Of a DNA stretch of 64,000 bases, positions 1 to 64,000 are shown piece by piece (the first letter of the stretch is position 1; each line of letters starts with the position of its first letter). Both the position numbers and the translations under genes were made by a program. This DNA is from an uncultured Bacteroides sp. (GTDB lineage: Bacteria; Bacteroidota; Bacteroidia; Bacteroidales; Bacteroidaceae): positions 3,687,258-3,751,257 of the forward strand of contig NZ_OY782578.1 of assembly GCF_963677945.1 (NCBI RefSeq), in the 5' to 3' direction. Below the pieces are notes generated by a model, which searched no databases, had not been told where the DNA came from, and saw only the letters and a program-made list of their open reading frames with translations.

Positions 1-1
1 T

Positions 2-712
2 GTTCCTATCAGTGAGATTGCCTATAACTGCGGATTCAGTAGTGTGTCTATCTTTAGCAGAACTTTCAGAAAGTATTTCAATACATCGGCTACGGATTTC
101 AGGAACAGAGAAAAAGCTTTTCTTCTCATTAATGGTTCTTATTATAGCAAGGATGGTAAAGTGTTCAGCAAGAATAATCAACAACATCACAGCATTGATT
201 TGCAACTTTGCAACATCAATTTAAAACAATTAATTATTATGAACACAAAGATTGAAATTAAAGAAATGCCGGAGATGAGAGTTGTTTATTGTCGTCATAA
301 AGGTGCTTTCAAAGACATTAACAAAGCGTATGACAAATTAATGAAATGGGCAGGACCAAGAGGTTTACTAAACTTTCCGGAAACTAAATCGCTGACCGTT
401 TATCATGACGATCCTTCAATTACCGAGATTGAGAATGTACGCCAAGATGCTTGTATCACCGTTAATGAAGATGTTAAAGTAGACGGAGAGATTGGTAAAA
501 TGATTGTTGAAGGGGGTAAATACGCTGTAGGACGTTTTGAAATTACTGAAACTGAATTCGAACAAGCCTGGAATACAATGTGTTTGTGGTTTACAGAAAA
601 TGGATACCAGCCGGGGGATGGCAGTACTTATGAATTATACTACAATGATCATAATGAGCACCCGGAAAAGAAATTTATTCTGGATATCTGTATTCCGGTC
701 AGACCGCTTTAA
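2..712 (+). CDS. AraC-type HTH fused to GyrI-like small-molecule-binding domain (5' truncated by window edge)
   Basis: The reading frame is already open at base 2. Its first residues (PISEIAYNCGFSS...FSRTFRKYF) are the second helix-turn-helix of an AraC/XylS DNA-binding domain. A linker follows, then a GyrI-like/SOUL-type effector domain over roughly the last 155 residues, starting near MNTKIEIKEMPEMRVVY and containing the YELYYND...HPEKKFILDICIPV end typical of this family. The order HTH then GyrI-like matches Rob/SoxS-type multidrug-sensing regulators. The GTG at 44 and the ATG at 240 are internal, because the HTH continues upstream without a stop. The most likely role is a transcription factor that senses a hydrophobic ligand; target unknown. 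It ends just before a bidirectional hairpin and converges on the next AraC gene. Confidence 0.85.
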   Translation, partial: VPISEIAYNCGFSSVSIFSRTFRKYFNTSATDFRNREKAFLLINGSYYSKDGKVFSKNNQQHHSIDLQLCNINLKQLIIMNTKIEIKEMPEMRVVYCRHKGAFKDINKAYDKLMKWAGPRGLLNFPETKSLTVYHDDPSITEIENVRQDACITVNEDVKVDGEIGKMIVEGGKYAVGRFEITETEFEQAWNTMCLWFTENGYQPGDGSTYELYYNDHNEHPEKKFILDICIPVRPL

Positions 713-721
713 TTAAAAAAT

Positions 722-753
722 AAATGGAAGGGGATAATTTTCTCCTTCCATTT
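722..753. terminator. Bidirectional hairpin between convergent regulators
   Basis: The arms AAATGGAAGG and CCTTCCATTT flank a short A/T-rich loop, with A-rich sequence on the left and T-rich sequence on the right. It sits between two convergent stop codons, so it can serve both strands. Confidence 0.7.
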
Positions 754-767
754 ATATATATCAATTA

Positions 768-1670
768 TTAATGCTGCACTCTATATTCATTCGGCGAAAC
801 GCCAACACGTTTCTTAAACAGTCGGCTGAAATGCTGAGGGTATTTGAATCCCAACTCATAAGCAATCTCGCTAACCGATTTACTTGTATCATACACCATA
901 TCTTTTGCGGTTTCGATTAACTTTAGCTGTATATGTTCCAGCGCAGATTTACCGGTTTCTTTCTTGATCAAATCTCCCAGATAATTTGCTGACAGATTGA
1001 GCTTATCGGCACAATATCCCACGGTAGGCAGACCAATGTTCTGCGGTTTGTCTGACGAAAAATAATCTCCGAGCAGATTCTCAAACCGAACAATTACATC
1101 TTTATTTATATGTTCACGAGTTATAAACTGGCGATCATAAAAGCGCTTGCAATAATTAAGCAACAGTTCTATGTTTGATGTTATCAAAGTCTTGCTGTGT
1201 TTATCAATAGAATGATTCAATTCCAGTTCTATTTTATGCAGGCAATCAATTACAACTATTCTCTCTTGTTCTGACAAATGAAGAGCTTCATAGACTTCAT
1301 AAGAAAAGAAGGTGTATTCTTTCATATTTCGCCCAAGAGAAGTTCCACGAATCAAGTCCGGATGGAACAACAACGCCCAGCCTTTTGGCTGAAAATACTC
1401 GCCGTTATCTTCTACACCAAGAACCTGTCCCGGTGCAATGCACACCAACGTTCCTTCTTGATAGTCATAATAGTTGCGTCCATAAATCAGATCTCCGCAT
1501 TTTACATCTTTCAGATATATGGCATAAAAGCCGAAATTATGACGCATATGTGTTATCTTGTTAGACTTTGACATATCAACAACACTAACTAATGGGTGCA
1601 ATGTTTCCAGTCCGAGAAAAGCATTATAATCACATATATTATCTATTTTTATAATCTCATTCATAAGCAT
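768..1670 (-). CDS. AraC family transcriptional regulator of the redox cluster
   Basis: A 300-residue protein with an N-terminal AraC-type cupin sensor (about residues 15-120, including the CIAPGQ turn) and a C-terminal double HTH (about 205-300) ending SEIAYELGFKYPQHFSRLFKKRVGVSPNEYR, the classic AraC signature. The start could be the first ATG or the second, six bases inside; both lie downstream of a -7 box at 1690-1697. It diverges from the aldo/keto reductase gene at 1862. Both operons of the neighbouring cluster share an upstream block that could be its operator. By analogy with E. coli YqhC, an AraC protein that activates yqhD and dkgA in response to aldehydes, it is a candidate activator of the cluster; the ligand is unknown. 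Confidence 0.88.
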   Translation of the reverse strand: MLMNEIIKIDNICDYNAFLGLETLHPLVSVVDMSKSNKITHMRHNFGFYAIYLKDVKCGDLIYGRNYYDYQEGTLVCIAPGQVLGVEDNGEYFQPKGWALLFHPDLIRGTSLGRNMKEYTFFSYEVYEALHLSEQERIVVIDCLHKIELELNHSIDKHSKTLITSNIELLLNYCKRFYDRQFITREHINKDVIVRFENLLGDYFSSDKPQNIGLPTVGYCADKLNLSANYLGDLIKKETGKSALEHIQLKLIETAKDMVYDTSKSVSEIAYELGFKYPQHFSRLFKKRVGVSPNEYRVQH

Positions 1671-1689
1671 TTATATATTAGTTGCAAGA

Positions 1690-1697
1690 CAAAAGTA
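1690..1697 (-). promoter_or_regulatory. -7 box TACTTTTG for the AraC gene
   Basis: On the minus strand this reads TACTTTTG, matching the Bacteroidetes -7 consensus TAnnTTTG. It lies about 20 nt before the first ATG of the AraC gene. Confidence 0.55.
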
Positions 1698-1738
1698 GAA
1701 CTTTTTTTGTTATTTAATTCATAAGACTGCTGGTATCT

Positions 1739-1780
1739 GTAATAATGGTATGTATATCAGTAATATGTATAACATTCACC
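1739..1780 (+). promoter_or_regulatory. Conserved upstream block, copy 1 (candidate AraC operator)
   Basis: This block of about 41 nt contains two TATGTATA half-sites 15 bp apart (1749 and 1764). It is nearly identical (about three differences) to 5331-5371. In both places a TAnnTTTG box follows about 15 nt downstream, so the block sits where an activator would bind next to the polymerase. Confidence 0.6.
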
Positions 1781-1794
1781 CCGGAAATCCGGCA

Positions 1795-1802
1795 TAATTT
1801 TG
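1795..1802 (+). promoter_or_regulatory. -7 box TAATTTTG
   Basis: A consensus TAnnTTTG sits 59 nt before the aldo/keto reductase ATG. It is followed by GCATCGTGA, which also follows the box at 5387. Confidence 0.6.
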
Positions 1803-1858
1803 CATCGTGATTATTTCGAAGCAGAAATAAGACTATTTTTTCAAATTTAAAACATTAA

Positions 1859-2851
<993 letters not shown>

Positions 2852-2859
2852 TACTAAAG

Positions 2860-4122
2860 ATGAAGAACTTAGTAACAATAATGGTTGCTGTAATTTTACT
2901 CTTTAGCCAAAACAATCAATTAAATGCACAAAATATGAAAGAAGAAATTCCTGAAATAAGTAATTTTCCCGTGGGAGACAAACTTCCTGAAATGTATTCT
3001 AAATACTTTATCGGACAGGCTTATCTGGCTCCATTGACAAAAAATAAAGATCTGAATTGTCCGATAGCTAATGTAACCTTTGAACCGGGTTGCCGCAATA
3101 ATTGGCATAGTCATACTGGTGGTCAGATTCTTGTTGTGGTAGGTGGAAAAGGATATTATCAGGCTAAAGGCGGACCAGCACGTTTGCTTTTACCGGGTGA
3201 TGTGGTTGAGATTCCGGCTAATGTGATTCACTGGCATGGAGCTGCTCCAGATAGCTGGTTCTCGCATCTGGCAATTGAAACAAATCCTCAGTATAACCAA
3301 AATACATGGTTGGAAGCAGTGGACGACGAGCAATATAAAAAAGCAACAGCCGCTTCAGGTGGCAAGGAGATCAACCTGACTAATGCGGCTATTAAAAATC
3401 ATGAAGAATTATGGCCCGGTTATGAATCAAAAGCAGCTACAACTGATCCGGAATTAATAGAGATATTTGATAATTTTGCTTTTGATGAAGTAATTAAATA
3501 TGGTAATCTGGATACTAAAACCAGAGTTATGATGATTATGGGTTCCACCATTGCTCAGGGTGCACTTACTGAATATAAAATGTTTGTAAATGCAGCACTC
3601 AATGTGGGTGTTACACCGGTTAAAATTAAGGAAATTATGTATCAATCGGTTGCTTATGTTGGAGTGGCCAAAGTGATAGATTTTATTAATGCTGCCAACG
3701 AAATACTAAAGGAAAGGGGAATTGAATTACCGGTAAAAGGTCAGTCAACCACTACACCCGAAAACCGTTTTGAGAAAGGATTGGCTCTTCAAAAAGAGAT
3801 TTTTGGAGATATGATTGACAAGATGTACGAGCAATCACCAAAAAATCAGCTGCATATACAAAAGTACTTATCGGCAAACTGTTTCGGTGATTATCAAACT
3901 CGCACTGGTTTAGATACAAAGACAAGAGAGCTTTTAACTTTCTCCATGCTCATCAGTATGGGTGGCACTGAATCGCAGGTAAAAGGTCACATTCTTGGAA
4001 ACGTAAAAGTGGGCAATGACAAAGAAACATTGTTGAGTGTAACCACACAACTTTTACCCTACATTGGATATCCTCGCACGCTGAATGCATTAAAATGCTT
4101 AAACGAAGTTATACCTGAATAA
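2860..4122 (+). CDS. Secreted cupin plus tandem carboxymuconolactone decarboxylase-like protein
   Basis: A 420-residue protein with a clear signal peptide (MKNLVTIMVAVILLF...LNAQ). A cupin follows at about 70-145 with metal-site residues His83, His85, Gln89 and His124 or His126 (WHSHTGGQ, HWHG). Two CMD-like helical domains come next, at about 200-280 and 315-420, each carrying an LDTKTR motif. The CxxC pair of AhpD-type peroxidase CMD proteins is absent, so AhpD-like peroxidase activity is not supported. This cupin-CMD fusion is common beside aldo/keto reductases and flavoproteins in Bacteroidetes, but its reaction is unknown. It probably acts in the periplasm and is co-transcribed with the upstream reductase. 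Confidence 0.85.
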   Translation: MKNLVTIMVAVILLFSQNNQLNAQNMKEEIPEISNFPVGDKLPEMYSKYFIGQAYLAPLTKNKDLNCPIANVTFEPGCRNNWHSHTGGQILVVVGGKGYYQAKGGPARLLLPGDVVEIPANVIHWHGAAPDSWFSHLAIETNPQYNQNTWLEAVDDEQYKKATAASGGKEINLTNAAIKNHEELWPGYESKAATTDPELIEIFDNFAFDEVIKYGNLDTKTRVMMIMGSTIAQGALTEYKMFVNAALNVGVTPVKIKEIMYQSVAYVGVAKVIDFINAANEILKERGIELPVKGQSTTTPENRFEKGLALQKEIFGDMIDKMYEQSPKNQLHIQKYLSANCFGDYQTRTGLDTKTRELLTFSMLISMGGTESQVKGHILGNVKVGNDKETLLSVTTQLLPYIGYPRTLNALKCLNEVIPE

Positions 4123-4164
4123 ATAAATTGTTCTTCAGTTTATTTCGTTAAAAAATAAAAGTAG

Positions 4165-4196
4165 AAAGAAGTTGCCTCATAACAGGCAGTTTCTTT
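4165..4196 (+). terminator. Hairpin between the cupin-CMD and MBL genes
   Basis: The arms AAAGAAGTTGCCT and AGGCAGTTTCTTT are mostly complementary around a 6-nt loop, and the 3' arm runs into T-rich sequence. It would end or attenuate the first operon before the MBL-fold gene. Confidence 0.55.
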
Positions 4197-4211
4197 TAAT
4201 AAAGTTCATTT

Positions 4212-5321
4212 ATGAAACGTATTATGTATATCTCATTTACAACATTATTCTTTTTATCTCTAGTATCTTATGTGGTCCTAGGCAGAACAAGTTTTGGTAA
4301 ACTTCCCAAGGGGGAAAGATTGGAAAGGATCAAACAATCTCCTAATTACAGAAATGATGAGTTCCATAATCAGTCTGTTACGCCAACATTTACAGGTCAG
4401 GATAGTCAGCTAACAGCTATATATAAATTTCTTTTCGGAAAGAAAGAGCGGGTTACTCCCATCGATTCAATTCCGGTTATTAAAACAGATCTTGCTAGTA
4501 TAAATCCTCAGAAAGATGTATTGGTGTGGCTGGGACATTCATCTTATTTTATTCAGATTGATGGAAAAAGAATCCTGGTTGATCCGGTTCTGGATGATCA
4601 TGCATCTCCTTTTTCATGGATGATTAAAGCTTTCAAAGGTTCTGATGCTTATAAGGCAGAAAATATTCCGGATATAGATTATCTTTTTATCACACACGAC
4701 CATTGGGATCATTTGGATTATGAAACAGTAATGAAGATAAAACCGCGGGTAAAAAAAGTAATTTGCGGACTAGGAGTTGGATCTTATTTTGAATATTGGG
4801 GATTTAATCCTACTTCGATAACTGAATTGGATTGGTATGAGCACACAGATTTAGATAAAAACTGGATAGCAACCGCCACTCCTGCGCGCCATTTTTCAGG
4901 ACGTGGTTTAAAGAGAAATAAAACTCTTTGGGCTTCTTTTGTTCTTCAAACTCCATCCATGAAAATATTTATCGGAGGTGATGGCGGATATGATAAGCAT
5001 TTTAAAGAGATAGGAAATAAGTTTGGTCCCATAGATTTAGCTATACTGGAACAAGGACAATATGACCAACGATGGAAATACATTCATTTACTACCCGAAC
5101 AGGTTTTTCAGGCTGCTCTTGATTTGAAAGCAAAGAACTTATTACCTGTTCATAATTCAAAGTTTGCTTTGGCAGCACATCATTGGGATGAACCATTAAA
5201 TAAGTTGGCTGAGAATAGCGAACACTATAATATACGAGCATTAACTCCAATGATTGGCGAAATGGTAAACTTAAAAGATACTACTCAGCAGTTTTCTCAA
5301 TGGTGGAAAAAATTAAAATAA
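4212..5321 (+). CDS. MBL-fold metallo-hydrolase, NAPE-PLD/RomA-like (COG2220)
   Basis: A 369-residue protein with an N-terminal hydrophobic segment (residues 4-24) that is probably an uncleaved anchor or signal. The metallo-beta-lactamase motif HxHxDH is intact at 162-167 (THDHWDH), with a preceding GHSSYFIQ...LVDPV strand and later GGDGGYD and LLPVHNSKF metal and fold elements. These are hallmarks of the UlaG/NAPE-PLD-like branch, whose members hydrolyse phosphodiester or lactone bonds. The Zn-dependent hydrolase call is firm; the substrate is not known. It lies between the two halves of the redox cluster, with a hairpin just upstream, so it may be expressed by read-through. Confidence 0.88.
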   Translation: MKRIMYISFTTLFFLSLVSYVVLGRTSFGKLPKGERLERIKQSPNYRNDEFHNQSVTPTFTGQDSQLTAIYKFLFGKKERVTPIDSIPVIKTDLASINPQKDVLVWLGHSSYFIQIDGKRILVDPVLDDHASPFSWMIKAFKGSDAYKAENIPDIDYLFITHDHWDHLDYETVMKIKPRVKKVICGLGVGSYFEYWGFNPTSITELDWYEHTDLDKNWIATATPARHFSGRGLKRNKTLWASFVLQTPSMKIFIGGDGGYDKHFKEIGNKFGPIDLAILEQGQYDQRWKYIHLLPEQVFQAALDLKAKNLLPVHNSKFALAAHHWDEPLNKLAENSEHYNIRALTPMIGEMVNLKDTTQQFSQWWKKLK

Positions 5322-5330
5322 AATGTATAA

Positions 5331-5371
5331 GTAATAATGGTATGCATATCAGTAATTTGTATAACAATCAC
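5331..5371 (+). promoter_or_regulatory. Conserved upstream block, copy 2 (candidate AraC operator)
   Basis: This is nearly identical to 1739-1780 and has the half-sites TATGCATA (5341) and TTTGTATA (5356), again 15 bp apart. The similarity ends shortly after the block and resumes only at the -7 box, which argues for selection on protein binding rather than a recent duplication. Confidence 0.6.
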
Positions 5372-5386
5372 TTAAAAAATAGAGGA

Positions 5387-5394
5387 TAAATTTG
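5387..5394 (+). promoter_or_regulatory. -7 box TAAATTTG
   Basis: A consensus TAnnTTTG lies 47 nt before the second aldo/keto reductase, followed by GCATCGTGA as at the first promoter. Confidence 0.6.
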
Positions 5395-5414
5395 CATCGT
5401 GAATAAAAAACTAG

Positions 5415-6287
<873 letters not shown>

Positions 6288-6319
6288 ACTAAATAATAAC
6301 AATTAAAAAAACAATTAAA

Positions 6320-7468
6320 ATGAAAGATTTCACATACTACAATCCTACCCGAATAGAATTCGGAATGGGCAAAGAGAAAAATATAGGAAAATACATTGCT
6401 GAATATGGTGTATCAAAAGTATTAATCGTTTATGGTTCAGAACGAATAAAGAAGAGTGGTTTGTTTGATACAATTGCAAAATCACTAACCGATAATGGAA
6501 TAAACTTTGAGCAATTAGGTGGTGTACAGAGTAATCCGCTGTTGAGCAAGGTAAATGAAGGTATTCAACTGGCTAAAGCAAAAGGCTTGGAAGCTGTACT
6601 TGCTGTTGGTGGTGGTTCTGTTCTGGATTCATCAAAAGCCATTGCTGCAGGAGCTGCATACGAAGGTGATGTCTGGGATTTCTTCATTCATACAGCTGAG
6701 CCCAATGGAGCATTAAAGATTTTCGATATTATGACGCTCGCTGCTACTGGTAGTGAAATGAATAACTATGCTGTTGTTACAAATGATGAAACAAAACAAA
6801 AGCTTAGTCTTGCCGGTCCTACTACATTCCCTACTGTTTCAGTTATAAACCCGGAACTACAGACTTCTGTTACTAAAGAATATTTGGTTTATTCGGCAGC
6901 AGATATTTTTGCTCATAGCTTAGATATGTATTTATCAGCCACTTATTTACCTAAATTTATTGCAGGACACGTTGAAAATATCCTTAAGACAGTAATGCGC
7001 ACCACTGAAATTCTGTTGGTTGACGGAAATAATCTTGAAGCAAGAGGCGAATTTGCTTGGGCTGCTACACAAGCTTTGAATTTCACTACTTTCTGCGGTG
7101 TAGAAAATAACCGTTTTGATACGCATTTTATAGAACATACATTATCAGCTGAGTATAATATTGCTCACGGTGCTGGTCTGTCTATTATTGTTCCTGCATG
7201 GATGAAATGGCAAAAAAACAATCTTCCTGAACGCTTCGAGCAGTTCGCTAAAAACATTTTCAATGTTGAAGGAGCAGATGCAGGAATTGAGGCTTTAAAA
7301 CAATGGTATTCAAAAATCGGAACTCCTGTAACACTTAAAGAAGGTAATATTCCGGAAGAAGACATTCCTGTATTAGTTGAAAAACTATCTGTTGTTGCCA
7401 GCATGTGGGGAGCTGAAAGTCTCTATACCAAAGAGATGATTACAACTGTGCTTGAAAATGCAAAGTAG
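6320..7468 (+). CDS. Iron-containing alcohol dehydrogenase, butanol dehydrogenase/YqhD type
   Basis: A 382-residue protein. The N-terminal Rossmann-like half carries the cofactor motif GGGSVLDSSK at 97-106. The C-terminal helical half has the metal ligands Asp195 and His199 (ADIFAHSLD), His269 and His283 (AHGAGL), with an extra His273 near the nicotinamide site as in FucO. The start FTYYNPTRIEFGMG is typical of the BDH/YqhD branch, which prefers NADPH and reduces short and medium aldehydes. With the DkgA-like reductase just upstream it recreates the E. coli yqhD-dkgA pair. Confidence 0.93.
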   Translation: MKDFTYYNPTRIEFGMGKEKNIGKYIAEYGVSKVLIVYGSERIKKSGLFDTIAKSLTDNGINFEQLGGVQSNPLLSKVNEGIQLAKAKGLEAVLAVGGGSVLDSSKAIAAGAAYEGDVWDFFIHTAEPNGALKIFDIMTLAATGSEMNNYAVVTNDETKQKLSLAGPTTFPTVSVINPELQTSVTKEYLVYSAADIFAHSLDMYLSATYLPKFIAGHVENILKTVMRTTEILLVDGNNLEARGEFAWAATQALNFTTFCGVENNRFDTHFIEHTLSAEYNIAHGAGLSIIVPAWMKWQKNNLPERFEQFAKNIFNVEGADAGIEALKQWYSKIGTPVTLKEGNIPEEDIPVLVEKLSVVASMWGAESLYTKEMITTVLENAK

Positions 7469-7490
7469 TTGAAATAATAATAGACTATAT

Positions 7491-8054
7491 ATGAAAACAA
7501 AACATTTTTTTATTGCTCTGTCTGCATTGCTACTTTCAAGTATGGGTATGCAGGCACAGTCTGCATCAACTGCAAAAAAGATTCTGGTGGTTTATTTTTC
7601 TCATAGCGGAAACACTAGAGTGATAGCCAATCAAATAAAGGAACTTACAAGTGGCGATATTTTTGAGATTCAGCCAGCAAAGGCTTATCCAAGTGATTAT
7701 CAAGTATGTGTAGATCAGGCAAAGAAGGAGATTAACGCTAATTATAAGCCTGCTTTGAAAACAAAATTAAAGAGTATCAGCTCGTATGATATAATATTTG
7801 TGGGCTCTCCTTGCTGGTGGGCAACAATGGCACCACCGGTTGCAACATTCTTGTCGAGCTATGACTTCACAGGGAAAACTATTGTTCCGTTTATGACACA
7901 CGAAGGAAGCCGAATGGGGCGTTATGCCTCAGACATTAAAAAACTTTGTCCGAAAGCTAAAATTCTGGAAGGGCTACCAGTCAGAGGAAGTAATGTAAAG
8001 GAGGCTAAAGGTGATGTTAATAAGTGGCTGCGTGAAATAAAAGTGATAAAGTAA
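7491..8054 (+). CDS. Exported flavodoxin-like protein
   Basis: A 187-residue protein. A signal peptide (MKTKHFFIALSALLLSSMGMQAQ) precedes a complete flavodoxin fold. The phosphate-binding loop is YFSHSGNTR, and the second FMN loop is GSPCWWATMAPPV. This matches the flavodoxin_4 family found in Bacteroidetes. An FMN electron carrier or reductase in the periplasm is unusual, because flavodoxins are normally cytoplasmic, but signal-peptide-bearing members recur in this family. It lies 22 nt after the alcohol dehydrogenase in the same operon. Its partner is unknown. Confidence 0.85.
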   Translation: MKTKHFFIALSALLLSSMGMQAQSASTAKKILVVYFSHSGNTRVIANQIKELTSGDIFEIQPAKAYPSDYQVCVDQAKKEINANYKPALKTKLKSISSYDIIFVGSPCWWATMAPPVATFLSSYDFTGKTIVPFMTHEGSRMGRYASDIKKLCPKAKILEGLPVRGSNVKEAKGDVNKWLREIKVIK

Positions 8055-8064
8055 TAACTATTTT

Positions 8065-8604
8065 ATGAAAAAAAGAGTTTTAATACTATCGGCCAGTCCA
8101 AGAAAAGGTGGTAATTCAGACACATTATGTAATCAGTTAATGGAAGGTGCACAACAGGCTGGACATCAGGTTGAAAAAATATTTCTGAAAGAGAAGAAAA
8201 TAAACTATTGCACCGGTTGTGGAGCATGCTATAACCGTGGCAATGGATGTTCTCAAAAAGACGAGATGGAAAATATGCTGAATAAGATGATTGATGCTGA
8301 TGTTATTGTTATGGCAACACCGGTATATTTCTATACAATGAACGGACAAATGAAAACGTTTATTGACCGTACTTGCTCACGATATACTGACATTAACAAC
8401 AAAGAGTTTTATTTTATTGTGACAGCAGCAGATGATAATAAGGCATTAATGACAAGAACCATAGAAGAATTTCGCGGATTCTTGTATTGTCTGGAAGGAG
8501 CTACTGAAAAAGGTATTATCTACGGTACTGGAGCATGGCAGGTAGGTGATATAAAAAATAAGCCTGTTATGGAAGAAGCATATAAAATTGGAGTAAACAT
8601 TTAA
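8065..8604 (+). CDS. NAD(P)H-dependent FMN reductase / iron-sulfur flavoprotein-like
   Basis: A 179-residue cytoplasmic flavodoxin-fold protein. The N-terminal SASPRKGGNSD is the FMN phosphate loop. A cysteine cluster CTGCGACYNRGNGC at about 50-63 resembles the [4Fe-4S] site of archaeal iron-sulfur flavoproteins. ATPVYFYTMNGQMKTFIDR is the conserved second flavin-contact motif. It is the last gene of the operon, 10 nt after the exported flavodoxin and just before a strong terminator. Likely a NAD(P)H oxidoreductase for quinones, nitro compounds or an electron carrier; the acceptor is unknown. Confidence 0.87.
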   Translation: MKKRVLILSASPRKGGNSDTLCNQLMEGAQQAGHQVEKIFLKEKKINYCTGCGACYNRGNGCSQKDEMENMLNKMIDADVIVMATPVYFYTMNGQMKTFIDRTCSRYTDINNKEFYFIVTAADDNKALMTRTIEEFRGFLYCLEGATEKGIIYGTGAWQVGDIKNKPVMEEAYKIGVNI

Positions 8605-8623
8605 TTGCTAGAATCATTTTTTT

Positions 8624-8648
8624 AAGGGGGGCTAATATAGCTCCCCTT
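8624..8648 (+). terminator. Rho-independent terminator of the redox operon
   Basis: A G-rich arm (AAGGGGGGCT) pairs with AGCTCCCCTT around AATAT, followed by a T run. It lies 20 nt after the stop codon. Confidence 0.85.
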
Positions 8649-8797
8649 TTTACATATTTATAATTCATTAGATTATTAAAAAAAACAATGTTTGTTGTCT
8701 CTTTGTTTTAGTTGTGTGTATGTAGGGTTAGCTCCAATAATTCAAAGAATACCGGTGATTAAACATATTACTAATTCAACTCATAAACAACCAGACT

Positions 8798-10210
8798 ATG
8801 AAAAAGAATCGTATCAATTCAGTATTTACGCTCCTATCATTATTGGGAGCAACGATCGTTTTATTTCTTGGATGCACTAAAGAAGAGCCATTTGCAATTT
8901 TAAATGATTCATCTGATGAAAGCGTTCAAACACGCGCTGTAAATAATTCCAGCGAACCACAATTTGTAGCGAACGAATTACTTGTTAAATTTAAAACAGG
9001 TACATCTTCTTCGGCTAAGGATAGTGCATTAAAACATGTTAGTGGAACTGTGACCGAAAAGATTCTTACTCATGCAATGAAACATGCGGGAAATAAAGAT
9101 GGGATTTTGCTGATAAAAACACCCAAAGATGTAACAAATGCAGTTGGATTATTAAAAAAGTTGGGAAGTGTAGAATATGCAGAACCTAATTATATATATA
9201 CCATAGATGCAATTGCAAATGACACATATTATGCAAATAGCAGTTTATGGGGTATGTATAGCGCATCAACTTCACCAACAAACCAATATGGTTGCGGAGC
9301 TGCTGCAGCCTGGTCGGCCGGTCATACTGGTTCCGTTAATATCTATGTGGGAATTATTGATGAAGGATATATGTATACTCATGAAGATCTTACAGCTAAT
9401 GTTGGTCAGAATCCTGGTGAGATTCCAAATAATGGAATAGATGATGATATGAATGGTTATATTGATGATGTATACGGCTGGGATTTTACTAAAAACAGCG
9501 GAACTATTTTTGATCCAAAAGGTGATGCTCATGGTACTCATGTGGCAGGAACAATAGGCGCTGTAGGTAACAATGGCAAAGGAGTAGCAGGTGTTTGCTG
9601 GAACATCAGACTACTTAGCGGTAAATTCCTGGGTAAAAGAGGAGGAACTACTGCAAATGCAGTTAAAGCTGTTGACTATTTCACAGACTTAAAGAATGCA
9701 GGAGTAAACCTTGTAGCTACTAACAACTCGTGGGGAGGCGGTGGTTATTCACAATCTCTGTATGATGCAATTGAAAGAGCCAACAACGCTGGAATTTTAT
9801 TTATTGCAGCAGCAGGAAATGAAGGAAGGAATCTTGATGTAACCCCCTCCTATCCTGCATCATATACAAACAGCAATATTATTTCTGTAGCTTCTATTAC
9901 AAGCACCGGAGGTTTATCTTCCTTCTCCAATTACGGTAAAACATCTGTGGATATTGGTGCACCCGGATCTAATATAATTTCTTGCATACCTAAAAGTACG
10001 AAGGGCGTTATCACTTCAAGTTATGCATCTTATAGTGGTACATCAATGGCTTCTCCACATGTTGCCGGTGCAGTGGCTCTATATTTGTCAACTCATCCGG
10101 GAGCCTCAGTTCCGGTTATTATAAATGCTATTAAAAGTAGTGCAACACCTACGGCATCACTTTCAGGTAAATGCGTAACAGGAGGACGTTTAAATGTCAA
10201 TGGGTTTTAG
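8798..10210 (+). CDS. S8 family subtilisin-like serine protease, lipoprotein
   Basis: A 470-residue protein. The signal sequence ends in a lipobox (LFLGC, Cys26), so it should be lipid-anchored in the envelope. Residues about 55-135 form a fervidolysin-like propeptide (ANELLVKF...VEYAEPNYIY). The peptidase S8 domain follows with Asp188 (GIIDEG), His245 (DAHGTHVAGT) and Ser416 (SGTSMASPHVAGA), plus the oxyanion Asn in NNSWGG. The usual Asp-Thr/Ser-Gly motif is Asp-Glu-Gly here, a tolerated variation. It stands alone between two terminators, with no obvious substrate partner. Probably a surface protease for nutrition or protein processing. Confidence 0.93.
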   Translation: MKKNRINSVFTLLSLLGATIVLFLGCTKEEPFAILNDSSDESVQTRAVNNSSEPQFVANELLVKFKTGTSSSAKDSALKHVSGTVTEKILTHAMKHAGNKDGILLIKTPKDVTNAVGLLKKLGSVEYAEPNYIYTIDAIANDTYYANSSLWGMYSASTSPTNQYGCGAAAAWSAGHTGSVNIYVGIIDEGYMYTHEDLTANVGQNPGEIPNNGIDDDMNGYIDDVYGWDFTKNSGTIFDPKGDAHGTHVAGTIGAVGNNGKGVAGVCWNIRLLSGKFLGKRGGTTANAVKAVDYFTDLKNAGVNLVATNNSWGGGGYSQSLYDAIERANNAGILFIAAAGNEGRNLDVTPSYPASYTNSNIISVASITSTGGLSSFSNYGKTSVDIGAPGSNIISCIPKSTKGVITSSYASYSGTSMASPHVAGAVALYLSTHPGASVPVIINAIKSSATPTASLSGKCVTGGRLNVNGF

Positions 10211-10280
10211 ACAAGGTATCTATAAGTAATATGCCGAAGATAAATTAAGATAAGCGCTTATATAATATAAAAGCTAAATG

Positions 10281-10323
10281 ATAAAGCCATAAATGATCAA
10301 AATTCGACCATTTATGGCTTTAT
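10281..10323 (+). terminator. Strong hairpin terminator after the S8 protease
   Basis: A perfect 15-bp stem (ATAAAGCCATAAATG with its complement) around a 13-nt loop, followed by a T-rich tract. Confidence 0.85.
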
Positions 10324-10351
10324 CTTTTCTTTTCAACATAAATTTTAGTTG

Positions 10352-10359
10352 TATCTTTG
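10352..10359 (+). promoter_or_regulatory. -7 box TATCTTTG for the alpha-galactosidase gene
   Basis: A match to TAnnTTTG, 31 nt before the ATG at 10390. It shows that a TTG at 10357 is not the start, since that codon lies inside the promoter. Confidence 0.65.
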
Positions 10360-10389
10360 GGCAAAAGAATAGAACTAACTTTTAAACTT

Positions 10390-11766
10390 ATGAAAAACAA
10401 ATTACTACTTTTTGCTGCAGCAGCTCTGCTAAGTGTATCTTCACCTCAATTATCAGCACAAACAAAATCATTTAAAAAGGGAGAATTTAAACAATGGGCA
10501 CAAACTCCACCAATGGGATGGAATAGCTGGGATTGCTACGGACCTACTGTGACAGAAAGTGAGGTTAAAGCCAATGCCGATTATATGGCTGCCAATCTTA
10601 AAAGTTACGGATGGGAATATATTGTTGTTGATATCCGTTGGTTTATAGAAAACGATAAGGCAGGTGGTTATAATGAAAAGGATCCTATTTATGTAATAGA
10701 CCAGTATGGTCGATATATGCCGGCTCTTAACCGTTTCCCTTCTGCAAAAGATGGTAAAGGTTTCAAAGCACTTGCTGATTATGTTCACTCCAAAGGATTG
10801 AAATTTGGTATTCACATTATGCGCGGTATTCCCAAAGTAGCTGTTGAGAAAAAGCTACCTATTAAAGGAGCCAACGGTATTACTGCCGATCAGATTTATT
10901 CTACAGAACTGCAATGCCAATGGTTGCACGATAACTACACTATTGTAGCCAACAAACCGGGTGCTCAGGAATATTATAATTCTATTTTCGAGCTTTATGC
11001 TTCATGGGGAGTAGACTTTATTAAGATTGACGATTTATCACGTCCTTACCATCAGGGAGAGATTAATCTTATACGTAATGCTATTGATCATTGCGGACGT
11101 AAAATTGTGCTAAGTACTTCTCCGGGAGAGACTCCGATAGAGAATGCTGAACACGTTCGTACTCATGCAAATATGTGGCGTATGGTAGATGATGTATGGG
11201 ATACTTGGGGACATGTGACTCACTTGTTAGATATCTGCCAGAAATGGTATCCTTATATTGCTCCGGGAACATGGCCTGATTGCGACATGATTCCTTTGGG
11301 ACGTATTTCTGTTCGTGGTGAAAGAGGAAACGATCGTATGACTCGTTTAACCAAAGACGAACAATATACACTGATGACTCTGTTCACTATTTTCCGTTCT
11401 CCACTAATCTTTGGTGGCGATCTTCCTAGCAATGATGCATTTACCTTATCTCTGCTAACCAATAAAGCTGTATTGAAAATGCATCGTGAAAGTAAAAATG
11501 TTCGCCAGCTTTATCAAAAAGACAAGAAAGTGACCATCACTTCTAAAGATTCAAAAACCGGTGAAACATACTTGGCTCTGTTTAACTTATCAGATGACAA
11601 AGCAGCACAGAAAGTTAGTGTAAATCTGGTAGACTTAGGCATTAAAGGCAAATGCACTGTAACCGATATGTGGAGTGGCAAGAAAGTTGGATCTTTCTCT
11701 AAAGAATTCTCCCGTTCATTTAATAGTCATGCCTGCGGTTTGTATAAACTGAAAACAATAAAGTAG
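10390..11766 (+). CDS. GH27 alpha-galactosidase-type glycoside hydrolase, secreted
   Basis: A 458-residue protein from the ATG at 10390, with a signal peptide (MKNKLLLFAAAALLS...LSAQ). The TIM barrel opens with TPPMGWNSWDCYG, the GH27/GH36 hallmark. The nucleophile is probably Asp214 in FIKIDDL and the acid/base Asp268 in the RxxxD motif WRMVDD. A C-terminal beta-sandwich follows (about 370-458). The family removes alpha-galactose, or beta-L-arabinopyranose in some subgroups, from plant oligosaccharides; the IKIDD and VDDVWDTW variants differ from the classical KYDNC, so specificity is open. It is monocistronic, with its own promoter. Confidence 0.9.
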   Translation: MKNKLLLFAAAALLSVSSPQLSAQTKSFKKGEFKQWAQTPPMGWNSWDCYGPTVTESEVKANADYMAANLKSYGWEYIVVDIRWFIENDKAGGYNEKDPIYVIDQYGRYMPALNRFPSAKDGKGFKALADYVHSKGLKFGIHIMRGIPKVAVEKKLPIKGANGITADQIYSTELQCQWLHDNYTIVANKPGAQEYYNSIFELYASWGVDFIKIDDLSRPYHQGEINLIRNAIDHCGRKIVLSTSPGETPIENAEHVRTHANMWRMVDDVWDTWGHVTHLLDICQKWYPYIAPGTWPDCDMIPLGRISVRGERGNDRMTRLTKDEQYTLMTLFTIFRSPLIFGGDLPSNDAFTLSLLTNKAVLKMHRESKNVRQLYQKDKKVTITSKDSKTGETYLALFNLSDDKAAQKVSVNLVDLGIKGKCTVTDMWSGKKVGSFSKEFSRSFNSHACGLYKLKTIK

Positions 11767-11879
11767 CTGCATTAACCAGGAATGAGTTAAATTTCTGATA
11801 TTTAATTCATTCCTGATGAACAATATGCAAATGTACTAGTTACATTTATATATTAATTAATCAATAAACCAGCATTATT

Positions 11880-12284
11880 ATGAATCAGATTCCAAGAGGT
11901 AGAATTACCAATCCTTGTATTACACAACTCATGGAGGATGAGATTTTTGTTTTTGGTTCTAACCTGGAAGGTATGCACTATGGCGGAGCAGCCAGAACAG
12001 CATGCCGTTGGGGAGCAATAATGGGACAAGGAATAGGAATGCAGGGACAGACTTATGCGATTCCTACAATGTCGGGATCTGTTGCATCCATTGTTCCGTT
12101 TGTTGATGAGTTTATACGCTTTGCTAAAGCAAATCCCGATATGCGTTTTTTAGTTACTGAAATTGGTTGTGGCATAGCTGGTTTCACACCAGCTGATATA
12201 GCTCCATTGTTTCGTGATGCTGTATCTGCAGAAAACATCTGTCTGCCGGAAAGATTTTGGGAAGTACTATTAAAACAGACTTAA
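11880..12284 (+). CDS. Macro-domain-like protein (A1S_2505/phage Nsp-like family)
   Basis: A 134-residue cytoplasmic protein. The motifs FVFGSNLEGMHYGGAARTA, GIGMQGQTYAIPT and LVTEIGCGIAGF are those of the small family related to macro (ADP-ribose-binding) domains often annotated as A1S_2505 phage non-structural protein. The Gly-rich loops match a nucleotide or ADP-ribose pocket. Members are scattered among phages and bacteria, and activity is not established for most. It is a single gene with a terminator directly after it, so context gives no function. Confidence 0.7.
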   Translation: MNQIPRGRITNPCITQLMEDEIFVFGSNLEGMHYGGAARTACRWGAIMGQGIGMQGQTYAIPTMSGSVASIVPFVDEFIRFAKANPDMRFLVTEIGCGIAGFTPADIAPLFRDAVSAENICLPERFWEVLLKQT

Positions 12285-12295
12285 AAAATGAAATA

Positions 12296-12326
12296 AAGCC
12301 TGCCTAAAAAGATTTTAGGCAGGCTT
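12296..12326. terminator. Bidirectional terminator hairpin
   Basis: The arms AAGCCTGCCTAAAA and TTTTAGGCAGGCTT are perfectly complementary around a 3-nt loop, with A-rich and T-rich flanks. It separates two convergent genes. Confidence 0.85.
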
Positions 12327-12361
12327 ATTATTTTTACTCCTCATAAAATGCTAAAGTAAAA

Positions 12362-13291
12362 CTAGCAAAGCACTTCGTTTTGATAGTTACTTGGAGAAAG
12401 ACCTACTTCTCTTTTAAAATATTTCCCGAAAAAACTTTGATTCGGGAAATTTAGTAAATAAGATATTTCTTTCACGCTATTTCCTGAATCAAGAAGAAGA
12501 CGTTTCGCTTCATGAATAACTGCATCTGTTATCCATCTGTTAGCTGATAATCCTGTAACTTCTTTTATCAATAAAGACAGATGTTTGGGAGATATACATA
12601 ACTTGTCTGCATAAAATTTCAATTGTCTTTCTTCCCTTGAATGTTGATTCAGTAATATCAAAAAGTCCTTGCAGATTTTACTCTTTCTGCTTATGCCATC
12701 CGGTTTATAAAGTTTCCATGCAATAGAACTACTTTTTGCATAAGCATTTAGCATTTCAATATAAAAAACAGAAACTAAATTTAGGAGTTTTTCCTTTCTA
12801 AACAGATCTTCATTATCATTATCAGATAATTCATCTTTTATAAGCATAATTATTCTTCTTAAAGTTGTTTCGGTTGAATCCGATTCACTCTCTTTAAACA
12901 ATAATTTATCTTTAGTCAGTCCAATAGGAATTTGAAGCAACTTTGAGAAAGCGGAAGAAAAAGCCATAATGTATCCATCAGTCTGCAACTTGTTCAAATT
13001 AAGACTTAATACTTCACCAGGAGGAACACATGCTATTGTTCCTCCCGACAATGAATAATTACTATCGCCTGATTTTATGTTCAAAGTGCCCTTATTTACT
13101 ATTAGAATAACAAAAGTATCAGTAATCTGATAACAACTATCAAAGGATACGTTTTCATCCAAACTGTAAAGAGCAAATTCATTTAAATGTATCCCTATAA
13201 CCGGAAAATGAGAAGATAGTTCTTCAATAACCGACAGCTCACTATTTGGTTTATTGATCATGTTATTATTCATAATATAATGCATTTTCAA
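12362..13291 (-). CDS. AraC family regulator downstream of the RND efflux operon
   Basis: A 309-residue protein with an N-terminal cupin-like sensor (about 20-150, with GTIACVPPGEVLSL) and a C-terminal AraC HTH (about 215-309, FYADKLCISPKHLSLLIKE...NQSFFGKYFKREVGLSPSNYQ). Several in-frame ATGs lie at the start; the first is given. The gene begins only 30 nt after the RND pump stop, so it is probably co-transcribed with the pump. It is related by eye to the AraC protein at 19163, which diverges from the same operon, with the same WI(T/S)DA and SFxK(Y/F)FK features. Confidence 0.88.
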   Translation of the reverse strand: MKMHYIMNNNMINKPNSELSVIEELSSHFPVIGIHLNEFALYSLDENVSFDSCYQITDTFVILIVNKGTLNIKSGDSNYSLSGGTIACVPPGEVLSLNLNKLQTDGYIMAFSSAFSKLLQIPIGLTKDKLLFKESESDSTETTLRRIIMLIKDELSDNDNEDLFRKEKLLNLVSVFYIEMLNAYAKSSSIAWKLYKPDGISRKSKICKDFLILLNQHSREERQLKFYADKLCISPKHLSLLIKEVTGLSANRWITDAVIHEAKRLLLDSGNSVKEISYLLNFPNQSFFGKYFKREVGLSPSNYQNEVLC

Positions 13292-13321
13292 TATTTGAAT
13301 TTACATATAATATTTACCCAA

Positions 13322-16300
13322 CTAATTTACAGACAGATCCTCTTCTTCCATCAATGTTTCCTTGATATGCTCAATGGCACGATTTTTTCTGTAATGGCGA
13401 AAACGAGCCGTTAACTTATCAAAGATGTAATACACAACCGGCACAACTACTAAGGTCAATATCATTGAACTAGACAATCCACCAATAATTACCCATGCCA
13501 TGCCATTTTTAAATTCTGCACCATTGCCAGAAGCCAAGGCAATAGGTAGCATACCAAATATCATGGCAAAGGTTGTCATCAGGATTGGACGTAAACGTTC
13601 TTTTCCTGCCTCTATCAATGCGTTAAATGTATCCATACCTTTATCACGACGCATATGATTGGTAAAATCAACCAGCAAAATAGCGTTCTTAGCTACTAAA
13701 CCAATTAATACAATCAATCCAATGATACTGAATATATTCAAATCGTTCATTGTTAATGCCAGAGCCAGAAAAGCTCCGATAAGTGACAATGGGATAGAAA
13801 ACATAACAATAATAGGATCAAGTAGAGAATCATAAAGCACAACCATAATCAGATAAATCAATACGAGTGCTGCAATAAACGCAAAGCCCAAACTTCCAAA
13901 AGCGTTAGATTGCTGTTCAAGCATTCCTCCTTCTTTTACAGTAATGCCTTCAGGTATTTTCCCCTGTATTTTTGCTGATATTTCTGCACCGACAGTTCCT
14001 GAAGAACGACCTGTAACATTCGATTTCACGATAATTGAAGATATTCTGTCCGTACGTTCCAAAGCAGATGGACCTAAGCCAAACGATATATCAGCAAATT
14101 GATTAAGTTCAATAAGTTTTCCATCTTTATTCATAAATGTCAGCTTAGATACATCATCCGCTTTTGTCTTATCAAACTTATCAATTCCCACACGGATTTT
14201 ATATTCAAAATCACCTTCTGTATATTTCAGATCATCGTTTCCATTCAGTGCAACACGAAGTGTAGAACCTACATCTGATGAAGACAATCCCAAAATTGCC
14301 ATTAAATCACGATCAAGTTTCACCTTTACTTCCTGACGAGGATCATCAATAGATAATTTTGCATCGTTTGTTCCGGGAGTATGACGGACAACACTCAATA
14401 TCAAAGCAGCTGTTTGCTGTACTTTTTCAAAATCAGTTCCTTGAACAATAAATTGAATTGGTTCCGTAGTATCTCCGGAAACACCTTTAACACTAACCCG
14501 TGCACGAACTCCGGGAACCTGCATTATTTCAGTTTTCAGTTTCTGAGCAAAATCATCGATGCTTACTGACCGTTTCTTTTTATCTACCAGTTTTACATAA
14601 ATGGTACTTACATTATTCTTTGTGTTACTGCCCGATAAACCAACATTGGTATATATACGTTCCACTTCAGGTAGCCTACTTATTATTCTTTCAGCTTGCA
14701 TGGTAGCCTGATTATTCTGGAAAACAGTTACCTGAGGATCCATATCCAAAGCTACAGTTAATTCTCCCTGATCGGTATTAGGTACAAATGAAAAGCCTAT
14801 AAACCCTGCCGGAATTAAAGAAAATGAAGCTATCAATAAAACAAGTGTGACTATAAATACAGTCACCTTATGTTTCAGTCCTTTAACCAACACCTGAGAG
14901 TATATCTTAATTATTGATTCAAAAGTTTGCTCAGCCAAACGAGAAAAACGACCTGACAAAGTAGGTTTTGTATCATCCGATAACTTTCCGAAGCGAGACA
15001 TCAGCAATGGTGTTACTGTAAACGAAACAAATAAACTAGAAAGAGTTGCTATAATAATTGGGAATGCAAATTCTCTTAATATATTTCCGATTAATCCTCC
15101 GCTAATAGCCAACGGCAAGAAAACAACCACAATAACAATAGTAATAGCCATACAGGTAAACATAATCTGTTTACAGCCTTCGAGTGCTGCTTGCCATTTG
15201 GATTTTCCGGCTTCCATATAACGGAACATATTCTCAATGACAACAATAGAGTCATCTACCAGAATACCGACTACCAGCGACAAAGCCATTAATGACATCA
15301 AGTTCAAAGAAAATCCCATAATATACATCACAATAAACGATGGGATAATTGAGAGTGGTACTGCGATCATCACAATTAATGCACTACGCAGATTATGCAG
15401 AAATATGAAACAAACAATTGCAACAATTATGATTGCCAGAAATAAGTCGAAAACTACAGCGCTGGCAGAAGCTCTTGTATAAACAGAATCATCGGAAGCT
15501 ATCTCAAACTTCACCTGACTGCTTTTATATTCCTTTTCAATAGATATCAGTTCAGCTTTAACCAAATCGGCTACTTTTACTGCATTTGCATCCGATTGTT
15601 TTTTTATGGCTATACCAATGGCATCACGACCATTAATTCTGTTAATTAGTTTTTGTGTGGCAATACCATCTTCTACTTCGGCCACATCGATTATTTTCAC
15701 TTTCTCACCGGTAGCAGTTGTCTTTATTACTGTATTTCGAAGTTCATTCAGGTTTGAATATTTGGCAGCCAGACGAACCGAATAAGTTAAGTTGGTATTC
15801 TCTACATTTCCGGCAGGTATTTCCATATTTGCCGTTTGAATAGCTTGAAAGACCTGCAATGGAGAAATATTATAAGCTCTCAGCTTATTGGCGTCCATAT
15901 TTACTTTAATCTCGCGTTCATTTCCTCCTGTTATTTTCACAGAACCAACTCCATGAAGCTTTGCTAATCGGGGTTGTATACGATCTTCTACCAATTTATA
16001 AAATTTAGTTGAAGGCAATGATGCCGAGGCTGCAATATTCATAATAGGTGCTTCATCAAGAGAAAGCTTATCGATAGATGGATCTAATATACCTGTTGGC
16101 AAGTCGGACTTAATTACATTAATTTTTCGCTGTGCATCCTGAACAGCCTGGTTAGGGTCGGCACCATCATTCAATTCAATGGCTATAATAGATACCCCTT
16201 CCATTGATGTTGAACTTATCTTTTTCAGATTTTCCAATGTGGAAAGGGCATCTTCCATTTTCTTGGTAACAGAAGTTTCTACTTCCGAAGCACCAGCTCC

Positions 16301-16459
16301 GGGATAAACTGTTTGAATAGTGAGCATCGGTAACTGAAACTTTGGCAACAAATTCAGATTAAGCATATTGTAACTAATCAGTCCACCAAGAGCCAATACC
16401 GTAAAAATCACAACAATTAACAGCGGTTTCTTTAGAGATGTTTCTACTATTGAAGACAT
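13322..16459 (-). CDS. RND efflux transporter, inner-membrane pump subunit (AcrB/HAE-1-like)
   Basis: A 1045-residue protein, normal for RND pumps. The first TM helix (KKPLLIVVIFTVLALGG) is followed by the porter domain start LPMLTIQTVYPGAGASEVE. The proton relay is intact: Asp402 and Asp403 in GILVDDSIVVIEN and Lys924 in LVAKNAILLVDF. Two large periplasmic loops each follow a first TM helix. It exports amphiphilic compounds, using the proton gradient, through the adaptor and TolC encoded just upstream (gaps of 42 and 27 nt). The substrate is unknown. Two flanking AraC regulators suggest inducible control. Confidence 0.96.
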   Translation of the reverse strand: MSSIVETSLKKPLLIVVIFTVLALGGLISYNMLNLNLLPKFQLPMLTIQTVYPGAGASEVETSVTKKMEDALSTLENLKKISSTSMEGVSIIAIELNDGADPNQAVQDAQRKINVIKSDLPTGILDPSIDKLSLDEAPIMNIAASASLPSTKFYKLVEDRIQPRLAKLHGVGSVKITGGNEREIKVNMDANKLRAYNISPLQVFQAIQTANMEIPAGNVENTNLTYSVRLAAKYSNLNELRNTVIKTTATGEKVKIIDVAEVEDGIATQKLINRINGRDAIGIAIKKQSDANAVKVADLVKAELISIEKEYKSSQVKFEIASDDSVYTRASASAVVFDLFLAIIIVAIVCFIFLHNLRSALIVMIAVPLSIIPSFIVMYIMGFSLNLMSLMALSLVVGILVDDSIVVIENMFRYMEAGKSKWQAALEGCKQIMFTCMAITIVIVVVFLPLAISGGLIGNILREFAFPIIIATLSSLFVSFTVTPLLMSRFGKLSDDTKPTLSGRFSRLAEQTFESIIKIYSQVLVKGLKHKVTVFIVTLVLLIASFSLIPAGFIGFSFVPNTDQGELTVALDMDPQVTVFQNNQATMQAERIISRLPEVERIYTNVGLSGSNTKNNVSTIYVKLVDKKKRSVSIDDFAQKLKTEIMQVPGVRARVSVKGVSGDTTEPIQFIVQGTDFEKVQQTAALILSVVRHTPGTNDAKLSIDDPRQEVKVKLDRDLMAILGLSSSDVGSTLRVALNGNDDLKYTEGDFEYKIRVGIDKFDKTKADDVSKLTFMNKDGKLIELNQFADISFGLGPSALERTDRISSIIVKSNVTGRSSGTVGAEISAKIQGKIPEGITVKEGGMLEQQSNAFGSLGFAFIAALVLIYLIMVVLYDSLLDPIIVMFSIPLSLIGAFLALALTMNDLNIFSIIGLIVLIGLVAKNAILLVDFTNHMRRDKGMDTFNALIEAGKERLRPILMTTFAMIFGMLPIALASGNGAEFKNGMAWVIIGGLSSSMILTLVVVPVVYYIFDKLTARFRHYRKNRAIEHIKETLMEEEDLSVN

Positions 16460-16501
16460 AATTTCTTTTTTTAAAATTAAGAATAGATTAAAGAATTCAC
16501 A

Positions 16502-17560
16502 CTAATTCTTAATGATCGAAACATGTGCTCCGTCCATCAGGTTAATTTGTCCGTTTACCACAACTTTATCTCCCACTTTCAACCCCTGCAATACTTCTAT
16601 ATTGGCTTCGTAATCTTTACCTATATTGATTTTAACCATTTTTGCTATGCCATTTTCTACAAGATATACAGATGGATCTTTTACACTACTAATAATTGCA
16701 TTTCGTGGAATAAACAAAGCTGGTTGTCTCTCTCCCATTTCAATTGATGCATTTACATAAGTTCCGGCCTTAAGCGGGTGCTGTTTGCTATTTGAAAGCG
16801 AAACCTCAACTATATAAGAATGTGTATCATCACCTTTCGGACTAATATGAGCAACTTTTCCTTTGAACACCACTCCCGGATAGATCTGTGTATTTAAGGA
16901 TACCAGCTGACCATTTTTCAGGTTATACACACTAAATTCGTGTACAGATAAAACAACTTTTAAATTAGAGATATCAGCTATTCCAGCTATTGGAGTTGCA
17001 GCATTTACATATTTTCCCAAATCAATTTCACGTGAAGTGATGTATCCGCTGAAAGGTGCTCTGATATATGTATCTTCCAGTTGCTTTTGTGCTTGTTTTA
17101 GTTGAATTTTTGCATTTTCAAAACCAACCTTTATATCTCTTAACTGAGTTTCAGACACAGCATCCCCGGTTCTTAGAGTTTTATATCGTTGTAAATCCTC
17201 CTTATACTTATTATAATTAATTTTTGCATTTTCTACGGCAAGTTGGTTGTATGTATTGTCCACACGGGCAAGAACTTTACCTTTGGAAACATAATCGCCT
17301 AATCTAAAATATATATTAGTGATCTCACCACTGACTTTTGATGCAACCATTACTTCCTGACTAGCTTCAACGGTTCCTGTGAGATTAATATTTGATTCTG
17401 GTATCTCTTTCTGAACACTTGCAACACTTACAGAAATACTTTTAGTTTCTATCTTTACCTCTTTTTTACTGTCTATTGCACGCTTATTTAAGGTTAATTT
17501 TAGAACAATTAATCCAGCAAGAGCAATGAGTACAATTAATGTTATGATTTTCTTTTTCAT
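16502..17560 (-). CDS. RND efflux periplasmic adaptor (membrane fusion protein)
   Basis: A 352-residue protein with one N-terminal hydrophobic segment (about 5-24). A lipoyl/biotinyl-like half-motif VMVASKVSGEITNIYFRLGDYVSKGKVLARVD follows, then a helical hairpin (about 110-155), the second lipoyl half (YIRAPFSGYITSREIDLGKYV) and beta-barrel and membrane-proximal domains up to GDKVVVNG. This is the HlyD/AcrA architecture that links the inner-membrane pump to the outer-membrane channel. It is the middle gene of the tripartite operon. Confidence 0.95.
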   Translation of the reverse strand: MKKKIITLIVLIALAGLIVLKLTLNKRAIDSKKEVKIETKSISVSVASVQKEIPESNINLTGTVEASQEVMVASKVSGEITNIYFRLGDYVSKGKVLARVDNTYNQLAVENAKINYNKYKEDLQRYKTLRTGDAVSETQLRDIKVGFENAKIQLKQAQKQLEDTYIRAPFSGYITSREIDLGKYVNAATPIAGIADISNLKVVLSVHEFSVYNLKNGQLVSLNTQIYPGVVFKGKVAHISPKGDDTHSYIVEVSLSNSKQHPLKAGTYVNASIEMGERQPALFIPRNAIISSVKDPSVYLVENGIAKMVKINIGKDYEANIEVLQGLKVGDKVVVNGQINLMDGAHVSIIKN

Positions 17561-17587
17561 GATTATTTCTTATTTTCCAGATTTCTA

Positions 17588-18949
17588 TTATTTATTAATC
17601 CAACTTCTGATTTCTCCGTCTAAAGACATAATTTCAAGTTCTGCTTCCTTGAATTTATAGAGAGCATCCAAATATCCGGATTGTGCATTGTTAAGCGATA
17701 CTTCATCTTGCAGTAAATCGCTCATAGTAGCCATGCCTTCCTTGTATTTAAGAGATGTTTCATTATATACTTGTTGCGCCAGGTCAATGTTATTCTGCTG
17801 ACGCTCAACGGTGATTTTATTGTTATAGTAATTATTCATTGCGTTTTTATAATCTGCAGAAAAACGCCTTTTGGTATTGTCCAGATTTAAAGTGTTTTTT
17901 ATATAATCAGCTTTTGCCTGACGATATTTTGAACGTTTCTGGAAACCATCAAAAACAGGGATAGTGAGTTTTAATCCTATGTATGATGAATTGTACCATT
18001 TATTTGCTGCACTATTATTGAAATAGTCTTTAAATTCATTCCTCATTCCCTGGTAACCGAATTGTCCAAATAATGCCACACTGGGAAGATAACCTGCGTT
18101 GGCAAGCTTTTGATTAAGTAAAGCAACATCCTTTTGAGCTTCGAGCATTTGAACGTCTATATGATCTGAGAAGTCAATATTTTCCGTTGGTAATGCTGCG
18201 ACCAAAACCATATCGGCACTATCAGTCAGTACAACATCTTTATTAAGTGGTATTTCCAATGTATACTTCAACAAATTAAGTTGCTGTTCATATAATGCTT
18301 TTGTATTATCAAGCTGTGTTTGTAGATTCTGTACAGAAACTATTATACGATTATAATCTACTTTCTTTGCAACTCCATTGTCAAGTTGTCTTTTAACAAT
18401 ATCTGCCATACGCTGCGTACGTGCAATATTATCTTCTACGAGTTTTCTTTGTTTAGAAGTAGTTTGTATCAGAAAATAAAGTTTACCAACTTCCTTTACA
18501 ATTTCTTCTTTCGCCTTTTGTACTCCTAGTTTTGAAACATATTCCGCTTTTTTAGACAACTTGAGTGCTGTCAAGGCTGTTTGGTTATACAAGACCTGAT
18601 TTGCTGATATATTTGCAGCAGCACTGTATTGTACACCCATTGTGAAAGGAATTGTAGTGCCTGGCTGACCAATAAAATCGCCCGGGATAACTGTTACGGC
18701 AAGCCTTGTATTATCCTGAAATGTGCCACCAACTTCAACCTGTGGAAGTAAAGAAGAGCGAGCTTCTTCTATTTTCTGACGGCTCTTTTCTCTGTCTTGA
18801 ATAGCCTGAGATACATTTATATTCTTTTCCGAAGCTATCTGTACGCACTCTTTAAGTGAAAGAGCGGTAGCCCCACTTTCCTGAGCTGAAAGATTTGCAA
18901 CGCTAAGCAATATAAATATTGCTGTAAGAAATTTCATTTTCATTCTCAT
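17588..18949 (-). CDS. TolC family outer-membrane efflux channel
   Basis: A 453-residue protein with a signal peptide (MRMKMKFLTAIFILLSVANLSAQ). Two long repeats rich in Gln, Asn and Lys heptads follow the TolC pattern (LSLKECVQIASEKNINVSQA at the N terminus; KADYIKNTLNL...YNNKITVERQQNNIDLAQQVYNETSLKYKEG late in the chain). It is first in the operon, before the adaptor and pump. The start could also be the second or third Met, a few residues in. Confidence 0.94.
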   Translation of the reverse strand: MRMKMKFLTAIFILLSVANLSAQESGATALSLKECVQIASEKNINVSQAIQDREKSRQKIEEARSSLLPQVEVGGTFQDNTRLAVTVIPGDFIGQPGTTIPFTMGVQYSAAANISANQVLYNQTALTALKLSKKAEYVSKLGVQKAKEEIVKEVGKLYFLIQTTSKQRKLVEDNIARTQRMADIVKRQLDNGVAKKVDYNRIIVSVQNLQTQLDNTKALYEQQLNLLKYTLEIPLNKDVVLTDSADMVLVAALPTENIDFSDHIDVQMLEAQKDVALLNQKLANAGYLPSVALFGQFGYQGMRNEFKDYFNNSAANKWYNSSYIGLKLTIPVFDGFQKRSKYRQAKADYIKNTLNLDNTKRRFSADYKNAMNNYYNNKITVERQQNNIDLAQQVYNETSLKYKEGMATMSDLLQDEVSLNNAQSGYLDALYKFKEAELEIMSLDGEIRSWINK

Positions 18950-18986
18950 AAATATTTTTATTATATGTACTTTTTAAAATTGAGCA

Positions 18987-18994
18987 CAAAAGTG
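18987..18994 (-). promoter_or_regulatory. Near-consensus -7 box (CACTTTTG) for the efflux operon
   Basis: On the minus strand CACTTTTG differs from TAnnTTTG at the first base only. It lies about 38 nt before the tolC-like start codon. A weak box would fit activator-dependent expression. Confidence 0.4.
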
Positions 18995-19039
18995 AGATTG
19001 AATAAGAATAGTTTTATTGGTCTCTTTAGGCTATTATTT

Positions 19040-19118
19040 GTCCAAAACATGCATATTTATAGTTTAGGTATTTTTGTATAGTCCATTTCACACAAATATT
19101 TGTTCATTTCATGCATAT
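19040..19118 (+). promoter_or_regulatory. Three direct repeats in the efflux/AraC divergent promoter region
   Basis: Copies begin at 19040, 19081 and 19102: GTCCAAAACATGCATAT, GTCCATTTCACACAAAT and GTTCATTTCATGCATAT. Spacings are 41 and 21 bp, about four and two helical turns, so all three face the same side of the DNA. This is the arrangement expected for AraC-type half-sites between a regulator and the operon it controls. Confidence 0.55.
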
Positions 19119-19134
19119 GTTTATTTAAAAGCCA

Positions 19135-19142
19135 TACATTTG
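19135..19142 (+). promoter_or_regulatory. -7 box TACATTTG for the second AraC gene
   Basis: A consensus TAnnTTTG lies 20 nt before the ATG at 19163. The upstream in-frame ATG at 19133 and the TTG at 19100 cannot be the start if transcription begins here. Confidence 0.6.
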
Positions 19143-19162
19143 TGGTATATAATATTTTCTAC

Positions 19163-20083
19163 ATGAATACACTAAACGTTAGTTTCGAAAATATATTAAA
19201 TGCAAAGGATACGTCGGCCGAGGCTTTCGGAGATGATGTAATTGTTTATCATATTAAGAGCACAGAGGAAAAACAACCTTTGGATAATATTCCTTCAATA
19301 AGAATAAATGCCGTATTTTTCATTGTCTGTCAATATGGCGATATCTCGTTTACTGTTGATTATAAAAATTATCGTCTGACAAAAGGAATGACACTGTCTC
19401 TGAATAAAATTCATATTTTGGACGATATTCGTATTGGTAAAAACTTTGAAGGATATGGCCTTATTATCTCAGATAAGTTTGTACTATCTATTGTTGAAGA
19501 TATGCAAATCATAAAGAAATTGACAACATCAAGCCGTACAAGCCCTTTACTGATGCTGGAAAATGATAAGTTGGAACTCATCACAGACATTATAGAACGG
19601 ATAAAAAGAGGAATAAAAGCAACAGACCATATTCTTCAAAAAGAGCTGATTAAGAATGAAGTCAGTAATTTTATTCTGGAAATTGCAGATATCACTTATA
19701 AAACAAAACTTGAAAACAAGAATGAGAATGATACATACAAGGAGAATTCACAGGACTGTATTATCCAGAATTTTATAATGTTGATTATGGGGCACTGCAA
19801 AGAACAGCATGAAGTGTCTTTTTATGCAAAAGAATTGTGCATTACTCCCGGACATCTTTCAAGAGTTTTAAATGCTTTCAGCGGTAAATCTGCAATGAAG
19901 TGGATTAGCGATGCCTTAATCTCAGAAGCAAAGATACTACTCCGTAAGCCAGATATTAATATTCAGCAGATATCTGAAGAACTTCATTTCGGAGAGCAAT
20001 CTTCATTCAGTAAGTTCTTCAAGAAACATACAGGTGTTACTCCTGTGGAATACAGAAATAGTATTCTTAGAGGAAATTTTTAA
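19163..20083 (+). CDS. AraC family regulator divergent from the RND efflux operon
   Basis: A 306-residue protein from the ATG at 19163 (MNTLNVSFENIL), chosen because a -7 box lies at 19135-19142. An N-terminal sensor region (about 20-150) precedes the AraC HTH (about 210-306, FYAKELCITPGHLSRVLNAFSGKSAMKWISDALISEAKILLRKP...SSFSKFFKKHTGVTPVEYR). It diverges from the efflux operon across a 213-nt region with three direct repeats. Most likely the primary regulator of the pump. The related AraC gene at 12362, at the far end of the operon, may give a second input or be an ancient duplicate. Confidence 0.88.
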   Translation: MNTLNVSFENILNAKDTSAEAFGDDVIVYHIKSTEEKQPLDNIPSIRINAVFFIVCQYGDISFTVDYKNYRLTKGMTLSLNKIHILDDIRIGKNFEGYGLIISDKFVLSIVEDMQIIKKLTTSSRTSPLLMLENDKLELITDIIERIKRGIKATDHILQKELIKNEVSNFILEIADITYKTKLENKNENDTYKENSQDCIIQNFIMLIMGHCKEQHEVSFYAKELCITPGHLSRVLNAFSGKSAMKWISDALISEAKILLRKPDINIQQISEELHFGEQSSFSKFFKKHTGVTPVEYRNSILRGNF

Positions 20084-20104
20084 AAAGGTTTATCTAAACA
20101 AGAA

Positions 20105-20145
20105 GTATCCCCGCCTGATTTTTCTGAAAAATCAAACGGGGATAC
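20105..20145. terminator. Hairpin between convergent genes
   Basis: The outer arms GTATCCCCG and CGGGGATAC pair perfectly, and an inner TGATTTTTC / AAAAATCA pairing extends the stem. It lies between the AraC stop and the stop of the minus-strand small gene. Confidence 0.75.
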
Positions 20146-20158
20146 AAAAGTCAGATAC

Positions 20159-20470
20159 TTATAAGTGGAATGGATCTTCTACCACAATGTTCCGTCTCAA
20201 AGCTTCCTGGCTATCTATATCGGTAACCTGTAATTCTGTAGAACCTTTCTTTTTATAATATAATTCACCTTTTTCATCGTTTTCAAATAGCAATTCTTCC
20301 CATATTTTACCCAGATAATGCTTGTTGCAATCTTTATCTATAAAGAATTCAACCTCATCTTCTGATTCATCGGTTAACTTCTCTACGAATATATCTTTGG
20401 GGTCTAGTTTCACAAAGACATTTTGATCGATAGTTTCGTCGTAGCATTCCCAAAATCTATATTTTCCCAT
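20159..20470 (-). CDS. Small acidic protein of unknown function
   Basis: 103 residues, with no signal peptide and no TM helix. It is rich in Asp, Glu and Lys (DPKDIFVEKLTDESEDEVEFFIDKD). I do not recognise a family. The chain looks like a compact alpha/beta protein. It has an unambiguous ATG and a terminator just beyond its stop, and a palindromic hairpin sequence lies about 55 nt upstream of its start. Confidence 0.6.
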   Translation of the reverse strand: MGKYRFWECYDETIDQNVFVKLDPKDIFVEKLTDESEDEVEFFIDKDCNKHYLGKIWEELLFENDEKGELYYKKKGSTELQVTDIDSQEALRRNIVVEDPFHL

Positions 20471-20523
20471 AGTAGTATTTATTTAGAGGTTAATAAATCA
20501 GGAACAATTTGTTGCGACCCAAC

Positions 20524-20554
20524 TTTAGGTCTTTCAATTAATGAAACACCTAAA
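20524..20554. repeat. Palindromic element upstream of the small acidic gene
   Basis: A near-perfect inverted repeat: TTTAGGTCTTTCA against TGAAACACCTAAA with a 5-nt centre (12 of 13 pairs). It is intergenic and has no T tract, so it looks more like an operator than a terminator. Confidence 0.45.
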
Positions 20555-20756
20555 AATAGCTTATTGTTTTGACATAAACAAGGATTTTATCCTTAATTTT
20601 AAGTAGTAAACATTATTATCATCTACATTAGTTAATAAGACTTCAACTGGCATGGACAGACTTAGCATGAACAAATCATTTTTTGCATTGTTGATAAATT
20701 ATATCAATCAGATATTTACTCTTAATCTGATTTATTAACCTGAAAATTAATCATAT

Positions 20757-21167
20757 ATGGGAAAAACAAAAAACTTAACTCAGATTTACGGATACATGAT
20801 TTGCCTTGTATCCATAATTGTATTTCTTACCAGCGTAACTTCTATAATTAATGCAGTAATTGATAAAACGGATCCTCTTCATTCAACTTATGACTCCCAA
20901 CAACTAGCTACATTCGAAGTTTATAAGCTTGAACAGATGAAGTCTTTCAATACGAAAGATCCTGAAATAAAGAAAGAATTACCTAGTGATATTCAACTTC
21001 GGAATATCTATAATGATATAAGGCAGGAAAAAATAAACCGGGGAGTTTTTCAATCAAACAAATCGATCATTGTCAATAGTAGTTTAATTTTGCTATGCAT
21101 TATTTTTTTCTGGACTCACTGGCGTGTTGCACACAAAAACTTTTTTAAAATTGAAGAAGAATCTTGA
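20757..21167 (+). CDS. Small membrane protein of unknown function, two TM helices
   Basis: 136 residues. TM1 at about 12-33 (YMICLVSIIVFLTSVTSIINAV) and TM2 at about 103-121 (SIIVNSSLILLCIIFFWTHW) flank a hydrophilic loop of roughly 65 residues rich in charged residues. I do not recognise the family. Its own intergenic region upstream (287 nt) contains a weak AATCAGAT/ATCTGATT hairpin at 20704-20730. Real-gene support: uninterrupted frame, sensible TM topology and no overlapping alternative. Confidence 0.65.
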   Translation: MGKTKNLTQIYGYMICLVSIIVFLTSVTSIINAVIDKTDPLHSTYDSQQLATFEVYKLEQMKSFNTKDPEIKKELPSDIQLRNIYNDIRQEKINRGVFQSNKSIIVNSSLILLCIIFFWTHWRVAHKNFFKIEEES

Positions 21168-21304
21168 TTGCTAAAATCTTTTCAAACTTTTCATCCTTTT
21201 GCTTGCATATACCATGTTTTTTGTCGAATATTGCCTTATGACAATTGTCGGACAAAGGAATAATTGATTTACGCAACAATTTAAAAAACAATTAATCAAG
21301 AGAG

Positions 21305-21311
21305 AAGGAGG
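21305..21311 (+). promoter_or_regulatory. Shine-Dalgarno sequence AAGGAGG
   Basis: A full AAGGAGG lies 5 nt before the ATG at 21317. Most genes in the window lack any such sequence, as is usual in Bacteroidetes. Confidence 0.55.
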
Positions 21312-21316
21312 AAAGA

Positions 21317-21553
21317 ATGGAACCTAAAATGGCCAAGAAAGGCCCATTTGCAGTAGAGTTGGAAGCTGGAAAGGAATACCACTGGTGTACTTGCGGTCAA
21401 AGTAAGAACCAGCCATTTTGCGATGGTTCTCACGCTTGTACGGAGTTTACTCCACTAGCTTTCACCCCTAAAGAATCGGGAAAGGCTTTTTTGTGTGGAT
21501 GCAAAAGAAGTAAAAATCCACCCTATTGTGATGGAGTACATACAAAGCTTTAA
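21317..21553 (+). CDS. Double CDGSH-type iron-sulfur protein
   Basis: 78 residues containing two CDGSH motifs: Cys24-x-Cys26...Cys35-Asp-Gly-Ser-His39 and Cys60-x-Cys62...Cys71-Asp-Gly-Val-His75. Each binds a [2Fe-2S] cluster with 3Cys-1His ligation. Tandem-motif bacterial proteins are small soluble redox or cluster-transfer proteins. The Ser-to-Val change in the second motif is outside the ligand set. The first ATG is preferred because of the Shine-Dalgarno just before it. It is followed by a hairpin terminator, so it is probably monocistronic. Confidence 0.93.
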   Translation: MEPKMAKKGPFAVELEAGKEYHWCTCGQSKNQPFCDGSHACTEFTPLAFTPKESGKAFLCGCKRSKNPPYCDGVHTKL

Positions 21554-21589
21554 TCAATTCTAAAAACAATTTTATATTTATCACTATTT

Positions 21590-21619
21590 ATGACCTTTGA
21601 TTTGAAAATCAAAGGTCAT
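21590..21619. terminator. Hairpin terminator after the CDGSH gene
   Basis: Perfect 14-nt arms (ATGACCTTTGATTT and its complement) meet with almost no loop, followed by AATTCTTTATAT. Confidence 0.75.
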
Positions 21620-21714
21620 AATTCTTTATATATAAATTATAAATGAACAGGCTCAGGTTATGATTATCTATGTCTATCGCGAGCCGACAAAAAAGAAACT
21701 AAAAACAAGAAAAA

Positions 21715-22548
21715 ATGGATCAGGAAGGACTTAAAAACATAGTAAAATCTTTCGATAATACAGACCAGATGCCGGTACTGTTTGTGGGGCATGGCAATCC
21801 AATGAACGCCATTGAGGAAAATGAATTTGTTTCTGGCTGGCGAAATATCGGTAAATCAATCCCAACACCAAAGGCAATATTATGTATCTCGGCTCATTGG
21901 GTAACACGCGGTACTCATGTTACAGCTATGGAGAAGCCTGTAACAATTCACGACTTTGGCGGATTTCCACAAGAACTTTTTGAAGTTCAATACCCTGCTC
22001 CGGGAAATCCGGAACTTGCAAAAGAGATAAAAAATTTAGTAAGTAAAACAGTTGTGGGAATGGATGAGAAATGGGGGCTAGATCATGGTTGCTGGAGTGT
22101 ATTAAGGCATATTTATCCCAATGCAGATATTCCAGTTGTTCAACTGAGTCTGGACTATTATCAGGATGCACAATACCATTATGAACTGGCGAAGGAACTA
22201 TCGTCGCTTCGCAAAAAAGGAGTTTTGATTGTGGGTAGCGGAAATCTTGTTCACAACCTCAGAATGATTGCCTGGGATAAGTTTAATGAACCGGAATATG
22301 CATACGACTGGGCCACTGAAGCGCTTGAAAAAATGAAGAAACAAATTCTTGCAAACGATCATCAATCGCTTATTAATTACAAAATGCAAGGCGAGGCTTT
22401 TAAACTGGCAATCCCAACATCTGAACATTATTTACCCCTGATTTACATCCTGGCACTAAAAGAAGAAAATGAAAAAGTAAGTTTTTTCAATGACAAAACA
22501 GTAGCAGGTTCGCTTGCTATGACTTCTTTGCTAATTGAAAAAGCATAA
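21715..22548 (+). CDS. ygiD: DODA-type extradiol ring-opening dioxygenase, YgiD family
   Basis: A 277-residue protein. The Zn/metal histidines match E. coli YgiD spacing: His26 (FVGHGNPMN), His61 (SAHWVTRG), His180 (SGNLVHNLR) and His238 (SEHYLPL). GLDHGCWSVLRHIYP is another signature. YgiD/LigB-like enzymes open catechol rings such as DOPA using O2, which is curious in a presumed anaerobe, so the native reaction may differ. It is a single gene between terminators with no pathway partner in view. Confidence 0.9.
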   Translation: MDQEGLKNIVKSFDNTDQMPVLFVGHGNPMNAIEENEFVSGWRNIGKSIPTPKAILCISAHWVTRGTHVTAMEKPVTIHDFGGFPQELFEVQYPAPGNPELAKEIKNLVSKTVVGMDEKWGLDHGCWSVLRHIYPNADIPVVQLSLDYYQDAQYHYELAKELSSLRKKGVLIVGSGNLVHNLRMIAWDKFNEPEYAYDWATEALEKMKKQILANDHQSLINYKMQGEAFKLAIPTSEHYLPLIYILALKEENEKVSFFNDKTVAGSLAMTSLLIEKA

Positions 22549-22625
22549 GAAACAACACCACAAAGAACATTTAGCTAATCAACCGGACTACCTAAGCTAA
22601 AATAAAGAATTATATTTTCAATAAG

Positions 22626-22655
22626 GTGTAGACTTTATTCATTTAAGGTCTACAC
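22626..22655 (+). terminator. Hairpin terminator after ygiD
   Basis: The arms GTGTAGACTTTA and TAAGGTCTACAC pair with one wobble, followed by ATTATTTTATATT. Confidence 0.7.
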
Positions 22656-22832
22656 ATTATTTTATATTAGAGTACTTCTTTTTATTAAAAAGAGTAGGTC
22701 TTTAATCCATTTGTTCATCAGTAATTTGCTAAACTCTGGTTATATTATAGAAAAGTATATAACAAAAGTTCTTAATTGTTGCAAGAAACGAAATAAACAT
22801 ATAAATTCGCATATAATCATTAAACAAGCAAG

Positions 22833-24110
22833 ATGGAATTTGCAATTATATTGCTTCTCTTGGTTCTCAACGGAATCTTCTCTATGTACGAAATCGCATT
22901 AATTTCATCAAGTAAAGCGAGACTGGAGACATTGGTCAGTAAAGGAAATCAATCGGCCAAAAATGTACTTAAGCAGTTGGAAGAACCAGATAAATTTCTC
23001 TCTACCATTCAAATTGGAATTACTCTTATAGGAATTGTATCGGGAGCTTTCGGTGGAGTAGCCGTTGCTCATAATGTGGAACCGCTTTTTAAAATGATCC
23101 CAGCCACCGAGCCCTATGCAGCAGACATTGCTCTGATTGTAACAGTTGCTTTTATCACTTATTTATCTCTTATTATAGGCGAGCTGGTTCCTAAATCTAT
23201 CGGTCTTTCCAACCCCGAAAAAATTGCAATTACACTTTCTCCTTTCATGTCGGTAATAACAAAAATTACTTATCCTTTTGTATACCTGCTAAGCGTATCG
23301 ACCAAACTATTAAATAAAATTCTTGGAATCAAGGGGCATGAACGTACCATTACACAAGAAGAACTAAAAGTTATTCTTCATCAGAGCTCAGAACAGGGAG
23401 TTATTGATAAAGATGAAACAAACATGTTGAGGGATGTGTTTCGTTTTGCCGACAAGCGGGCTAATGAATTGATGACTCACCGCACTGATGTGGTTTTTCT
23501 TCACACAGATTACACTCAGAAAGAGGTTTTGGACATCATTGACAAGAAACACTTCAGCAAATACTTGCTAACCGATAGTTCTCAGGATGAAGTTATAGGT
23601 GTGGTATCCGTAAAGAATATCATAACAATGATTGGCTATGACGGAACATTCGATCTGAAAAGCATTGCCCAGCCCCCACTCTTCATACCGGAAAGTCTTT
23701 ATGCCAAGAAGGTTCTGGAACTGTTCAAGAAGAACAAAAACAAGTTTGGTGTTGTAGTTAACGAGTATGGCGGAATAGAAGGTATTATTACTCTGCACGA
23801 TCTCACTGAAAGTATATTTGGCGATATACTTGAGGAGAACGAAATAGCCGAAGAACCTATCGTAAAGCGAAAAGATGGTTCTTATCTAGTAGATGCATCC
23901 ATGAATCTTGGAGATTTTATGGAAGAAATGGGCATTTTGTTCTACGATGATCTCGAAGGCGAAGATTTTACTACACTTGGTGGATTAGCTATGTTTTATA
24001 TCGGACGTATTCCCAAAGCCGGGGATATATTCACATATCAGAACCTGCAATTCGAAGTAATGGATATGGATAATGGAAGGGTTGACAAACTCCTGGTAAT
24101 TATTAAATAA
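22833..24110 (+). CDS. CNNM/CorC-type transporter with CBS pair (hemolysin-C family)
   Basis: A 425-residue protein. The N-terminal CNNM domain has about four TM segments (1-22, about 58-80, 95-117, 128-150) with the conserved GIFSMYEIAL and IIGELVPKS. A pair of CBS domains spans about 205-330 (ELMTHRTDVVFL...GIEGIITLHDLTE), and a C-terminal CorC/HlyC domain closes the chain (EDFTTLGGLAMFYIGRIPKAGD). The family exports or exchanges Mg2+ and other divalent cations; the old hemolysin name is misleading. The NlpE-like lipoprotein gene follows after 37 nt. Confidence 0.93.
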   Translation: MEFAIILLLLVLNGIFSMYEIALISSSKARLETLVSKGNQSAKNVLKQLEEPDKFLSTIQIGITLIGIVSGAFGGVAVAHNVEPLFKMIPATEPYAADIALIVTVAFITYLSLIIGELVPKSIGLSNPEKIAITLSPFMSVITKITYPFVYLLSVSTKLLNKILGIKGHERTITQEELKVILHQSSEQGVIDKDETNMLRDVFRFADKRANELMTHRTDVVFLHTDYTQKEVLDIIDKKHFSKYLLTDSSQDEVIGVVSVKNIITMIGYDGTFDLKSIAQPPLFIPESLYAKKVLELFKKNKNKFGVVVNEYGGIEGIITLHDLTESIFGDILEENEIAEEPIVKRKDGSYLVDASMNLGDFMEEMGILFYDDLEGEDFTTLGGLAMFYIGRIPKAGDIFTYQNLQFEVMDMDNGRVDKLLVIIK

Positions 24111-24147
24111 AAGAACTATTTTCCACTCACATAAATCAATTATTATC

Positions 24148-24621
24148 ATGAAAAAATTACTATTTTTATTAGCGTTGGCAGCTATGGTGTCTTGTCAGCA
24201 GAAAGCTAAAGATGCAACTGCAGAAGGGGCAGCAAAAGACAGTACTGAAGCGAATCTGGATCCGGCTCTTGGTGTACTTCAAACAAAAACCTTTGAAGGG
24301 GTTCTTCCTGCTCAAGGCAAAGGGCTGCGTTACACTCTTACTGTGAAAATTCAGGAAAAGAGCGACAACGGTACATACGAACTTCTGAAAACTTACATTG
24401 AAGGAAACGAAGGCAAAGACCTTACATACGTTCAGAATGGTACAGTAAAAACTATCCATGGAACAGAAGCTGATAAAAACGCCATCGTTTGGGAGCTTAC
24501 TCCGGAAAAGAATAGCGACATCAGTTATTATCAAGTTGAAAATGACAAAGTTATTATGCTTTCTCAAAAGATGAACAAAACTCCTGATTGGAAGAAATAT
24601 GTTCTTTCTTTGAAAAAATAA
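24148..24621 (+). CDS. NlpE-like lipoprotein
   Basis: 157 residues. The signal sequence ends with a lipobox (MVSCQQ, Cys16). After a low-complexity linker the mature domain begins TFEGVLPAQGKGLRYTLTVKIQEK, which matches the NlpE N-terminal domain start. E. coli NlpE carries a CxxC in its N-terminal domain; this protein has no cysteine beyond the lipidated one. NlpE senses surface and lipoprotein defects and activates Cpx in E. coli; no Cpx genes are visible here. Probably an envelope sensor or stress lipoprotein, co-expressed with the cation transporter. Confidence 0.82.
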   Translation: MKKLLFLLALAAMVSCQQKAKDATAEGAAKDSTEANLDPALGVLQTKTFEGVLPAQGKGLRYTLTVKIQEKSDNGTYELLKTYIEGNEGKDLTYVQNGTVKTIHGTEADKNAIVWELTPEKNSDISYYQVENDKVIMLSQKMNKTPDWKKYVLSLKK

Positions 24622-24630
24622 TATTCAATC

Positions 24631-24664
24631 AATATGCAACTTCTACAAATAGAAGTTGCATATT
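24631..24664. terminator. Bidirectional terminator overlapping the end of the DUF6051 gene
   Basis: Perfect 15-bp arms (AATATGCAACTTCTA and its complement) around CAAA. The minus-strand stop codon at 24643-24645 is in the left arm and the last codons are in the right arm, so one palindrome ends both transcripts. Confidence 0.8.
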
Positions 24665-25857
24665 CTTTCAAATGCTTTATTGAATTCCACATCCACTGCA
24701 TCAGCAATAGAGGTCAGTGCCGGGAATGGATCTTCATGCTTATATGGATAGCTAAAATCCAGAATATCCACTTCAATAGGTATATCTCTTTTTATTCCCT
24801 GCAATGTATTAATCACTTCATAAGGCGGAACCACAGTATCTTTTTCCAGAGTAATGGCCAAGACACGATCATGCATTTCGCGGAATCTGTTTTCCCTGAA
24901 GCTGGTGAATGTTTTATAATTCAGCATACTGCGGAAATTAACTCCTTCGGGATGAGAATCACTTAAGTATGTTCGCAACATCTTATCACGTTTCATATGA
25001 CTTTCCAGATGTTCTACCACAAAAGAGTAAAGGCTTACATTTGCTTCGCTATCTAATATAAACTTAGAAACAGGAGAAAGTCTGTTAAACACAGCCCCTC
25101 CACAGAACAAGCACAATTTAGACTTTGAGAAATAGCCTTCATAATTAGTCATCATCAATATTTGTGCCAAAAAACCACCAATGGAATATGCAAAGAAATC
25201 AATAGAAGCATCAGCTTCAATATCTGGATGTTGATTTGCTTTAATATCTTTCATCAATGATATTACATCGTAATAGGTTTGTAAACCTGACCATATAAAA
25301 CGTTGTGGCTTGTTATGAAGACGAGTGCTTATAGCAACATTCGATAATGTAGAACAAATAACTTCGGGATGTCTACTCTTTCTCTGCTGACTAATAGCAT
25401 ACATCTGATGGGAATCACTCCAACTAAGCGGGGCACGGTTCATGTGGAAAGCAATGGGAAATAACAAAACGGCCTTTCCGGTTTTATCAACCAAGGTCTT
25501 AGCCCAGGTGGAATATTTAGCCCAATGTTTTTCATTGAAACCATGAAACATAAGAATAACTTCTTTTACCTTCTGGTTTCCGGCAGGGCGAAACATATGG
25601 TAACGGAAATGAATGTTTTCAGGAATCTCTGCATCACTCATATTAAGCATATCCTGAATAATATCCGGTTCATAATCAGGATCCTCCGAAGAACAATACT
25701 CGTATGTATCGTGATTGTAAGCTCCACCAGGTAGAATATCTCTGGATTTTGAATCAAAATTGAAGTTGCGGACAATTACATTATCATCTATTATAATTTC
25801 GTCGTCCTCATAATTTAGCAATTCTTTAAGCTTTGCGTGTAAGTCAACGTATTTCAT
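24643..25857 (-). CDS. DUF6051 family protein, alpha/beta-hydrolase fold
   Basis: A 404-residue protein without a signal peptide. The hydrolase core shows VILMFHGFNEKHW (oxyanion region, about 100-112), the nucleophile elbow AYSIGG with Ser225, a late TLEKDTVVPPYEV strand-turn (about 335) with a candidate acid and KHEDPFP with a candidate His. The family resemblance is to DUF6051 of Bacteroidetes; its substrate is unknown. A promoter with TATATTTG lies 29 nt upstream, and a GGAGG sits before the ATG. Monocistronic. Confidence 0.75.
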   Translation of the reverse strand: MKYVDLHAKLKELLNYEDDEIIIDDNVIVRNFNFDSKSRDILPGGAYNHDTYEYCSSEDPDYEPDIIQDMLNMSDAEIPENIHFRYHMFRPAGNQKVKEVILMFHGFNEKHWAKYSTWAKTLVDKTGKAVLLFPIAFHMNRAPLSWSDSHQMYAISQQRKSRHPEVICSTLSNVAISTRLHNKPQRFIWSGLQTYYDVISLMKDIKANQHPDIEADASIDFFAYSIGGFLAQILMMTNYEGYFSKSKLCLFCGGAVFNRLSPVSKFILDSEANVSLYSFVVEHLESHMKRDKMLRTYLSDSHPEGVNFRSMLNYKTFTSFRENRFREMHDRVLAITLEKDTVVPPYEVINTLQGIKRDIPIEVDILDFSYPYKHEDPFPALTSIADAVDVEFNKAFERICNFYL

Positions 25858-25885
25858 TAATAACCTCCATTTATGTTGTTAAACG

Positions 25886-25893
25886 CAAATATA
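25886..25893 (-). promoter_or_regulatory. -7 box TATATTTG for the DUF6051 gene
   Basis: A minus-strand match to TAnnTTTG, with a TTG 23 nt further upstream that could be the -33 element. Confidence 0.55.
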
Positions 25894-26014
25894 AAGCTAA
25901 ACAGACATAAACGTTACAATTATTAAGCAAAATTATATATAAAATTAACTTCCTGAAGTTATAATTGTGTTGTTCTAATAATCTATAAAAGCACAAACGT
26001 CTTAAATAAAATTA

Positions 26015-27496
26015 CTACTTTAAACCAAAAGTATATTTTAAGCCTAAACGAAGCTCAAACGTACTGGAAGTAACATCTTCATGGTAATCATAATGTGATT
26101 TCCTGAAATATAGGAAAGAACCAAAAGTCGCTTTCCAACAAGAAGACAGATTAAGATTCATAACCGGATTAAAAATTAAAAAAGCCGTATTTCCTTTATC
26201 TCCCTGAGTATTTAGATATAAATATGGATCTTCAGTACTTTTTATCTCAGCGTCGCTATACCCTTTCCAGGTAAACAAATTATAATAAAAAAGATTCAGA
26301 TCAAGACTTCCATATTTGCGGGATTCTATAGAGGTATAATTTTTTATACTAAATCCGCTTCCCAGGTTATAATTACGGCCTAATCTATAATAGTCGGTTA
26401 AAGTACCTCCAAGCAAAACTAAATTTAAATAAGTTCTGTGCCAAATGGTTACTTTCTTTGTTGCAGGAAACAAATATGCCATTCCTAAACCAAAGGTAGC
26501 TCCTTCTGCTAATTTAAAAGGGATACTTTTTGAACCTTTAAGAACGATTTCTGAATTATAATAATCAAAGTGCTGGAAAAGTCCAATTAATGCTTTATGT
26601 CCGGGCAAAGGTTCATAACATTTAGCTGCAAGTTTAGCCACCAGACTAACATTGCTAACAATAGGTTGAGTACCTCCCAAGTTAAAAAGTACATTAAATT
26701 TAAAGAAATCATAAGGTTTACTGGTTTCATTGCTCAAGATATCTCCATAATTCATCTGATATTCCAAATAGGCATTATTGTTTTGTCTAAAAAAGCGGTT
26801 ATCATCAGCCATGTAACGATCTCCTAAACTAACAGATATATTCACTGGTATTTTTTCATAATCTATATATTTATAATATTTATGTCTCACTTTCCAGGCC
26901 TTACCAGTAATAATACGGTTAAGTCCTCTTACCGGAGAAACTACAGTACCTACAAATTCACGCCACAAACGAGCAGCCCCTGTTTTTGAGTCATCAAGCA
27001 CTAAAGTTGAAAGTCGATAAGATACTTCTCCAAGAGCCGCACCGCCAAAACTTGTACTAAGTAAGTCGTTAATGGATGGCGGAGTTGTTTCTGCGCATAC
27101 TTCCCACGAAAGGCTCCCCATAAAAGAATAAGGAAGAGATTCCCAGTAATTGAGGCCATTACTGCGAGCTGCACTAAAAAACAAACTACCATGGATAGGA
27201 TGAAGCAACTGATTGGAAGCAAAAAGGTCGTTATCCCATACAAAACCTCTTTTAATATTTGTACGAATAGTATTAATACTGATCTTTGCATAATCTGCTT
27301 TTCTCTCAAAACGATTATCGGCCCATATAGCTGTATTTATAATTACATTCTCAAAAGCAGCCCGCCATGGATGTTTTCTCATTCGTACAGAGTCATTGTA
27401 AACAAACAAAGAATCTGCCTGCTGAGAGCAAATATCACCCATCGTCAGTAAAGAAATAATTATATATACAAGTATTCTTTTCATCTTACTATCCAT
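26015..27496 (-). CDS. DUF3943 outer-membrane protein (copy 1)
   Basis: A 493-residue protein, or 489 from the second ATG at 27484. Its signal peptide is KRILVYIIISLLTMGDICSQ. The family motifs are HPWRAAFENVIINTAIW, FVWDNDLF, HPIHGSLFFSAARSNGLNYW and LVLDDSKTG. The second half is rich in alternating aromatic strands and ends GLKYTFGLK, as expected for an outer-membrane beta-barrel. The function of DUF3943 is unknown. Its stop-start junction with the LA_2272-type gene upstream is TAAATG, so the two form an operon. A close paralogue lies at 31947-33410. Confidence 0.85.
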   Translation of the reverse strand: MDSKMKRILVYIIISLLTMGDICSQQADSLFVYNDSVRMRKHPWRAAFENVIINTAIWADNRFERKADYAKISINTIRTNIKRGFVWDNDLFASNQLLHPIHGSLFFSAARSNGLNYWESLPYSFMGSLSWEVCAETTPPSINDLLSTSFGGAALGEVSYRLSTLVLDDSKTGAARLWREFVGTVVSPVRGLNRIITGKAWKVRHKYYKYIDYEKIPVNISVSLGDRYMADDNRFFRQNNNAYLEYQMNYGDILSNETSKPYDFFKFNVLFNLGGTQPIVSNVSLVAKLAAKCYEPLPGHKALIGLFQHFDYYNSEIVLKGSKSIPFKLAEGATFGLGMAYLFPATKKVTIWHRTYLNLVLLGGTLTDYYRLGRNYNLGSGFSIKNYTSIESRKYGSLDLNLFYYNLFTWKGYSDAEIKSTEDPYLYLNTQGDKGNTAFLIFNPVMNLNLSSCWKATFGSFLYFRKSHYDYHEDVTSSTFELRLGLKYTFGLK

Positions 27497-28636
27497 TTAA
27501 AATAGTACTATACCAAACTCTACAATTGGTTTATTTTCAAAGGTTTCTTTAGAATCGTAATGCCTGGTATGGGAATACCCTCCTGATACAAAAATTCCAA
27601 ACCGGTGAAATGGATGAAACTCAAGATTACATCGTGCCTGCAATGAATATAAACGATTAGGAAAATCGGTTTTATCGCCATCATTAAGATTCTCGATATG
27701 ATTATAACCAGCATCAGCACTAATATAAAATACTTTAAATACATTTACTCCCAGCCCCAATCTATAAATGATAGCACCGGAAGTTCTATTATCAAATGTT
27801 TTATAATTAGTGCCTATACCTATAATTGTATAAGAGTAACCATTTCTAAAACGAACTGCCAAATTATTCTGAACTATATTACTTTCATATGCCATTAATT
27901 GAATGCGTGTTCTGGGACTTATATTCACCAATCCAAGCTTTACAGCCGAGGTGTCTTCGCTATAATTTATAATCCCCATCTGTAGTCCACGCACTTCTCC
28001 TGTACTAAAATTTAATAATCCAAGCTGAAATCCTTTTACTCCTGCGGCATAATTACCTGCCCCAATCTGAACTCCATGAATTCTATCAGCACAAACATTT
28101 GTTAAAGCTGATATTTGAAAAAGATTGGAGGAAGATGAAGCTATATTTACTCCTAATGAAGCTTGCAAACCACTGAAATTAGATCCGGCCATATTTGCAG
28201 CTCCAGCCAACTGAACTCCTCTTGAGTTTCCAATTGAGAAATTTGTAATTCCAGCTATCATAATCCCTTTTGTATGCATTACATTGGTGTTCTGAATCGT
28301 TGCAATCTGAATTCCATGCATATGCCCCTTGACCATATTAAATAATCCAGAAATTTGGAATCCTTTCATATTTCCATTTACATACTCTCCTATTCCAGAG
28401 AATGTCAATCCATTTATGTTTTCCTGATTTTTATGAGCCAAAATATTCAACCCTATTCCATTTAATCGATAAGTCTTCGAATATAATCCTAAACTAAAAT
28501 TTGTTGTACAAAGTGAGTCATAGGAAGCCAATGCTACAGGATTCCATATAGAAAGGTTAATGGGATGTATCTTGTTTTGTGCATTAAGCAAAATAGTTGA
28601 TATCATCATTAATATTACCACTATTAATCTTTTCAT
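27497..28636 (-). CDS. LA_2272-type surface repeat protein
   Basis: A 379-residue protein with a signal peptide (MKRLIVVILMMISTILLNAQ). The central part (about 75-230) is a repeat of roughly 20 residues with a G(h)Q(h)xxxxN pattern (for example GFQISGLFN, GVQLAGAAN, GLQMGIIN), as in LA_2272-family repeats. It probably forms a regular beta-solenoid, followed by a beta-barrel-like C terminus with alternating aromatics. Role unknown; surface or outer-membrane location is inferred. It is first in the operon with DUF3943. Confidence 0.8.
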   Translation of the reverse strand: MKRLIVVILMMISTILLNAQNKIHPINLSIWNPVALASYDSLCTTNFSLGLYSKTYRLNGIGLNILAHKNQENINGLTFSGIGEYVNGNMKGFQISGLFNMVKGHMHGIQIATIQNTNVMHTKGIMIAGITNFSIGNSRGVQLAGAANMAGSNFSGLQASLGVNIASSSSNLFQISALTNVCADRIHGVQIGAGNYAAGVKGFQLGLLNFSTGEVRGLQMGIINYSEDTSAVKLGLVNISPRTRIQLMAYESNIVQNNLAVRFRNGYSYTIIGIGTNYKTFDNRTSGAIIYRLGLGVNVFKVFYISADAGYNHIENLNDGDKTDFPNRLYSLQARCNLEFHPFHRFGIFVSGGYSHTRHYDSKETFENKPIVEFGIVLF

Positions 28637-28936
28637 TGTCCTTGTTTGTAAAGGTTATTTTCAAGGTCTCACAACAATGTTAATAACAATGCAAATAGAA
28701 AAAGAGTTTTAACTTTATGCAATCTTTTTTAGTTTTAGAAATAACACCTCAAATCAAAACAATTTTCAACAAGTTAATCAGTATTATAAAGCATATAAAT
28801 AACTCCAGGTTCTATATTTGTTATATTCAAATCTGAGTTTATATCATATTTTACTATTCAAGCGATTACATAGAAAAAATTAAAGCGTCATAATAATTAT
28901 TGCATATCATTCAAATACTTTATAAAAAAAATTATA
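28637..28936. other. 300-nt divergent intergenic region before the pectin genes
   Basis: Very A/T-rich. A candidate -7 box TATATTTG lies at 28813-28820 on the plus strand, giving a leader of about 110 nt for the pectinesterase. I see no strong hairpin, repeat or small gene. Confidence 0.35.
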
Positions 28937-30196
28937 ATGGATTATAAATACTTATTTTTTGTATTTTACTTACTTTTTCTTTGTCCAATAACCTATGCAC
29001 AACCATTTCGTTTTATAGTGGCTAAAGATGGCAGCGGAACTCATAATTCAATTCAAAAAGCAATAAACGATTGTCCGGATAATGAGCGTAGCCTCATTTT
29101 TGTTAAGAATGGAACTTACGAAGAAAAAGTGTCTATTGGAACACGAACATCAAAATCACTGAAGCAAATTAGTCTGATAGGTGAAAGTGTGAATAATGTA
29201 ATAATAACTTCTCCAGATGCAATTGGGAATGGCGCAACCAACGTTTATGGTGCAACAACCTTTGCTATCTATGCTAATGACTTTTATGCAGAAAACATCA
29301 CTTTTCAGAATACAGCCGGAAACAAAGGACAGGCTTTAGCGTTAGATACAGAGGAAGACCGGCAAACTTTTAAGAACTGTCGCTTATTAGGATTTCAGGA
29401 TACTTATCGTTCAAGGAAAGGGCGTAGGTTCTACTTCAAAGATTGTTTTATTCAAGGAGCAACAGATTTTATTTATGGCGGCGGAACAGTCTTTTTCGAT
29501 GATTGTACAATTAATTGTGTTAAAGGCGGAAGTTACATTTCTGCTCCTGAAGATATTTCATATTATGAAAAAACAACATCAGGAAAGACTATTCGATATG
29601 GCTTTATTTTCAGGAATTGTGATATAACAGCAAAAGCAGATGTGGCTGAGAATTCTTACTATTTAGGTAGACCCTGGAATATGGAATGTGGTTCTATTTA
29701 TTTGAATTGCCGAATGGGAAAACATACTAAGCCTGAAGGTTGGTCTGCCTGGAAAAGCACGAATCATTTATCGGCTTGCTTTGCGGAATATAATAGTATG
29801 AATATGAATAGAACTCCAGTAGATATAACTAAAAGAACAAACTGGAGCTTTCAGTTAACGAAAGACGAAGTTGACACCTTTTTAGGTATGAAACAGGTTT
29901 ATTCAAAAATAAGTTCAGTTCCTTATAATCCGCAGGCTATGTGCGCTACTCCTTCTGCACCCGCCAAGCTTAGTAGAGATAGAAATACAATATCCTGGAA
30001 AACTGTTGATGGGGCTATTGGATATTTAATCTTGCGAAACGGACTATTCTTAGCCACAACGGCTAAAACTTATTATACCGACGAAACTGCTCAGATAAAT
30101 AAAAAGTATACATATTCGGTTAGATCAGTAAGCATTAACGGAAATCTGAGTACATCAACATCCATTACAAGTCCGATAAAACGTATTAAAAAATAA
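28937..30196 (+). CDS. Pectinesterase (CE8) with C-terminal Fn3-like domain
   Basis: A 419-residue secreted protein with a signal peptide ending ITYAQ. The right-handed beta-helix CE8 domain spans about 24-325. Catalytic residues are Asp155 (GFQDTY) and Asp177 (GATDFIYG), with the arginine of LGRPW and the oxyanion Gln in GQALAL. A fibronectin-type III-like module occupies about 335-415 (SAPAKLSRDRNTISWKTVDGAIGYLILRNG). It removes methyl esters from homogalacturonan so that pectate lyases can act, and the next gene is exactly that. Confidence 0.94.
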   Translation: MDYKYLFFVFYLLFLCPITYAQPFRFIVAKDGSGTHNSIQKAINDCPDNERSLIFVKNGTYEEKVSIGTRTSKSLKQISLIGESVNNVIITSPDAIGNGATNVYGATTFAIYANDFYAENITFQNTAGNKGQALALDTEEDRQTFKNCRLLGFQDTYRSRKGRRFYFKDCFIQGATDFIYGGGTVFFDDCTINCVKGGSYISAPEDISYYEKTTSGKTIRYGFIFRNCDITAKADVAENSYYLGRPWNMECGSIYLNCRMGKHTKPEGWSAWKSTNHLSACFAEYNSMNMNRTPVDITKRTNWSFQLTKDEVDTFLGMKQVYSKISSVPYNPQAMCATPSAPAKLSRDRNTISWKTVDGAIGYLILRNGLFLATTAKTYYTDETAQINKKYTYSVRSVSINGNLSTSTSITSPIKRIKK

Positions 30197-30215
30197 CATA
30201 TATAAAACAAATATC

Positions 30216-31718
30216 ATGAATTTATTGCACTCATTCTTTTGTGCTGGTCTTTTACTGGCTACAACAATTGCTCCGAACCAACTTTCGGCTCAAACTCTGG
30301 CTTTTCCGACGGCTGAGGGATTTGGTAAATTTGCAACTGGCGGACGCGGTGGCGAGGTTGTTGAAGTAACTAATCTTAATGATAGTGGAGAAGGTTCTTT
30401 CAGATGGGCTTTGTCACAGTATCCCAATACTCCTGTTACTATTGTGTTTCGCATTTCGGGTGTAATACAATTAAAATCTGATGTCCGTTGTAAACGAAAT
30501 GGCCTGACGATAGCCGGACAAACAGCTCCGGGAGACGGAATTTGTTTTCGTGGTGGCAAACTTAATTTTGGAGGATCAAAGAATTTAATAATCCGTCATA
30601 TTCGTTCTCGCATTGGCGGCATGACAGATTCGAAAGTCTTTATTCCGGGCGGGTCAATAGGCATAGAAAACTCTTCTGATTTTATTATTGACCATTGCAC
30701 ATTTGGTTGGTCGGCAGAAGAAAACATGACTATTTACGATAATCAAAGAACAACTGTTCAGTGGTGTTTAATTCATGAAGGTCTTTATACTTCAGGTCAT
30801 GGAAAAGGAGAACGTAGCTACAGCAGTCAATGGGGAGGCCAGTTCTCTACTTTCCATCATAATCTGTTAGCTAATAACAAGAACCGTACTCCTCGATTTA
30901 ATGGTGCCAGAGGACATAATGATATAAATATCCTTACCGACTACGTAAACAATGTAAACTATAACTGGGGAAGAATAAACTCTTGCTATGGTGGTGATAT
31001 AAATAACAATACATACAACCACATTAACATGGTAGGCAATTACTATAAACCCGGTCCGGCAAGACCTTCGGGCGAGAAATCCTATTTTGTTCAGGCATCG
31101 TATGGTAAGACTGATAAAGTATCTAACTGGTACTTATCCGGAAATGTAATGGAAGGAAATGCCGCTATGACAGCCAACAATAACACAGGAATAGATCTTA
31201 GTGTAAATCCTTCTGCCAGCAGAGATACAATGATTGTAAATGCTCCTTTTCATATTGATCCTGTTTATGCAGTAAAAACAGAAACAGCTAAAAATGCATA
31301 TAAAAGTGTGTTGGCTGGCGCAGGAGCATTTCCTCGTGACGCTGTTGATTTGCGAATTATTAATGAAGTGCGTAATGGAACTGCATCGGGTAAGGGAACT
31401 GTAAAAAGATACATTTCTTCTATATCCGGAAAGGACACAACCTGGGTATATAATCAATATTACGAATTAAAATTGGGTATTATTGATGAGCCTTCTGCCG
31501 TAGGAGGTTATCCTTCATACGTTACCAAAAATAAAATCTCAGACAAAGATCACGATGGTATGGATGATGCCTGGGAAAGAGCCAACGGATTTGATCCAAC
31601 TAATAGAGAAGACAGGAATATTAAAATGAAAAGTGGTTATACAGCATTGGAGGTTTACCTGAACAGCTTGGTTGGAGAAGTGATACCCATAAAGAAGATC
31701 GCACAAAAAAATAAATAA
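30216..31718 (+). CDS. Pectate lyase (PL1 type), secreted
   Basis: A 500-residue protein with a signal peptide ending LSAQ. A right-handed beta-helix opens with AEGFGKFATGGRGGEVVEVTNLND, typical of the PL1 proteins of Bacteroidetes. Other family features are TIAGQTAPGDGICFRGG, IIDHCTFGWSAEE and the candidate catalytic segment NRTPRFNGARGH. Near the C terminus DKDHDGMDDAWERANGFDP looks like a calcium-binding thrombospondin-type-3 loop. It cleaves demethylated homogalacturonan by beta-elimination and is 19 nt after the pectinesterase in the same operon. No SusC/D pair or uronate pathway lies beside it. Confidence 0.92.
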   Translation: MNLLHSFFCAGLLLATTIAPNQLSAQTLAFPTAEGFGKFATGGRGGEVVEVTNLNDSGEGSFRWALSQYPNTPVTIVFRISGVIQLKSDVRCKRNGLTIAGQTAPGDGICFRGGKLNFGGSKNLIIRHIRSRIGGMTDSKVFIPGGSIGIENSSDFIIDHCTFGWSAEENMTIYDNQRTTVQWCLIHEGLYTSGHGKGERSYSSQWGGQFSTFHHNLLANNKNRTPRFNGARGHNDINILTDYVNNVNYNWGRINSCYGGDINNNTYNHINMVGNYYKPGPARPSGEKSYFVQASYGKTDKVSNWYLSGNVMEGNAAMTANNNTGIDLSVNPSASRDTMIVNAPFHIDPVYAVKTETAKNAYKSVLAGAGAFPRDAVDLRIINEVRNGTASGKGTVKRYISSISGKDTTWVYNQYYELKLGIIDEPSAVGGYPSYVTKNKISDKDHDGMDDAWERANGFDPTNREDRNIKMKSGYTALEVYLNSLVGEVIPIKKIAQKNK

Positions 31719-31797
31719 TGAATCTGATAATGAAAGCTTTTTCTAAAGTTTATCATTAAAATCCGTTTGATAATTTATAAAATTATAGATGATATAA

Positions 31798-31875
31798 AAA
31801 GTTGTGCAATAGTGAGATATATAAATTTTAATAAAAACGAACTACTAATTTATATTCTCGCTTATGCACAACTTT
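31798..31875. repeat. Long imperfect inverted repeat
   Basis: The outer arms AAAGTTGTGCA and TGCACAACTTT pair perfectly, and pairing continues with a few mismatches through GAGATATATAAATT and its partner, about 29 nt per arm. It lies between convergent genes and may be a terminator or a small MITE-like remnant. I see no target-site duplication. Confidence 0.5.
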
Positions 31876-31946
31876 AATATTAAATCTCTTTCAGAGCTGC
31901 ATCAAAAGTGATAATCGTTTTTCAGATAATTGCCAGCGCATATATG

Positions 31947-33410
31947 CTAGAAAGTATACTTCAACCCTAAACGAGTTTCGATTGTGTGAAAAAGAAAATC
32001 GGGTTTACTGGAATAGTGTGTATTCCTTAAGTAATAATATAAACCTGCACTAATTTTTATTTTGTATCCCAAATCAATATCCATCATAGGATTAATTACA
32101 GCAAGCTGCACATTGCCTTTATCGCCTTGAACATTCAGATACAATCTTTCCTCGTTAGTTAGTTCATCCAGATTTATGCCATCATAACCTTTCCACGTAA
32201 AGATGCGGTAATATTGCAGATTTAATTCAAAGTTGCCGTATTTTTTAAACTCAATAGAGGTATTACTTTTAATACTAAATCCGCTTCCCATATTATAATT
32301 GCGTTCTATTGAATTATAGTAATCGGTCAGACTTCCTCCCAGAAGAATTGCATTAATAAATGAACTCTGGCGAATATTTGCTTTTCTTGCCGGAAACTGA
32401 TAAACCATTCCAAAACCAAATGCAGCCGCTTCGGATATTTTATAAGGAATGTTTTTAGATCCTGTAATTACACGCTCAGAGTCGTAATAATCAAAATGCT
32501 GAAAGACTCCTACTAATATTTTATGCCCTGGTACAGGTTCCAAATGTTTTCCGTATAATTTAGCAATAAGATTAACAGATCCAATCAACGGTTGATTACC
32601 GACTAAGTTGATGGTTGACCTAAAATTAAAATAGTCAAACGGTTGTTTAGTTGTTTCTTGTAACGGATCTCCATACAGAACTTTAAATTCTATATAAGGG
32701 CTGTTGCTACCTTTAAAGAAATGTTCATTATCCGCCAGATAACGTTCGCCTAATGTTGCAGAGAACTTAACTGGTAGTTTCTCATAATCATGATATTTGT
32801 AATATTTATGCCGTACTCTCCAGGCATCTCCGGTTACCAAACGGTTTAATCCTCTGGAGGGCGAGATCAGTGTACCAAGTAACTCGCGGAAGAATCTACT
32901 TGAACCGGATTTAGAATCGTCAAGAACTAAGGAAGAAAGCCGATAAGTAACTTCACCCAAAGCAACTCCACCGATAGAAGTAGCCAAAAAATCATTAATG
33001 GCCGGTGGTTCTACCTCAGCACACATTTCCCACATCAAGCTTCCGGCAAAACTATAAGGAACCGATTTCCAGAAGCCCATTCCGTTGCTGCGTGCTGCAT
33101 TAAAATATAGATTGCCGTGATAAGGATGAGCAAACAGATTGGTAGAGAACTTATCATTATCCCAAACAAGACCATTTGTTATATTCTTGCCAATAGAATG
33201 AAGAGTAACCTTTGCATAATCTTCATTCATAGCGAAACGATCGAATGCCCACACACCAATATTCAGTCCGGCTGTCTGAAAAGCAGCACGCCACGGACGT
33301 TTTATCATGCGGGCAGAGTCATTGAAAGCAAATAAAGAATCAGCTTGTTGAGCACATAACTGGCTCATCGTTAATAAAAAGAAGATAATATGTATAAATA
33401 TTCTTTTCAT
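31947..33410 (-). CDS. DUF3943 outer-membrane protein (copy 2)
   Basis: 487 residues from the ATG at 33410 (MKRIFIHIIFFLLTMSQLCAQ signal peptide); an ATG/GTG further upstream would add an odd ten-residue extension. It shares QQADSLF, NDSxRM, PWRAAF, VWDND, AARSNG and VLDDSK with the copy at 26015, over nearly the full length. The C terminus ends RLGLKYTF, suited to an outer-membrane barrel. It stands alone here, without an LA_2272 partner. Function unknown. Confidence 0.85.
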   Translation of the reverse strand: MKRIFIHIIFFLLTMSQLCAQQADSLFAFNDSARMIKRPWRAAFQTAGLNIGVWAFDRFAMNEDYAKVTLHSIGKNITNGLVWDNDKFSTNLFAHPYHGNLYFNAARSNGMGFWKSVPYSFAGSLMWEMCAEVEPPAINDFLATSIGGVALGEVTYRLSSLVLDDSKSGSSRFFRELLGTLISPSRGLNRLVTGDAWRVRHKYYKYHDYEKLPVKFSATLGERYLADNEHFFKGSNSPYIEFKVLYGDPLQETTKQPFDYFNFRSTINLVGNQPLIGSVNLIAKLYGKHLEPVPGHKILVGVFQHFDYYDSERVITGSKNIPYKISEAAAFGFGMVYQFPARKANIRQSSFINAILLGGSLTDYYNSIERNYNMGSGFSIKSNTSIEFKKYGNFELNLQYYRIFTWKGYDGINLDELTNEERLYLNVQGDKGNVQLAVINPMMDIDLGYKIKISAGLYYYLRNTHYSSKPDFLFHTIETRLGLKYTF

Positions 33411-33574
33411 AACATTGAGTTGAGTAAAACAATATACCAAAATCTGTTTCCGCTTGCGCTCAAAATTCCAGAATTTATCACCAATAACAGATAATAAATA
33501 GTTTGATAGTTAAGATGGTATAATTATAACACTTTTTTCAATAAAAACCAAATATGAAAAGAAATTATTTATAT

Positions 33575-34570
33575 TCAACTATGTTTTTCGTTATGTTCTT
33601 CGTCGCTAGCAGTTAGTTCTTCTAAAGTGAGGTTCAATGCTGCAATATATTGAGTCTTCCTATACTTGCAATCTGCCATCAGGCAATGCTCACAATGTTT
33701 TTCCAAACAAGGGTCAGAATGAATAGTAACCAATAAACGATCAGAATATTTAGCAGATAAAAGACTTCTTAATTCCTCGCAAGCATTATGTCCTTCCTCT
33801 ATATTATAAAACCAGGGCAAAGTTAAATCACAATCTACAAATAGATAGCTACCATATTTAATAACTTTCATATTATGAACATCTATCCATTCCGGCTTTC
33901 TTACAGCCGAGATTACTCCTAGCATTTTACGAAGAACTTCTCCATCAGCTTTATCCATTAAATTGGCTATTGTTTTACGAAGGATAAGAATGCCCGTTAC
34001 TACAATAATGGAACCAAAAATCATAGCTAGTGAACTATCAATCCATCCTAAACCAGTAAAATAAAGCAGGGAAAGACCTGTTACAAGACCAATAGTGGAA
34101 TATGTATCCGACTGCAAATGCTTTCCACCAGCCACCAATGCTATTGAATCATACTTTTTCCCCATTCTAATACTATACCAACCCATTACATAATTAATGA
34201 GTCCAGCAACTGCAACCACAGCAATACCAATATCCAGTTTGCCAATAGTGGCGGGCTCAAAAAGTCTTCTGACTCCTTCGTAGATAATCATACCACCTGC
34301 AATCATAATCAGCAAGCCTTCTATGGATGCTGAAATTAATTCAATCTTACCATGTCCAAAAGGATGCTCTTTATCTTTAGGTTTGGCTGCATATCTCAAA
34401 CTAAGGAAACTTATTAGTCCGGCTATCACATTCACAATGCTTTCCATTGCATCGGTTAATATTCCAACAGAATTAGTAAGAAAGAAAGCTATGAACTTTC
34501 CAATTAGAATGAGCAAGGACATAGAAACAATCCATCCTTGAACTTTTTGTTTGATTAAATCTTCCTTCAT
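33575..34570 (-). CDS. Cation diffusion facilitator (CDF) metal transporter
   Basis: A 331-residue protein with about six TM helices. The metal-site residues are Asp40 in TM2 (ILTDAMESIVN) and His151-x-x-x-Asp155 in TM5 (KHLQSDTYS). The usual second Asp of the TM2 DxxxD/HxxxD is Ser44, which may alter selectivity. HPFGHGKIE follows TM2 as in FieF/ZitB. The C-terminal domain is extended by a Cys/His cluster (CLEKHCEHCLMADC) absent from typical members and likely to bind metal. It exports divalent cations (Zn, Fe, Mn or Cd) by proton exchange. It diverges from the TPR kinase. Confidence 0.92.
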   Translation of the reverse strand: MKEDLIKQKVQGWIVSMSLLILIGKFIAFFLTNSVGILTDAMESIVNVIAGLISFLSLRYAAKPKDKEHPFGHGKIELISASIEGLLIMIAGGMIIYEGVRRLFEPATIGKLDIGIAVVAVAGLINYVMGWYSIRMGKKYDSIALVAGGKHLQSDTYSTIGLVTGLSLLYFTGLGWIDSSLAMIFGSIIVVTGILILRKTIANLMDKADGEVLRKMLGVISAVRKPEWIDVHNMKVIKYGSYLFVDCDLTLPWFYNIEEGHNACEELRSLLSAKYSDRLLVTIHSDPCLEKHCEHCLMADCKYRKTQYIAALNLTLEELTASDEEHNEKHS

Positions 34571-34608
34571 AGAATAATTACATTTATAATATTGTAATAA
34601 TGAGGGAA

Positions 34609-34616
34609 CAAAGATA
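34609..34616 (-). promoter_or_regulatory. -7 box TATCTTTG for the CDF gene
   Basis: A minus-strand match to TAnnTTTG, 38 nt before the ATG. Confidence 0.6.
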
Positions 34617-34745
34617 CATCTATTTTAAACTTTTACAGATTTTATTCCTCTGAAAGCATTAATAGGAGGCCAATTTAGAATCATTAAAGATATCATTCAC
34701 AATTATATCCTTTTTAAAAAAATCATTATCGTAATATTTTTATTC

Positions 34746-34826
34746 AGACCCGGGTCTAAATATATTTTACACCCGGATCTAAGTAAACTATACACCCGGG
34801 TGTACTGCATCTGTACATCCGGATGT
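34746..34826. repeat. Array of four 12-bp palindromes at exactly 23-bp spacing
   Basis: The units are AGACCCGGGTCT (34746), ACACCCGGATCT (34769), ACACCCGGGTGT (34792) and ACATCCGGATGT (34815). Centres are exactly 23 bp apart. Three are perfect palindromes although their sequences differ, so base changes are compensated between half-sites. The spacers are A/T-rich and unrelated. It lies in the 528-nt region between the divergent CDF and kinase genes. Confidence 0.8.
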
Positions 34827-35062
34827 ACAAAACATTATTATCCCAACAATAAAAAAACGAAAAACTAATGTCTACTAAAACTGCCTTTATGAAAATATTA
34901 CATTTCATGAATAACCAGAAACAGCATGCAATTATATAGCTAAATATTCAATAATTATTAAATACAAATAAAAAGAAACCCGCTTAAAATTCAATACATT
35001 TAAAATATTAATATATTGAAATTTTTATTCAACATTGGAAACAAATTATAAATAATTATTCA

Positions 35063-35070
35063 TATTTTTG
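35063..35070 (+). promoter_or_regulatory. -7 box TATTTTTG for the kinase operon
   Basis: A consensus TAnnTTTG, 29 nt before the ATG of the TPR kinase. Confidence 0.55.
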
Positions 35071-35098
35071 CAGTAACCATTAAAATATAAATCTCACT

Positions 35099-37135
35099 AT
35101 GATAATTAAAAATAATATAAGTATACGCATTCTTATAAACATATTTGCTATTCTTATTTTTACAAGTATATATTCATGCAAAAAAACAGGTTCTGTCAGT
35201 TTTAGTAATAATCAATTAATAGATTCTTTTATACAACAAGCTCAGGATTCATTATACAACAACATAACATTATCGAAGGATTTACTGAAGAAAGCTATGA
35301 AAATAGCACCCGATAGCGTAATATACTATAAAGCATACAGCACTTATGCTTTAACTTATTCGGCTATAAATCAGTACGATTCTTCACTTTTTTTGTCTCA
35401 TCAAGTAATTAACTTCTGCAAGCGTCAGGAATTATCACCTCGTATATATGAGTTATTAGCCTCATCAAATAATAATATTGGAGTTTACTACGGGCAAATG
35501 AGTAAGCAAGACTCTGCACTTTCTTATTTTAAAAAAGCATTAAAACAGTACGAATTGGCAAATAACACAAACCGCGTTCCTGATATGTACATCAATCTGG
35601 CTGATATGTACTCAAGAAAAGGCGATTTTGCCATGAGTGCATATTATTACAGAAAGGCTCTATCAAAAAGTGATTCTTTAAAAATAACCGATAAAATGGG
35701 ATTCCCAATATATTTTGGTTTAGGGCAAATTTACATGGAAGTGCGCGATTTCGAACTGTCGGACACTTATTTCTGCCTTGCAGAAAAATTCTACAGTAAC
35801 AGAACATTGGCCGAGAAATTTACGTTTTGCAATAATCGGGGGAATTTTTATTATTATAAAGAAGAATACGACAAGGCACTACCCTGGTTTCAAAAAGCAA
35901 AAAAATTAGTATCGAAAGGCCATTATCAATTTTACGTCAGTTTATGCGAGCTGAATCTTGGAGATATTTATCTAAATCTTAATAAACTAGATTCTGTTCC
36001 ATATTGTCTGGACAAGAGTTATTCATACTTTTCTACAATAAAAAACAAAACAGCTTTATATTACATCTCAACCATAAGGGCAGGACTTGCTTTAAAACAA
36101 AAGAACACTCAACTTGCCCGAAAATTATTAGAAGATACCAAAGACTCGTCAGGCGTAGAAGCCAATATAATATCTATAAGAAACAAGTATCTGCAAAAGT
36201 ATTATGCCCAAACAGGAAATTTTAAACAAGCATATTACTACCAGTCAAAGAATTTGGCTATTGATGATTCTATTCGTAATGATAAAGCAGAAAAAAGAAT
36301 TTCCGAAATTGATCTGCGTTATAAGCAAGACACAACATTAGTAAACAATAAACTTGTTATTCAAAAGCAAGCTTCTCAGATGAAAAGCCTAAGATATATT
36401 TCTTTCATCTGGATATTAATCTGCTTGATAATTCTTACAACATTTGTCTATATTTTCTTCTGCCTGAAAAAAAAGAAAGATCTGCAACAGATAAAATACA
36501 TAGATAAGCTAATTAAGCTTAGGATGGAAAATATACGTAATCGGGTATCTCCTCATTTTATATTTAATATAATCAATAATGAAATTAGTTCATCAGGCGA
36601 AAACGAACGCAAAAATTTATATAATCTGGCAATATTAATGCGAAAAAATCTGGAAATATCAGAAAACACAAAAGTGCCGTTAGCAGAAGAGTTAGACTTT
36701 GTAAAACTATACATAGAATTAGAGAAAAGGAATTTGGGAGAAGATTTTCGTATTGAGTGGAATATTGATAACGAAATAGATTTAAAAGAAGTGTTTATTC
36801 TTCCAATGTCTATACAGATTCCTGTAGAAAATGCAATAAAGCATGCTTTGCGCCCTAAAGAAGGAGACAAAATACTTAGTATTAATTTGGAAAAGGAAAA
36901 AGAAGGTATTAATGTATTTATCAGAGACAATGGAGCCGGATATTTCCCTCAACAAGAGAGTCAGACAAAAGGTACAGGAACCGGACTGAGAATTTTATTT
37001 CAGACTATCCAGCTTTTGAATTCAAAAAATGCAAATAAGATATCTCTTAACATTCAGAATATTCGCAAAAACAATGAAGACATCTGCGGTGCAGAGGTTC
37101 ATATTTTTATTCCTGAAAAGTACAAATTTGAATGA
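35099..37135 (+). CDS. TPR-containing LytS-type sensor histidine kinase
   Basis: 678 residues. The N-terminal hydrophobic segment ends in a possible lipobox (SIYSC, about residue 27). Tetratricopeptide repeats span about 50-400, including SYFKKALKQYELANN and YYYRKALSKSDS, and are predicted periplasmic. One TM helix (about 430-455, YISFIWILICLIILTTFVYIFF) is followed by a coiled linker. The LytS-type kinase core carries the phospho-acceptor His486 in RVSPHFIFN and the ATPase motifs PVENAIKHAL and GTGTGLRILF. It overlaps the LytTR gene by 4 nt, so the two form a two-component system. The signal sensed through the TPRs is unknown. Confidence 0.92.
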   Translation: MIIKNNISIRILINIFAILIFTSIYSCKKTGSVSFSNNQLIDSFIQQAQDSLYNNITLSKDLLKKAMKIAPDSVIYYKAYSTYALTYSAINQYDSSLFLSHQVINFCKRQELSPRIYELLASSNNNIGVYYGQMSKQDSALSYFKKALKQYELANNTNRVPDMYINLADMYSRKGDFAMSAYYYRKALSKSDSLKITDKMGFPIYFGLGQIYMEVRDFELSDTYFCLAEKFYSNRTLAEKFTFCNNRGNFYYYKEEYDKALPWFQKAKKLVSKGHYQFYVSLCELNLGDIYLNLNKLDSVPYCLDKSYSYFSTIKNKTALYYISTIRAGLALKQKNTQLARKLLEDTKDSSGVEANIISIRNKYLQKYYAQTGNFKQAYYYQSKNLAIDDSIRNDKAEKRISEIDLRYKQDTTLVNNKLVIQKQASQMKSLRYISFIWILICLIILTTFVYIFFCLKKKKDLQQIKYIDKLIKLRMENIRNRVSPHFIFNIINNEISSSGENERKNLYNLAILMRKNLEISENTKVPLAEELDFVKLYIELEKRNLGEDFRIEWNIDNEIDLKEVFILPMSIQIPVENAIKHALRPKEGDKILSINLEKEKEGINVFIRDNGAGYFPQQESQTKGTGTGLRILFQTIQLLNSKNANKISLNIQNIRKNNEDICGAEVHIFIPEKYKFE

Positions 37136-37902
37136 TTATGAATAAACAATATAATGTTGTAATAATAGATGATGAAGAGATTGGAATATCCAATTTAAGT
37201 CGATCATTATCAAACTTTAGTGAAATATTAATAGCTGGAACTTCACAATCAGCACAAACAGGAAAAAACCTTATTTTAGAAAAGAGACCTGATCTTCTTT
37301 TTTTGGATGTTGAAATGCCGGAAACAAGTGGCTTGGAATTACTTCATGATATAAAGAATCTAATAAACTGGCAAATGCAGGTAGTCTTTTATACAGCATA
37401 CGAAAAGTATATGCTTGAAGCATTAAGAGAATCTGCATTCGACTACTTATTAAAGCCATACGAGGAGAGTGAGTTCCAAACTGTGATGAATCGCTTCTTT
37501 GATTCGGTTGACAAAGAAGATAAATTATCATCTTTCATTGATTCGCTATCTCAACTGATACCAGAAAACCGTACATTCTTAATTGCCACAATTACCGGGT
37601 ATATAACTCTTCGACAGGAACAAATCGGATATTTTGAGTATGTAAAAGAAAATAAGCATTGGTATATAACCTTGCAAAACGGCAAACATATTCAGCTAAA
37701 GAGGAACACTAAAGCAGAAGATATAATAAAACTATCAAAATCTTTTGCTCAGATAAATCAGCAACAAATTATAAACATCGACTATCTAACCATGATAGAA
37801 GGAAAGAAATGTGTTTTATATCCTCCTTATGAAGAAAAAACAGATCTTATAATATCAAGGTCATTCTTAAAATCAGTACAAGATAAGTTTAACTTAATCT
37901 AA
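37132..37902 (+). CDS. LytTR-family response regulator
   Basis: 256 residues. The receiver domain (about 8-125) has the acidic pair DDEE, the phospho-acceptor Asp59 (LLFLDVEMP) and the switch Lys in YLLKPYEE. A LytTR DNA-binding domain follows (about 150-250, IGYFEYVKENKHWYITLQNGKHIQLKRN...FAQINQQQIINIDYL). ATGA overlap with the kinase shows translational coupling; the third-codon Met is an alternative start. Its binding sites may include the divergent upstream region. Confidence 0.93.
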   Translation: MIMNKQYNVVIIDDEEIGISNLSRSLSNFSEILIAGTSQSAQTGKNLILEKRPDLLFLDVEMPETSGLELLHDIKNLINWQMQVVFYTAYEKYMLEALRESAFDYLLKPYEESEFQTVMNRFFDSVDKEDKLSSFIDSLSQLIPENRTFLIATITGYITLRQEQIGYFEYVKENKHWYITLQNGKHIQLKRNTKAEDIIKLSKSFAQINQQQIINIDYLTMIEGKKCVLYPPYEEKTDLIISRSFLKSVQDKFNLI

Positions 37903-37935
37903 AATACGAATTTCAATTAAATATGCAACAAATTA

Positions 37936-38214
37936 TTAATCGTTGAGACACTCTTTATACTCATCATGTCTGATTAAAAAAGCTTTCACATACGGACATG
38001 TGGGGACAACTTTAAAATGATTTTCCATTGCATAATCCATTGCAAACTTAACTAACGCCGCAGCAATTCCTTTACCACCAATTTCTTTGGGAACCCAGGT
38101 GTGGATTAAGTCCAGTTCCTTGTCCAAAGGAGTATATTCAACATAGGCCAGATAACCATCAACCTCCGTTTCAAATCGGAAATCGTTTTCATTGTGTTTA
38201 ATTGTATAATCCAT
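37936..38214 (-). CDS. Small GNAT-type N-acetyltransferase (NATD1/YjdJ-like)
   Basis: 92 residues of the compact GCN5-related family (COG2388-like): GYLAYVEYTPLDKELDLIHTWVPKEIGGKGIAAALVKFAMDYA contains the acetyl-CoA loop (Q/R)GxGxA-like GGKGIA. The C-terminal VVPTCPYVKAFLIRH is characteristic. Substrate unknown. It lies 37 nt after the protoporphyrinogen oxidase gene and probably ends that operon. Confidence 0.85.
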   Translation of the reverse strand: MDYTIKHNENDFRFETEVDGYLAYVEYTPLDKELDLIHTWVPKEIGGKGIAAALVKFAMDYAMENHFKVVPTCPYVKAFLIRHDEYKECLND

Positions 38215-38251
38215 GATTATTGCTTTTTCTTTTTATATAAACAGAATAACA

Positions 38252-39628
38252 TTAGTTTAAGTTCGCTATTTCTTCTGCAATCCGGGTTGCCTGCTTAATA
38301 CGATCAGCCATACCAATACCATCCTTAATACCTCCGGCAAGGAACATACCTGAATATTGTTTTTCCAAACCAGCAATACTTGCCAATCTTTCTTCTGTAT
38401 CAGCTTCGTATTGAGGAATAGCCCGCTCGTGTCTGAAGATTTTTATCTTATCGGGTGTATAATTAGCCGGAAATCCTAACATTTTAGACAGTGATTCTTT
38501 AACCAGACTCGCTAATTGCTCATCTGTATAAGAAAGATATTCGGGATGTTTGCTTCCTCCAATAAAAAAAGAAAGATTACCTCCACCTTCCGGGCAACGA
38601 TCAGAGAAACATGAAGAAGGAAACAAAATTCCAAGCATTTTCTGCTTTTCACGAGATGGGACCAAACCACCAAAAGCATTTGGTACATGCCCATCTGCTT
38701 TGACCACTCCTACCCCAACCTGAATAACCGGAGCATAATGAAGAGAACTAATTGGTTTCATATCCTTATCTCCAATAAAAGGTAATATAGAAGGTAAATC
38801 ATAAGCAGCAGCAGTAGAAACTACATAACGAGAGTGAATTCTTTCTTCACTAGCAGACAAAACAGTTTCCCATCCATCAGTAACCGGTTGAACTGAAATA
38901 CCTTCCTGAGACAAGTATATATTCTCTGCCTTAATTTCTTTCGCAAGAGCAGTAGCCAATGATTCGAATCCTCCCGGTACAGAGAAAACCTCTTTGGTTG
39001 GTAATTTATCCCGATCCGATTTAGGTTCGCCTGCTTTTTTAATTGAACCCCAAATAAAGCTACCGTACTTTTGTTCCAGATTATAAAGTTTAGGCAGCGC
39101 AAATCGGGTAACAAGTTTACTTGGATCTCCTGCATAAATCCCTGAAATAAATGGATCGACAGCATAGTCAAGGAATGACTGTCCCAATCGTCTGCGAGTG
39201 AGTTCTCCAATACTTTCGAAAGGATTGTCACCCTTCTTGCGGAGAGGTTCAAAGAGAATCCGGATTTTATCGTTCCAAGTAAACAGAGGTGTAGATATTG
39301 CTGTTGCCAGACTTGAAGGAAGCGGATGAAAAGCTCCATTCTTCCAAATAAGTCGCACTTTCGCTTCTTTACGAGCATTTTCAATAGAGCAACTACCTTG
39401 TAACATCTGGAACAGTTCCACAACTTCAGGATTAGAAACAACACCTGTGTTTGGGCCCGATTCAAAAACAAATCCATCTTCACGAATAGATTTCATCTGC
39501 CCGCCTACTCTATCGCTCTTCTCCAGAAGAAGTACTTTCAATCCTTTTCTAGTCAATAAAAAAGCAGTGACAAGTCCTGTAACTCCGGCACCAATAACTA
39601 CAACATCAACATCTTTGTTCTTATCCAT
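38252..39628 (-). CDS. hemG: Protoporphyrinogen oxidase (HemG/HemY type, FAD)
   Basis: A 458-residue protein. The N-terminal dinucleotide fold VVVIGAGVTGLVTAFLLTRKGLKVLLLEKSDRVGGQ binds FAD. SGPNTG, ALPKLYNLEQKYGSFIWG, SVPGGFESLATAL and GMFLAGGIKDGIGMADRI match protoporphyrinogen oxidases of the amine-oxidase superfamily. It converts protoporphyrinogen IX to protoporphyrin IX. This class usually uses O2; in anaerobes other acceptors are possible. It follows hemN after 15 nt. Some schemes call this type hemY; hemG is used for it in Bacteroides annotation. Confidence 0.92.
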   Translation of the reverse strand: MDKNKDVDVVVIGAGVTGLVTAFLLTRKGLKVLLLEKSDRVGGQMKSIREDGFVFESGPNTGVVSNPEVVELFQMLQGSCSIENARKEAKVRLIWKNGAFHPLPSSLATAISTPLFTWNDKIRILFEPLRKKGDNPFESIGELTRRRLGQSFLDYAVDPFISGIYAGDPSKLVTRFALPKLYNLEQKYGSFIWGSIKKAGEPKSDRDKLPTKEVFSVPGGFESLATALAKEIKAENIYLSQEGISVQPVTDGWETVLSASEERIHSRYVVSTAAAYDLPSILPFIGDKDMKPISSLHYAPVIQVGVGVVKADGHVPNAFGGLVPSREKQKMLGILFPSSCFSDRCPEGGGNLSFFIGGSKHPEYLSYTDEQLASLVKESLSKMLGFPANYTPDKIKIFRHERAIPQYEADTEERLASIAGLEKQYSGMFLAGGIKDGIGMADRIKQATRIAEEIANLN

Positions 39629-39643
39629 TAAGTAACCTATATT

Positions 39644-41011
39644 TTAAACCGGTTTCGAATACATTTTTGTGTTATCTTTCATCAGCGGGTCAAACGCTGC
39701 AGCAACATTCCTCACAAATATAGCTCCTTCCTGCGTTATTTTTATTTCTTCGGGAGAATAAGTTATAATTCCATCTTTTTCGAAATCAGCCAATCTATCT
39801 TCATCGTACGAGATTGCATTTTTAATATCACTTTCGCCTACACCAATATGAGCAGAAAGCTCTTTCCAGCTAAGTCTGTCGTTGCACATTAGTGTTGTGA
39901 TTACTTCTTTTGCAATCTGTTCTTCCCTGTTAAGGGTATATCCTTTTATAATGGCAAACTCGCCATCGTTCATTTTTTGAATATATTCAGGAATACTCTT
40001 GGTATTCTGACTATAAGCCATTGAAAGCTGACTGATACCGGTTACTCCGAAAGCATATACCTGACCGGTAGTTTTCCGTGTACAATATCCCTGAAAGTTA
40101 CGATGCAATTGTCCCGACTGAAGAGCAATACTTAAATCATCATCCGGCAAAACAAAATGGTCGAGACCGATAGGTTGATAACCTTTCGCTGAAAGAATTC
40201 GTTTGGCAGCATCATACATAGCACTCTTTTCCTGAGGCGAAGGCAAACCATTCTTCTCTAATATCATCATTGCTTTATTCACCCAAGGCACATGCGCATA
40301 AGAGAATGTAACCAATCTGTCCGGCTTTAGTGCAGCAGCCTTTTGAAGAGTTTCTTCAAAGCTTTGAACAGTTTGATAAGGCAATCCGTAAATAAAGTCC
40401 ATGTTTATGGAAACATTAAATGCTCTCAACAATCCAAATATGGTTTCCATTTGCAGTAACGATGGTCTTCTGTTTACACCTTTCAGAACCTTCGAATTAA
40501 AATCCTGAACACCAATGCTGCATCGGTTAAATCCGGCATTGATTAACTGCATCCAGTTATTCTCATCCAGGTAACCGGGATGGCATTCTATTGCAATCTC
40601 TGGCGAATCGGTACATTCAAACTGAGAGAGAAGTAATTCATTAATTTCCTGAATATAATGAAGTGGAATGCTACTTGGACTTCCACCACCATAGTGTATC
40701 TGAGATATTTTCCGATTCTTGTTTATCAACGGAATCACTTTCCTGATCTCTTTCTTTATCGCATCCACATAAGCTTCAATGATTTCAGCTTTTGCCATGG
40801 GATACGAGTTGCATCCGCAGTAATGACAAAGATGACGGCAAAAAGGTATATGAATATAGAAAGAAAGATTCTGAGGTGTGGTCTCATTAGAAGCTATCAC
40901 CGCTTTTTCATAATCCTCATTGGTAAATTTATCATGGAAATAATTTGCCGGCGGATAACTTGTATACCGGGGCGTAGGTACATTATATTTTGCTATTAAA
41001 TCTTCATTCAT
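39644..41011 (-). CDS. hemN: Oxygen-independent coproporphyrinogen III dehydrogenase (HemN)
   Basis: 455 residues from the ATG at 41011, chosen because it gives the classic ATGAATGA overlap with the upstream permease stop; a start at 41038 would add nine residues. The radical-SAM cluster CxxxCxxCxC is complete (Cys58, Cys62, Cys65, Cys67 in FCRHLCHYCGCN), which distinguishes true HemN from HemW. YGGGSPS and SIGVQDFNSKVLKGVNR follow, and the C-terminal winged-helix-like part has ITQEG. It decarboxylates coproporphyrinogen III to protoporphyrinogen IX, the substrate of the next enzyme. Confidence 0.94.
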   Translation of the reverse strand: MNEDLIAKYNVPTPRYTSYPPANYFHDKFTNEDYEKAVIASNETTPQNLSFYIHIPFCRHLCHYCGCNSYPMAKAEIIEAYVDAIKKEIRKVIPLINKNRKISQIHYGGGSPSSIPLHYIQEINELLLSQFECTDSPEIAIECHPGYLDENNWMQLINAGFNRCSIGVQDFNSKVLKGVNRRPSLLQMETIFGLLRAFNVSINMDFIYGLPYQTVQSFEETLQKAAALKPDRLVTFSYAHVPWVNKAMMILEKNGLPSPQEKSAMYDAAKRILSAKGYQPIGLDHFVLPDDDLSIALQSGQLHRNFQGYCTRKTTGQVYAFGVTGISQLSMAYSQNTKSIPEYIQKMNDGEFAIIKGYTLNREEQIAKEVITTLMCNDRLSWKELSAHIGVGESDIKNAISYDEDRLADFEKDGIITYSPEEIKITQEGAIFVRNVAAAFDPLMKDNTKMYSKPV

Positions 41012-42206
41012 GACGAACAGGCTTTTTAAAGAAAACAAGTATATAAACTAGCGATATTAAGGCAAGTCCGGCTTCTACCAGAAATAGTCCGCTGTAACCC
41101 AAAAGATCAGCAACCTTACCGCTGCACACAGCTATAAGCATACTGCTTAAGTGTGCTATCACCGTTTGCAAAGTGAAATCCGTTCCTTCCCTACCGTCTC
41201 TCAGAAAATCCATGGCTACAGTATTAACCAGCACTGCAGATAGTCCGTAACTTGCCCACAAACAGAATATTGCTACATATAGAGCAATAGTTCCGGGAGT
41301 GGAGAGAGACATAAAATAGAAAAAGAGTGTAGTAACCAATACTGCACAGGCAAAAATGATACGAGAGTAAAATCTTCCGATTGAACGGATAACATATCCA
41401 CCTATATACGAGAAGAGGCAGCCACATAACGATCCAAAGATACCAAACATAAATCCAATTTCTCCGGTATTATATCCTAAATCTACCATAAAAGGCTTAA
41501 CCATTGCTAAAATTCCAATAATACCGGAATAACAAAGAATCAGGAAAATTAATTGTTTAGCCACCCCTTTCTGATGAAAGAACAGATAAAGATCTTTCAT
41601 TGATATTGGCGTTTTGCCTTGTTTGGGAGTGAATTTTTTGTCTTTGTATATAAAAAGAGGTATTAATGCCAGCACAACAAACAAAGAAACACTAATCAGT
41701 AAAGCATTCCATCCTATCAGTTTATAATGCAATAGCAATAAGCCACCGCCAACCAGTGAACCGGTAAAACTACCCATACTTTGCATACTATTTCCCAAAC
41801 TTTTCTCTCTGTGGTTAAACGAAAGAGCTGTAAGCGCATCGGTAGCAATATCTTGTGTGGCAGAAGCTATAAACGACAGTATAATAAGGATAAAGATAGT
41901 AGTAAAGTTTGTTTCCAGATCTAAAAAGGCAACCATAAAGATTAATACGGCGTAAACCATTTCAGATGAAAAGATCCATCTTTTATAAGAGCCTAGATCG
42001 GAAGTGCGTTTATCTACAAAAGGTGCCCAAAATACTTTCAATATCCATGGAAGTTTAATTAATTGAAGCAAACCAATAGTACTTAACGAAAAATTTCCCT
42101 GTCGCATAAGTACAGGGAGTAAAGTACTAAACAAGCTCATCGGCACGGACTGAGCTATGTATAATGAGAAGAATGTAAGTAGTTTATTTGTTCGTTTTGA
42201 GTTCAT
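41004..42206 (-). CDS. MFS permease, RhtX/FptX (AmpG-like) siderophore-type importer
   Basis: 400 residues from the ATG at 42206; an ATG at 42245 would overlap the receptor gene. About twelve TM helices. LIKLPWILKVFWAPFVDK near the N terminus and SFIASATQDIATDALT are typical of the AmpG/RhtX/FptX group, single-protein inner-membrane importers of siderophores or muropeptides. Between a TonB receptor and haem enzymes, import of a porphyrin or iron chelate is the natural inference. It is translationally coupled to hemN. Confidence 0.9.
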   Translation of the reverse strand: MNSKRTNKLLTFFSLYIAQSVPMSLFSTLLPVLMRQGNFSLSTIGLLQLIKLPWILKVFWAPFVDKRTSDLGSYKRWIFSSEMVYAVLIFMVAFLDLETNFTTIFILIILSFIASATQDIATDALTALSFNHREKSLGNSMQSMGSFTGSLVGGGLLLLHYKLIGWNALLISVSLFVVLALIPLFIYKDKKFTPKQGKTPISMKDLYLFFHQKGVAKQLIFLILCYSGIIGILAMVKPFMVDLGYNTGEIGFMFGIFGSLCGCLFSYIGGYVIRSIGRFYSRIIFACAVLVTTLFFYFMSLSTPGTIALYVAIFCLWASYGLSAVLVNTVAMDFLRDGREGTDFTLQTVIAHLSSMLIAVCSGKVADLLGYSGLFLVEAGLALISLVYILVFFKKPVRHE

Positions 42207-42213
42207 TCTGTCT

Positions 42214-44292
42214 TTAATTAAAAGAATAAGAAACTGTAGCACCAAATGTCATTGGTTTACCCTTTTGTCCGAAAGAGTTCCCGAGTGATTCCAGATAAAA
42301 TGCAGTATATTCCTTAGATGTGACATTCTTAATCCAAAGGTCAACCGTCAGACTTTTCATACGAGCAGACACCTTACCATTGACAAGTCCGTAATAATGC
42401 TGATAGACTGAATTTTTATCGTTCCAGTAAAGTTTACCGGTACCAACATATTGTGCTGAAAATATAAGTCGGTTAATAAATCCTGAACGGAGATTCCAGG
42501 TATAGTCACCTCCGACCATCACTGTCTGTCGCGGAATATAAGGAATATAATTACCTGAATAATCAAAGCCTGCATTATAGCTATTAGCTTCGCCAACATA
42601 TTCGCGGAACTTAGCTTCCGTAAATCCATAACTCATCTGTAAGTTTAAAGCTTTGGTAATTTCTCCCTGCATTGACAATTCCACACCTTTGCTATAAGAC
42701 TTTCCTGCATTCTTAAGTAAAGAACCTTTGCCGCTGAGCAAGGGCTGTGAGATTTGCTGATTTCTCCAATCTATATAGAACAAAGAAAAATCACCTTTCA
42801 ACTTGTTTCCAAAGAAAGAGAACTTATTTCCCACTTCGTAATTCCAGCTATATTCGGGTTTGAAAGTCTGGTCTACATCTGTATCAAAGCTAGTATTGAA
42901 TCCTCCGGTTTTGTAACCTCTGGTTACAGTTGCATAAGTCATATTAAGAGGATTAAACTGATACTGCAATGAGAACTTAGGAGTAAGCTGAGTAAAGCTA
43001 AGGTCTGTATTAAGTAATTGCACTTGTTGCCTTACGCCCGAAACAATCTTTCCGTAATCATAATTCTGACTCGCATTTTCATAATCAAATCTTAGTCCTA
43101 CGGTTGCTGAAAGTTTCTCAAAAAACAAATCCTTCAATGTTGACTGATGATAAAATGCAAAGCCATTTGTTGGCGCATCATAGTCTTTCACTACAGGCAG
43201 ATTCTTTACTGTACTTTTAGAAGCCTGATAAAAAGCAAAGAAACCATTAAGCCAGGTATAGCGTTGATCTTTGGAAGATCTCATTTCCAATTCTTCAGAA
43301 AGCATGTGCTGACGCATTGACTGGGTTACAAAATATTTGCTTGCTGGAGTAAAGTCCTGATCAATTGCTTGTCTGTCATCTGAATACTGATAACCGGTTA
43401 CCGATTTCAGCAGGAACTTATCAAAAGAGTAATTCAGTGTTAAACCACTTGTCAATACTCCCCGACGATAAGAACTGTATTCATTATAGTTCACATTTCC
43501 AATCTTTCCGGTTGTAACATCCATCGGAGCATAAGGATAACCACCCTGATCTGAATATTCATAGTTTACAAGCAACCCGGCATTAAATCGATTGCTTTTT
43601 TCCCAGTACAATTTCATTTTACCGGAAGCAGCATTCAAATTATCTGCCTTTTTTCCGGTATAATCATTAGTAAAGAATCCATCAGCATGTTTGTAGTTTC
43701 CTGAGAAAGAATAACCAAAGTCATCATTTAGTTTTCCGTAATACGATCCAGAAACTTGTTCCTGACCATAATTGGCAGCAGTAGCGCTAACTGTTCCTCC
43801 CTCATATGATAACGGATTTTTTGTATAAACGTTGATAGTTCCTCCCATTGTGTTACGTCCATAAAGAGTTCCCTGCGGTCCGCGAAGCACTTCAATACGC
43901 TCTACTTCGTTAATATCAAGATCAAAAACAGATTTCTCAAAGAAAGGAACGCCATCCACATACAATCCCACGGAAGGAGCATTAATTTTAGAGCCAATGC
44001 CACGGATATAAACAGGTGAAGTCAGCTTTGAGCCATAATCCGGAATAAAAAGATTTGGAATATACGAACTAATATCTTTAATGCTCACAATATTCTTATT
44101 CTTAATTTCAGTCAAAGGGACAAAAGAGACAGAAGCCGGAACTTCATGAATGTTTTTTTTCTCTTTGTAAGAAGTAACCACTACTTCATTTAATACCACA
44201 TGAGGTTTTCTTAGTGTATCATTCTCAATAGGATTTGATTTTGCATTCTGGCAAAGAAAAAGAAGAGAGAATAAAAGCGCTGATTTATACAT
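42214..44292 (-). CDS. TonB-dependent outer-membrane receptor
   Basis: 692 residues from the ATG at 44292 (MYKSALLFSLLFLCQNAKS signal peptide). A TonB-box-like stretch (VVLNEVVVTS) leads to the plug domain (about 45-150) with VYIRGIGSK, VDGVPFF, VERIEVLRGPQGTLYGRNTMGGTINVYTKNP. The 22-stranded barrel ends GATVSYSFN. It lacks the carboxypeptidase-like extension of SusC proteins, so it belongs with iron/siderophore/haem receptors rather than glycan importers. A promoter (TACTTTTG at 44318-44325) excludes the upstream ATG at 44355. First gene of the porphyrin operon. Confidence 0.92.
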   Translation of the reverse strand: MYKSALLFSLLFLCQNAKSNPIENDTLRKPHVVLNEVVVTSYKEKKNIHEVPASVSFVPLTEIKNKNIVSIKDISSYIPNLFIPDYGSKLTSPVYIRGIGSKINAPSVGLYVDGVPFFEKSVFDLDINEVERIEVLRGPQGTLYGRNTMGGTINVYTKNPLSYEGGTVSATAANYGQEQVSGSYYGKLNDDFGYSFSGNYKHADGFFTNDYTGKKADNLNAASGKMKLYWEKSNRFNAGLLVNYEYSDQGGYPYAPMDVTTGKIGNVNYNEYSSYRRGVLTSGLTLNYSFDKFLLKSVTGYQYSDDRQAIDQDFTPASKYFVTQSMRQHMLSEELEMRSSKDQRYTWLNGFFAFYQASKSTVKNLPVVKDYDAPTNGFAFYHQSTLKDLFFEKLSATVGLRFDYENASQNYDYGKIVSGVRQQVQLLNTDLSFTQLTPKFSLQYQFNPLNMTYATVTRGYKTGGFNTSFDTDVDQTFKPEYSWNYEVGNKFSFFGNKLKGDFSLFYIDWRNQQISQPLLSGKGSLLKNAGKSYSKGVELSMQGEITKALNLQMSYGFTEAKFREYVGEANSYNAGFDYSGNYIPYIPRQTVMVGGDYTWNLRSGFINRLIFSAQYVGTGKLYWNDKNSVYQHYYGLVNGKVSARMKSLTVDLWIKNVTSKEYTAFYLESLGNSFGQKGKPMTFGATVSYSFN

Positions 44293-44317
44293 ATTTGACT
44301 CTACAATTAATTTTCTG

Positions 44318-44325
44318 CAAAAGTA
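44318..44325 (-). promoter_or_regulatory. -7 box TACTTTTG for the TonB-receptor/haem operon
   Basis: A minus-strand TAnnTTTG with a TTG 20 nt upstream as the -33 element; the ATG is 25 nt downstream. Confidence 0.65.
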
Positions 44326-44425
44326 CAACTTTAAAAGGGTAAAATCAATCCTCATTAATTAGGATTCATGCTGTTAAAGAATCTTTCATCCATAACATTA
44401 TTGATAAAAAACAAAAAGTTACTGC

Positions 44426-44540
44426 CACCTGCTACTAAAATTAAGCAAAAGTGCCTTTATATAGGCCTTTGAGGTGGTGGTAGATAAAAAATACGTACTA
44501 TTTCATCTGCTACTAATAACTGTCATCTGCTACTAAAAAA
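44426..44540. repeat. Repeated CAYCTGCTACTAA motif upstream of the haem operon
   Basis: Direct copies start at 44426 (CACCTGCTACTAAAA), 44504 (CATCTGCTACTAATA) and 44524 (CATCTGCTACTAAAA). The last two are exactly 20 bp apart. Between copies 1 and 2 the segment GAGGTGGTGGTAGAT (44471-44485) can pair partly with CTGCCACCT. They lie 100-220 nt upstream of the -7 box. Confidence 0.6.
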
Positions 44541-44704
44541 GAAATTCTAACTATAAATCATCGTAAGAATGCAAAGTTAAATATTTATATTGAATATAAC
44601 ACGATTCAATATAAAACAAAAACTAATTGTATATCAAACATGTAAATAGAAACAAATACAAAGATAATAGACTGCCAATAGTTACTTTTTATAAATAAAA
44701 TAAG

Positions 44705-44814
44705 TAGGCCCACAGCCGAGAACCGATAAGCACTCGACTGCGGGCTTATCGGTTCTCGAATGCAGGCCCATGGGTCTTTGATTGCAGGCTTACTTATGGT
44801 CTATTAAATAGGTA
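44705..44814. repeat. 22-bp-period repeat array with embedded 15-bp inverted repeat
   Basis: Units in 22-nt register begin at 44705, 44727, 44749, 44771 and 44793. Three consecutive ones carry TGCGGGCTTA, TGCAGGCCCA and TGCAGGCTTA at the same place. Within it CGAGAACCGATAAGC (44717-44731) pairs perfectly with 44744-44758. The rest of the 687-nt gap 44293-44979 is A/T-rich, with only the -7 box, the 44426 repeats and a terminator recognisable. Confidence 0.65.
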
Positions 44815-44926
44815 GTAAACTTACAATGCAAACTTATTAAATATCAAAAAAAGTAAAGCTAAATAAGGAATTGATAGAACAAGAATTCTTTATCAATAAG
44901 CAGAAGTAAGATAAGTATATAATAAA

Positions 44927-44957
44927 AAAGTCAGCCCAAATAACTTCGGCTGACTTT
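44927..44957. terminator. Terminator hairpin after the DUF4382 gene
   Basis: The arms AAAGTCAGCC and GGCTGACTTT are perfect around an 11-nt loop, followed on the minus strand by a T-rich run. Confidence 0.8.
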
Positions 44958-44979
44958 ATCAGAATTTATAATAGAGAGA

Positions 44980-45765
44980 TTATTTTATTTCTACAGTTCC
45001 CAAATCTTTATCAAAACCACCCAACAAATCTACAGAAATAGTTTTATTAAGTGTTGCACTTTGGAATTCTACTGTATAAGTTCCAGATTTTAAGCCATGA
45101 AGCATAAAGAAATTGTTTCTTGCAGTATCCGAAACTGTTGTTATGGTATCAGTTCCTACTATTGTAAACACTTTAAATGGAACATTAGCTGGCAATATAT
45201 GACCAGAAATTGATGCAGTGTTTTCTACAACGTAACCTCTGATAACGGGCTTCAATGAATAGCTTCCATTGCCTTTACGAACTATTGATCTTTCTGCATC
45301 AAAATCAATCATTACAGCATATCCACTAGTGGTAACCACACTTTCTTGTATATTCACTTTCAAGCCAGATGTCTGAGCACTGGGAGCTTTAATATTCACT
45401 TCGGTACCATCGCTCAAAACAACTGAGTTATTATCTCCCAATACCAATCTCACCTGAGAAACATGTTCTCCTTCATTCAATACAATATTAGACAACAGCG
45501 TATCAGTGCCATTCGTTAAATCCATAAGATTATAAACCCTGGGGGTGATTGGCAAGTTTACTTCTACACTATCATTTATAGTGTACTTTATTTGTTGTAC
45601 ATCTATCTTTACAGCATTATAACCTTGTAAAGAAGGTGCATCGGTTAGATAGAAACTTACCTTTGAAGTTCCAGTTGCAGAATCTTCGCTATCACTGCAA
45701 GAATTTAAAGAGCCTACTGCTATTACTCCAAGCAAAAGCAGAAATAATAATTTTACCTTTTTCAT
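44980..45765 (-). CDS. DUF4382 lipoprotein
   Basis: 261 residues from the ATG at 45765 (MKKVKLLFLLLLGVIAV...LNSC, lipobox Cys near residue 23). The mature part opens with KVSFYLTDAPSLQGYNAVKIDVQQIKY, the signature of DUF4382, a beta-rich domain of surface lipoproteins. A C-terminal segment (about 180-261, ISGHILPANVPFKVFTIVG...SGTYTVEFQS) resembles a carboxypeptidase-regulatory-like beta-sandwich. It is the last gene after sigma factor and FecR and may be a product controlled by them. Function unknown. Confidence 0.83.
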   Translation of the reverse strand: MKKVKLLFLLLLGVIAVGSLNSCSDSEDSATGTSKVSFYLTDAPSLQGYNAVKIDVQQIKYTINDSVEVNLPITPRVYNLMDLTNGTDTLLSNIVLNEGEHVSQVRLVLGDNNSVVLSDGTEVNIKAPSAQTSGLKVNIQESVVTTSGYAVMIDFDAERSIVRKGNGSYSLKPVIRGYVVENTASISGHILPANVPFKVFTIVGTDTITTVSDTARNNFFMLHGLKSGTYTVEFQSATLNKTISVDLLGGFDKDLGTVEIK

Positions 45766-45793
45766 AACAAACATAATTAATTTAGTTTAGTAT

Positions 45794-46678
45794 TTAGTTA
45801 TTTTTTATCTTATAATGATCTGATTGAATTTGTTCCCAACTCATATTGTAAGGAGCCAAAATTAAATCTAAAGCCAAATTCAGATTATTCACAGGAAATG
45901 CTCCTGTAAAAGAGAGTCCTTTGCAAATCTCTTTGTTTTCTATTGATATTTTATATTCTTTTTCGAGAGCCTCAACTACATCAATAAGAGGCGCACTGTT
46001 AAATACATATTTATGACTCACCCAAGTAGGTTCATCTTCCAGCATTACTTTATCCGATCCAAAGCTTCTTCCCTTTGTCAGGATTTTCTTGTCTTTCTTA
46101 TCTAGGCTCTCTACCAAAACTTTACCTTCATAGCAGAATACATCAAACTTATCTGTTTCAGAAACCATAAAACGAGTTCCTAATACCGATATCAGATGTG
46201 TTGGAGTTTCAACAGTAAACTTTTGTCCTTTAGTTACAATATAATAAGCTTCACCTTTCATACTAATATTCCTGTTAAAGTAGAAAAGAAATTTGTTATA
46301 TTCAACCGAACTGTTTTCATTAAGTTTCACTTCGGATTTATCAGGCAACACAAAAGCCAACTGTTCATTGCTTCCCGTTACATATTTCATATCCATACTC
46401 TTTATCCATAAACCACTTCCAAATAGAACAGCAATCAATGCAGCAACAGAAAGATATCGTCTCCAATGAATTATTCTTTTCTCAGATTTTTCGAAGATTA
46501 TGTTCTTAGAGAACAATCTTTCTTCCATTTCGTCCAAAACATTTTCTCCTGGCTTTTCATCCAACAGCGGAATATGAGAGAAAGCTTCTTTCAGATGTAT
46601 TTCTTCTTCAAAAGATAAAGTATACCCTTCATTAGATGAGATTTTTTCTAATATATTTATAAGTTCCACTTCTTTCAT
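45794..46678 (-). CDS. FecR-family anti-sigma factor
   Basis: 294 residues. A cytoplasmic N-terminal part (about 1-80) is followed by one TM helix (WRRYLSVAALIAVLFGSGLWI, about 87-107), then the periplasmic FecR domain (TGSNEQLAFVLPDKSEVKLNENSSVEYN...FTVETPTHLISVLGTRFMV) and a C-terminal DUF4974/STN-like domain (about 225-290, YVFNSAPLIDVVEALEKEYKISIENKEICKGLSFTGAF). FecR proteins hold an ECF sigma factor until an outer-membrane partner signals through an STN domain. It overlaps the sigma gene by 4 nt. Confidence 0.93.
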   Translation of the reverse strand: MKEVELINILEKISSNEGYTLSFEEEIHLKEAFSHIPLLDEKPGENVLDEMEERLFSKNIIFEKSEKRIIHWRRYLSVAALIAVLFGSGLWIKSMDMKYVTGSNEQLAFVLPDKSEVKLNENSSVEYNKFLFYFNRNISMKGEAYYIVTKGQKFTVETPTHLISVLGTRFMVSETDKFDVFCYEGKVLVESLDKKDKKILTKGRSFGSDKVMLEDEPTWVSHKYVFNSAPLIDVVEALEKEYKISIENKEICKGLSFTGAFPVNNLNLALDLILAPYNMSWEQIQSDHYKIKNN

Positions 46679-47232
46679 AGCCCTAAAATTCTCCGTAAAA
46701 TAAGTAACAGAAATAATATAAAAGAGGCATCCTTCTTCATTTGTCGGATAGCTTCCGAGAGAAGATTGGCAACAGATTGTTTATTTATACCGAGTGTTAA
46801 AGCAATCTCTTCATTGGAAAGTCCTTTGAAATACTTCAGATAAACTACTTCACGCTGCCTGCTTGTTAACTTATTCAGCAAATTCTGTATCTTCTTATAC
46901 TGTTTTTCTTCTTCATCCGCACTTTCATCATCAATATATAATGTAAACGAGTAATCACTCTCTTCCAAAGACACCGCTTGCTCTTTTTTGAATTCATTTA
47001 TTAATCTGTTTCTAAGCGACATACAGAGATAAGCTCTCATAGAAACAGGCTCACTCAAAGAATTCCGTTTTTCATAAATCGTAATAAAGAGTTCTTGTAT
47101 AATATCTTTTACCAAATCTTCATTATGAGCAAACTTCATTCCATAAGCATAAAGGAACTCAGCATGCTGTCGGAACAGATTTTTCCATTCCTGCTCATCA
47201 TTATTCCTTAATTTATCCCAAGATATCTGCAT
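46675..47232 (-). CDS. ECF-type sigma-70 factor (FecI-like)
   Basis: 185 residues. Region 2 (about 20-90: EFLYAYGMKFAHNEDLVKDIIQELFITIYEKR) and region 4 (about 125-180: LNKLTSRQREVVYLKYFKGLSNEEIALTLGINKQSVANLLSEAIRQMKK) are both complete. It directs RNA polymerase to a small set of promoters when released from FecR. The target is not visible; the DUF4382 gene downstream or an unlinked locus may respond. It starts 29 nt after an AraC gene, which is unusual for a FecI-type factor. Confidence 0.94.
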   Translation of the reverse strand: MQISWDKLRNNDEQEWKNLFRQHAEFLYAYGMKFAHNEDLVKDIIQELFITIYEKRNSLSEPVSMRAYLCMSLRNRLINEFKKEQAVSLEESDYSFTLYIDDESADEEEKQYKKIQNLLNKLTSRQREVVYLKYFKGLSNEEIALTLGINKQSVANLLSEAIRQMKKDASFILFLLLILRRILGL

Positions 47233-47261
47233 AAAATGCTATTAATATAATTAATTATTTA

Positions 47262-48095
47262 CTAGTGTAATAAACGGCTCATAACAGTTTTACTGTTGCT
47301 ACGTAGATCTTTAGGAGTCTGATTATATCGTTGCTTACAAAATTTAGTAAAATGTGCCTGAGACGAAAACTGATATCTATCTGCTAACTCCTGAAAAGGA
47401 ATAGAGGTAGAAATTATATCTTGTAATACAAACTGAGATTTACGTTCAAGCATCCACTGATAAGCCGATTCTCCAAAATTCTTTTTAAATTCCCTACAAA
47501 AAACACTTAAACTAGATTTAGCCAAATCAGCAAATTCCTGCAAGTTCTTTACTGATTTATAGTTTGCATATACAAATTCTTTAAAATCCATATTCTTTCC
47601 CAAAATAGGAGAAAAAAATGCTGCTAATTCATTCATTGAATAAGAATTTTTTAAAACTAAAATTAATCCGTTTTGTTTCCATTCATTCAACTCTGAAAAA
47701 TTAAAACCAGATAAAGAATATGATTGATGAAAAAATTCAAGAAAACATTTTAAACTATACTTTATAGGTAAAGTTAAACATTTCTTTTCATTTTCAGCAT
47801 TATTCTCTGATGACAGAGTTAACCATTGATTAATTTGGCTAATAGAATTCTTTGTCATCTCACATTTTACAGCAATAGAAGTTTCTATTGCTAATAAATT
47901 GAATTTAGTTCCCGGAGGTAAAAATAACATGCCATCCGAAAGAAGCATCTTATGATTGCATTCAACACATGAAACTAAAACTTTACCTGATAAAACAAAT
48001 AAAATAGTACTACTATCACCTGTTTTTATCTCTTTATGATTATCCTTACGTACATCAATCTGTGAAAAACAAGCAGAATTTAAAGCTGAATCCAT
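47262..48095 (-). CDS. AraC family regulator upstream of the sigma/FecR pair
   Basis: 277 residues from the ATG at 48095 (MDSALNSACFSQIDV); an ATG at 48152 would add a basic extension without support. A cupin-like sensor (about 20-110, FVLSGKVLVSCVECNHKMLLSDGMLFLPPGTKF) precedes the AraC HTH (about 185-277, NLQEFADLAKSSLSVFCREFKKNFGESAYQWMLERK...AHFTKFCKQRYNQTPKDLR). The first HTH is less canonical than the second. It is probably co-transcribed with the sigma, FecR and DUF4382 genes. Confidence 0.82.
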   Translation of the reverse strand: MDSALNSACFSQIDVRKDNHKEIKTGDSSTILFVLSGKVLVSCVECNHKMLLSDGMLFLPPGTKFNLLAIETSIAVKCEMTKNSISQINQWLTLSSENNAENEKKCLTLPIKYSLKCFLEFFHQSYSLSGFNFSELNEWKQNGLILVLKNSYSMNELAAFFSPILGKNMDFKEFVYANYKSVKNLQEFADLAKSSLSVFCREFKKNFGESAYQWMLERKSQFVLQDIISTSIPFQELADRYQFSSQAHFTKFCKQRYNQTPKDLRSNSKTVMSRLLH

Positions 48096-48261
48096 ATTAT
48101 TTATTTTTAATATTAATCTTCTTTTTACCTCTATGACAATACGAACCATCATTTATACTGGTTCTGAGAAGAAAAAAAATATATTTTTAATAACTAATTT
48201 GTAAACAGCTTTATTCTAGCGCTTTCTAACACTCATAAATCATTGATTTTCTGATTAATAA

Positions 48262-49488
48262 TTAAAATGCATAAACTAAATTAATTGCAGCTTTTGTAAG
48301 GCCGAAATAGTTATAATCTAAACTCTTATTGTTATTCCATGAATTATTCCACGTTATTTTATCATAAGTAAGGTGTACATAACCAACTCCGGCAGTCGCT
48401 TCAATATGCAAATGTTTATTTAATGCCCATTGATATCCACAAGCAATTCCCATTCCATATAAATATCCAGCATACCAGTCGCTATTTGAAAGCCCTTTTC
48501 GCTGAAATGGAAAAATCATATTTTCAGCGCCAAAGTGAGAATAATAAAGATGATATCCTAAATAACCGCCATTAAAACTTCGTGAAAACCAATAACGAAT
48601 CTCTGGTTGTATCAGATAAGATACCGATTTTCCATCGTGTTCTGAATCTCCAGGTTTTATCCCTATTGAAAGTTCTATAGAAACATTTTTATTAATCTTC
48701 TTTTCAATAGCAAGGTTTGGGGTTGCTAATCCCCACAAAATTAAATTAGTTTTCAATTCATAATTATTAGCATACGTTGGTAAAGAAAGCATCGGCATAA
48801 GATTTCTTCTGGAGGAATTTGGTGAAGTATCTAATATTGGACGATGCTGAGCCAATAATGAATCTGATAAAGATTTGTTTATTGAAGGATTATTTATATT
48901 AGAATTCTTATGAATGGCCTGAAGCATAATCTGCTTCTCTTTTTTCTCTTTCTTCTTTAATTCAATAATTACACTTCTGGCAGAATTCATTAATATGTTA
49001 ACTGTCTGAGGATAATAGTTTTTTTCTTTAACTGCAACGATGTGATTACCTTTACATAAAGAAAAACTAAAATTCCCATCAATATCAGTACGTGTAAAAG
49101 CCTTTCCATCAACAGAAACTGTAAAATTATAGAGTGGAGACTTCGATTCTTTATCTTTTAAACGCCCATTTAAAATATATTTCTGGAGAGGTCTCACATA
49201 TAAATAATCAGAAGCAGCTTTCTTTATTTCCAGATCATAATTAACAAGTAATTGGTTAAGCAATTCTATTGCATTCTTATCGGCTGATACATCACTTATA
49301 TATAAACGGTTAGTTAGCTCTGGATTAAAATTAATATGTACTTTCTTTCTTTTGCTTATCATTTGAAGAACTTCAGTCAGCGTTTTTTTACTCTTTGAAA
49401 CACGGTTTTGGTTCTGAGCTTCAGATTGAAAAGATATACCAAACATTAATACACATAATAGAAGATTATAAATATTTATTCGTGCCAT
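48262..49488 (-). CDS. Outer-membrane protein with STN, carboxypeptidase-regulatory-like and DUF3575 domains
   Basis: 408 residues with a signal peptide (MARINIYNLLLCVLMFGISFQSEAQ). An STN-like domain spans about 35-95 (KTLTEVLQMISKRKKVHINFNPELTNRLYISDVSADKNAIELLNQLL). A carboxypeptidase-regulatory-like domain follows at about 105-175 (DIDGNFSFSLCKGNHIVAVKEKNY), then a low-complexity linker. The DUF3575 barrel runs from about 240 to 408 and ends AAINLVYAF. STN domains normally belong to TonB receptors that signal to FecR, but no plug or receptor barrel is present. It sits one gene upstream of the sigma/FecR pair, which makes it a candidate signalling partner. Confidence 0.83.
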   Translation of the reverse strand: MARINIYNLLLCVLMFGISFQSEAQNQNRVSKSKKTLTEVLQMISKRKKVHINFNPELTNRLYISDVSADKNAIELLNQLLVNYDLEIKKAASDYLYVRPLQKYILNGRLKDKESKSPLYNFTVSVDGKAFTRTDIDGNFSFSLCKGNHIVAVKEKNYYPQTVNILMNSARSVIIELKKKEKKEKQIMLQAIHKNSNINNPSINKSLSDSLLAQHRPILDTSPNSSRRNLMPMLSLPTYANNYELKTNLILWGLATPNLAIEKKINKNVSIELSIGIKPGDSEHDGKSVSYLIQPEIRYWFSRSFNGGYLGYHLYYSHFGAENMIFPFQRKGLSNSDWYAGYLYGMGIACGYQWALNKHLHIEATAGVGYVHLTYDKITWNNSWNNNKSLDYNYFGLTKAAINLVYAF

Positions 49489-49697
49489 TTTTAGTTCGTT
49501 TAGTTATATATAGACCTTCTTATTTCCTGATATATAAATCAGTAGGTAAGAAAAAAATAGTTTCTAAGCACAAAATAAACATTTAAAATTCATATTTAAA
49601 AAAAGATATTCATTTTTTATTTTTAGAAAAAACCAATAAAACAATAATGTATAAAATTTAGGCAAAATTATATAAACACAAATCCAGCATCAGAAAA

Positions 49698-49705
49698 TAC
49701 CTTTG
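49698..49705 (+). promoter_or_regulatory. -7 box TACCTTTG for the OmpA-family gene
   Basis: A consensus TAnnTTTG, 53 nt before the ATG. Confidence 0.6.
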
Positions 49706-49757
49706 CAGCAGGTTTTAATAAAGGAATAATTCTCTATATTTAAATTATCATTGAATT

Positions 49758-50882
49758 ATGAAAAAGAAAGTTTTAATTTTATTATTTGCAATAGCTCCAA
49801 TAGGACTGTTTGCACAAAATACTGCGCAAGGTCAGGAAAAAGCTTTAAAGCAGTATGGATTTTGGGATAACTGGTTTATTCAAGGACAAATTGGTGTACA
49901 ACGTACATACAGTGAAAGTCACAAGTATGCTTCTTTCGGCGATAAAATTAGCCCAACAGCAGCATTAGGTGTTGGAAAATTCTTTTCTCCTGAAGTAGGT
50001 GCTCGCTTACAAGTAGGAGGATGGACTTCTGCTAATAACAAACTAGACTATTCGTATAACGTAAAGTACTTTAATGCTAACACCGATGCTTTGTTTAACC
50101 TAACAAATATCTTCCTTCCTTATAAAGAAGATAGAGTGTTTAATCTGATTGGTATCGTGGGTATAGGTTATGTACATGGTTTCAGGAATTCTGATGAAAA
50201 TGTACATGCAACAAATAGTGTTGCTCCACGTATTGGTTTACAGGCTGACTTCCGCTTAAGCAATGCATGGAGCATAAATCTGGAAGCAAACGGAAACTTA
50301 TTACGTGACGACTTCAACGGACAAGAACAATTCGGATGTTCATATGACGGAACTTTGAATGTTTTAGCAGGTGTAACCTATCGTTTCGGAAGAAGAGGAT
50401 TTGCTACAGTAGATGTTGCTGATCCTGCATTAATTCAATCTTTAAATGACCAGATCAATTCACAAAGAGCTCAGATTGAAGAATATAAAGCTTGTTGTGA
50501 AAAGAAATCAGCAGAACCAAAGACAATTATTAAAGAAGTTCCGGCTGCAAAAGGTACTTTATTAAATTCAGTAGTTACTTTCCGTATTGGTAAAGCTACA
50601 ATTGATCCAAATCAGGAAGTTTATGTGTATAATGCTGCACAATATCTGAAACAAAATCCGGATGCCAAAGTTTCTATTGCAAGTTATGCTGATAAAAAGA
50701 CTGGAACAGCAGCATTTAACCAGAAATTGAGTGAACAACGTTCTGAAGCAGTAGCTAAAATGCTAAAAGAAAAATACAGTATTGCTGAAAACAGATTCAC
50801 CGTAGAAAACAATGGTGACAAGCAACAACCTTATCCAGACAATAATGACTGGAACAGAATAAGTATTATTACTTCTAAGTAA
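49758..50882 (+). CDS. OmpA-family outer-membrane protein
   Basis: 374 residues with a signal peptide (MKKKVLILLFAIAPIGLFAQ). The N-terminal eight-stranded-type barrel (about 30-215, GFWDNWFIQGQIGVQRTYSE...LNVLAGVTYRFGRRGF) is followed by a coiled linker (ALIQSLNDQINSQRAQIEEYKACCEKK) and an OmpA C-terminal peptidoglycan-binding domain (about 265-374, NSVVTFRIGKATIDPNQEVYVYNAAQYLKQNPDAKVSIASYADKKTGTAAFNQKLSEQRSEAVAKML). The last part has a short NDWNRISI in place of the common NRVV/NRRV. It anchors the outer membrane to peptidoglycan and is abundant in Bacteroidetes. Confidence 0.95.
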   Translation: MKKKVLILLFAIAPIGLFAQNTAQGQEKALKQYGFWDNWFIQGQIGVQRTYSESHKYASFGDKISPTAALGVGKFFSPEVGARLQVGGWTSANNKLDYSYNVKYFNANTDALFNLTNIFLPYKEDRVFNLIGIVGIGYVHGFRNSDENVHATNSVAPRIGLQADFRLSNAWSINLEANGNLLRDDFNGQEQFGCSYDGTLNVLAGVTYRFGRRGFATVDVADPALIQSLNDQINSQRAQIEEYKACCEKKSAEPKTIIKEVPAAKGTLLNSVVTFRIGKATIDPNQEVYVYNAAQYLKQNPDAKVSIASYADKKTGTAAFNQKLSEQRSEAVAKMLKEKYSIAENRFTVENNGDKQQPYPDNNDWNRISIITSK

Positions 50883-51001
50883 TATTACTATTGGTTATAA
50901 AACTAGACTTAAACTACATACAGTTAAGATGAAACATACAGATTCTACGAGATTTCAATAAATAAATTCAAATCAATTGAAAATAGTTTCTCTTAACTCT
51001 A

Positions 51002-51035
51002 AAAGGGGCTGTATCAAAAAAGATACAGTCCCTTT
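51002..51035 (+). terminator. Terminator after the OmpA gene
   Basis: The arms AAAGGGGCTGTATC and GATACAGTCCCTTT have one G-T wobble around six A residues, followed by T-rich sequence. Confidence 0.85.
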
Positions 51036-51121
51036 CTACTTATTAATCTTACTGTTTGCGTATAAAATTCCTTCTTTGTAAATTGCAGCTGTTTTTTAAC
51101 TTAAATCAAATAAAAACGGCA

Positions 51122-52291
51122 ATGATCCGACTCATTTTACTTACTGATTTTACAGAATCTTATGCACACAAGTTATTAAAGGGCATAATGGATTATTCAA
51201 AAAAGCATGAGCCATGGGTATTATGTCGTATGCCGCCGGCTTTCAGACAACAATACGGGATAGAAGGTATTCTGAACTGGGCTAAAAGATGGAAAGCTGA
51301 TGCTATTATTGCTCAGTTTGACAATGTGGACAATGTTGATTTATTCAGAGAAAACGGTATCGTGGCACTTGCTCAGGATTATAAATCAAGATTTTCAACC
51401 ATACCCAACATTACAAGCGACTATAAGCTGACAGGCAAAATGGTTGCTGACTTCTTTCTTCAGAGAGGGTTTAAGAATTTTGCTTTTTTTGGCTATAAAA
51501 ATGCCTGTTGGTCTCAGGAAAGATGTGAAGGATTTAAAAATGAAATAACAAAATTCGGATTCGAGAAAAATTTCTATGCATTCCATAACCAAAAGTTGGA
51601 AGAATTGTGGTATTACAAGCAACACCCGGTTTCCAAATGGCTGAAGTCACTACCCAAACCTATAGCTCTGATGGCGTGTGATGATACGCAAGGGCAAATA
51701 ATTACTGAGATTTGCAAAATATGCAATTTAAGGATCCCCGAAGATATTGCTGTTATGGGAGTTGATAATGATGAAATGACGTGCGATCTTTCTGACCCGT
51801 CACTTTCAAGTGTGTTGCTGGATGTTGAAAAAGGTGGTTATGATTCGGCCGAACTGATCGACAGAATGGTGAAATCTCAGAATTTTGATGATTATCGTGA
51901 TATCTTTATCAGTACATCATACATTGTGCAACGACAATCAACAAACGTATATCCTATTCAGGATAAAGAGATTGCAAAAGCATTAAAATTCATTGATGAA
52001 TGTACACTGGAAAAAATAAATGTAGACGATGTTGTTAAACAAGTTCCACTTTCAAGACGACTATTGGAAATTAGATTCAAGCAATTTACTAAAATGTCTA
52101 TATACCAGTACATAATGAAAAAAAGAATGGATCGTTTTGCACAATTGCTCATTGAATCTAAAGCACCGGTAAATGAAATTGCTGCCCAGTTAGGAATTAC
52201 AGACATGAAAAACCTATCACGACAATTCAAAACAATTGAGGGCTGTTCTCCTCAGCAATACAGAAAAAAACATACCCCCAAAAATGATTAG
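51122..52291 (+). CDS. XylR-type transcriptional regulator (LacI-like sensor plus AraC HTH)
   Basis: 389 residues from the ATG at 51122 (MIRLILLTDFTESYAHKLLKGIMDYS), where the family normally begins; an upstream ATG at 51056 would add a non-homologous tail. A periplasmic-binding-protein-like sensor (about 1-265, with MACDDTQGQIITEICKICNLRIPEDIAVMGVDNDEMTCDLSDPSLSSV) precedes an AraC double HTH (about 285-389). E. coli XylR has this layout and responds to xylose. Here it faces the mannosidase PUL, its stop abutting the PUL's last stop, so it is a candidate sugar sensor for that locus. Confidence 0.92.
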   Translation: MIRLILLTDFTESYAHKLLKGIMDYSKKHEPWVLCRMPPAFRQQYGIEGILNWAKRWKADAIIAQFDNVDNVDLFRENGIVALAQDYKSRFSTIPNITSDYKLTGKMVADFFLQRGFKNFAFFGYKNACWSQERCEGFKNEITKFGFEKNFYAFHNQKLEELWYYKQHPVSKWLKSLPKPIALMACDDTQGQIITEICKICNLRIPEDIAVMGVDNDEMTCDLSDPSLSSVLLDVEKGGYDSAELIDRMVKSQNFDDYRDIFISTSYIVQRQSTNVYPIQDKEIAKALKFIDECTLEKINVDDVVKQVPLSRRLLEIRFKQFTKMSIYQYIMKKRMDRFAQLLIESKAPVNEIAAQLGITDMKNLSRQFKTIEGCSPQQYRKKHTPKND

Positions 52292-53911
52292 CTAATATTT
52301 GTGACTGCCAACTTCGACAGAGATCTTCTTTTCCTTATTAGTGCCATATTTCACAACTAGTTCAAACGGCTCATTAGTATCTATCGTGATATACGGTACT
52401 TCATTTATTGATTTTCGTGAATCCGCAATAAGAGAAATCATTCCTTTTGGGCCGAAAGGAAAACGTTCGATGCCGTTTTTCTCAGTCAGATTCATATCCC
52501 AGGTTATTGTTTTCGTAGAATAATCTGAACGGATACCTATGATAAATTCAATAAATTCGGCAATTGGAGGAAGACCGGTCCAGCCCACAAAGTCTCTTCT
52601 GGCCATGAATCCCGGTTCGCAGCTTTCCGGAGCATAATATTCAAAGAAAGTTCCTGTCTTTTTATAAACCTCAAACACCTGATTATAATGATTCATAGCT
52701 ATTTCGTGAGCCAAAGTTCTGTATCCTTTTTCGGCAAGACCATTGATAACCATGTAATTTGTTCCAGGCCAAATTCCACCTTGCCAGTAACGTCCGTCTT
52801 CTTTATATTTAGGATGATCGGCCGACAATGAAGGTACACGGTATTTTCGATTGAAAGTCTTAGGGTTATTCAATTCAGAAACAAGTCTGTCCAGCTTACC
52901 TTTATCTAGAACATCTGAATATAGAGCCCAATATGCCCCAATTCCTTTGGTAGAACACAATGAACCATCGGCATACTGATCATAAAGAAATCCTGTTTTC
53001 TCATCCCACAGATTTTTACGGATATACTCTTTCAACATCTTCACTTCGTCCTCAAAATCTTCAATCTCCTGCCATCTTTCAAGATAGAATCCCATCTGCA
53101 AAAGAGTGTTTGCAATAAAAAGCTGTTGAAGATTCGTATCCAACCAAACCATGTGACCATTACTGTAAATGGGGTTATACTTTGACTGTACCCGAGGCAT
53201 ATTATCCATACCTGTGCCCCAGCCGCTCGACCAATAAGTTCCGTTTTGCCATGTACGATTCAGCCTCAGCCATTTATAATAAGCACACAGTACAGGAAAT
53301 ACTTTATTCAGACGGTCTGTATCACCAAATTCCTTGTAATAAGCCATCTCTACCCAGGGAATAAGGTTCGGGCCGGTACTAGTGGGATCGTAGCGTTCAA
53401 AACAATCAGAGCCATCTGCCCTTATCTCACGACAAATAAATCCGTCAGGGTGTTGCTTTGCGTAGAAATTATCAAGAGTATGTTGGAATGGAAAGAAACG
53501 TGCGCCGTAACGGGCAAAGAGCATCATAAAGGAAGTGTCCCACATAAAGATATTTCCGTTGTAAGCAGTATCCAGATAACTTGCCACAAATCCCGATCCA
53601 GGAATAGGATCTTTGATGTTGCCGATAGCAATCTGCCATGCATGCCAATACATCTCGATTTCTTTCTCATGACCTGTCCAAACCGGGCTTGGCAAAACAG
53701 ACTTAGCTTCCTCAAAAGAGCCATGTTTTATTATATTTGGTTTCATTATCCGAAACTCATTCTCTGCAACTAAAGCATCTTTTACGTAAGTATCCTTATA
53801 CTGTAACCTGTATTTACCGGATATAGAATCATTTTGGGCTATTATATTTGAAGAATATCCCGATATTAACGAACATAGGGCAATTCTTATAATCAGTTTC
53901 ACGTTATTCAT
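52292..53911 (-). CDS. Secreted trehalase/GH63-like glycosidase (MGH1-type)
   Basis: 539 residues with a signal peptide (MNNVKLIIRIALCSLISGYSSNIIAQ). The (alpha/alpha)6-barrel core has NGNIFMWDTSFMMLFARYG, SSGWGTGMDN and GRYWQGGIWPGTNYMVINGLAEKGY, shared with GH63/GH37 clan enzymes, and ends with a beta-sandwich-like tail. GH63 members remove alpha-glucose, for example from N-glycan precursors, or hydrolyse related alpha-glucosides or mannosyl-glycerate. It is last in the PUL operon. Family assignment inside the clan is uncertain. Confidence 0.82.
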   Translation of the reverse strand: MNNVKLIIRIALCSLISGYSSNIIAQNDSISGKYRLQYKDTYVKDALVAENEFRIMKPNIIKHGSFEEAKSVLPSPVWTGHEKEIEMYWHAWQIAIGNIKDPIPGSGFVASYLDTAYNGNIFMWDTSFMMLFARYGARFFPFQHTLDNFYAKQHPDGFICREIRADGSDCFERYDPTSTGPNLIPWVEMAYYKEFGDTDRLNKVFPVLCAYYKWLRLNRTWQNGTYWSSGWGTGMDNMPRVQSKYNPIYSNGHMVWLDTNLQQLFIANTLLQMGFYLERWQEIEDFEDEVKMLKEYIRKNLWDEKTGFLYDQYADGSLCSTKGIGAYWALYSDVLDKGKLDRLVSELNNPKTFNRKYRVPSLSADHPKYKEDGRYWQGGIWPGTNYMVINGLAEKGYRTLAHEIAMNHYNQVFEVYKKTGTFFEYYAPESCEPGFMARRDFVGWTGLPPIAEFIEFIIGIRSDYSTKTITWDMNLTEKNGIERFPFGPKGMISLIADSRKSINEVPYITIDTNEPFELVVKYGTNKEKKISVEVGSHKY

Positions 53912-53998
53912 AATTCATTATTTTACCTAAATCCAGAAACAAAGTGTTAAGGTAATCTTTTTAAGTTAGATATTATTAATAAACAGCTAAAAATTGAA

Positions 53999-54826
53999 TT
54001 AGACAACTAAAGCAGACGCTCCTAATAAGCTTATATCCTCGCTTTGGGAAACCATAATTTTTATATTCTCAATGGTTTTCTTATACGGAAAATCGGACAT
54101 TGCATTAAACATACTTTCTGAGAAAAGCGAATATGCAGACGCAATTCCCCCTCCTAAAACAATTGCTTCAGGATCATAAGTATATAAAACCACTTTCAGA
54201 AGATTGCCCAAATGAGCGCCGATCTCATTCCATACAGTTTTTGCCTGAGCATCTCCAGTTATAGCCTTTTCGTAAGCTTCTTTTCCTGTTGTATTATGAT
54301 ACTTTACAAAAAAGCCGCTGCTACAATAGTGTTCGTAATCATAATCAAGATATGATAATGAACCTATTTCACCCGCTCCGGTATTGACACCATTATACAG
54401 TTTTCCATCAATAATAACTCCCGCCCCTACTCCAGTGCCTAATGTTATTCCAATTACATCGGAATACGGAACACACTCTCCAAAAAGTTTTTCGCCCAAG
54501 GCAAAGCAATTGGAATCATTGTTAACGAAAACAGGCATTTTAAATTTCTGTTCAAGAATATCCTTCAGATGCACCTCTTGCCAGGAAGGAATATTGGCTA
54601 CATTATACACGATTCCGCGTTCTGTATTGACAACTGAAGGCACTCCTATACCTATTCCTTCAGGATTAGAAGGCATTACATCTTCTATAAGCTTTATCAA
54701 AAAAGAAAGAACCTCCTCTTCACTAGCTTTCGACGGGCAAGGAGCGCTAACTTTATGCACCACCCTACCATTTTCTATTATCCCGACACGTATATTTGTA
54801 CCTCCTAAATCTATTGCTATTTTCAT
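53999..54826 (-). CDS. ROK-family sugar kinase
   Basis: 275 residues. The ATP motif IDLGGTNIRVG begins the chain, the catalytic Asp104 lies in NNDSNCFALGE, and GVGAGVIIDGKLYNGVNTGAGEIG and LGGGIASA follow. The zinc site of most ROK proteins (GH...CxCGxxGCxE) is absent: the His position reads GEIGS and only one Cys remains in EHYCSSGF. It is expected to phosphorylate a monosaccharide such as mannose or glucose released by the PUL enzymes. No N-terminal HTH, so it is a kinase and not a repressor. Confidence 0.9.
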   Translation of the reverse strand: MKIAIDLGGTNIRVGIIENGRVVHKVSAPCPSKASEEEVLSFLIKLIEDVMPSNPEGIGIGVPSVVNTERGIVYNVANIPSWQEVHLKDILEQKFKMPVFVNNDSNCFALGEKLFGECVPYSDVIGITLGTGVGAGVIIDGKLYNGVNTGAGEIGSLSYLDYDYEHYCSSGFFVKYHNTTGKEAYEKAITGDAQAKTVWNEIGAHLGNLLKVVLYTYDPEAIVLGGGIASAYSLFSESMFNAMSDFPYKKTIENIKIMVSQSEDISLLGASALVV

Positions 54827-54883
54827 AATATTATTTTTGTATCTTTATAGTTAACAACTTTTTCTGTCAAAAAGCTGACAGAT

Positions 54884-56026
54884 TTACAACTTTAAAAGTT
54901 TCTTTATTTTATCAAATAGTGCTGTATTTTCATATATTCCAGTAAAATTATAGGCACCTGGTCCAAAAGCATAAACCGGAACCATCACTCCACTATGCCC
55001 ATCTGTAGAAAATTTACCTACAATCTCTCCTTTATTCAAATCGCCACCAACTAATGTTAAACCACCAGTTTCATGATCGGCAGTAACAACAACAAGTGTT
55101 TCGCCATCTTTAGCTGCCCATTCGAATACTTTACCTACAGTTTTATCAAAGTCAACAACCTCTTGCATCAACATGTCGAGTTGATTAGAATGTCCGTAAT
55201 CGTCTAGTTGTGACCCCTCAATCATCAGGAAGAAGCCATTCTTGTTTTGTGAAAGTAAATCTATTGCTTTCATGGAAGCTTTCTCCAGAATATTGCCTCT
55301 TACTTTTGGTTCAGGAAGGTCAAGCGTATCAACCACAGCCAGTACTTTTCCAAACTTTATCTTGGCAAGATCATCCCATTTTCTAGGAGTTTTATAACCC
55401 TTTTTCTCCATTTCCCTGAAAATATTTCTTCCATCGGGCCTGTTTTCAAAATAACGTGATCCGCCTCCGAAGATAAAATCAACACCACAGGTTGTATAGT
55501 CGGCAGTAATTTCATAATCCTTATCACGATCTGCATTATTACAACAAAAATCTGCAGGAGTAGCATCATTCAAACGGCAAGTCACGACTACACCGGTGGA
55601 AAGTTTCTTTGCTTTGGCAAAGTCGGTCAGTGAAGGGAGTGGTTTTCCATTCACATCTGTTCCTACCATGTGGTAATTTGTTTTATGACCAGTGGCAAAT
55701 GCTGTTCCTCCAGCTCCGGAATCGGTTATCAGTTTATTGGCACAATATGTCTTTGACAGACCCACAGCCTGTGCATTTTCAATATTCAGCTTTCCTTTAT
55801 TGACAGTCCATGCTGAATACATGTGCATAAGACTCATACCATCGCCCACCATAAAGATTACATTCTTTATCTTTTTACCTTTCGGGGCATGAAGTTTAAC
55901 TACATTATAAGTATTATCAATCGTTACTGTTTGTTCCTTATCTTTACGGCTTTGTGCTTGCAAAGTAGCAGACTGTGACATTAAAAGTACAACAGCTAGC
56001 GCTACATTCATAAAACTCTTTTTCAT
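54884..56026 (-). CDS. Alkaline phosphatase (PhoA-like), secreted
   Basis: 380 residues with a signal peptide ending LQAQ. The metal and catalytic residues are in place: Asp62 (MVGDGMS), nucleophile Ser103 (TDSGAGGTA), Asp154 and Thr156 (LNDATPADF), EGSQLDDYGHSN, TADHETGG and STDGHSG. The DxT triad part is DAT, as in E. coli PhoA, where many relatives have HAT. It removes terminal phosphate from organic esters. Within a PUL this suggests phosphate on the glycan or a released phospho-sugar. Confidence 0.92.
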   Translation of the reverse strand: MKKSFMNVALAVVLLMSQSATLQAQSRKDKEQTVTIDNTYNVVKLHAPKGKKIKNVIFMVGDGMSLMHMYSAWTVNKGKLNIENAQAVGLSKTYCANKLITDSGAGGTAFATGHKTNYHMVGTDVNGKPLPSLTDFAKAKKLSTGVVVTCRLNDATPADFCCNNADRDKDYEITADYTTCGVDFIFGGGSRYFENRPDGRNIFREMEKKGYKTPRKWDDLAKIKFGKVLAVVDTLDLPEPKVRGNILEKASMKAIDLLSQNKNGFFLMIEGSQLDDYGHSNQLDMLMQEVVDFDKTVGKVFEWAAKDGETLVVVTADHETGGLTLVGGDLNKGEIVGKFSTDGHSGVMVPVYAFGPGAYNFTGIYENTALFDKIKKLLKL

Positions 56027-56046
56027 ATTTTTAAACTATATCATTA

Positions 56047-56913
56047 CTATTTCATTTCTATACGAACCATTACAGGAGCATGGTCTGACAAATAAATTGT
56101 GTTATTCGTTTCAGCAAGTACACCATATTTTAAGACCTTTAATCCACCACGAACGAAAATATAATCTATGAGTTCCCGTTCATTCAAAGGAAGCTTTCCA
56201 AAATCGTGATAACTCCATGCAGGGCCATATAATACAGAAGACACCGTCCGTGTATCTGTTAAGTGCAATGCTTTATTGGAATCAGTAAGTGATTTGATAA
56301 CACTTGATGAAGGGGCTGAATTAAAATCGCCTGTAACAATAACCGGAAGCTTCTGCCCTATTTTACTTATGTTGTTCAATAGAAGTTTTACACTTTCTCT
56401 GCGTGCTATTTTTCCAATATGATCCAAATGAGTATTAAGCACAAAAAGATTTTTATTGGTTCTTTTATCTTTCAAAATAGCCCAGGTTGCAATTCTTTCA
56501 CAAGCTCCGTCCCACCCCAATGAACCAGGAACATCGGGTGTTTGACTTAACCAAAAATAGCCGGACTTTACCAAACTAAAGCGAGACTTTTTAAACCAAA
56601 CGGGGCTATATTCACCTTGCTCCTTTCCATCCTTACGTCCAACTCCGATAACTTCATATCCGGGAAGAAGACTCTTCATATCTGATAACTGATTATGAAG
56701 AACTTCCTGAGTTCCCAAGATATCAATATCATAAAAACGAATAGCATTTGCTGCATTCTCTTTACGGTACTTCCAGTTATTGAGACTATCTTCGGGATTG
56801 TCGTATCTCACATTGAATGTCATTACATTTATACCACTATCCTTTGAAGTTTTTTCGGGAAGTGTCCATGAAACAAGCAGTGGTAAAAATAAAATTAAAA
56901 AATACTTTTTCAT
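56047..56913 (-). CDS. Endonuclease/exonuclease/phosphatase (EEP) family protein, secreted
   Basis: 288 residues with a hydrophobic signal (MKKYFLILFLPLLVSWTLP). The EEP motifs are complete: MTFNVRYDN, GTQEV, NTHLDH, TGDFNSAP and LSDHAPVMV. Members hydrolyse phosphodiesters in DNA, lipids (sphingomyelinase-type) or inositol phosphates. In Bacteroides PULs such secreted proteins accompany mannan genes. A role in opening phosphodiester-linked mannose or a GPI-like glycan is an inference. Confidence 0.9.
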   Translation of the reverse strand: MKKYFLILFLPLLVSWTLPEKTSKDSGINVMTFNVRYDNPEDSLNNWKYRKENAANAIRFYDIDILGTQEVLHNQLSDMKSLLPGYEVIGVGRKDGKEQGEYSPVWFKKSRFSLVKSGYFWLSQTPDVPGSLGWDGACERIATWAILKDKRTNKNLFVLNTHLDHIGKIARRESVKLLLNNISKIGQKLPVIVTGDFNSAPSSSVIKSLTDSNKALHLTDTRTVSSVLYGPAWSYHDFGKLPLNERELIDYIFVRGGLKVLKYGVLAETNNTIYLSDHAPVMVRIEMK

Positions 56914-56933
56914 ATCTATATCATGATAAATTC

Positions 56934-59867
56934 TTATTTAACAAACAGATTTTCTGCAGGTATTGAAGTGAATTCTTTTGAATTAGGAACTTTCCATGCC
57001 CATTCAAGACTCTCACCTTCATAATCTTCAAAATACAACAGCTTATATATGTGAAAGCCTTTTTTCAAAGCAATTTTTCCTGTAGCCGAAATTGCAGCAT
57101 GTGAACCATCATTATTCACAACTTCCTTGTCGTTAATATATAGTTTGCTTCCATCGTCGGATTTTGTAAGGAACTCATAAATACCATCTTCGGGTACATA
57201 TACAAGACCTTCAAACGTATATGCAAAATGATCGGATTGCAAAGCTTTCAATATTGAAGGTTCTTTTAAAACTCCACTTTCTTTGACCTGAGATAAAAGA
57301 ATATCAGAGACTTTAGTAAAATTACCTTCATAGTAGTTATATGACGTTCCGTGAACTGAAGGTGATATATTATTCAAAGCCTCATCAAAAACAGCTTTTC
57401 TTGCGTGAACAATCATAGTTGGACTAGGCTCGATATCTTCTTTATAAGCTTTCGCTCTGATTTCTGCCGATTCACTAATCTTAATCGGGCCGCAATAAAC
57501 AGGAGAATCATCGTCGGGTTCACTTCCATCAAGCGTATATCTTATTTCAGTATACGGTGTTGCGGAACCCATCCTCACATCTACCTGACCAATAAATAAA
57601 TCAAGATCAGTTTCTACATATGGAACAGAAACAAACGATTTTTCTGTATACGAATAGGGAGAAGAATGATCTGAAGCACCCCTTTTATAATTCGGAGTTG
57701 CCGATAAAGTAAAATTTAGAACTCCACCTTCCATTAGTTGCTGGTAAGTTATATAATTATTATCTATACGTTTCCCATTAAGCTCTACCTTCTCAATATA
57801 AATATTCTTATCTGGATTATTGGCTATAATGGTCAGTTTCTTTCCGTTAGCTAATGTAATCACCGCTTTTCCGAACAAAGGAGAAGTGAGATTAAATTCA
57901 TTGGAGCCAGGACAAACAGGATAAAGACCTAGACTACTGAAGATATACCATGCAGACATTTGCCCGCAATCTTCATTTCCACAAATACCATCAGGAGTAG
58001 GATGATACATTTCCTTTAATAATCTCCGTACCATTTCCTGTGTTTTCCATGGACGTCCCACATAGTTATACAGATACGCCATGTGATGACTAGGTTCGTT
58101 TCCATGCGCATATTGTCCTATTAATCCAGAGACATCAACTAAATCACCCACCAGTGGCGATTTGGTGGTAAACAAAGAATCCAAAGCATTAATAAAATGA
58201 TCTTTCCCACCCAAAAGGCTGACTAAACCATTAATATCATGAGGCACAAAGAAACGATATTGCCACGCATTGGCTTCTGTATAATTTCTACCTATTTCAT
58301 AAGGATTAAAAGAAGCATCCCAATTACCATCCAGTCTCTTTCCTCTGAAAAAGCCTGTACTTCCATCAAATACATTCAGGTAGTTTTGAGAACGCTTTAT
58401 GTATGTTTTATAAATATCATTTTTTCCCATTGCCCTAGCCATTTGTGCAATAGCCCAGTCATCATAAGAAAATTCCAAAAGGCATGAAATAGATTCCTTT
58501 TTAATATTTGAAGGGATAAATCCATATTTAATATAATAATCGGCTCCCTTTTTATTTTTTTCTGACGATTCAATCATCGCTTTTAATGCCTTCTCAGCAT
58601 CAAAAGAACGTATACCTTTTAAATAAGCATCGGCAATAACAGACGCGGAATGATAACCGATCATAGTACTTGTCTCTCCAGCAGATAACGGCCAGATAGG
58701 TAGTTCACCTGATTTATCATAATCATTTAGTAGTGAATTTATTATGTTTCGGGTTAGAGTAGTATCAATAACAGTCATCAAAGGATTCCAGGCACGAAAT
58801 GTATCCCAGATTGATAAGGTTGAATATTGCTTTTCACCTTCCTTTAAATGACCGGTTATCATATCATGCCCACGGTACTCGCCATTAACATCACTAACAA
58901 TATTAGGAACTACCATACTATGATATAGTGCAGTGTAGAAGTTCTTAATATCATCTTGCTGTCCGTCTTCAACCTGGATAACGGATAACATCTTGTTCCA
59001 GTTATTTAATGACGATTTACTTATCGAATTAAAATCGAATCCTTTTATATCATGCAAAAGATTCTCCTTTGCATTCTCCATGCTTACAATAGATAAACCT
59101 ACTTTAACCACTATAGGCTTCTGGTTTTTAGAATCAAATCCTGCTATAGCCTGAATATTTTTTCCTTTAAGAACAGAATCGGCTAATTCCTTTTTCCCAT
59201 TATTTAGAAATGTAAGTGTTTTTATTGGTTGAGAAAACTGTGCTACAAAATAGATGTATTGGTTATCTACCCATCCACGAGTGCAACGCATACCGGATAT
59301 TTCGTTTGCACCGGTTTGCTTAAAGCTACTTTCATAAATAAATTCATTATCAAGAGAATGAGCAAGATCAATAGCAATGGACTTATGACTTCCTTTTGGA
59401 AAAGTATAACGATGTACACCAGCATAAGTCGTAGAGGTAAGTTCAGCCTTAATATTTCCATCTTTCAGAATTACGGAATAAAATCCCGGATATGCTTTCT
59501 CATCACTATGAGAAAAAGAAGAAGGATGTAGTATATCTATTAAAGAAACATTTTCCGAACTTTTAGCCAAAGGACGAAATAATATATCGCCCAGATCTAT
59601 ACATCCGGTTCCGCTTAAATGAGTATGCGAGAATCCATTTATTGTTGAGTCATTATAATGATAGCCAGAACATGCATCCCAATTACCAAAGCGGGTATCA
59701 GGGCTAAGCTGAACTGCCCCGAAAGGCTGAGTTGCTCCTGGATAAGTATGTCCATGTCCACCGGTTCCAATAAAAGGATCAACAAATTTCGTTAACCTTA
59801 TTTCTTTCTGGCTACAACCTGATAATAATAATAACAATATCAAAAACTTTAATGCATTCTTCATCAT
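56934..59867 (-). CDS. GH92 alpha-mannosidase with chitobiase-like and PA14 modules
   Basis: 977 residues, about 200 longer than single-domain GH92 enzymes. A lipoprotein signal (LLLLLSGCSQK) starts the chain. The GH92 core spans about 20-730, with FIGTGGHGHTYPGATQPFGAVQLSPDTR, DTFRAWNPL and the acid Glu632 in GNEDCGQMSAWY. After it comes a chitobiase C-terminal-like domain (about 750-815, RYTLDGSEPDDDSPVYCGPI), then a PA14 module (about 830-977, YYEGNFTKVSDILLS...YINDKEVVNNDGSHAAISATG) that likely binds glycan. It removes alpha-mannose from N-glycans or mannan at the cell surface and is the only mannosidase in the visible PUL. Confidence 0.94.
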   Translation of the reverse strand: MMKNALKFLILLLLLSGCSQKEIRLTKFVDPFIGTGGHGHTYPGATQPFGAVQLSPDTRFGNWDACSGYHYNDSTINGFSHTHLSGTGCIDLGDILFRPLAKSSENVSLIDILHPSSFSHSDEKAYPGFYSVILKDGNIKAELTSTTYAGVHRYTFPKGSHKSIAIDLAHSLDNEFIYESSFKQTGANEISGMRCTRGWVDNQYIYFVAQFSQPIKTLTFLNNGKKELADSVLKGKNIQAIAGFDSKNQKPIVVKVGLSIVSMENAKENLLHDIKGFDFNSISKSSLNNWNKMLSVIQVEDGQQDDIKNFYTALYHSMVVPNIVSDVNGEYRGHDMITGHLKEGEKQYSTLSIWDTFRAWNPLMTVIDTTLTRNIINSLLNDYDKSGELPIWPLSAGETSTMIGYHSASVIADAYLKGIRSFDAEKALKAMIESSEKNKKGADYYIKYGFIPSNIKKESISCLLEFSYDDWAIAQMARAMGKNDIYKTYIKRSQNYLNVFDGSTGFFRGKRLDGNWDASFNPYEIGRNYTEANAWQYRFFVPHDINGLVSLLGGKDHFINALDSLFTTKSPLVGDLVDVSGLIGQYAHGNEPSHHMAYLYNYVGRPWKTQEMVRRLLKEMYHPTPDGICGNEDCGQMSAWYIFSSLGLYPVCPGSNEFNLTSPLFGKAVITLANGKKLTIIANNPDKNIYIEKVELNGKRIDNNYITYQQLMEGGVLNFTLSATPNYKRGASDHSSPYSYTEKSFVSVPYVETDLDLFIGQVDVRMGSATPYTEIRYTLDGSEPDDDSPVYCGPIKISESAEIRAKAYKEDIEPSPTMIVHARKAVFDEALNNISPSVHGTSYNYYEGNFTKVSDILLSQVKESGVLKEPSILKALQSDHFAYTFEGLVYVPEDGIYEFLTKSDDGSKLYINDKEVVNNDGSHAAISATGKIALKKGFHIYKLLYFEDYEGESLEWAWKVPNSKEFTSIPAENLFVK

Positions 59868-59888
59868 CTCACTTTTTGGGGAATAAGA

Positions 59889-59915
59889 AAGGGAATGAGA
59901 TTAACTCATCCCCTT
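59889..59915 (-). promoter_or_regulatory. Intercistronic hairpin between susD and the GH92 gene
   Basis: 11-bp arms (AAGGGGATGAG and CTCATTCCCTT on the minus strand, one wobble) with a 5-nt loop, placed after the susD stop and before the GH92 start. No T run follows, so it is likely a partial attenuator or an RNA-stability element for the susCD part of the transcript. Confidence 0.5.
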
Positions 59916-59929
59916 CACAAAAAAATATA

Positions 59930-61597
59930 TTATTTTGATGGATATCCTTCGTTTTGTTTCAAAGCACCCATTGCTTTAATTACTTCATTTACCGCGTAAG
60001 GTAAAACACAATCTTTAGAATCATAAGTCTTTGCTGCCATAATCTGGATCACACCTTTATATGTTTTTCCATTGATTGTCATATCTTTGCCATTTGTCAA
60101 ATCCAAAGCCGAAGCCGGATCGGAACGATTTAAGTATTTCAAACCATGTTTTGCTGATTCCAAACGAGTTTTTGAATCAGTATATCCCTCTGCAGACCAA
60201 CGTTTAAGATCCATCACACGATCAGTATACTCGCCAGCCAATTCACAACGACGTTCATGCATTAAGTCGTATATTGTTGGATTAGTATATGGCTCACCCA
60301 TACCAGCACGTTTCGCTATTCTATTCAATACAGGAGCAGCAAGTCCGCTCTTTCCTTGCTCAATGAGAGCTTCGGCCTTAAATAACAACATTTCAGCAAA
60401 ACGCATAATTGGAACATTGAGATCTGTTGTAGGTCGGTCGCCATTAGCTGAAACATAAGTAGATACTCCTGCACCTTTTGAATCTATTGTACCATATTTG
60501 TAAGGTTCCATATATTTATTAAACATAAATCCACACTCAAGGTCTGTTGAGGAGTAGAATTTGCGTTTCTCTCCGAAGAAAGTAAATTCGTCACCATACT
60601 GCAATATTGTAACAGGTCTGCGCAAATCTTTAGAATCATATTCGGCCCATAATTCCAATGTTGGTTTGAAGTTACCCCAGCCGTTATAACGTCCCCAGCC
60701 TTTGTTATCAAGACAGATTCCAGGGAAAATACTTCCTGCAATAGTAGCACCTGTAGAGTTTACTGACCAGATAGATTCTTTTCCCCATTCATTAGCAATA
60801 GTGAAAACATCTGCAAAATTATCCAATAAACCACGTCCACCTTCATTTTCCAGTTTGTCAACAAGCTCTGGGATTAATGCCCATTTAGATTTGTCGTACT
60901 GCGCCCAGTAAGCATAGGTTTTAACCTTTAAAGCAATTGCAGCATCTTTGGTAGCACGACCAAAATCATTTTCTGTGTATTCATTAAACCAAGGTAATTT
61001 TTCAATGGCTTTATCAAGATCTTTAATAATCAGATCATAATTTTCCATAACAGTAGCCTTCTGTGGAGGAATTGTACTATCATCATAAGGATTAAAATCT
61101 TCGTATCTCACAAACGGAACTCCATTATCAACTCTACCATAACGATAAGCAACCATAAAGTGAGAAAATGCGCGAAGAAAATATGCTTCACCTATATGAC
61201 GGCTGATAGCTACCGAAGGACTTTGCAATTTTAATCCGTTGTAAATAATGTTATTAGAACGAGCCATCATTTGATACATATAATTATATATATCTTTTAT
61301 GCTACCTTCTGTTGTTCCGTCCATATTTAAATTTGCAAGATTCATCTGAGCGTTACCTCTTGCTCTAGAAAAGAACACATCATCAGATGCTCCTTGTTCC
61401 CAGAATAAATTTCGTCCCCATGTTTCTTCCATTTCCATATTTGAATACACTGCAACCAATGCATCACTAAAATCTTTTTCAGTTTTCCAGAAACTTGCTT
61501 CAGTAGCAGTTCCTTCCGATTTTACATCCAGCCAATCACTACACGAAGCAAAAGTGAATGATGTAAGCAATATTATTGATATAGTTTTAAATTTCAT
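59930..61597 (-). CDS. SusD/RagB-family glycan-binding lipoprotein
   Basis: 555 residues with a lipobox (TSFTFASC). N-terminal DWLDVKSEGTATEASFWKTEKDFSDALVAVYSNM and FLRAFSHFMVAYRYGRVDNGVPFV are SusD signatures, with TPR-like helices and C-terminal LMHERRCELAGEYTDRVMDLKRW. It binds the target glycan at the surface and lids the SusC channel. Length and context (GH92, phosphatases) suggest a mannose-containing oligosaccharide. It begins 23 nt after the SusC stop. Confidence 0.95.
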   Translation of the reverse strand: MKFKTISIILLTSFTFASCSDWLDVKSEGTATEASFWKTEKDFSDALVAVYSNMEMEETWGRNLFWEQGASDDVFFSRARGNAQMNLANLNMDGTTEGSIKDIYNYMYQMMARSNNIIYNGLKLQSPSVAISRHIGEAYFLRAFSHFMVAYRYGRVDNGVPFVRYEDFNPYDDSTIPPQKATVMENYDLIIKDLDKAIEKLPWFNEYTENDFGRATKDAAIALKVKTYAYWAQYDKSKWALIPELVDKLENEGGRGLLDNFADVFTIANEWGKESIWSVNSTGATIAGSIFPGICLDNKGWGRYNGWGNFKPTLELWAEYDSKDLRRPVTILQYGDEFTFFGEKRKFYSSTDLECGFMFNKYMEPYKYGTIDSKGAGVSTYVSANGDRPTTDLNVPIMRFAEMLLFKAEALIEQGKSGLAAPVLNRIAKRAGMGEPYTNPTIYDLMHERRCELAGEYTDRVMDLKRWSAEGYTDSKTRLESAKHGLKYLNRSDPASALDLTNGKDMTINGKTYKGVIQIMAAKTYDSKDCVLPYAVNEVIKAMGALKQNEGYPSK

Positions 61598-61620
61598 CGT
61601 TTAAACTTTTAACAGGGTTA

Positions 61621-64000
61621 TTAAAATTTCAATTTCAGTCCTACAGAGAATGTTCTGGCAATTGGATATTGTCCTCCATCAAGACCAACTCCACCAACTT
61701 CAGGATCGATACCTGAATAAGATGTAATTGTTGCCAGATTATCAACACTGAATGTTAAATCCAATGTGCTGTTTCTTGAAGATAAATAGTTCCATTTTCT
61801 AATTAAGTCTGTCAAAGAGTATCCTACAGTTATATTCTTTACTCTTAAATAGCTACCATCTTCCAGATAATAATCAGACAACGTTGTGAAGTTACCATTC
61901 GGATCAGATGCAGAAATACGAGGAACATCATTATTTGGACCATTCAACGCTTTAAGAATATCACGAGAACGGTTGAAGTTACTTACTGATTCATTCAAAG
62001 TCAGGAATTTGTAAGCATTGAAAATCTTAGTATTGGCAACCCCTTGAAGCATCATACTGAAGCTTAACTTCTTCCAGTTAAATCCTGCAGAAAATGCATA
62101 CGTAAATTTTGGCATTGCATTACCCATAAATTCTTTATCACCACTATCTATTGAACCATTTTCATTCTTATCAATAAATTTCAAATCGCCTACCTGAGCT
62201 TTAGGCTGTATTAATGTTCCACTAGCATTTTTATAGTTGTCAATTTCGGCCTGAGTTTTGAAAACACCTGCGTTCTTTACCAGATAGAATGAATACAAAG
62301 GTTGTCCTTCCTCTGTACGATAAGGATTAAGTTCCTTGAATGTTCCACCATCTGTCCATACAGGCTTATTTCCATTAGCATCTGCAGCCCCAATGTTGTA
62401 AACAACATTTTTAAGAGTGGCAAAGTTACCGCTTAACCAATAGTCAACATCACCCACCTTATCTTTCCATGTTGCTGCAAATTCAAAACCACTGTTGTGT
62501 ATTTCTCCATCATTAACATACATTGCTCCCAAACCAATACTTGATGTCCAGCCAGCATCTTGTTGTCTGATCAAGCCCTTTGTTTTCTTTTCAAAGTAAT
62601 CTGCCACAATGTTTAATCTGTTATTAAACATTGCAAGATCAATACCTAAGTCCAACTGTTCTGAAGTTTCCCATGTTAGTTTTGCATTATATCCATTCGC
62701 TTTGTACTTACCAGTAACAACCGGAGCATTCTTACCAGCCTGCTGACCAACATCACCACTACCAAATACATAATTTGAATAAGTAGGATATCCATATCCA
62801 TAAGCTATTGAACCTACATTACCAATACGTCCCCAGCTTGCACGCAACTTCAATAAGTTAAGAATATCTGTTTTCGGCATAAATGGTTCTGATGATATTT
62901 TCCATGCAGCTGTTGCCGATGGGAAATCACCATATTTTTGTCCCTGAGGTAAACGGCCGGCATAATCACGTCTCATAGATCCTGTTACGAAATAACGATC
63001 AGCCCAGCTATAAGATGCTCTACCAACTAAAGATAAGTTTCTGTCGAATGCATAAGAATCACTAGGATTAAGATAAACCGATGCGTTTCCAAAATAAGTC
63101 AAAGCTTCATCTTCACTCTCGAAATTATTTGCAGAAGCTGAAAAAAAACGATACTTATATTCAGAAGTCGTTGTAGAAGCCATCAAACCAATGTTATGAC
63201 GGTTAATTACACGATCGTAAGTAAGTGTATTCTCAAAATTCCAGTCATAAGAATTAGAGCTGCCATAATAAAGTGTATTTTTATTCAACGGTTTACCTGG
63301 CTCCAATCTTCGAGGAGAAAAATCTTTTTCAAAATAGTTAGTCGATTTATAAGTAAAACGAGAAGTAAAATTCAATCCTCTAACAGGCTCCATTATATCT
63401 AAGAAAGTTGATGAAGTTATTTTAGATAAATTGTAATCAATGAAATTAGCTTTCAAAGTTCTTACAGGATTAATAACGTCACCATGGATATCAGAGAAAT
63501 TACTTCCATATTTAGCTATATAAGCAGCATCCTGAGGAGCAGTTCCTCCAAAGCCACCGTCGGCTGTATATACTTCAGCATTACGAGGCATTTCAAGAGC
63601 ACTAAGAATTACTCCTGATTCAGCGCTTGAAGTATTAACATCTCTTGGTTTAGTCTTTTGCCAGCTTAAATCTTCACGTAAACGAATATATTTATTCAGT
63701 TTAAACATTGAATTGAAACGAGCTGTAATTTCTTTATTATATGTATTAATCAATGTACCTTGCTTCTCATTGTATTCAAGAGACAAACGATTAGAAAAAT
63801 CTTCTGTACCACCTGATACTGCGAAATTATGACGTTGATAGGATCCTGTTCTGAATATTGCATCAACCCAGTCGGTACGTGTCGTTCCTATATATGGATT
63901 CTTTGTCACATTCCAACCATCAGGCAAATATTGTTCACCTCCCAATGCTGCAGCTCTTACTTTTCTTTCTTCGTCAATAGTCAAAGACTGAGGAAGATTC
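61621..64000 (-). CDS. SusC/RagA-type TonB-dependent outer-membrane transporter (5' end beyond window)
   Basis: The frame stays open to the window edge (SQP before the visible TIDEERKVRAA), so the N-terminal carboxypeptidase-like and plug domains are mostly missing; about 790 residues remain. Visible are DAIFRTGSYQRHNFAVSGGTEDFSNRLSLEYNEKQG and a late SusC signature, DKNENGSIDSGDKEFMGNAMPKFTYAFSAGFNWKKLSFSMMLQG, up to the terminal SVGLKLKF. It imports oligosaccharide with TonB energy. It is the first gene of the visible part of the PUL. Confidence 0.95.
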   Translation of the reverse strand, partial: NLPQSLTIDEERKVRAAALGGEQYLPDGWNVTKNPYIGTTRTDWVDAIFRTGSYQRHNFAVSGGTEDFSNRLSLEYNEKQGTLINTYNKEITARFNSMFKLNKYIRLREDLSWQKTKPRDVNTSSAESGVILSALEMPRNAEVYTADGGFGGTAPQDAAYIAKYGSNFSDIHGDVINPVRTLKANFIDYNLSKITSSTFLDIMEPVRGLNFTSRFTYKSTNYFEKDFSPRRLEPGKPLNKNTLYYGSSNSYDWNFENTLTYDRVINRHNIGLMASTTTSEYKYRFFSASANNFESEDEALTYFGNASVYLNPSDSYAFDRNLSLVGRASYSWADRYFVTGSMRRDYAGRLPQGQKYGDFPSATAAWKISSEPFMPKTDILNLLKLRASWGRIGNVGSIAYGYGYPTYSNYVFGSGDVGQQAGKNAPVVTGKYKANGYNAKLTWETSEQLDLGIDLAMFNNRLNIVADYFEKKTKGLIRQQDAGWTSSIGLGAMYVNDGEIHNSGFEFAATWKDKVGDVDYWLSGNFATLKNVVYNIGAADANGNKPVWTDGGTFKELNPYRTEEGQPLYSFYLVKNAGVFKTQAEIDNYKNASGTLIQPKAQVGDLKFIDKNENGSIDSGDKEFMGNAMPKFTYAFSAGFNWKKLSFSMMLQGVANTKIFNAYKFLTLNESVSNFNRSRDILKALNGPNNDVPRISASDPNGNFTTLSDYYLEDGSYLRVKNITVGYSLTDLIRKWNYLSSRNSTLDLTFSVDNLATITSYSGIDPEVGGVGLDGGQYPIARTFSVGLKLKF

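Follow-up and report, generated by a model that had tools for sequence, protein, structure and literature searches.

A four-unit palindrome array in Bacteroides as a probable site of a cognate, self-regulating HU-HIG protein

Four palindromes at exact 23-bp steps between a metal-export gene and a two-component system raise the question of what such an array is for, and whether its role lies with these neighbours. The array occupies positions 34746-34826 of the window, by which we mean the whole 64-kb stretch of DNA that was analysed, and consists of the units AGACCCGGGTCT (34746-34757, core AYCCGGRT at 34748), ACACCCGGATCT (34769-34780, core at 34771), ACACCCGGGTGT (34792-34803, core at 34794) and ACATCCGGATGT (34815-34826, core at 34817), none of them assigned to a strand. 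The step is exactly 23 bp throughout, which confirms what a preliminary description of this DNA had claimed; the 12-bp palindrome is perfect in every unit except unit 2, where it is imperfect. The genomic setting is also as described there. On one side lies a CDF cation-efflux gene (33575-34570, minus strand; TIGR01297), with 178 bp between its start and the first core, and on the opposite flank the genes for a TPR sensor histidine kinase (35099-37135) and a LytTR-type response regulator (37132-37902) together span 35099-37902 on the plus strand. When the window was scanned for four palindromic units without presupposing a core, over all periods between 18 and 30, the array scored 36.5; three whole-window shuffles reached at most 27.5, and no second place in the window scored 29 or more.

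We then focused on relatives that carry the CDF gene. Four exact cores stand beside it in genomes G003 and G087, although in G087 the gene across the array differs, and the CDF gap of G073 holds two cores, 46 bp apart. In G049, G052 and G095 the CDF gene is present and no exact core was found; in G049 the kinase gene is present as well, again with no exact core between the two. Local regulation of metal export or of the two-component system was therefore rejected as the general role, because the other flank differs in G087, because G049 is without an exact core, and because the 15 other arrays of the source genome flank other kinds of genes. The CDF gene, like the kinase and response-regulator genes, is best taken as context, and a functional link between the CDF gene and the array is probably absent.

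Exact 23-bp steps recur well beyond this locus. The source genome (4.57 Mb) holds 16 arrays of AYCCGGRT at exact 23-bp steps, 13 of them with four units, and the two-unit pattern at 23 bp gave 36 exact matches, or 51 with up to two mismatches, the reversed-pattern control giving 0 in both cases. Among 60 genomes of the genus, the source genome included, the exact pair is present in 25, a count that misses variant arrays, and the control is at 0 in all 60; the largest number, 64 exact pairs, belongs to G044. A scan of named genomes returned at least 120 stretches, chiefly from Bacteroides and Parabacteroides, in a species mix that is arbitrary. Four is the number of units in 94 of 137 arrays, and the distances between exact units are 23 bp (347 cases), 46 bp (215), 69 bp (81) and 92 bp (10), any other distance occurring in at most three cases. 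Core and step are constant, and both the arms adjacent to the core, which differ between species and arrays, and the spacers vary. That selection maintains dyad symmetry with a constant step, as had been suggested, is supported by the recurrence of the exact steps. A scan of viral contigs returned one stretch, a three-unit CCCGGG array on IMGVR_UViG_3300009856_000164 (1447-1500; L156), which may belong to a prophage or to host flanking DNA. Removal of six loci from outside the Bacteroidota leaves the set of 131 arrays used below; two of the six, from a Kiritimatiellae MAG (L037 and L074), resemble palindrome arrays, and the other four (L053, L061, L092 and L155) are Actinomycetota matches, L053 and L061 having near-identical spacers and the appearance of ordinary minisatellites.

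The idea that both halves of a unit had changed together cannot be generalized. Coordination between halves was measured against shuffling in 59 units of the source genome and in 367 units from 19 other species groups. Outside the 12-mer, at ±7 and ±8, both sets show coordinated halves (z 2.8-7.2), and at ±5 the source genome alone does (z 3.5; other groups 0.1); at ±6 coordination is found in neither set, and at ±3 it is not above shuffling (z 0.7 in the source genome and -3.2 in the others). As a general property the joint change of halves fails at ±3, and “compensating changes” is the wrong general description. Since the halves of the 12-mer are without coordination at ±3, the half-sites seem, as far as sequence comparison goes, to be read largely independently, as by a protein dimer. 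Arms were compared within species, over 72 arrays from 14 species groups, an earlier version of the comparison having been dominated by a species effect. The pairs L1-R2 (z 5.0), L1-L4 (3.7), L3-R4 (3.6), L1-R1 (3.4) and L1-R4 (2.8) are more alike than shuffled pairs, pairing of arms across the spacer is avoided (R2-L3, z -3.3), and the outermost arms are complementary in some arrays, over about 14 bp in L078. We also considered whether arms reshuffled among the units might trace past DNA inversions or moves of segments, and dropped this reading because the array of G087, which can be read as a consistent reordering, shows a pattern expected by chance in one case out of four.

The position of the arrays relative to genes was evaluated from ORF-based gene calls. 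Once 12 arrays overlapping an ORF of at least 90 aa and 20 at locus edges had been set aside, 99 of the 131 arrays were classed as lying in tandem (54), convergent (27) or divergent (18) gaps, as compared with 110, 30 and 48 among 188 other gaps of at least 100 bp. Convergent gaps are over-represented (27/99 versus 30/188, p 0.03), and divergent gaps are not significantly rarer among the arrays (p 0.19); in tandem gaps the array stands closer to the end of the upstream gene in 38 of 54 cases and to a start in 16 (p 0.004), a modest 3'-end bias. A preference for divergent promoters, which the preliminary description had raised as a point to check, is not supported, convergent gaps and gene ends being favoured. 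Neither are the arrays strewn over random or coding positions with their symmetry lost: all 16 arrays of the source genome lie between predicted genes (ORF calls), and the ORFs overlapped by the 12 arrays mentioned above are shorter than 125 aa in seven cases. Neighbours in the source genome are diverse, including glycosidases, TonB receptors, tilS, mraZ, a thioredoxin and HU-HIG genes, among others. Two ORFs at 28937-31718 of the window resemble, by eye, a pectin methylesterase and a pectate lyase, and polysaccharide-degradation genes also flank some other arrays of the same genome.

The clustering of 442 flanking proteins pointed to one neighbour in particular. The largest family is HU-HIG (PF18291), found at 12 of the 131 arrays, and in all 12 cases the array lies upstream of the start, at 16-122 bp; the second-largest cluster comprises large proteins at 10 loci. 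The 12 loci come from the source genome, other Bacteroides and Parabacteroides, and protein identities suggest that they stand for about five or six independent lineages rather than twelve. In the source genome there are two such CCCGGG-linked genes, at about 59 kb and about 318 kb from the window array, and both proteins match PF18291 (91 and 96 bits, cut-off 26.2). TIGR01201 (HU_rel) is passed by two of three proteins tested, L048 falling just below (63.9 versus 68.6 bits). An AlphaFold2 model of a protein of this group, built as one monomer, has the HU fold (pLDDT 92.2), and Foldseek and HMM matches of the group are to HU, IHF and PDB 4fmr (Bacteroides vulgatus). The candidate cognate proteins are members of the HU-HIG branch of the HU/IHF superfamily (PF18291; TIGR01201; PDB 4fmr), a branch reportedly named by Burroughs and colleagues in 2017. 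We know of no DNA site for HU-HIG proteins, and in the open-licence literature no paper linking them to repeats was found; one paper listed there (PMC3969353) concerns the P. gingivalis HU protein PG0121 and an inverted repeat.

The core of the array follows the protein. A tree was made of 93 HU-HIG proteins, and a single clade of 34 (support 0.986) takes in every one of the 28 that are CCCGGG-linked (12 found through their arrays, and 16 found by protein profile and then labelled from the upstream DNA); none of the 59 proteins outside it carries the label. The tree shows 6 label changes, and 1000 shuffles averaged 24.4 and never gave fewer than 19. Left out of the tree were own_L207 and own_L208, already represented as L033 and L030, and the incomplete loci L371 and L376. 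Six members of the clade are unlabelled: at four of them some units of the array read CCCC or GGGG, L209 of the source genome has the core GATRTAYATC, still at a 23-bp step, and at L369 no array was seen. Upstream of clade members, in a scan that set aside two incomplete loci of 30, a CCCGGG-type array above all shuffles was found in 17 of the 21 scanned. Moreover, a clade profile made from the 12 array-flanking proteins separates members (at least 125 bits) from other HU-HIG proteins (at most 93 bits), which allowed presence and absence to be compared in 25 genomes of the genus, chosen mainly as the more complete ones; 16 were drawn from the 24 genomes besides the source genome that bear arrays, and 9 from the 35 that are array-free. 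The clade is present in 15 of the 16 genomes with arrays and in 1 of the 9 without exact arrays (Fisher p 7e-5). Of the two exceptions, G001 has one exact pair and no clade member, and in G056, where an exact CCCGGG pair is missing, the clade has three members and an upstream array has CCCGGG in its outer units and altered inner units. G044, with its 64 exact pairs, has seven clade members, one of them with an internal stop, so that more putative binders go with more sites. A case of apparent loss also counts in favour of the pairing of array and protein: at one locus of B. xylanisolvens (L081), G021 and G012 have four units, and G009, which has no protein of the clade, has one decayed unit in a gap shorter by 69 bp, i.e., 3 x 23. 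The array of G009 may have decayed once the protein was lost, or a single unit may have been the precursor.

If core and protein belong together, other HU-HIG paralogs should have arrays of other cores upstream, and in the source genome this prediction held. The genome has 21 HU-HIG matches, of which the 16 above 60 bits were analysed, five weak ones (L213-L217) being left aside. Plain arrays stand upstream of L205 (four units of TGTACA, 22 bp), L206 (four of TGCGCA, 22 bp), L209 (four of GATRTAYATC, 23 bp), L210 (GGTCGTGACC type, 22 bp) and L207 and L208 (CCCGGG, 23 bp). Upstream of L211, three units of CATGTACATG were recognized by eye, the best match of the scan there being marginal with a period of 18; in its close paralog L212, inspection covered the gene-adjacent stretch, which holds a last unit identical to that of L211. 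L198 has a marginal, A/T-rich match, L201 a downstream match only, and at L197, L199, L200 and L202-L204 the upstream and downstream scan found no array. These other cores are dispersed as well. In the source genome, TGCGCA gave 10 matches at 4 loci (control 0), the GATATACATC family (GATRTAYATC) 31 matches, with 13 loci among the matches listed (control 0), and TTGTACA 173 and 161 matches on the two strands (control 18 and 17), its exact pair being found at no fewer than 49 loci among the matches listed. A set of 36 loci of these three cores in the source genome comprises 16 tandem, 9 convergent and 8 divergent ones, 2 overlapping an ORF and 1 at an edge; 11 of the 16 tandem ones are closer to a gene end, and divergent gaps account for 5 of 13 in the GATRTAYATC family.

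To evaluate how general this is in the order, 40 genomes, one per genus and including the source genome, were searched. The source genome has 21 HU-HIG matches, G121 has 17, G128 21, G127 8 and G138 7; the remaining genomes have 1 to 6, mostly weak, which may be ordinary HU. The upstream scan covered 55 genes, namely 16 of the source genome and 39 from five genomes, each of another family than the source genome; interrupted, partial and sub-60-bit genes of the other genomes were set aside, and L332, whose upstream region holds N, was counted as a miss. A four-unit array above all 60 shuffles was found upstream of 20 of 55 genes and downstream of 7 of 54, with a period of 21-23 in 26 of these 27. 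By set, the upstream passes are 8 of 16 in the source genome (L198 and L211 being marginal) and 12 of 39 elsewhere. Among 113 control genes, all taken from the array loci of the source genome, 2 pass, neither with a period of 21-23 (Fisher p 1.7e-9). The cores differ gene by gene, and include TGTCAGCTGACA, GAATAGCTATTC, TGATGCGCATCA, CCACTCCAGTGG, AACTACGTAGTT and TTTAGTACTAAA, among others.

Altogether, we consider it probable, on these comparisons of sequence, that the window array is one of 16 dispersed sites of a cognate, self-regulating HU-HIG protein, the dispersed copies being addresses of the nucleoid type. From the linkage we infer binding, autoregulation, dimers lying side by side and an architectural role, as follows. 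Each palindrome would be bound by one HU-HIG dimer, with the AYCC and GGRT half-sites read largely independently, and the 23-bp step would seat four dimers side by side. The copy just upstream of the HU-HIG start codon would serve autoregulation, and at the dispersed copies, mostly near the 3' ends of genes, the protein may constrain or bridge DNA. Paralogs of the same genome would act alike with private cores (TGTACA, TGCGCA, GATRTAYATC and others) at steps of 22-23 bp. Titles of PDB entries record co-crystals of HU with DNAs of 19-20 bp, so that packing at 21-23 bp appears reasonable. The earlier suggestion of a nucleoid-type dimeric protein binding as an oligomer has thereby become the leading idea, since the linked family has the HU/IHF fold and the 23-bp steps recur. 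Against this proposal, 8 of the 16 HU-HIG genes of the source genome fail the upstream scan, and seven genes in the 55-gene scan have an array downstream instead. In addition, the shape of DNA usually matters more to HU and IHF than its sequence, and canonical HU is not known to be sequence-specific in the manner of the CCCGGG arrays, so that specific reading of CCCGGG by an HU fold would be unusual. A wider version of the proposal, whose chances we put at about even, is that HU, the textbook case of a non-specific histone-like protein, has been expanded in Bacteroidales into chromosome-address proteins that are sequence-specific and orthogonal to one another. Every paralog would own a private, self-regulated family of four-site arrays scattered along the chromosome; core and step would evolve together with the protein, and arrays whose protein is lost would decay.

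Among the alternatives, the one that survives best is that the arrays are selfish repeats which, like a MITE, have copied themselves to dispersed places in the manner of BrickBuilt or REP, with the HU-HIG neighbour incidental or a helper; we regard it as unlikely. It is favoured by the fact that the arrays are dispersed, intergenic, and absent or reduced at orthologous sites of relatives. At the L081 locus described above, no clean target duplication was seen among relatives of G021, the sequences being too diverged to fix the ends. It also draws on BrickBuilt of Porphyromonas gingivalis, which is the nearest published relative of the arrays that we found, set beside them here by description only. 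In the portions of Klein et al. (2015; PMC4596501) available to us, BrickBuilt is a MITE and a 23-nt minisatellite, always intergenic, in 19 dispersed copies, which have 1 to 22.8 repeats, a leader and a tail, inverted ends, a repeat number that varies between strains and reported target duplications of 4 bp. The shortest copy, BrickBuilt_14 (84 nt, between a minus-strand and a plus-strand gene; Table 1 of that paper), lies upstream of PGN_0872, a DNA-binding protein with PF00216, the HU domain; the same portions count DNA/RNA-binding proteins among the neighbours without singling out PGN_0872 and propose no cognate protein, and the word “palindrome” is absent from the paper's text. The likeness consists in tandem 23-nt units that are intergenic, dispersed and gained or lost between strains, with one copy upstream of an HU-type gene, as far as that source goes; the arrays have just such tandem, intergenic, dispersed 23-nt units (22 nt in two sister families), but BrickBuilt differs in its repeat number of 1 to 22.8, and its leader and tail and reported target duplications may set it apart as well. 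Several observations speak against a selfish origin: some arrays are kept between species with point changes only (L020 and L022 of the source genome versus L125 and L113 of B. luti, by eye), spacers vary between arrays despite the constant core and step, and the core follows the protein clade, the array being upstream of the start in 12 of 12 HU-HIG cases. At 38252-41038 of the window, 3-6 kb from the array, lie ORFs named by eye as protoporphyrinogen-oxidase-like and coproporphyrinogen-oxidase-like; their resemblance to the setting of BrickBuilt_2, which has hemG beside it in P. gingivalis, is probably a coincidence.

It is quite improbable, in our judgement, that the arrays are ordinary operators of another transcription factor that regulates adjacent genes, HU-HIG genes among them. 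The palindromic units, their position upstream of HU-HIG and some other genes, and the 4 of 16 arrays of the source genome in divergent gaps would suit an operator, but the neighbours are diverse, and the arrays favour convergent gaps and the ends of genes; moreover, this explanation needs a separate factor for each HU-HIG paralog, tracking the HU-HIG tree. As for an RNA or single-strand hairpin array (a terminator or REP-like structured 3' element), which the preliminary description had also suggested, the 3'-end bias, the complementary outermost arms of some arrays, the likeness of arm pairs such as L1-R2, L3-R4, L1-R1 and L1-R4 and the covariation at ±7 and ±8 count in its favour, but it is highly improbable because covariation is missing at ±3, pairing across the spacer is avoided and an Rfam covariance-model search of the arrays matched no family (one chance-level miRNA match, E 0.58), and arrays occur in divergent gaps too.

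Compared with other known systems, the putative HU-HIG sites resemble those of Noc (NBS), MatP (matS), SlmA and ParB (parS), in which one protein has many dispersed palindromic sites and serves nucleoid organization rather than local regulation; the Noc site is also centred on CCCGGG. Those proteins, however, have other folds, mostly single sites and one system of a kind per genome, whereas here several paralogous systems would share one genome and each site is a four-unit block. The REP and BIME elements of enterobacteria likewise consist of palindromes scattered between genes, more often near gene ends, and are bound by nucleoid or topology proteins, but they are not known to have a fixed four-unit block at 22-23 bp or a cognate, paralog-specific protein. 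The arrays do not look like CRISPR, their palindromes being degenerate and 12-14 bp long with spacers of about 9-11 bp, and no cas family was found among 30 flanking proteins scanned.

If the proposal is true, bacteria would have a novel means of marking the chromosome, each type of address being paired with its own histone-like variant, and one genome would run several parallel nucleoid-marking codes. It would also imply sequence-specific recognition within the HU fold, with many natural protein-site pairs from which a specificity code could be worked out. The proposal would give a partner with a function to a protein family that has many copies in a dominant gut phylum, and to many unexplained intergenic repeats; it also suggests a cause for BrickBuilt that can be tested. 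Because a binder is predicted for every array family, nucleoid organization in Bacteroidota becomes directly testable.

The internal layout of the blocks shows some further regularities. In the TGTACA family, exactly four units were found at 15 of the 19 loci examined, and the block seems to have defined ends; most of the TGTACA arrays shown for the source genome (L228-L257) have CT..AG outer arms and TTY..RAA inner arms. A replication-direction bias of these arrays was considered and dropped, as the reverse-strand match expected for at least one array of the early region (L241) was absent from the listing. In the CCCGGG type, upstream of L359, L362, L363, L367, L368 and L382, the central CCGG is replaced in some units by CCCC, GGGG, CGGG or CCAG, and these variant units stand between or beside normal ones, as if the units of a block had different roles or their halves could be flipped.
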